From IMG/VR virus record IMGVR_UViG_3300004770_000144, positions 1-20,463 of that record: 20,463 nt of DNA, one strand, 5' to 3'. This document shows, piece by piece, positions 1 through 20,463 of this stretch (its first letter is position 1; every line of letters starts with the position of its first letter). The translations under genes were made by a program, and so were the position numbers. Origin of the DNA: a virus. The notes under the pieces were generated by a model, which was given only the letters and a program-made list of their open reading frames with translations, was not told the origin of the DNA and ran no database searches.

Positions 1-1
1 A

Positions 2-292
2 CTTATTGGTCTTAGTAAGTACACTCGTATTGCTCAGTGGTGTGCTCGCCGTGGTACTCTTCAAGAGGAACTTTGTAATGATATTGCTCGAGAAATAATG
101 AAGGCCACTGATTCAGAGAATGTTGGTGTTTATATACAGGCTCAACATGGGTGTTGTGAAAATAGGGGCATAATGGCACACTCAAGTCTAACACAGACCA
201 CAGTATTAAAAGGTGTGTTTCAAACAGATCCAGGAACTAAGAAAGAGTTTATGGACAATATTAAACTTCAACAGGACTTTGCACCAAGATGA
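2..292 (+). CDS. folE: GTP cyclohydrolase I, C-terminal part (5' end outside window)
   Basis: The open frame runs in from the left edge and encodes 96 residues that match the C-terminal half of GTP cyclohydrolase I (FolE). This enzyme turns GTP into dihydroneopterin triphosphate, the entry step of folate and of 7-deazaguanine (preQ0) synthesis. Visible family features are the stretch LIGLSKYTRIAQW, the ARR followed by TLQEEL, and near the C-terminus AQHGCCENRG, where the His and Cys match the zinc-binding and active-site region of the family. The end, with LKGVF and a final KKEF, is also typical. The stop overlaps the next start as ATGA. Because queD and queE lie downstream, the likely role is feeding a phage 7-deazaguanine pathway rather than folate. 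The missing N-terminus is a window artefact, not a truncation. Confidence 0.9.
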   Translation, partial: LIGLSKYTRIAQWCARRGTLQEELCNDIAREIMKATDSENVGVYIQAQHGCCENRGIMAHSSLTQTTVLKGVFQTDPGTKKEFMDNIKLQQDFAPR

Positions 293-561
293 AATGGCTA
301 AAGAAAGTAGTTGTTAAGTGGGTTCGAGATGATTGGCATAATAGTCAACCTGTTCAGGATGTAGCGGTAGGTGCAAGATCTGTTGATGTAGAAGGCCTAT
401 CCTTTAATGTTATGCCGGCACAGGGCGGAACTGTAGTACAGATTCGTTGCTACGATCGTAAGACTGATCGCAACAATCACATCACACACGTGATTCCCGA
501 CGGCGAAAACATTGCCGAACGTATTGGACAAATTGTCAGTATGGAGTTATTAAGAGCATGA
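289..561 (+). CDS. Conserved phage protein of unknown function (paralogue of the protein at 8144)
   Basis: This 90-aa protein has no function I recognise. It begins with a basic, amphipathic stretch (MKWLKKVVVKWVRDDW). A compact domain follows with the pattern FNV, GG, VVQI, then a polar stretch, IPDGE and finally GQIVSMELL. The same pattern (FNV, GG, IVQV, IHDSED, GKIVTM) ends the protein encoded at 8144-8572, so the two look like diverged copies of one small phage family. Start and stop overlap the neighbouring genes by ATGA, which suggests translational coupling within one transcript. It has no signal peptide, membrane segment or catalytic motif. Confidence 0.75.
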   Translation: MKWLKKVVVKWVRDDWHNSQPVQDVAVGARSVDVEGLSFNVMPAQGGTVVQIRCYDRKTDRNNHITHVIPDGENIAERIGQIVSMELLRA

Positions 562-920
562 TTAATAGCATTGGTTCAGGACCCAATAACGGATATCTTT
601 CTGTTAATGGGGGATATGGCAGCAATCCTTACGTTAGTCCCAATTCAAGTAACCCAATGACCGGAATGATCAGACTGAATGGTAGTAATATGGAAGTGTT
701 CGATGGCACAAGCTGGCTTGGTATGGGTTATCGATCAGTTGAGGTTAGTCTAAGCGGCGCAGCTATTAGTGCTCTAGATTGGGCTAATAAAAAGATGCAC
801 GAAGAAACTCGCATACAGGAACTTGCTAAAAATAATGTAACAGTAGCCGATGTGTGGAACAAGTATCAAGAAGCGCAGGAACAACTCAAAGTAGTTTTAA
901 CACTAACAGATAAATCGTGA
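558..920 (+). CDS. Hypothetical phage protein with Gly/Asn/Ser-rich N-terminus
   Basis: The product is 120 aa. The first 40 residues are rich in Gly, Asn, Ser and Pro and look disordered. Residues around 35-55 (MTGMIRLNGSNMEVFDGTSW) resemble the short GMIR...VFDG..W motif found at the ends of many phage tail fibre and structural proteins. The C-terminal half is charged and helical, with KKMHEETRIQELAKNN and YQEAQEQLKVV. The combination suggests a virion-associated or adaptor protein, but this is only resemblance. It overlaps the genes on both sides (ATGA before, GTGA after). Confidence 0.7.
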   Translation: MINSIGSGPNNGYLSVNGGYGSNPYVSPNSSNPMTGMIRLNGSNMEVFDGTSWLGMGYRSVEVSLSGAAISALDWANKKMHEETRIQELAKNNVTVADVWNKYQEAQEQLKVVLTLTDKS

Positions 921-1144
921 TAGCTCAAACACTACAAACACTTGTTGGAGAAGTAAACGGATTATGGTCTTGGATTGTAGGAATAATTGCTGGATGGGGG
1001 TTAACATTTACACTTGTTGTTGCAGCCCTTATATACGCACATCTTCGTGTTAGTAAGTTAAAGAAAGATCTTGCTAGCATACACAATCAACACGTTACAG
1101 AAACTAGAGATTTAAGTCTTCGATTAAGGAAACTTGAAAAATGA
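917..1144 (+). CDS. Small single-pass membrane protein
   Basis: This 75-aa protein starts at GTG, overlapping the previous stop as GTGA. Residues about 17-42 form one long hydrophobic segment containing WIVGIIAGWGLTFTLVVAAL. A basic, heptad-like helical tail follows (HLRVSKLKKD, RLRKLEK) that could be a short coiled coil on the cytoplasmic side. The layout, with one membrane helix and a charged tail, is seen in phage holin, spanin and other inner-membrane proteins, but no family can be named. The next, even smaller membrane peptide gene overlaps its stop. Confidence 0.7.
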   Translation: MIAQTLQTLVGEVNGLWSWIVGIIAGWGLTFTLVVAALIYAHLRVSKLKKDLASIHNQHVTETRDLSLRLRKLEK

Positions 1145-1236
1145 AATTCAGTGATATATTGTCTTTGGTTATTGCTACTGCTATCCTTATTGCTGGTATT
1201 GTTTATCAACTTGGTATAGGGCATTTAGTTCGATAA
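1141..1236 (+). CDS. 31-aa membrane micro-protein
   Basis: A 32-codon frame starts with an ATG that overlaps the preceding stop (ATGA) and ends in a TAA that overlaps the next ATG (TAATG). A possible ribosome site, AAGGA at 1126-1130, lies 10 bases upstream. The peptide is almost entirely hydrophobic: MKFSDILSLVIATAILIAG, then IVYQLGIGHLVR. It therefore looks like a single membrane helix with a basic end. The tight fit between its neighbours is the main reason to regard it as real. Its function is unknown. Confidence 0.6.
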   Translation: MKFSDILSLVIATAILIAGIVYQLGIGHLVR

Positions 1237-1559
1237 TGCAAGCACTTCCTCCGGGCTGTCGAGTAGCGTACGAAATCCGTTTTATCATAGGCGAGCTTAC
1301 CGATGAAATGGGCGAGTGGTTTAACATGATTGGCGGACAGGCCACTAGAGTTGAATGGTGGGATAGTCGAGGTCGCAAACAATATACAAATCAAGTACAA
1401 TACGGTAAAGCAAAACCTAGTCATAGGATGCAAAATGGTTCCAATCAAAATATAGTAAGATTTGATGGTGCAGATGCAAGTACCGCTAGTATGTTTTTAA
1501 TCAAGTTTATGGATTACATTATTTCACACAATTTAAAAGAAGCAGAACACTATGTCTAG
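1236..1559 (+). CDS. Hypothetical phage protein
   Basis: The product is 107 aa and soluble, with no membrane segment and no motif I recognise. It has a mixed N-terminal part with GELTDEMGEWFNMIGG, a central basic stretch rich in Lys, Gln and Asn (RGRKQYTNQVQYGKAKPSHR), and a helical C-terminus (ASMFLIKFMDYIISHNL). Its ATG overlaps the stop of the 31-aa gene and its end overlaps the phosphoribosyltransferase start by 8 bases, so it belongs to the same transcript. Antisense frames across this region are shadows. Confidence 0.7.
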   Translation: MQALPPGCRVAYEIRFIIGELTDEMGEWFNMIGGQATRVEWWDSRGRKQYTNQVQYGKAKPSHRMQNGSNQNIVRFDGADASTASMFLIKFMDYIISHNLKEAEHYV

Positions 1560-2100
1560 ACAAGTATATTATAAAGATTCAACAGTTAAAGGATGGGTAC
1601 ACGAAATCGTTCGTAGTATGGCAAAAGATGATTGGCACCCCGACTATGTTGTTGGACTTACACGTGGCGGACTAGTTCCGGCACTTATGCTTAGTCAATA
1701 CTTGGATGTTCCGATGGAAACTCTTAAAGTTAGCTTTCGTGACGATAATGCCAGTCCCGAAAGTAACTTATGGATGGCCGAAGATGCATTTGGTTGGGTG
1801 CCCGAACATGATAAAATCTTATCCGACTTTGACTACAGCCTATGTGCTAAAAAGATTTTGATTGTAGATGATATCAATGATACCGGTGCTACTTTACAGT
1901 GGATTCAAGAAGATTGGCGAGATAGTTGTATGCCAATGCACGATCGCTGGGAAGATGTCTGGGGTAACAATGTACGTACCGCGGTGTTAATTAACAACGA
2001 AGCAAGTGATTTTAAAACAGTAGACTATGCGGGTCTAAATATCAACAAACTAGAGGAACCAATTTGGTGTGTGTTTCCTTGGGAAGAATGGTGGAAATAA
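1552..2100 (+). CDS. Phosphoribosyltransferase (type I PRTase fold)
   Basis: This 182-aa protein carries the signature PRPP-binding loop of type I phosphoribosyltransferases at residues 102-114 (ILIVDDINDTGAT). It also has the upstream GLTRGGLVPA at 36-45, which matches the loop that contacts pyrophosphate. Such enzymes join a base to PRPP or release it. The closest general type is the xanthine/hypoxanthine PRTase-like group, but substrate specificity cannot be read from the sequence. Its place next to folE, queD, mazG and queE suggests purine or deazapurine handling, or nucleotide salvage, during infection. The length is normal for a stand-alone PRTase, and the ATG overlaps the upstream gene by 8 bases. 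Confidence 0.88.
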   Translation: MSRQVYYKDSTVKGWVHEIVRSMAKDDWHPDYVVGLTRGGLVPALMLSQYLDVPMETLKVSFRDDNASPESNLWMAEDAFGWVPEHDKILSDFDYSLCAKKILIVDDINDTGATLQWIQEDWRDSCMPMHDRWEDVWGNNVRTAVLINNEASDFKTVDYAGLNINKLEEPIWCVFPWEEWWK

Positions 2101-2101
2101 A

Positions 2102-2659
2102 ATGAATTGCAAATTTAATTGGGCATCGTTTCCAAAATATACTATTAACATCGGTTCATTGTCTGTACCGGCCGGAATCATTCAATATTTTAAAAACTAC
2201 AACATCGACAAGTATGTGTATTGTATTATGTTCAAAGGTATTGTTATTAAATTTGGAATGAGTGCTCCGGAAAGCCCTAGTAGAGAGTGGGGCGAACGTG
2301 TTTATCGACAAATTGGACATTGTTACAGTTGGGGCAAAGGTATACGCATCGAAGGATCAAGCGGAGCCGATTGGCTAGTAATAGAAAGAGACTTTAGAGA
2401 GTTGTACGGATTTGATATCGATCATAATGAATTAAAACTAATAGTGTGGGACGTTACAAACTATGCGTTTCAATCTTTTAATCCATTTAACGAAGTTGAA
2501 TCAATGGAAAGCGAGCAAATTAATAACTATGTTGAAATATTTGGCGAAAAGCCAATTGGCAATATCAACGACGAAGCTAATAAACGCAATAGAACTTTTG
2601 TCAGCAAAGACCATTGGAATAATCTAGTAGAAGAGGAAAGCCTCTTTGTAGAGGAATAA
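2102..2659 (+). CDS. GIY-YIG-like nuclease-fold protein (tentative)
   Basis: The product is 185 aa. The start is taken as the ATG right after the previous stop; a possible earlier TTG would overlap the PRTase gene. Residues 38-52 (YVYCIMFKG, then IKFGMS) resemble the GIY...YIG core, with KFG where YIG is usual. RVYRQIGH at 67-74 fits the following Arg/His helix. EQINNYVEIFGEKPIGN at 138-154 fits the late Glu helix and the G.P..N end of GIY-YIG domains. If correct, it would be a DNA nuclease, as many phages carry. The core motif is degenerate, so activity is uncertain. Confidence 0.5.
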   Translation: MNCKFNWASFPKYTINIGSLSVPAGIIQYFKNYNIDKYVYCIMFKGIVIKFGMSAPESPSREWGERVYRQIGHCYSWGKGIRIEGSSGADWLVIERDFRELYGFDIDHNELKLIVWDVTNYAFQSFNPFNEVESMESEQINNYVEIFGEKPIGNINDEANKRNRTFVSKDHWNNLVEEESLFVEE

Positions 2660-2660
2660 T

Positions 2661-2822
2661 ATGATAGCATGTCTAGCTATTATCGGTGCTGGCTTCTTAG
2701 GTGCATTAGGTTGGTTTGGTGCTAATCAATATGTTATTGATCCATACCTTAAACAATTACCGGCACCCGAAAAATACGAACCAAAGAAACCAGATGCCCC
2801 AGTTGCACAAAACAATAAATAG
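2661..2822 (+). CDS. 53-aa membrane protein with Pro/Lys tail
   Basis: A 54-codon frame begins one base after the previous stop, with AGAGGA at 2649-2654 six bases before the ATG. The N-terminal 20 residues are hydrophobic (MIACLAIIGAGFLGALGWFG). The tail is hydrophilic and rich in Pro, Lys and Glu (APEKYEPKKPDAP). It could be a signal-anchored peptide or, because of the Cys at residue 4, a small exported protein. No family is recognised. It is the last gene before the promoter for queD. Another frame covering the same bases (2716-2913) runs through that promoter and is judged spurious. Confidence 0.6.
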   Translation: MIACLAIIGAGFLGALGWFGANQYVIDPYLKQLPAPEKYEPKKPDAPVAQNNK

Positions 2823-2862
2823 TATTATCCCCAAAATCAGCGGCCTTTCGGCGTCATCCCGC

Positions 2863-2891
2863 TTTACAAATTCTGCCGCCTATGCTATAAT
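2863..2891 (+). promoter_or_regulatory. Sigma70-like promoter for queD-mazG-queE
   Basis: TTTACA (2863-2868) is followed after exactly 17 bases by a perfect TATAAT (2886-2891). Transcription should start near 2898, leaving a leader of only about 10-12 bases that begins at the ribosome site AGGAG (2898-2902). This is the first clear intergenic promoter in the window. It suggests the deazaguanine genes are read by host RNA polymerase. Confidence 0.75.
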
Positions 2892-2900
2892 TAACATAGG
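2879..2900 (+). repeat. Inverted repeat flanking the -10 box and overlapping the queD ribosome site
   Basis: CCTATG (2879-2884) and CATAGG (2895-2900) are perfect inverted repeats separated by 10 bases that contain TATAAT. The 3' arm overlaps the AGGAG ribosome site. In a transcript read through from upstream the arms could pair and hide AGGAG. A transcript started at this promoter would lack the 5' arm. The repeat could also be an operator. Confidence 0.45.
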
Positions 2901-2909
2901 AGATCAAGC

Positions 2910-3425
2910 ATGAATACAATTGAAATACCAATTCCGCGACAGTACAAATATACCAGCACCAAAGAATACCACGACGCATTTCCCTGCGCTTATCGCCAAT
3001 GGAGAGCAGACAGTCATTGTAACTTAATTCACGGCTATTCATTTAGTATGAAGTTTTACTTTGGAACAGACGATTTAGATGTACGTAACTGGGCTGCCGA
3101 CTACGGTGGTCTTAAAGAACTTAAAGGCATCTTAGAAAGTCAATTTGATCATACGCTATTAGTAGCCGAAGATGATCCAGAACTTGAAACTTACAAATTA
3201 CTACAAGAAAAAAATCTTGCTAAACTAACTATCCTACCAAAGTTAGGTTGCGAAGGTCTAGCAGATCAATTATACAAATATGTTAACGGTGTTTATATCC
3301 CGGATATGTGGGGTCAAGCAGAAGCAGATAGACTTTGGTGCTATCGCGTGGAAGTTAGAGAAACGCAAAGCAATATGGCATTCCGTGAAGGCCATCGTGA
3401 ATGGAATGAGGACTTGTTTGCGTGA
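2910..3425 (+). CDS. queD: QueD-type 6-carboxy-tetrahydropterin synthase / 6-pyruvoyl-tetrahydropterin synthase family
   Basis: This 171-aa protein belongs to the PTPS/QueD family. In the preQ0 pathway that family makes 6-carboxy-5,6,7,8-tetrahydropterin from the product of FolE. Visible features are FPCAYRQWRADSHCNLIHG (25-42), with Cys37 in the place of the catalytic Cys before the HG motif, DHTLL at 80-84, and VEVRET at 147-152, matching the C-terminal Glu motif. The usual zinc-binding His residues of AHR and HGH are Tyr here (Tyr28 and Tyr43), while His41 is kept. This may be a phage subfamily or an altered site. AGGAG lies seven bases before the ATG, and the stop overlaps the next GTG start. 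Confidence 0.82.
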   Translation: MNTIEIPIPRQYKYTSTKEYHDAFPCAYRQWRADSHCNLIHGYSFSMKFYFGTDDLDVRNWAADYGGLKELKGILESQFDHTLLVAEDDPELETYKLLQEKNLAKLTILPKLGCEGLADQLYKYVNGVYIPDMWGQAEADRLWCYRVEVRETQSNMAFREGHREWNEDLFA

Positions 3426-3691
3426 GTAAAGTAAATGAAATCCTAGACATACTCCAAGAGGAGTGTGCTGAAGTTATCCAGGCTATTAGCAAGATTCGCC
3501 GTTTTGGAATTGATAATTCGTACAAAGATGGCGGAACTCAGCGTGAGCATTTAGTACAAGAACTAGGCGATGTTACACTATTGATAGAACTATTAAAAGC
3601 TCATAGAGTTTTTACAGATGCAGAACTACGTGCGGCGCAGTTGCGTAAGAGTCAAAAATTAGTTGAATGGTCAAAAATATATGAAGATTAA
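3422..3691 (+). CDS. MazG-like nucleotide pyrophosphohydrolase
   Basis: The product is 89 aa and starts at GTG, overlapping the queD stop as GTGA. It has the all-alpha MazG/NTP-PPase pattern: LQEECAEVIQAISKIRRFG (an EE..E helix) near residues 11-29, then QELGDVTLLIELL (E..D) near residues 46-58. The acidic residues would bind Mg2+ for hydrolysis of nucleoside triphosphates to monophosphates. Phage MazG-like enzymes are proposed to adjust nucleotide or alarmone pools. Its position between queD and queE suggests it acts on nucleotides linked to deazaguanine synthesis, or clears unwanted ones. It is a single-domain form. Confidence 0.8.
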   Translation: MSKVNEILDILQEECAEVIQAISKIRRFGIDNSYKDGGTQREHLVQELGDVTLLIELLKAHRVFTDAELRAAQLRKSQKLVEWSKIYED

Positions 3692-4541
3692 AGTTAGCGA
3701 ATTATTTTATAGTTTACAAGGCGAAGGTCGCTTTGTTGGAGTACCCAGTGTATTTTTACGCACTTATGGCTGTAACTTCCAGTGTGCTGGATTTGGTTGC
3801 AAACCTGGAGAGAAATCAACAGGTGCAGACGAAGTTGCTAAGGTCGTAGACAAATATTCGACATTCTTGAGCTTGCCGTTAGTTGAGACAGGCTGTGATA
3901 GTTATGCGTCGTGGCATCCTGCATTTAAACACCTTTCGCCTACATTGACTACTGAAGAACTTGTAGATCAAATGTTAGCATTGACTCCTAACAACTGCTG
4001 GATACAAAACAATGGCAACGATGTACATTTAGTTATTACAGGCGGCGAGCCATTGTTAGGTTGGCAACGTGCTTATGCTGAATTACTAAGTCACCCACGC
4101 ATGGCAGACCTAAAGAACATTACATTTGAAACTAATGGTACTCAAGAACTACACGAAGACTTCCGCGATTACTTAATTGAATGGGCTAGTGAAAAGGCCG
4201 ATAGAGAAGTTACATTTAGTGTTAGTGCTAAACTAAGTGCGTCCGGCGAACTGTGGGAAGATGCTATTAAACCTAAAATTGTTAATATCTATCAAACATA
4301 CGGACATACATATCTTAAGTTTGTTGTAGAAACTGTAGATCACGTCAACGAAGCAGTTAGAGCTGTTGATGCTTTCCGTGCAGGTGGATTTAAAGGTGTT
4401 GTTTACTTAATGCCACAGGGCGGTGTTGTTACTCCGTATGATGCAAACAAATTAAACATTGCCAATATCTGTTGCGAACGTGGATTTAATTATAGCCCAC
4501 GACTACACGTAGACTTATGGGGCAACGGTTGGGGTAAGTGA
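3681..4541 (+). CDS. queE: QueE-type 7-carboxy-7-deazaguanine synthase (radical SAM)
   Basis: This 286-aa protein belongs to the QueE family, which uses a 4Fe-4S cluster and SAM to contract the ring of carboxytetrahydropterin into 7-carboxy-7-deazaguanine. It shows the N-terminal ELFYSLQGEGRFVGVPSVF, the cluster region RTYGCNFQC (Cys31, Cys35), TGGEPLLGW (SAM-binding, from residue 120), TFETNG, and the end SPRLHVDLWGN. The third cluster Cys is not in a standard CX3CX2C motif. Either Cys40 or Cys72 (in TGCDSYASW) must serve, and the CDS context favours Cys72 with an insert between. The ATG at 3681 is chosen over a TTG at 3663; it overlaps the mazG end by 11 bases. Confidence 0.88.
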   Translation: MKIKVSELFYSLQGEGRFVGVPSVFLRTYGCNFQCAGFGCKPGEKSTGADEVAKVVDKYSTFLSLPLVETGCDSYASWHPAFKHLSPTLTTEELVDQMLALTPNNCWIQNNGNDVHLVITGGEPLLGWQRAYAELLSHPRMADLKNITFETNGTQELHEDFRDYLIEWASEKADREVTFSVSAKLSASGELWEDAIKPKIVNIYQTYGHTYLKFVVETVDHVNEAVRAVDAFRAGGFKGVVYLMPQGGVVTPYDANKLNIANICCERGFNYSPRLHVDLWGNGWGK

Positions 4542-4840
4542 AAGTAAGGTACGGAATGTTCCCACAAGGATTATACAATATTAATCATATGCCAATACCA
4601 GAAAGTATAGGAGTTGTTATGCCTGACGATTACAATGAAGAACAATTTTTAAAACGGGCGTGGACTGATTTAAAATGGTCGCTGTGGCCTAGACGGTGCC
4701 ATTCTAGTGGACGACGTTTGTGGCTAACTCAGGCCTATCGTGCTCAGTATGTTATTACAGGTCCCGGTGATCCTGCCGTATGGACTCGCTGGTATAGCAC
4801 TACTGAAATGCTTATATTGAAACTAAAATACGGTGTCTGA
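4538..4840 (+). CDS. Hypothetical phage protein, Trp-rich
   Basis: The product is 100 aa and starts at GTG, overlapping the queE stop as GTGA. The C-terminal two thirds carry a conserved-looking pattern with many aromatics: WSLWPRRCHSSGRRLWLTQA, then YVITGPGDP and WYSTTEMLILKL. I associate this kind of sequence with small orphan proteins of aquatic T4-like phages, but no function is known to me. There is no membrane segment or enzyme motif. The end overlaps the next gene by eight bases. Confidence 0.7.
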   Translation: MKVRYGMFPQGLYNINHMPIPESIGVVMPDDYNEEQFLKRAWTDLKWSLWPRRCHSSGRRLWLTQAYRAQYVITGPGDPAVWTRWYSTTEMLILKLKYGV

Positions 4841-5321
4841 AAAGAAGTCTAATGTTGCTGATGGTCATACTAGCTTTGATATTATAGTTGGCAATGTCTT
4901 AATACCTTTCTTTAATCGCAATATAAGTACATACCCAACCGAAGCAGGCGGTCCAAAGTTTGACCTAATACCTGTAGAGAAGCAAAAAGACCTTATGATC
5001 AATCATGCTAGGATGTATGCCCAGCAAGAGTACGATCGTATTATGGAATTAGTTAAAGTATTAGAACGTCAAGCAGCAGGTATTAAACGTAGGTTGGATA
5101 TTACAGATATGGTACATGCCGCTGAATATCAGTTTCAAGTGGTAATGGGTCATTGTTATTGGTTAGTGTGGGACGAACGAAAACAAAAAATGCTGTTAAT
5201 TCAAACTGGACCAAACGATTGGACAACTGGTACTCCGGTTGACTATAGGTACATAAGTCAAGTAAAATATATGGGTGACCATACTTGGTTAGAAATTGAG
5301 GAGAGCAACAATGGCAACTAA
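4833..5321 (+). CDS. DUF2452-like protein
   Basis: This 162-aa protein starts at GTG (GTGTCTGAA). It has an extended N-terminal region, then a long helix rich in Gln, Glu and Arg (YAQQEYDRIMELVKVLERQA and onward to GIKRRLD). The C-terminal beta part has YQFQVVMGHCYWLVW and LIQTGPNDWTTG. This order, a helix followed by Y-F-x-G-Y-L and L-I-x-P-x-x-W, matches my memory of the DUF2452 family of unknown function, which occurs in phages and bacteria. No catalytic residues are evident. The end overlaps the next gene by 11 bases. Confidence 0.65.
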   Translation: MSEKKSNVADGHTSFDIIVGNVLIPFFNRNISTYPTEAGGPKFDLIPVEKQKDLMINHARMYAQQEYDRIMELVKVLERQAAGIKRRLDITDMVHAAEYQFQVVMGHCYWLVWDERKQKMLLIQTGPNDWTTGTPVDYRYISQVKYMGDHTWLEIEESNNGN

Positions 5322-5745
5322 AAAGCCAGTAGCAAAGAAAACAGTAACAAAACGAGTTCCGGCTAAAAAACCTGTGGCTAAAAAGACACCGGTTAAAAAG
5401 ACCCCAGCTAAAAAGAAAGTTGACTTTACAGGAATGACTCCGCGTCAAATTGCCGACGCCAACGGCGAGCCATGGGTTAGCGTTGTTCAGGTTGAGCTTG
5501 ACCCAGACAATATTGGCAATGGTGCATTTGAACTAGATTGGAATGATAAGTTTATTACTAACTTGGCACGTGCTGGGTTTAAAGGCAAAACAGATGCAGA
5601 CATGGTAGATCAATGGTTTGCCGATGTGTGTCGTAATGTTGTAGCAGAAAACTTTGAACAGTGGGAAGCTAATCAGCCAATTGGTGATCGTCCACGAGAA
5701 ATTAATCGCAGAGACCTAGGCGACGGAAGAACTGAAGTATCGTGA
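5311..5745 (+). CDS. Phage protein with histone-H1-like Lys/Ala/Pro tail
   Basis: The product is 144 aa, with a clear GAGGAG ribosome site (5298-5303) seven bases before the ATG. Residues 3-37 are a low-complexity basic tail built from repeats such as KKPVAKK, KKTPVKK and KKTPAKK, similar to histone-H1-like tails. The rest, from about residue 38, is a folded acidic domain (TPRQIADANGEPW, VELDPDNIGNGAFELDWN, VDQWFADVCRNVV). The tail probably binds nucleic acid or acts as a basic linker, while the folded domain is an orphan I have seen only in phages. It is not a histone homologue in the strict sense. GTGA links it to the next gene. Confidence 0.72.
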   Translation: MATKKPVAKKTVTKRVPAKKPVAKKTPVKKTPAKKKVDFTGMTPRQIADANGEPWVSVVQVELDPDNIGNGAFELDWNDKFITNLARAGFKGKTDADMVDQWFADVCRNVVAENFEQWEANQPIGDRPREINRRDLGDGRTEVS

Positions 5746-6479
5746 TAGTTTATGTAAACGGCGACAGTCATAGTGCTGGCGCAGAAGCTGTTAATCCTTA
5801 TTGTTTTGCCGAAGATGACCCAATGTACTGGGCATTAGGTAGACGACCACACCCCGACAACGAACGTGCTAGCTACGGATGCGATTTAGCAAATCAATTA
5901 TCTGCTATACTAGTTTGCGATGCAGAAAGTGCTAGTAGCAATGATCGTATATTAAGAACAACCAGAGAGTATCTCAAAACAGAAAAACCTAACTTATTAG
6001 TTATAGGTTGGTCTACTTGGGAGCGAGAAGAATGGTTGTACAACGATACTTACTATCAAGTTACAGCCGGTGGTACAGATACAGTTCCCCCAGAAGCAGC
6101 CGAACGGTATCGTACATGGGTAATTGAACAAGATGAAACTACAAGAGAACGCAAGTTAATTGACTGGCACAACCGTATATACGAATTTCACACAGAGTTA
6201 AGCGATTCTGATATTCCTCATTTATTTTTTAACACCTACAGTGATTTCAGTGCCATTAGAAGTCAGCATTTTAAACCTGGTGTAGTTCCACCTGCAGAAT
6301 ATGATTGGAATAACTGTTACGTTAATCCGTACGAACACAATTACACATACTACTACTGGTTAGCCGACCAAGGCTTTAAAACAGTAAATCCCAATAGTTA
6401 TCACTATGGTGCAGATGCACATAGAAAGTGGGCAGAGTTTCTTTATGAATTTTTGGCAGACAACCCAGTTTCCGTATAG
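5742..6479 (+). CDS. SGNH/GDSL-hydrolase-like protein 1
   Basis: This 245-aa protein starts at GTG overlapping the previous stop. It begins with a beta strand running into VNGDSHSAGAEA, where Gly7-Asp8-Ser9 is the block I motif of SGNH hydrolases. Also visible are SASSNDRI (about residues 64-71, matching the Asn block), LLVIGWSTWERE (the strand with the Gly block), and the late ADAHRKWAEFL, where Asp225 and His227 fit the catalytic Asp/His end. SGNH enzymes cleave esters in lipids, sugars or cell-wall and O-antigen acetyl groups. The substrate is unknown. It is followed, with a 35-base overlap, by a second protein of the same fold. Confidence 0.72.
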   Translation: MIVYVNGDSHSAGAEAVNPYCFAEDDPMYWALGRRPHPDNERASYGCDLANQLSAILVCDAESASSNDRILRTTREYLKTEKPNLLVIGWSTWEREEWLYNDTYYQVTAGGTDTVPPEAAERYRTWVIEQDETTRERKLIDWHNRIYEFHTELSDSDIPHLFFNTYSDFSAIRSQHFKPGVVPPAEYDWNNCYVNPYEHNYTYYYWLADQGFKTVNPNSYHYGADAHRKWAEFLYEFLADNPVSV

Positions 6480-7137
6480 CTGGAATCATCGTGGTGTAAC
6501 AGTACCATGGTCGGGTTCAGACCACGAAATTAGTTATCGTAATAATATTGAGCGCGACCTGTGGCAAAATATTGACATCTCCTATACATACAATGCCCAT
6601 GGTTTTCGCACAGACGAATTAACCAAGCACCTTGGACAACCTGTAGACCTAGCACTAGGTTGTAGTTTAACTGAAGGTATTGGTGTTCCTCTTAAAGATG
6701 CTTGGCCTAGTATTGTTGCCGAACAACGTAGTGTTCCTATGTTAAACTTAGGAATACAAAGCGCCAGCACAGATACTGTGGCACGTATCTTAACTAACTG
6801 CATCGGACTGTTTGATATACAACACGTATTCATATTATGGCCCGATATGGCACGATTTGAACTTTACAACAAAGACCGCATCGAATCTGTAATTCCTACC
6901 ACAGCCAATACCGAACACGTTTGGTATATGGACAACGATAATGCACAACAACGATATTACCGAAATCGGCTATTGGTTCATTCTTTTGGGTTACCCATAA
7001 TCGAATATACAGCTAGGGATATTTTTAACCCAGAATCGCGTGGAGCCGTTGATCGTGCAAGGGATGGGCAACATTTTGGTATTCAAAGCCACAGAATAGT
7101 TGCTTGGGAATTCATTAAAGGTTTGACAGCTAAATAA
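6445..7137 (+). CDS. SGNH/GDSL-hydrolase-like protein 2
   Basis: The product is 230 aa. The ATG at 6445 lies inside the end of the first SGNH gene. An open frame extends upstream, but that part only mirrors the other gene. After an N-terminal region with the GFRTDEL motif, block I reads LALGCSLTEGIGVP (Ser74 likely nucleophile). This is followed by LNLGIQSASTDTV (Gly103 block), a strand VFILWPDMARFE, and the C-terminal RARDGQHFGIQSH that supplies Asp and His. It differs strongly from protein 1 in sequence, so the pair is an old duplication or an unrelated pairing. Possible roles are deacetylation of surface sugars or lipid cleavage. Confidence 0.72.
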   Translation: MNFWQTTQFPYSWNHRGVTVPWSGSDHEISYRNNIERDLWQNIDISYTYNAHGFRTDELTKHLGQPVDLALGCSLTEGIGVPLKDAWPSIVAEQRSVPMLNLGIQSASTDTVARILTNCIGLFDIQHVFILWPDMARFELYNKDRIESVIPTTANTEHVWYMDNDNAQQRYYRNRLLVHSFGLPIIEYTARDIFNPESRGAVDRARDGQHFGIQSHRIVAWEFIKGLTAK

Positions 7138-7151
7138 TAATATGCTACTAT
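7123..7151 (+). promoter_or_regulatory. Candidate promoter for the RNase H gene
   Basis: TTGACA (7123-7128, a perfect -35) lies 17 bases before TACTAT (7146-7151). The -35 falls inside the end of the upstream gene. The predicted transcription start is close to base 7158, which is the A of the RNase H ATG, so the transcript could be leaderless. No Shine-Dalgarno sequence precedes this ATG. Confidence 0.5.
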
Positions 7152-7157
7152 TACTAT

Positions 7158-8147
7158 ATGAAATATTTAATCGTAGATACCGCTAATACCTTTTTTCGAG
7201 CCAGACATGCCGCCCACCGCCAAAGTGATACGTGGGATAAGCTAGGCTTTGCCATTCATGTTACCTTAAGTAGTGTAGCAAAAGCATTTCGTGATCAGCG
7301 AGCTGACCATGTAGTGTTCTGCCTCGAAGGTCGTAGCTGGCGTAAAGATTTTTATGAGCCTTACAAGAAAAATCGTGCTGTAGCCCGAGCAGCGTTAACC
7401 GAAGCTGAACAAGAAGAAGAAAAGTTATTTTGGGAATCGTTTGACGAACTTAAAACCTTTGTCTATGAAAAAAGTAATTGTACTGTGCTACAGCACGAAC
7501 AATTAGAAGCCGATGATTTAATTGCCGGTTGGATACAAGCACACCCGCAGGACGAACATGTTATTGTTAGTAGTGATACTGATTTTTATCAATTACTTTC
7601 TGCTAACGTAAAACAGTATAACGGAATATCAGATGAACTGCACACTATTGAAGGCATTTTTGACAAAAAAGGTTCCCCAGTCAAAGATAAAAAAACTAAG
7701 GAAAACAAATCCATCCCTGATCCGACTTGGATCCTTTTTGAGAAGTGTATGCGCGGTGACCCCACAGACAACGTATTCAGTGCGTTCCCTGGGGTTAGGA
7801 AAGTTGGAAGTAAGAATAAAGTTGGGCTCCAAGAAGCGTTCGAAGACCGTGATAAAAAGGGCTTTGCGTGGAACAACCTAATGTTGCAACGCTGGACTGA
7901 CCATAATGGTGTTGAACATCGTGTACTAGACGATTATAATCGCAATGTAACACTTGTAGACTTAACCGCACAACCAGATGACATTAAGGTAAAAATTGCA
8001 GAAACTATTGCTACAAATAGTGTTCGTAAAGAGATACCACAAATAGGAACTAAGTTTATGAAGTTTTGTGGCAAGTACGATTTAAAACGTATTAGCGACA
8101 ATGTACAAAATTTTGTAGACTTCTTATCAGCTGGGTACCCAGAATGA
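7158..8147 (+). CDS. rnh: T4 RNase H-like 5'-3' exonuclease / flap nuclease
   Basis: This 329-aa protein fits the T4 RNase H / FEN-like family (T4 protein 305 aa), which removes RNA primers and flaps during lagging-strand synthesis. Acidic metal-binding motifs appear in order: Asp7 in LIVDTAN, the FCLEGRSWRKDFYEPYKKNR helical-arch strand (54-73), LEADDLIAGW (Glu117, Asp119, Asp120), SSDTDFYQLL (Asp140, Asp142), and RGDPTDNVFSAFPGV (Asp201, Asp204), which leads into the helix-hairpin-helix-like region. All expected acidic residues are present, so it is probably active. It is one of the best links to T4-like replication. An overlapping Lys-rich frame at 7633-7881 is a shadow. Confidence 0.9.
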   Translation: MKYLIVDTANTFFRARHAAHRQSDTWDKLGFAIHVTLSSVAKAFRDQRADHVVFCLEGRSWRKDFYEPYKKNRAVARAALTEAEQEEEKLFWESFDELKTFVYEKSNCTVLQHEQLEADDLIAGWIQAHPQDEHVIVSSDTDFYQLLSANVKQYNGISDELHTIEGIFDKKGSPVKDKKTKENKSIPDPTWILFEKCMRGDPTDNVFSAFPGVRKVGSKNKVGLQEAFEDRDKKGFAWNNLMLQRWTDHNGVEHRVLDDYNRNVTLVDLTAQPDDIKVKIAETIATNSVRKEIPQIGTKFMKFCGKYDLKRISDNVQNFVDFLSAGYPE

Positions 8148-8572
8148 TTTTTGCAAATCTAAGATTGGCTATATTAAATTGGCTAGCGGCTCCATCTCAT
8201 AGCGTATTTAATAACTTATATAAGAAAGAAAAAACTATGGCAATGACCAATCCATCACAAACCACTTACACGCTAGGAGTAGGCGGCGGCAGCGTTCCTT
8301 ATAATAACGGCACAGGACACAATTATTACACAACACAACCACAGGTACAACAAATGAACTTAGGAACCACTACTATTAACTTTAACGTAGCAAAAGCCAA
8401 CGGTGGCTGGATCGTGCAGGTTAATCCTCATCAGAATCATAACACAATAAACCTTACTGGGCTAGCTGAAAATAGACAAGCTGAACTATATCTCATTCAC
8501 GACAGCGAAGACTTTGATGCAGCCTTGGGTAAGATTGTAACTATGAGTTGTTTAAAAGGCGAGCAAAAGTGA
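8144..8572 (+). CDS. Conserved phage protein (paralogue of the protein at 289)
   Basis: The product is 142 aa from an ATG that overlaps the RNase H stop. A start at the internal ATG at 8237, giving MAMTNPSQ, is also possible. The N-terminus is amphipathic and hydrophobic (LRLAILNWLAAP). A flexible Gly/Asn/Tyr/Gln-rich stretch follows, and then a domain with TINFNVAKANGGWIVQV and later LIHDSEDFDAALGKIVTM. That domain shares its layout with the 90-aa protein at 289-561. Function is unknown; the flexible region hints at a virion or membrane-associated role. GTGA links it to the next gene. Confidence 0.68.
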   Translation: MIFANLRLAILNWLAAPSHSVFNNLYKKEKTMAMTNPSQTTYTLGVGGGSVPYNNGTGHNYYTTQPQVQQMNLGTTTINFNVAKANGGWIVQVNPHQNHNTINLTGLAENRQAELYLIHDSEDFDAALGKIVTMSCLKGEQK

Positions 8573-8937
8573 TAACACTCTTACTCATTCTTGTAGCATT
8601 ACAATTTAAACATTGGTACATCGACTTTGTTAATCAAACAATGGAAGAAGTAAACGCCAAAGGCATCTATGGTAACTGGATTGGAATGCAACACAGTATT
8701 AAACACGGTATCGCTACTATGATGATCATGCCGGTGTTCTTTGGCATTGAGGCAGGATTAGTCGTTGGATTTGTATTAGGATTGTTTGACTTTGTTACGC
8801 ACTATCATATTGATTGGGCGAAAATGAACTGGGGTAATAGAGATATCCAGACTCCAGCATTTTGGGCACACCTTGGCTTTGACCAAATGATGCACCAACT
8901 TGTATATCTCGCAATTATAGGATTAATTATTGTATGA
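8569..8937 (+). CDS. DUF3307-like membrane protein
   Basis: The product is 122 aa. The GTG at 8569 is chosen because it overlaps the previous stop as GTGA; a TTG further upstream is less likely. It has three to four hydrophobic helices and polar residues in a characteristic order: QFKHWYIDFVNQT near the N-terminus, MQHSIKHG in the middle, FDFVTHYHIDWAKMNWG, and FDQMMHQLVYL near the end. The pattern KH..xDF..Q, H..xH, H..xDW.K and DQ..H is that of DUF3307, a membrane family found in phages and bacteria. The conserved His and Asp residues suggest metal or substrate binding in the membrane, but the function is unknown. Confidence 0.7.
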   Translation: MITLLLILVALQFKHWYIDFVNQTMEEVNAKGIYGNWIGMQHSIKHGIATMMIMPVFFGIEAGLVVGFVLGLFDFVTHYHIDWAKMNWGNRDIQTPAFWAHLGFDQMMHQLVYLAIIGLIIV

Positions 8938-9410
8938 CCGAAATGATCGCAAAACCCGTAGTAAAAAATAAAATGTGGATTGTAGAACTCTACGGCAATA
9001 AAGTAGGCAGTATCATGGCCGTTGAAGAAAGTGGATTTGTATACATCCACGATGACCAACGTGAAATGTTTTCGTCTATTAAATTGATAAGCGCCAAATA
9101 CAATATTGAATTTGTCAAGGCAGAAAAAGTCAAACGTGAAAAACAAGACGTTTACGATGTCTACGGATTCCCATCTAATAATCGTCCACATAACGAAGTC
9201 CTGGATGTTCAACGTTACTTGCCTATCTATACTAAAACAGCAAAATCAAAAAGTTTTTTCTGTGCTGGCTATTACATTATTAAATTTAGTTCAACTTGGG
9301 TACGTGCATACTGTCCTAAACTTATCACACTAAATCGATACGAATACCAAGGTCCGTTTAAGACTCAAGAACGTATGGTTGAATCGATGCGAGAGGCCAA
9401 TGGACAATAA
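8934..9410 (+). CDS. Hypothetical phage protein
   Basis: This 158-aa soluble protein starts at an ATG that overlaps the previous stop as ATGA. A beta-rich N-terminal part (KMWIVELYGNKVGSI, GFVYIHDD) is followed by a basic stretch (KAEKVKREKQDVYDVYGFP). The C-terminal part is Tyr- and Lys-rich, with RYLPIYTKTAKSKSFFCAGY and RAYCPKLITLNRYEYQGPFK. I recognise this as a type of orphan kept in T4-like phages of aquatic bacteria, but no function can be named. The antisense frame over 8805-9212 is a shadow. Confidence 0.7.
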   Translation: MTEMIAKPVVKNKMWIVELYGNKVGSIMAVEESGFVYIHDDQREMFSSIKLISAKYNIEFVKAEKVKREKQDVYDVYGFPSNNRPHNEVLDVQRYLPIYTKTAKSKSFFCAGYYIIKFSSTWVRAYCPKLITLNRYEYQGPFKTQERMVESMREANGQ

Positions 9411-9618
9411 TTTGCCTTTTCACATTAAAATGTTTAATGATAGGGTAAGGGCTATGAACCAAGGCAATGGTAAACTTCTTACATTAAATCCGCAAGAAGC
9501 TCGCAATTTACATGCGGAAATCTACGATTTGATGGCCACAATCGCCAACTTATCTAAGACTCAGGAAAGTTCTATTACCAGTGTAAATGTCGGCATGGAT
9601 GGTGGAAGTTTTAAATAA
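9400..9618 (+). CDS. Small helical phage protein
   Basis: The product is 72 aa. The ATG at 9400 gives MDNNLPFHIKMFNDR and overlaps the previous gene by 11 bases; an upstream TTG is less likely. The central part, LTLNPQEARNLHAEIYDLMATIANL, is a strongly helical stretch typical of short phage orphans. The tail is polar (SSITSVNVGMDGGSFK). There is no motif for a function. It ends a run of coupled genes before a 49-base gap with a possible late promoter. Confidence 0.65.
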   Translation: MDNNLPFHIKMFNDRVRAMNQGNGKLLTLNPQEARNLHAEIYDLMATIANLSKTQESSITSVNVGMDGGSFK

Positions 9619-9635
9619 TGTACGTATATTATTGA

Positions 9636-9643
9636 GATAAATA
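9636..9643 (+). promoter_or_regulatory. T4-late-like promoter box
   Basis: GATAAATA differs at one base from the T4 late promoter box TATAAATA. It lies in one of the few gaps, 24 bases before the next ATG. A ribosome site, AAGGA (9656-9660), lies between box and start codon, leaving a normal leader. No -35 element is evident, as expected for late promoters. AT-rich sequence makes chance matches fairly likely. Confidence 0.35.
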
Positions 9644-9667
9644 AACTGTATATCAAGGATAAGTGAA

Positions 9668-9955
9668 ATGAGCCGACCTAAACCAACCGTATTGTTGGAT
9701 CACGTAAATAAGACAACATATAAGAGCGAACAAGTACTCAGCTCTGAAGGTATCTGGGCGGTCTTCTACGACAATCAACCTATCAATCTAAAAACAGCAA
9801 ATGTACTAGTAGCGTATCCTGGTCCTAAGTACAAGAAAAATAGTTTCAGTAATCCTGGACACGCAATCAACCTCTGCAAGAAACTCAACACCTTGTTCAA
9901 GACCGACAAGTTCAGTGTTGTCTTGCTCAAAGCCGGTGACAAAGTCTTCCCCTAA
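9668..9955 (+). CDS. Hypothetical phage protein
   Basis: The product is 95 aa with an AAGGA ribosome site seven bases before the ATG. Visible sequence features are an N-terminal KPTVLLDHVNKTTYKSEQV, GIWAVFYDNQPINLKT, a basic turn YPGPKYKKNSF, and a C-terminal strand KFSVVLLKAGDKV. It is probably a small alpha/beta protein. I recognise it only as a type of phage orphan. The next gene most likely starts inside it, in another frame, with a 20-base overlap. Confidence 0.68.
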   Translation: MSRPKPTVLLDHVNKTTYKSEQVLSSEGIWAVFYDNQPINLKTANVLVAYPGPKYKKNSFSNPGHAINLCKKLNTLFKTDKFSVVLLKAGDKVFP

Positions 9956-10316
9956 GCGTTACACCCAACGTCAGCTAACTAAAATATTTGTAGAACAAGC
10001 TGACATTCCTCTTGGCCACACTACCGACATGCAAATGCGTTGGTGGAAGAATCCTACTGATCCAAACAGTCTAAGACTCACACTTGCTGGTCTACAGTTT
10101 GTTAAAGCACAACTCAAGTTGACCAGTTACGACTTTGCCTTGTCGGAAGAATTAACCAACTACAACATACTGCAATTAGAACGTCTATTCAAAGGTATGT
10201 ATTATTTGCTCAAGCGACAGAAACTTATTGTATTCGAGGAAGAAGAAGCTGTAATGTTGAGCTTGCACGGAAACAACCTTAAGGGCTACTTAGACAGTTT
10301 AGACAACGCTGGATAA
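9936..10316 (+). CDS. Hypothetical phage protein
   Basis: The product is about 126 aa if the GTG at 9936 is used (beginning TKSSPKRYTQRQL after the start residue). An earlier GTG at 9915 would give a less likely N-terminus and a longer overlap. The basic N-terminus is followed by IPLGHTTDMQMRWWKNPTDP, then LRLTLAGLQFV. A helical region comes next (LQLERLFKGMYYLLKRQ) and the end is LIVFEEEEAVMLSLHGNN. The Trp-Trp and Lys/Arg-rich patches could bind nucleic acid or protein, but this is a guess. No family is recognised. Confidence 0.66.
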   Translation: MTKSSPKRYTQRQLTKIFVEQADIPLGHTTDMQMRWWKNPTDPNSLRLTLAGLQFVKAQLKLTSYDFALSEELTNYNILQLERLFKGMYYLLKRQKLIVFEEEEAVMLSLHGNNLKGYLDSLDNAG

Positions 10317-10319
10317 ATA
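10312..10319 (+). promoter_or_regulatory. T4-late-like promoter box
   Basis: A second GATAAATA, identical to the one at 9636, spans the stop codon of the preceding gene. If used like T4 late promoters, transcription would start near 10326, just past the first ATG at 10324. The in-frame ATG at 10339 would then be the start, with a very short leader. The site could also be chance. Confidence 0.3.
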
Positions 10320-10323
10320 TTTC

Positions 10324-10830
10324 ATGCTCTTATACGAAATGTCCCAACCGTTAACTCAGTTCAATCCATTGCTTGTTGAGTTTTGGCGGAGTCGTACGCC
10401 CGAGCAGATGCGATACTACTTTGTACAAAATAACTGTTACGGTGCTAGTCAAGATTTAATTAAATTTCTAGACGAAGTTAAGGGTATACAGACAGCAGAA
10501 ATAGTTCCAATTGGCCGTATTGTAAACGGCAAAAAACAAGGCGGCTGGTTTAAATCCGACGTTCCCGATACAAGTCTAGATGCATTTACCAAACAGGAAA
10601 TAGCCGATTGCCGTAGTCAAGGTCTCGACCCACGAAAAAAATCAGATCGTATTGCATACATTACAAATAATCAATTAGAAGACGAATTTTGTTGGATACC
10701 ACACAGTTGGGTAGAAATTCGCGGTAAGATTCTAGATCCCAGCGGTTTCTACACAAACGGGCGCAGTGGACAATTTGATCGTATGGTTACTGATAAAAGT
10801 AGTGTAGACTCCCGCTACAAGTACTTCTAA
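10324..10830 (+). CDS. Possible papain/transglutaminase-fold protein
   Basis: The product is 168 aa (163 if the ATG at 10339 is used). FVQNNCYGASQDLIKFL places Cys38 at the start of a helix. HSWVEIRGKILDPSG places His127 in a strand and Asp138 before Pro-Ser. This Cys, His, Asp order and the HSWVEI.G.ILDPS pattern are typical of papain-like folds such as transglutaminase-like and NlpC/P60-type proteins. The role could be protein or peptide cleavage, or amide transfer. The family is not recognised, so the enzyme call rests on motif shape only. The next gene is separated by a promoter region. Confidence 0.55.
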   Translation: MLLYEMSQPLTQFNPLLVEFWRSRTPEQMRYYFVQNNCYGASQDLIKFLDEVKGIQTAEIVPIGRIVNGKKQGGWFKSDVPDTSLDAFTKQEIADCRSQGLDPRKKSDRIAYITNNQLEDEFCWIPHSWVEIRGKILDPSGFYTNGRSGQFDRMVTDKSSVDSRYKYF

Positions 10831-10833
10831 ACT

Positions 10834-10878
10834 GTTGTAAAAAAGCGACAGACCAAAAAACCCATTCTATAGTATACT
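10834..10878 (+). promoter_or_regulatory. Promoter for the SleB-type hydrolase (GTTGT/ACAGACC class)
   Basis: GTTGT (10834-10838), ACAGACC (10848-10854) and the -10 TATACT (10873-10878) share content and spacing with the promoters at 16475 and 18942. The spacer from ACAGACC to the -10 is 18 bases. The -10 is embedded in the perfect 10-base palindrome TAGTATACTA (10870-10879), a possible operator. Transcription should start near 10885. Confidence 0.6.
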
Positions 10879-10906
10879 AGCTGTATTGTAACTACTGTGG
10901 GTTTTT
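10856..10906 (+). repeat. Inverted repeat around the lysin promoter
   Basis: AAAAACCCA (10856-10864) and TGGGTTTTT (10898-10906) form a perfect nine-base inverted repeat with 33 bases between. The 3' arm ends two bases before the ATG of the hydrolase and overlaps GTGGG (10897-10901), the only candidate ribosome site. The promoter -10 box lies between the arms. A transcript made here lacks the 5' arm, while a read-through transcript has both. Confidence 0.55.
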
Positions 10907-10908
10907 GT

Positions 10909-11445
10909 ATGAACAACAAAATTACCATATTTTTTGGTATTGTAATTACTGTATTGTTAGTTAGATTGGATTTTAAAACCGAGTTACTTAATGATCGTGT
11001 AGACCAACTTGAAGATGTCGTTGTTAAAACCAATCACGGTATCAAGTACACTAAGAGCGACATTGATTGTTTAACTCGAAACATTTATTACGAAGCTGGT
11101 AATCAGTCCGATGTCGGCAAGTATGCTGTAGCCACAGTAACATTAAATCGCATACGTGCAGGCCGCTGGGGCGATACGGTATGTAAGGTTGTTTATGCCA
11201 AGGCGCAATTTAGTTGGACTATGGCTAAGAAGTTGCATAAGCCAGACCCCGACGTATGGCAACGTAGTCGAGACATTGCTGTTTCATCGTTGCATGGCTA
11301 TCGTGTGAAAAGCCTACAGAAAAGTCTACTTTATCATGCTGACTATATCAAAGCGCCAAACTGGGCAGATCCTTCGTACAAAATTACCCAAATTGGAACA
11401 CATATCTTTTATACTAAAGGCAAAGGTAGTACAATAAACATATGA
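10909..11445 (+). CDS. SleB-type cell wall hydrolase with N-terminal membrane anchor (endolysin candidate)
   Basis: This 178-aa protein has an N-terminal hydrophobic segment (ITIFFGIVITVLLV, residues 5-18) and a short heptad-like stretch (TELLNDRVDQLEDVV). A Hydrolase_2/SleB domain follows: CLTRNIYYEAGNQSDVGKYA, with Glu62 the expected catalytic acid, then VATVTLNRIRAGRWGDTVCKVV and AQFSWTM. This family cleaves peptidoglycan glycan strands, probably as a lytic transglycosylase. The anchor resembles signal-anchor-release endolysins, so it may act in the periplasm to cause lysis. The ATG at 10909 is preferred to a GTG four codons upstream. Its expression is likely controlled by the promoter and inverted repeat just upstream. 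Confidence 0.85.
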   Translation: MNNKITIFFGIVITVLLVRLDFKTELLNDRVDQLEDVVVKTNHGIKYTKSDIDCLTRNIYYEAGNQSDVGKYAVATVTLNRIRAGRWGDTVCKVVYAKAQFSWTMAKKLHKPDPDVWQRSRDIAVSSLHGYRVKSLQKSLLYHADYIKAPNWADPSYKITQIGTHIFYTKGKGSTINI

Positions 11446-13658
11446 AATATTATTGTGTAATGTATTGGTACACTACTAAACTTAACCGCAAGGTACATCA
11501 GGTTAAGAATGGTTCTGCACGACGTCGTGCCAATAGTGCCCGTGAAGCCGCAGAAATTCGTATTAAAGAACAAGTAACAGCCGCCAACTCTGCTGACCCT
11601 TACGAAATACTACACGTCGAGGACGTTAGCGATATATGCGAAACAGGCGAGAAGCACGAAAGTCTGAGTAAGTTGCGTCAACTCGAACAAGGTATTCTGC
11701 ACCCAAAGCAAAAGCGTATGGGCATGTGGGTTCCCAGTGACAACACCGCAAGCGAGTGGTTCTTTGATACTAAGCAAGAGTCAGTAGATAATGTAGTTGC
11801 TGTGGGCAAACAGTTAATCAACGAATGCCGGCACGGTGTTATGGCCTTAGAAGACTTTCCAGCATTTCCGTACCAACAGTCAATTGTTGATTGGGCCGCT
11901 GATAAATTCAATTCCGGCATCAATGATATTCTTATTAATGCTATTATGCGAGCAGGTAAGTGTTTTATTACATACGAAATTGCTCGTAAAATTAAAGCTC
12001 GCAAGATTTTAGTTGTTACAGCCAAGGTCGGTGTTAATGACAGTTGGTCTAGTTTATTGCCCAACGGAGAAGAAAGCCACGTCAATTATGCAGACTGGCA
12101 ATATCACGATTATAAAAAGATCAAGCATATTAAACCCACTAAGAATGTAGACGTGGTATTTGTCAGCTTGCAATTTATCAACAAGCATTTTGATAATCCC
12201 AATACCTTACTTGCTGATATTTTTAATACTGAATGGGATCTAGTTGCATTCGATGAACAACATTATGCAACAGAAACAGATAACACTCAACGCCTGTGGG
12301 ACACGTTAGACTTTAAAAATAAAGTTGAATTAAGTGGTACTCCATATAAGACTGTATTAAGCGGTCGGTACGAATCTGACAACATTTATAACTTCGACTA
12401 TGTAGATGAACAGGTATTACGACGTGAAGCACTTGTTACTCCGGATACTGTGTTAGCTCGAGCATTTAAGTATCGTGCTGATATTAATTATGCTATGGTT
12501 AATATCCCAGATAAAATTAAAGATATGTTAGGGGAAGATGGATTTACCTTTCCCAAACTATTTGCCACAGATAAAGTACAATTTAAGAATGTAATTGCTG
12601 TTAACGAGTTTCTAACTTTTGCTGTACAAACATATAAAAAGCCGCCGGCTCGTTTCCTTCCTTTTGCTGACATGTTGTCAAGACATGCTCTCTGGGTATT
12701 GCCTAATGATGTTGCGGCTATTAACGCATTAGAAAAGATGCTTAAAAAACATCCATTCTTTGGCAAACGTCGTATTATCAATGCCAGCGGTAAGGGTGTT
12801 AAAGATATTCAAACAGTCAAAGACCTAATCCAACGTGATACTATCGAAGGCGGTGTTGGTACAATTACACTTACCTGTGGACGATTCTTAGAAGGTACTA
12901 GTGTACCTGAGTGGTGGTCAGTACACCAAATGAACAACGACAAGAGTGCCGCAGACTATTTCCAAGGTAGTTTCCGTTGTAAGACTCCCAATGCCCGAGA
13001 CGAAAAAGCCAGTGTAATTGTATTTGACTATGCACCAGAACGTTTCGTTAGTGTAGTGTACCAACATTGCGAACGTGTAAGTGATCCTACTAAACCTGTT
13101 AGTAATATTATTAGTCAATGGTTAGATGTTAGCGAAGTATACGACTATACTGGTAACCAATGGAACATTATGTCCGGTGAAGATATCAGTCGACGTTTCT
13201 TAAGCGATATCAATAACTATATGGATCGAGTAGGACAAGCGGTAGATCCTGCAGGCATTGACGCCGGTATTATTCAACTGTTAGCAGATAAAAAGAAAGA
13301 TTCAAATCAAACTAGTGCCAAGAGTCAACTTAATGGAAATGATATATTAGAAGGTTCTAATAAGAAACGTGTGTTCAGTTCAGGTACACCAGTTAGCGGA
13401 TGGAAGAAACCTGTTGACCCAGCAGAAGCTGCCGAACAACAAGTACGATATGCTCTTAAGCAAATTTTCAAACTAATTGATGTAGGTTGGGCTGATAATA
13501 TTACATTCAGTAGTCTAACCGATATTATTCGCTGTAAGGATACAATGCTAGTAAACGAAATTACAGGGCTTACCCCCGATGAATGGAAGGAAATCTTGCC
13601 TGCTGTAAACCAGGTTGTTATTAACCGAGCAATGGGCCAATACAATGATTTCCAATAA
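11442..13658 (+). CDS. Superfamily 2 (DExH) helicase / translocase
   Basis: This 738-aa protein starts as ATGA over the hydrolase stop. Residues 1-135 are an N-terminal region not recognised. The helicase core follows: a Q-like FPYQQSIVDW (142-151), an unusual Walker A reading IMRAGKCF (168-175), motif Ia LVVTAKVGV, DEQH (271-274) as Walker B, SGTP (298-301) as motif III, TLTCGRFLEGTSVPEW (476-491) as motif V, and YFQGSFRCKTP as motif VI. It resembles the motor subunits of type I/III restriction enzymes and phage UvsW-type helicases. No nuclease motif is seen. A linker (about 640-665) precedes a helical C-terminus. The two methyltransferase-like genes that overlap behind it suggest joint action on DNA. 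Confidence 0.85.
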   Translation: MKYYCVMYWYTTKLNRKVHQVKNGSARRRANSAREAAEIRIKEQVTAANSADPYEILHVEDVSDICETGEKHESLSKLRQLEQGILHPKQKRMGMWVPSDNTASEWFFDTKQESVDNVVAVGKQLINECRHGVMALEDFPAFPYQQSIVDWAADKFNSGINDILINAIMRAGKCFITYEIARKIKARKILVVTAKVGVNDSWSSLLPNGEESHVNYADWQYHDYKKIKHIKPTKNVDVVFVSLQFINKHFDNPNTLLADIFNTEWDLVAFDEQHYATETDNTQRLWDTLDFKNKVELSGTPYKTVLSGRYESDNIYNFDYVDEQVLRREALVTPDTVLARAFKYRADINYAMVNIPDKIKDMLGEDGFTFPKLFATDKVQFKNVIAVNEFLTFAVQTYKKPPARFLPFADMLSRHALWVLPNDVAAINALEKMLKKHPFFGKRRIINASGKGVKDIQTVKDLIQRDTIEGGVGTITLTCGRFLEGTSVPEWWSVHQMNNDKSAADYFQGSFRCKTPNARDEKASVIVFDYAPERFVSVVYQHCERVSDPTKPVSNIISQWLDVSEVYDYTGNQWNIMSGEDISRRFLSDINNYMDRVGQAVDPAGIDAGIIQLLADKKKDSNQTSAKSQLNGNDILEGSNKKRVFSSGTPVSGWKKPVDPAEAAEQQVRYALKQIFKLIDVGWADNITFSSLTDIIRCKDTMLVNEITGLTPDEWKEILPAVNQVVINRAMGQYNDFQ

Positions 13659-14820
13659 CATTCGCCAACGTATCAAGCAAATAAAGCTGTACAGTAGCCA
13701 AGGCAATCAAACTATATTGTCTGAAACTAATGCTCGTATTTTGCTGTCGTACATTAAGGAAAAAGATCTTAAGGATCCTGCAACCACCTATTGCGATCCA
13801 CAATGTGGTAGCGGTAGCATTATGCTGGTTCTAGCTGATATTCTTATGGAAAAGCTGGCCAAAGCCATCCCAGATGAACAAGAACGCCTAGAACATATCT
13901 TTCAAAATCAAATCTTTGTTAACGATATTAATAGTGTACAAGCTCGTATTGCCCGTAGCAATTTTAAACGTGCTGTAAACAATAAAGACTTTGAAGTTAA
14001 TGTAACCGAAAAGAACTGTTTTAACATTGAAGATCGCTATACCTATGTAATAAGTTCTGTGGATTTTAAAACTATTAATAGTTTTGTACCCGTATGGCGA
14101 TTACAATGTCAACGATTAATTATTGTTAGTCGTTCCAATAAAATCGACTACTCGTCGCATAAGATTAACGAAATTTCCGTATTCAGACACTTAGAAAGAA
14201 CTTCTAGTAGTTTGCTGTCAATGATGATATTTGAGCCTGTTAAAAAGAATAAAATTGTTGAGTTTACCGATGGCGAAACTATTCTTAAAATTGATAGCCC
14301 AGCACGGTTGCCCGGCCTAGATCTTAAACTGTATGCCTACGCACACGAAGTATGCAGTCTTGGGTTACCGGGCATTAATGCCAACTACGGATCTTATGTG
14401 TCCAATCACGAAAAGGTATTAAACAATCCTGGTCGTGTTCCGCTTATCTATCAAGTTGGCCCAAAGGGCAAAGGCTTCTTAAAAGTAATCAAGGTAAGTG
14501 CTAAGATCATTACACCACAAGAAGGGGTAGGATTGCACAAAGTAGTTATTAGTAAGAACGGTAATCCCAATAATCAAAGTGTGTTAAAGTACGCCGGTCC
14601 CGAATACGGTACAGGACATAATGCACTATGGATCGAAGTCGCTGATCCTGAAGAAGCAGACAAAATGATCAAGTATTGGGAAAGTGCTCCTATACGAGCA
14701 TTGAGCCTATCACTTAATGCTAACAATCCGGCCAATGGAAAAGGATTCTGGCTTGACATTCCTACAAGAGATAACTATAATAAAGTAAAACAAATCTATG
14801 ACAAGTATTACAAATCCTAA
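13645..14820 (+). CDS. DNA methyltransferase-like protein lacking the catalytic motif
   Basis: The product is 391 aa; the ATG at 13645 overlaps the helicase end by 14 bases. Residues 25-135 match an adenine-type DNA methyltransferase: LSETNARILLSYI, the SAM-binding motif I YCDPQCGSGS (49-58), and FVNDINSVQARIAR (91-104). Where NPPY is expected, the sequence reads VISSVDF (135-141), so the catalytic Asn-Pro-Pro-Tyr is absent. The C-terminal half has a beta-rich part with VISKNGNPN and ALWIEVADPEEADKMIKYW, which resembles the target-recognition region of type IIG enzymes. It may bind SAM or DNA without methylating and serve as a specificity or regulatory partner of the helicase. Confidence 0.7.
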   Translation: MISNNIRQRIKQIKLYSSQGNQTILSETNARILLSYIKEKDLKDPATTYCDPQCGSGSIMLVLADILMEKLAKAIPDEQERLEHIFQNQIFVNDINSVQARIARSNFKRAVNNKDFEVNVTEKNCFNIEDRYTYVISSVDFKTINSFVPVWRLQCQRLIIVSRSNKIDYSSHKINEISVFRHLERTSSSLLSMMIFEPVKKNKIVEFTDGETILKIDSPARLPGLDLKLYAYAHEVCSLGLPGINANYGSYVSNHEKVLNNPGRVPLIYQVGPKGKGFLKVIKVSAKIITPQEGVGLHKVVISKNGNPNNQSVLKYAGPEYGTGHNALWIEVADPEEADKMIKYWESAPIRALSLSLNANNPANGKGFWLDIPTRDNYNKVKQIYDKYYKS

Positions 14821-15967
14821 AATCCTTACATATTATAATGATCTATGCACCGCATGGAATTTTACACCAACGGATAAAGTTTGTACTGGATATGAAAGTG
14901 TTACACCGCAATTAAAAGCTCTAGGTAAAGCTGCTTGGTCGGCTGCCGATGACGCTGGTAAGGAAGAAATACAACAACGAGTATTTGATATCTATCGATC
15001 AATTAATATTGTTCCTATTACTTACTATAACCTAGAAGGTTGTCGTGAACAATTAATTGAATTGTCAACTAAAACTAAAAGTGTCAAAGACCGCACACTA
15101 GGCGTTGGTAATAACGAAGGCCTTGGATTTGGTCGCTTTTGGTTTGAAAACATGCAAGATGCTTATACAAGAAAAGACAAAGAAGTCAGTACCCGCGGTC
15201 GCTTCCTTAACGATGCAAAATTAAAACGTGCAATTAAATTATGTTATGTTAATCGCGATGAAGGTGAATTTACTGTATTACCAAAGAATATTCGTCGTGC
15301 ATTAGAACTAGTAAGTGGTGGTAGCATTCAAAACTTTAAACCAATGAACGCCAGAGCAATGTGGGAATACCTGTGCCCTAACTTCATGGGCAATGTTCTA
15401 GACTTTAGTTCAGGCTACGGCGGTCGCATGATGGGTGCAATGACTAGTAAAATGAGATATCATTATACTGGTATTGATCCGAATACTCGAACATTCAATG
15501 GTCTTGATGCACTAGGTGATTTATTACTTGAATGTAATCTTGGCCAAGGTTATAGTATGAACCATTGCACCAGCGAAGAATTTGATCCAGAACCAGAATA
15601 TTACGATGCAGCTTTTAGTAGCCCACCATACTTTAATTTAGAAACCTACTCGGATGAAGAAACACAATGTATGAATCGTTGTAGTAATTTAGATGCCTGG
15701 TTTGAACTGTATGCTGAACCAACACTTAAAATGATTCATAAAGGACTATCTAGTGAAGGGCTGTATGCTGTAAACATTGCTGACTATAAAACCGGCAAAG
15801 AGCAATTTGCTATAGTTGATCGCTGGAAAAACCTAAGCGAAAAAGTGGGTTTTGAGTACCAAGAAACTGTAGATATGATGCTAAATGTACGCCCGGGAGT
15901 GGGCAATAATAAGCTAGAAAACGGGTACAAAAGCGAAGGAATTTACGTTTTTCGCAAAAAACCCTAA
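14798..15967 (+). CDS. DNA methyltransferase (SPPY, beta-class N4/N6 type)
   Basis: This 389-aa protein starts inside the previous gene (23-base overlap). The first 190 residues are not recognised and include VGNNEGLGFGRFWFENM, possibly for target recognition. The methyltransferase core then appears: VLDFSSGYGGRMMGA (200-214, SAM-binding motif I), YTGIDPNTRTF (the acidic residue contacting SAM), and FSSPPYFNLETYS (273-285, the SPPY catalytic motif), followed by EGLYAVNIADY. The order of motif I before SPPY is that of N4-cytosine or N6-adenine enzymes of this class. It probably methylates phage or host DNA; specificity is unknown. A strong terminator follows 24 bases after the stop. Confidence 0.82.
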   Translation: MTSITNPKILTYYNDLCTAWNFTPTDKVCTGYESVTPQLKALGKAAWSAADDAGKEEIQQRVFDIYRSINIVPITYYNLEGCREQLIELSTKTKSVKDRTLGVGNNEGLGFGRFWFENMQDAYTRKDKEVSTRGRFLNDAKLKRAIKLCYVNRDEGEFTVLPKNIRRALELVSGGSIQNFKPMNARAMWEYLCPNFMGNVLDFSSGYGGRMMGAMTSKMRYHYTGIDPNTRTFNGLDALGDLLLECNLGQGYSMNHCTSEEFDPEPEYYDAAFSSPPYFNLETYSDEETQCMNRCSNLDAWFELYAEPTLKMIHKGLSSEGLYAVNIADYKTGKEQFAIVDRWKNLSEKVGFEYQETVDMMLNVRPGVGNNKLENGYKSEGIYVFRKKP

Positions 15968-15991
15968 TAAAAACAACAACTTAGCTACTTA

Positions 15992-16019
15992 AAATACCGC
16001 TTTTTAGCGGTATTTTTTT
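15992..16019 (+). terminator. Strong intrinsic terminator
   Basis: A perfect ten-base stem (AAATACCGCT at 15992-16001 and AGCGGTATTT at 16006-16015) has a four-base TTTT loop and runs into seven T residues (16013-16019). It closes the lysin, helicase and methyltransferase transcript. The next promoter starts within three bases of its end. Confidence 0.93.
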
Positions 16020-16021
16020 GG

Positions 16022-16050
16022 TTGACCCGAAATGGCCTCTCCTATATAAT
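16022..16050 (+). promoter_or_regulatory. Promoter for the 94-aa gene
   Basis: TTGACC (16022-16027) is followed after 17 bases by TATAAT (16045-16050). The segment from 16024, GACCCGAAATGGC, matches 12 of 13 bases of the segment at 18959 before the VWA gene, at the same distance (21 bases) from the -10. It directly follows the terminator, so this gene is separately controlled. Confidence 0.75.
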
Positions 16051-16080
16051 GTATGTATAGTGATTAATAAGGAGCTAAAA

Positions 16081-16365
16081 ATGTTGAAATTTGCTAACTT
16101 TGCTAAAAATGGTCAAACAATCCGTGCATACGATTTCAAGCCAATGGCAGGTCGTGAAGATTGTTATGTTGAAGGCGTTGTAGAAGCAGCAAATTGTAAC
16201 GAGCCTGGCTATAATTGTTTTAAAATTACCGTTACCAAAGATGTATTTGATGGTAAGGAATCTGTAGAACGTGGTCGTGGTTGCCGTGTTGGTCAGATTG
16301 TGTTTGTACCACACCAAGTAAGTTTTATGGAATATGATGCACGTATTTTGAATCTGAGCGAATAA
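16081..16365 (+). CDS. Small phage protein in its own transcription unit
   Basis: This 94-aa protein has an excellent AAGGAG (16069-16074) six bases before the ATG. It reads as a small beta-rich protein: RAYDFKPMAGREDCYVEGVV, then FKITVTKDVFDGKE, and RVGQIVFVPHQVSFMEY. I recognise the DFKPM.GR.DC.VEG pattern only as an orphan of T4-like phages. It is flanked by a strong promoter and terminators on both sides, making it one of the few genes here with a dedicated unit, which suggests high expression. Possible fold: SH3/KOW-like beta barrel, not proven. Confidence 0.78.
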   Translation: MLKFANFAKNGQTIRAYDFKPMAGREDCYVEGVVEAANCNEPGYNCFKITVTKDVFDGKESVERGRGCRVGQIVFVPHQVSFMEYDARILNLSE

Positions 16366-16410
16366 GGCTGTAATGGGGTCGTGCGATCCTTGGGGAGCCT
16401 TGATACCCCA
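16364..16410 (+). promoter_or_regulatory. Structured RNA in the 3' region of the 94-aa gene (possible pseudoknot)
   Basis: Three pairings can be drawn. GGGTC (16376-16380) pairs with GATCC (16385-16389), with one G-U pair. TGGGG (16391-16395) pairs with CCCCA (16406-16410). The loop AGCCTT (16396-16401) pairs with AAGGCT (16364-16369), which overlaps the stop codon. Together they form a pseudoknot-like fold before the terminator. It may protect the mRNA 3' end or be a small RNA. Confidence 0.35.
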
Positions 16411-16429
16411 GAAACTTGCGGTCACTTTT

Positions 16430-16468
16430 TGCTGGTTTTTGACCTAAAATAAAAACTAGCACTTTTTT
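16430..16468 (+). terminator. Intrinsic terminator after the 94-aa gene
   Basis: TGCTGGTTTTT (16430-16440) pairs with AAAAACTAGCA (16451-16461) over 11 bases with one G-U pair and a ten-base loop. A run of six T (16463-16468) follows. An alternative short pairing GGTCA (16420-16424) with TGACC (16440-16444) would compete with it. The stretch 16366-16551 holds no gene: it contains the structured RNA, this terminator and the next promoter. Confidence 0.75.
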
Positions 16469-16474
16469 AAAGTA

Positions 16475-16519
16475 GTTGTATTAAAACTACAGACATAAAA
16501 TGAAGTGTTGTTGTATAAT
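16475..16519 (+). promoter_or_regulatory. Promoter for the MoxR-type ATPase (GTTGT/ACAGAC class)
   Basis: GTTGT (16475-16479), ACAGACA (16489-16495) and TATAAT (16514-16519; 18-base spacer) match the layout of the promoters at 10834 and 18942. Over the 21 bases from GTTGT to the end of the ACAGAC box, it shares 17 with the VWA promoter. The -10 is perfect, but the box at -35 does not resemble TTGACA, suggesting an activator or modified polymerase. Confidence 0.7.
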
Positions 16520-16551
16520 TTGTATATCAATTAACAAAAAGGAGTTTTTAA

Positions 16552-17652
16552 ATGTCCGTGACTGAGAATCGTAGTGTTAGCCCTACAGAAGCCCGTAGCC
16601 GTATCTTACGTTGTTTCAAAAATAAACGTCCAGTATTCCTATGGGGTCCTCCCGGAATTGGTAAGAGCGAAATCGTTGCAAGTTTAACTGAAGAACTTGG
16701 CGGCCATATGATTGACTTACGTCTAGGTCAAATGGAGCCGACAGATATTCGCGGTATCCCATTCTTTAATAAGAACAAAGAAGTTATGGATTGGGCTCCC
16801 CCAATTGACTTGCCAGATGAAGAACTTGCTAGTCAGTATCCTATCGTTGTCCTGTTCTTGGACGAAATGAACTCTGCGGCACCTGCTGTACAGGCCGCTG
16901 GTTATCAGCTGATTTTGAATCGTCGTGTAGGCAAGTACAAGTTGCCAGACAATGTAGTTATTGTTGCTGCAGGTAACCGTGAGTCAGACAAAGGTGTTAC
17001 ATATCGTATGCCTACTCCACTTGCAAACCGTTTCGTTCACTTGGAAATGCGTAAGGACTTTGACAGCTGGTTTAACTGGGCTGTAAACAATCAAGTTCAC
17101 CAAGATGTAGTAGGTTACTTGAGCTACGCTAAACAAGACTTGATGGACTTTGATCCTAAGTCAGCTAGCCGTGCATTCGCTACTCCACGCTCTTGGACAT
17201 TCGTGTCACAATTCTTGGATGATAAGGATGCAACAGACGCAGAACTTACAGACTTGATCGCAGGTACTGTAGGCGAAGGTCTAGCTGTTAAGTTTATGGC
17301 ACACCGTAAGGTTGCAGGACAAATGCCTAACCCAGAAGATGTATTGTCTGGCAAGGTAAATGAACTCAAAGTCAAAGAAATCTCAGCTATGTATTCGTTG
17401 ACTATTAGCCTGTGCTATGAACTGCAAGAACAGTACAAGAAACTTGGTAAGGATAAACTTGCTGATTGGCATAAACAAGCCGATAACTTCTTGAAGTTTA
17501 TGATGGCGAACTTTACTACAGAGTTGGTTGTTATGGGTGCTCGTGTTGCATTGACTACTTATAACTTGCCAATGGTACCAGGTAAAATGGCATCGTTTGA
17601 TGAGTTCCACAAGCGTTTTGGCAAGTATATTATTGCCGCGAGTGGTAAGTAA
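16552..17652 (+). CDS. MoxR-type AAA+ ATPase
   Basis: This 366-aa protein has AAGGAG (16539-16544) seven bases before the ATG. It has the AAA+ elements in order: Walker A GPPGIGKS (32-39), the MoxR-like LRLGQMEPTDIRGIP (57-70), Walker B FLDEMN (102-107) followed by SAAPAVQAAGYQLILNRRVG, sensor 1 AAGNRE (139-144), and the Arg finger region PLANRFVHLEM (156-166). The C-terminal half is helical. MoxR ATPases usually work with VWA-domain proteins to remodel or assemble other proteins. A metallopeptidase-like/VWA gene lies 1.4 kb downstream behind a near-identical promoter. The target in the phage cycle is unknown. Confidence 0.9.
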   Translation: MSVTENRSVSPTEARSRILRCFKNKRPVFLWGPPGIGKSEIVASLTEELGGHMIDLRLGQMEPTDIRGIPFFNKNKEVMDWAPPIDLPDEELASQYPIVVLFLDEMNSAAPAVQAAGYQLILNRRVGKYKLPDNVVIVAAGNRESDKGVTYRMPTPLANRFVHLEMRKDFDSWFNWAVNNQVHQDVVGYLSYAKQDLMDFDPKSASRAFATPRSWTFVSQFLDDKDATDAELTDLIAGTVGEGLAVKFMAHRKVAGQMPNPEDVLSGKVNELKVKEISAMYSLTISLCYELQEQYKKLGKDKLADWHKQADNFLKFMMANFTTELVVMGARVALTTYNLPMVPGKMASFDEFHKRFGKYIIAASGK

Positions 17653-17680
17653 AGACTTTTCGCTAGCTAGTCACTGGCAC

Positions 17681-17710
17681 GGAGGCAGGTCCCTTTCCCG
17701 TAAGTCCTCC
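17681..17710 (+). repeat. Hairpin with a buried GGAGG
   Basis: GGAGG (17681-17685) and CCTCC (17706-17710) are perfect inverted repeats 20 bases apart. GGAGG is a near-ideal ribosome site but lies too far (33 bases) from the ATG at 17719 and could be paired. No T run follows, so it is not a standard terminator. The element may tune translation of the next gene or stabilise the ATPase mRNA end. Confidence 0.4.
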
Positions 17711-17718
17711 AACTTATT

Positions 17719-17919
17719 ATGAACTATGATTTTTGCGAAGAACTAGATACACCAGAAATCATGGTGATACTTAATAAACATTGGTGGTACGCAAATGCTG
17801 CAGATATTACTGAATGGTTTAAACAGTCAAGTGCCACAGCGTTTGGTAATAATAGTATGATGTTGTTTATACCAGAACCAGCTGATCGTACATATTTTAT
17901 GCTAAGGTGGCCGCAATGA
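17719..17919 (+). CDS. Hypothetical small phage protein
   Basis: The product is 66 aa, with no obvious ribosome site directly before its ATG. It is acidic at the start (YDFCEELDTPEIM), aromatic in the middle (KHWWYANAADITEWF), and ends with LFIPEPADRTYFMLRWPQ. The ending resembles that of the 102-aa protein at 18184-18492 (LYFKDEATASAFMFHWNP), so the two may share a small domain. Its stop overlaps the next ATG (ATGA). It sits between the ATPase and the VWA gene, and may belong to their unit. Confidence 0.6.
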   Translation: MNYDFCEELDTPEIMVILNKHWWYANAADITEWFKQSSATAFGNNSMMLFIPEPADRTYFMLRWPQ

Positions 17920-18197
17920 TTATCGAAGCAGTTATACTAGCCCTAAGTATCAGTAGCGTTGTTAGTACAGAAACTACAGGTAAAGGTATCACTGATCATG
18001 CAATAAGTATGGCAAATGGTAAGGATTGTAAAATGGCAAGGATGGTACACGATGAAAAAATCTGTCAAGACGAACCCGAAGGTACAGTCACCGTTACTGC
18101 CGCACCAGCAACAATTCGTGCAGTGGGCACCGACTCAGTTACGCGGGCAAATGACGTCTTTGCGGCAAGAGCGAGGAAGTCCAATGAAACTCGTTAA
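17916..18197 (+). CDS. Small protein with N-terminal hydrophobic segment and paired Cys
   Basis: This 93-aa protein begins at an ATG that overlaps the previous stop. The first 20 residues are hydrophobic (MIIEAVILALSISSVVSTE) and could be a weak signal peptide or anchor. GKGITDHAISMANGKDCKMARMVHDEKICQD follows in two parts (GKGITDHAISMANGKDCK and ARMVHDEKICQD), with two Cys that could form a disulfide after export. I have a memory of similar TTGKG..DH..S...DC...R pattern proteins in bacteria and phages, all of unknown role. The Ala/Thr/Val-rich tail overlaps, in another frame, a possible longer N-terminus of the next gene. Confidence 0.62.
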   Translation: MIIEAVILALSISSVVSTETTGKGITDHAISMANGKDCKMARMVHDEKICQDEPEGTVTVTAAPATIRAVGTDSVTRANDVFAARARKSNETR

Positions 18198-18492
18198 ACT
18201 AGACCGCAGGCATACCGGTCATCAGTTTTTAGCCTATTATGTAGAACCGGGCAGAACTTGGGCAATCGGTAAAAGTACAGAAGAAAGAGTTGAACAGTTT
18301 TTTGAATGGCGTAATTGGTGTTGGGAAGTATTCGGCCCGGGTGTTGAACGTAAGTGGATTACCTTACATCCAACTGGAAAGGGATTAGAAAGCCTAAATC
18401 GTTGGTGCTGGCACACTGAGTATGACGAGATGCGGTTATATTTTAAAGATGAGGCAACAGCCAGTGCCTTTATGTTTCACTGGAACCCATAA
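18184..18492 (+). CDS. Hypothetical phage protein, Trp-rich
   Basis: The product is 102 aa from the ATG at 18184, which has GAGGA (18173-18177) six bases upstream. An earlier in-frame ATG at 18052 also has AAGGA (18038-18042) nine bases upstream and would add 44 residues (starting MKKSVKTNPKV) in the same bases that encode the end of the upstream protein. The core is aromatic: FLAYYVEPGRTWAIGKS, FFEWRNWCWEVFGPG, and LNRWCWHTEYDEMRLYF. It ends like the 66-aa protein at 17719. The function is unknown. It overlaps the next gene start by one base (TAATG). Confidence 0.65.
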   Translation: MKLVKLDRRHTGHQFLAYYVEPGRTWAIGKSTEERVEQFFEWRNWCWEVFGPGVERKWITLHPTGKGLESLNRWCWHTEYDEMRLYFKDEATASAFMFHWNP

Positions 18493-18932
18493 TGGAAGAT
18501 GATCTATTTTTTAAAAGATTCCCTGTAGAAAAACAGGAACAGGTTAGACAGTTAGTTGCCTATGCTCAACTCATGGGCTTGGATGGCAAGGACCTGGTCA
18601 GTATCGGCGGTAAGCTGGATCGTATTAAAGCATCAGCTGAATATCGTCGTAACCGGAGCTTGATCGAAACATCCTTTAAGTTCTTATACGTAGGTAAGGA
18701 CTCAAGTGAGTATCAACTAAACAGTCGCTGGCGTATTAAGACCACTGGGGGTAGTTATACGTTTGAAGCACGTGGTTGGGATACTTACCGTGTTCGTAGC
18801 AATAAAACCGATGCTGTCCGTGAACACAGGGTTACTGCGGACTATAGCCTAGGCACCGGTGATTATTACAAACGGCGTCGCTATGCCGTTATGTTAGACG
18901 TTGCACACGGTGTTTTTCCGCTGAATTTCTAG
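18492..18932 (+). CDS. Hypothetical phage protein
   Basis: This 146-aa protein begins with an acidic, helical segment (MEDDLFFKRFPVEKQEQVRQ, then LVAYAQLMGLDGKDLVSIGG). It is followed by a basic region and a beta-rich C-terminal part (FKFLYVGKDSSEYQLNSRW, SYTFEARGWDTYRVRS, YYKRRRYAVMLDVAHGVF). No membrane segment or catalytic motif is seen. I know it only as a phage orphan type. It is the last gene before the promoter of the VWA gene, with a 79-base gap after the stop. Confidence 0.7.
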   Translation: MEDDLFFKRFPVEKQEQVRQLVAYAQLMGLDGKDLVSIGGKLDRIKASAEYRRNRSLIETSFKFLYVGKDSSEYQLNSRWRIKTTGGSYTFEARGWDTYRVRSNKTDAVREHRVTADYSLGTGDYYKRRRYAVMLDVAHGVFPLNF

Positions 18933-18941
18933 GTAAAAAGT

Positions 18942-18985
18942 GTTGTTTTTAGACTACAGACCAGAAATGGCAAAAGTAGTATAAT
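18942..18985 (+). promoter_or_regulatory. Promoter for the metallopeptidase/VWA gene (GTTGT/ACAGACC class)
   Basis: GTTGT (18942-18946), ACAGACC (18956-18962) and TATAAT (18980-18985; 17-base spacer) match the class seen at 10834 and 16475. The segment GACCAGAAATGGC (18959-18971) also repeats 12 of 13 bases of the promoter at 16022. The predicted start is near 18992, giving a leader of about 20 bases that holds AAGGA (18998-19002). Confidence 0.7.
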
Positions 18986-19011
18986 ATGTATATTGATAAG
19001 GAATCGTGACT

Positions 19012-20259
19012 ATGACTACAGCAGAATTAAACAAACCTAAAACAGTAACAGACCCCAAAGTAGATGCTGCCGCACGTGAAAAACTGATTACCGCACGTAT
19101 TGGTTTATTGCTTAAAGCACCATTCTTTGGTAATCTTGCTACTCGTATGAACTTGGTAAATGGCGACGACTGGTTGCCAACAGCCGCAACAGACGGGCGT
19201 AGGTTTTATTACAATTCAGAGTTCGTTAATAAAATGCCATTGAAACAAGTTGAATTTTTAGTTGGGCACGAAGTATTACATGCGGTATATGATCACATGG
19301 GACGTCGAGATAGCCGTGATCCTAAGATTTGGAATATTGCCGATGACTTTTGCGTTAATGCTGATTTAATTGACCAGCGTATTGGCGAAAAGATTACTAT
19401 ATGCGGTGTATTGTACGATCCTAAGTACAAAGGTATGAGTGCCGAAGAAGTCTACGATGATTTGATGAAGAATGCCAACAAGATTAATATGGACGATCTT
19501 GCTAAGATGTTGTTGGACGAACACTTAGATGGGGACGAAGGCGACAGCGATGGTGAAGGCAATAAAGATGGTAAAGGTCGTCCTCGACTAAGCGATGCTG
19601 AGAAGAAGGCCATCCGTGACGAGCTTAAAGAAGCTGTTATCCAGGCTGCACAGGCCGCAGGTGCAGGTAACTTGCCAAGCGGTGTTAAGCGTCTTATTAA
19701 GGACTTAACAGAACCACAGATTGGTTGGAAAGAATTGTTGGAGCAACAGATTCAAAGTACTATTAAGAATGACTATACCTTTGCACGTCCTGGTCGTAAA
19801 GCCTGGCACATGGATGCTATTTTGCCAGGTATGAAACCCGGCGAAACAATTGATGTGTGCATTGCACTAGACACATCTGGTAGTATCGGGCACGACGATA
19901 TCAAGTGCTTCTTAAGTGAAATCCGTGGTATTATGGAATCGTATGATGAGTACAATATCAAGGTTTGGACATTTGATACAGAAGTGTACAATCCACAAGA
20001 TTTTAACTCAGACAACATGCGTGATATTGCTGAATATGAACCACAAGGTGGCGGTGGTACAGACTTTGAAGCCAACTGGGAATTTATGAAGGCCGAAGGT
20101 ATTGAACCTAAGAAATTTATCATGTTTACTGACGGTATGCCATGTGGTGGTTGGGGAGATGAATTGTACTGTGATACTGTATGGATTATTAAAGGTAATC
20201 CTAACTGTGAGCCACCATGGGGCATTTGGGCACACTACGAAGAGGAAGCTCGTAAATGA
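19012..20259 (+). CDS. Metallopeptidase-like/VWA-domain protein (DUF2201 type), partner of the MoxR ATPase
   Basis: This 415-aa protein starts at the ATG at 19012, nine bases after AAGGA; a GTG at 19006 is too close to it. The N-terminal half matches the putative metallopeptidase domain of DUF2201-type proteins: FLVGHEVLHAVYDHMGRR, with HEVLH at 86-90 as the zinc motif, and WNIADDFCVN (107-116). An acidic linker (about 169-187) follows. The C-terminal VWA domain has a full MIDAS: DTSGS (287-291), Thr350 in GGGGTDF, and Asp374 in FTDGMP. Proteins of this build pair with MoxR ATPases. Whether the protease-like part cleaves is unknown. Confidence 0.88.
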   Translation: MTTAELNKPKTVTDPKVDAAAREKLITARIGLLLKAPFFGNLATRMNLVNGDDWLPTAATDGRRFYYNSEFVNKMPLKQVEFLVGHEVLHAVYDHMGRRDSRDPKIWNIADDFCVNADLIDQRIGEKITICGVLYDPKYKGMSAEEVYDDLMKNANKINMDDLAKMLLDEHLDGDEGDSDGEGNKDGKGRPRLSDAEKKAIRDELKEAVIQAAQAAGAGNLPSGVKRLIKDLTEPQIGWKELLEQQIQSTIKNDYTFARPGRKAWHMDAILPGMKPGETIDVCIALDTSGSIGHDDIKCFLSEIRGIMESYDEYNIKVWTFDTEVYNPQDFNSDNMRDIAEYEPQGGGGTDFEANWEFMKAEGIEPKKFIMFTDGMPCGGWGDELYCDTVWIIKGNPNCEPPWGIWAHYEEEARK

Positions 20260-20435
20260 TCAATTTAGATTTGCTTAAATTGCAAGCTGGCATTCAGGAC
20301 AATCCAGACCAAGAGGGTCTGGATTTATTTGCCGACTTGATTATTAAGGAATGTGCTCATGTTGCCTTGATGAGTAACGGAAACAATCTTCATGTTTGTG
20401 ATTTGATTAAGAAACATTTTGGAGTTAGAGAATGA
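20256..20435 (+). CDS. 59-aa phage protein
   Basis: This 59-aa frame starts as ATGA over the VWA stop. Its core LFADLIIKECAHVALM and the ending CDLIKKHFGV form a helical pattern (FA.LI..EC and L..HFGV) that I associate with small orphan proteins repeated in T4-like phages. No function is known. The next ATG overlaps its stop in turn. Confidence 0.65.
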   Translation: MINLDLLKLQAGIQDNPDQEGLDLFADLIIKECAHVALMSNGNNLHVCDLIKKHFGVRE

Positions 20436-20463
20436 TTACTGAATTTGAAAAATGGTTATTTCG
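20432..20463 (+). CDS. Start of a further gene, cut by the window edge
   Basis: An ATG overlaps the previous stop (ATGA) and the frame is open to the end of the window, reading MITEFEKWLF. This is too short to identify. It is listed because the coupled start fits the pattern of the other genes. Confidence 0.4.
   Translation, partial: MITEFEKWLF

Follow-up and report, generated by a model that had tools for sequence, protein, structure and literature searches.

Results

The window analysed here is a complete IMG/VR record of 20,463 bp; in reversed orientation it matches bases 1 to 20,463 of contig G021 (41,246 bp) with 100% identity. A DNA comparison with annotated phage DNA revealed nothing resembling it. 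The pattern GTTGT-N9-ACAGAC occurs in the window exactly three times, always on the plus strand and always between genes, and precedes the genes for a cell wall hydrolase (the lysin), a MoxR-type AAA+ ATPase and a metallopeptidase-VWA protein (Table 1). The MoxR protein shares 53% identity with the MoxR of jumbo phage PA5oct. Genes which by eye appear phosphoribosyltransferase-like, QueD-like and QueE-like (7-deazaguanine pathway) are located at 1552-2100, 2910-3425 and 3663-4541; the corresponding region of PA5oct includes a QueE-like gene, and QueD and QueE PHROGs match in the 354-kb contig G049.

The original prediction had described the three intergenic sites as GTTGT, ACAGAC[CA] ending at base 21 and a -10 box after 18, 18 and 17 bases, with the MoxR and VWA copies identical at 17 of the 21 bases, and this description proved accurate in every detail. 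By chance, 0.010 exact matches would be expected per window, a value that applies to a pattern picked after the fact. The consensus of the class, as derived here, reads TGTTGY-N6(A-rich)-RCNACAGAC-N18/19-TATAMT.

Table 1. Promoter sites, leader elements and genes of the window
Feature	Position	Strand	Remark
Ordinary TTGACC-17-TATAAT promoter without dyad (internal comparison)	16022..16050	+	precedes gene at 16081
Site 1 dyad TGTTG-TAAAAAAG-CGACAGAC, upstream of lysin	10833..10853	+	matches 81-site profile
Site 1 CAGACC on -35 position	10849-10854	+	
Site 1 -10 box TATACT	10873..10878	+	19 bases past ACAGAC; predicted start ~10885
Lysin leader hairpin 5' arm AAAAACCCAT	10856..10865	+	upstream of predicted start
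Lysin leader hairpin 3' arm GTGGGTTTTT	10897..10906	+	shortly before ATG at 10909
Lysin, cell wall hydrolase	10909..11445	+	PF07486, E 2e-21; ATG 10909 lines up with relatives' starts
Site 2 AGTTG-TATTAAAA-CTACAGAC, upstream of MoxR	16474..16494	+	
Site 2 CAGACA on -35 position	16490-16495	+	
Site 2 -10 box TATAAT	16514..16519	+	predicted start ~16526
MoxR-type AAA+ ATPase	16552..17652	+	
Site 3 TGTTG-TTTTTAGA-CTACAGAC, upstream of VWA gene	18941..18961	+	
Site 3 CAGACC on -35 position	18957-18962	+	
Site 3 -10 box TATAAT	18980..18985	+	predicted start ~18992
Metallopeptidase-VWA protein, MoxR partner	19006..20259	+	DUF2201_N E 3e-40 plus DUF2201

Abundance and specificity of the motif

When the 41,246-bp contig was scanned with a matrix built from the three sites, these scored 27.4-28.7 and the next match, located inside a gene, reached 12.3; the top score in random 41-kb sequences was 20.7. 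A scan of IMG/VR contigs totalling 6.8 Mb, which were either related or picked for the motif, yielded 100 distinct sites scoring at least 24, of which 94 were intergenic and 93 showed the 18-bp spacing, while reversed-sequence controls over the same 6.8 Mb yielded none. As this pool was partly fetched for its motif content, the density of sites should not be taken as representative, unlike the intergenic fraction, the spacing and the control. Five of the six sites within genes lay in short predicted ORFs of at most 127 aa. The motif is found before genes and not inside them, and so withstands the refutation test set by the original prediction.

A pattern search of viral contigs with GTTG-N8-CNACAGAC-N17-19-TATAAT gave at least 85 distinct matches, with 67 among those listed being intergenic and having the 18-bp spacing. 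Relatives were also searched for ACAGAC combined with a -10 box, GTTG being left free, and 13 sites between genes proved to have a good -10 box. In all 13, G-T-N-G stands as a half-site 8 bases before CNACAGAC, and it is lacking in every match within genes. The half-sites included the variants GTAG and GTGG, CNACAGAC appeared once as the variant GTCTGCTA, and one locus (L041) exhibited a perfect GTCTGTGG-N8-CCACAGAC. The motif therefore marks a real and specific promoter class, which reaches well beyond the window. In the cultured MoxR jumbo phages PA5oct, Phosso, Atu_ph07 and SCTP-2, searched with one mismatch allowed, matches were mostly at control level and lacked the A-rich spacer.

Across 85,000 bacterial and archaeal genomes (257 Gb, with a looser -10 box) the pattern is mostly found within genes and at chance level: among the 105 distinct matches listed, 89 lay within genes, and no spacing was preferred, including the 18-bp spacing. 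This bears on the idea that the phage has borrowed a regulator of its host, which would fit with its use of host-type promoters throughout and with a search for a phage-encoded regulator that found none (see below). A host regulon would be expected to produce sites between genes, provided that the host clade is represented among the 85,000 genomes, and we regard a host regulator as very improbable.

Near-complete genomes contain few sites, often upstream of MoxR and/or its vWA partner: two each were present in G008 (374 kb), G049 (354 kb) and G028 (338 kb), and none in G015 (355 kb). With only about two sites in each of the near-complete contigs of 338-374 kb, the class is not a genome-wide one like the T4 MotA middle promoters, with which the original prediction had compared it. 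So few sites per genome are also unusual for a dedicated activator, which counts against an activator. On a 12-kb contig (G052), four dyad-class sites follow each other in series (L410, 3490-5605), each upstream of its own small gene annotated without a function, so that one promoter class serves a whole cluster of small genes.

Anatomy of the promoter class

In a profile of 81 sites, the upstream GTTG forms the other half of an inverted repeat which is centred near -42.5, as numbered from the start set by the -10 box and a Y-W-Y signal. The symmetry extends to positions that were not seeded, namely T before GTTG (0.79), Y after GTTG (1.00) and R before CNAC (0.99), and the spacer between the two halves is A-rich. 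The Y-W-Y signal after the -10 box is what the original prediction had noticed as a shared TGTATA; it is real as a start-site preference, but these phages' ordinary TTGAC promoters have it too, and it is thus not specific to the dyad class.

The upstream box had been judged not to be a sigma70 -35, which is correct in that the TT is lost; yet CAGAC[AC] lies exactly at -35 and keeps the GAC of TTGACA. The dyad occupies the class position in 72 promoters. Nearly all of them have CAGAC[ACGT] as their -35 hexamer, with T-35 and T-34 at 0% and the following G, A and C at 0.90, 0.89 and 0.96. Conversely, the pool also contains 370 distinct TTGAC-TATAAT promoters, none of which carries the dyad there. 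This exclusivity matters for a dimeric repressor that would sit on the -35 and keep these genes off early in infection. An inverted repeat across the -35 is a standard repressor position too, and a lysin is a gene which a phage would repress early. A repressor, however, needs no loss of the -35 TT, which is missing from all promoters with the dyad at 22, and no intact TTGAC promoter with an overlapping dyad was found even though TTGAC and a lone GTTG half would be compatible. Repression appears rather unlikely on these grounds.

No covariation of the kind expected for base pairing links the two halves of the dyad: Watson-Crick pairs were observed at 0.42 for the Y/R positions, with 0.51 expected, and at 0.38, with 0.37 expected, for the central positions; C-A and T-C frequently oppose each other. 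This favours a protein dimer bound to DNA. That the repeat acts as a nucleic-acid hairpin or is a mobile repeat is hardly probable: similar inverted repeats do precede other promoters and, at close range, intrinsic terminators, and their outer flanks covary somewhat, but neither the missing covariation in dyad-class sites nor their rigid 18-bp spacing to the -10 box fits with it.

The dyad, without AGAC, is also found before terminators and, at distances of 28-55 bp, upstream of promoters whose -35 is retained. Given these other locations, it looks like a portable binding site and not like part of a new -35. This counts against sigma appropriation, in which a phage factor would change sigma region 4, as AsiA/MotA do in T4, so that CAGAC becomes the preferred -35. 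The location of CAGAC precisely at -35, TAGAC intermediates at 6 of 131 MoxR promoters and late-sigma-like proteins (PHROG hits in G049) would all be in line with such a change. It leaves unexplained, though, the conserved GTTG half, the upstream Y/R symmetry and the dyads that lie farther upstream where a promoter has retained its TTG box. No AsiA or MotA match was obtained in any of 13 genomes, with positive-control genomes likewise giving no match. Sigma appropriation appears about as improbable as repression. A modified polymerase, which the original prediction had offered beside a phage activator, is not needed, given how common standard TTGAC-17-TATAAT promoters are in these genomes; the other suggestion of the original prediction, an activator-dependent phage promoter, remains the best reading.

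Several arrangements of the dyad outside the class position were noted. In G049 at 192-207 kb (L552, L553) and elsewhere, the dyad lies about 10 bp farther upstream of promoters with TTGTCC, TTGCTC or TAGACC -35 boxes; these precede small genes, and several are nearly identical. At L159, L257, L202 and L430, and in G015 at 47796 and 331199, the dyad directly follows a stop codon, with an intrinsic terminator and then a promoter behind it. A strict helical phasing, at which first counts hinted (22/32/42), was dismissed as the full histogram showed a spread with loose clusters, and the -35 boxes were not clearly weaker where the dyad lies farther upstream; both findings count against an activator.

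Genes served and exchange of promoter types

Where the downstream ORF was readable, it encoded MoxR in 35 cases, VWA in 11, an ATPase-like cluster in five and lysin in four; lipoprotein-like and many small unknown proteins were found in addition. The regions upstream of MoxR in about 75 related contigs fall into two types, having either TTGAC-17-TATAAT or, at the place of TTGAC, CAGAC preceded by GTTG-N8-CN. A comparison of two of them before the -10 box, TTTGACTGCAAAAGACATCTTTAG (L005) and CAACAGACAAATAAAGACATCTTTAG (L013), illustrates the difference: TTGACT in the one and ACAGACA in the other stand on a common spacer, and GAC thereby aligns with GAC.

The 131 distinct MoxR promoters comprised 73 of the TTGAC type, 40 of the dyad class, 6 with TAGAC and 12 others; of the VWA promoters, 11 of 119 belonged to the dyad class. 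On a MoxR gene tree (FastTree), the promoter type changes at least 15 times, compared with a mean of 34.6 and a minimum of 29 for shuffled labels. Contigs containing both genes had the class at both in five cases and at MoxR only in 17, so strict co-regulation of MoxR and VWA is not general. In the phage of the window, lysin, MoxR and VWA all have it. The literature searched contained no report of a MoxR-vWA pair controlled by one shared promoter class.

Leader of the lysin gene

In all five dyad-class lysin leaders examined (the window and four relatives) inverted arms flank the -10 box and the predicted start, and the 3' arm immediately precedes the start codon. The arms differ in sequence, namely ACCCA/TGGGT, AATACC/GGTATT, TCCCCAAAA/TTTTGGGGA, ACCCAAAA/TTTTGGGGGT and GCCC/GGGC, and the z-scores of the fold are modest (-1.6 to -3.8). 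RNA reading through from upstream would mask the translation start, whereas RNA from the local promoter would not.

Search for the regulator

For Ogr_Delta, no match above the cut-off was found in 20 genomes, mostly fragments, and for HTH_3 there was likewise none; the HTH_3 controls matched, as did E. coli among those for Ogr_Delta. That no regulator emerged counts against the activator reading. The conserved small proteins of the 354-kb G049 showed no classical DNA-binding domain among the best 25 Pfam families each, and a home-made helix-turn-helix model gave no credible match. Gene content pointed to 53 genes that are shared by three motif-bearing large contigs and absent from the motif-less one, none of which is obviously a regulator, and small neighbouring genes gave no signal. 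Late promoters of the type TATAAATA are lacking in the window. In G049, G028, G008 and G015, TATAAATA (T4-late-like) sites are mostly intergenic and upstream of genes, in agreement with the late-sigma-like PHROG hits; as the control pattern overlapped, no enrichment figure is claimed for them.

Discussion

In many uncultured giant phages a mirror-image site replaces the usual upstream promoter signal at a few genes, among them those for virion-assembly helper proteins and a lysis enzyme, which suggests that a so far unknown phage activator times the genes concerned. Judged from the arrangement of the sites, these are probably sigma70-type promoters which depend on a dimeric, and likely phage-made, activator at a dyad about 42.5 bp upstream of the start. 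A dimeric DNA-binding protein would bind the inverted repeat TGTTGY-N6-RCNACA(GAC) and adjoin or cover sigma region 4, thereby making up for a -35 reduced to GAC, with the polymerase continuing to use a normal -10 box and start. The promoter would be silent or weak before the activator appears, and we propose that this would delay the lysin, MoxR with its vWA co-chaperone and a small number of further genes. For the lysin the delay might be a double one, as read-through transcripts would fold and mask the start site, while transcripts from its own promoter would start within the hairpin and lack the 5' arm.

More tentatively, a large group of uncultured jumbo phages may encode a class II activator that is dimeric and belongs to a family not yet described, with a tiny assembly-and-lysis regulon which orthologues enter or leave by swapping TTGAC for GTTG-N8-CNACAGAC, and in which the lysin promoter would be nested in an RBS-hiding hairpin, convergent with T4 gene e. 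In any case, a sharply defined promoter class is now available for large uncultured phages, and the predicted regulator has a known site, which could be used as a duplex of TGTTGCATAAAAACAACAGAC to fish for it. The repeated swap of two promoter types at one gene constitutes a natural experiment on regulon entry and exit. The class also offers a timing handle on MoxR-vWA, a known chaperone pair of jumbo phages which includes a vWA protein with an N-terminal metallopeptidase and has been proposed to act in virion assembly (PMC7824862); the window proteins have the same domains.

Several known promoter systems resemble the class in part. In class II activator-dependent sigma70 promoters (CRP-type), the activator site is centred near -41.5. 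The dyad class shares with them a twofold site, here near -42.5, on the upstream edge of and overlapping a weak, degenerate -35, combined with an intact TATAAT -10 box and a normal start. It differs in the dyad sequence, in that the GAC of the -35 is retained in about 90% of cases and in that the candidate activator is possibly a phage protein. T4 middle promoters also have a phage-specific element in place of a full -35 and a sigma70-like -10 box. There, the -35 gives way to the MotA box, whose centre lies at -30 (PMC6755090), whereas here the dyad at -42.5 overlaps a -35 that is half kept, including its GAC, and sites are few per genome; an assignment to MotA/AsiA middle promoters was therefore rejected.

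The site of the P2 activators Ogr/delta is centred near -55. The consensus of the P2 late promoters, TGT-N12-ACA (PMC3931495), is matched by 76 of 100 dyad-class sites, but the inner letters differ, annotated P2 sites do not match the dyad and the centre lies at -42.5; together with the lack of an Ogr_Delta match above the cut-off, this led us to reject a P2-type late promoter. The lysin leader finds its counterpart in T4 gene e, where inverted arms mask the lysozyme start in read-through RNA and a local late promoter starts within the hairpin (PMC3014915). In all five lysin leaders studied here, an RBS-hiding stem is likewise predicted in the read-through RNA, with the predicted promoter start inside. 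The inner promoter of T4 is a TATAAATA late promoter, in contrast to the dyad-CAGAC-TATAAT class found here, and the lysin here is a cell wall hydrolase. By analogy with T4, this likeness would argue that the dyad class is not an early one.
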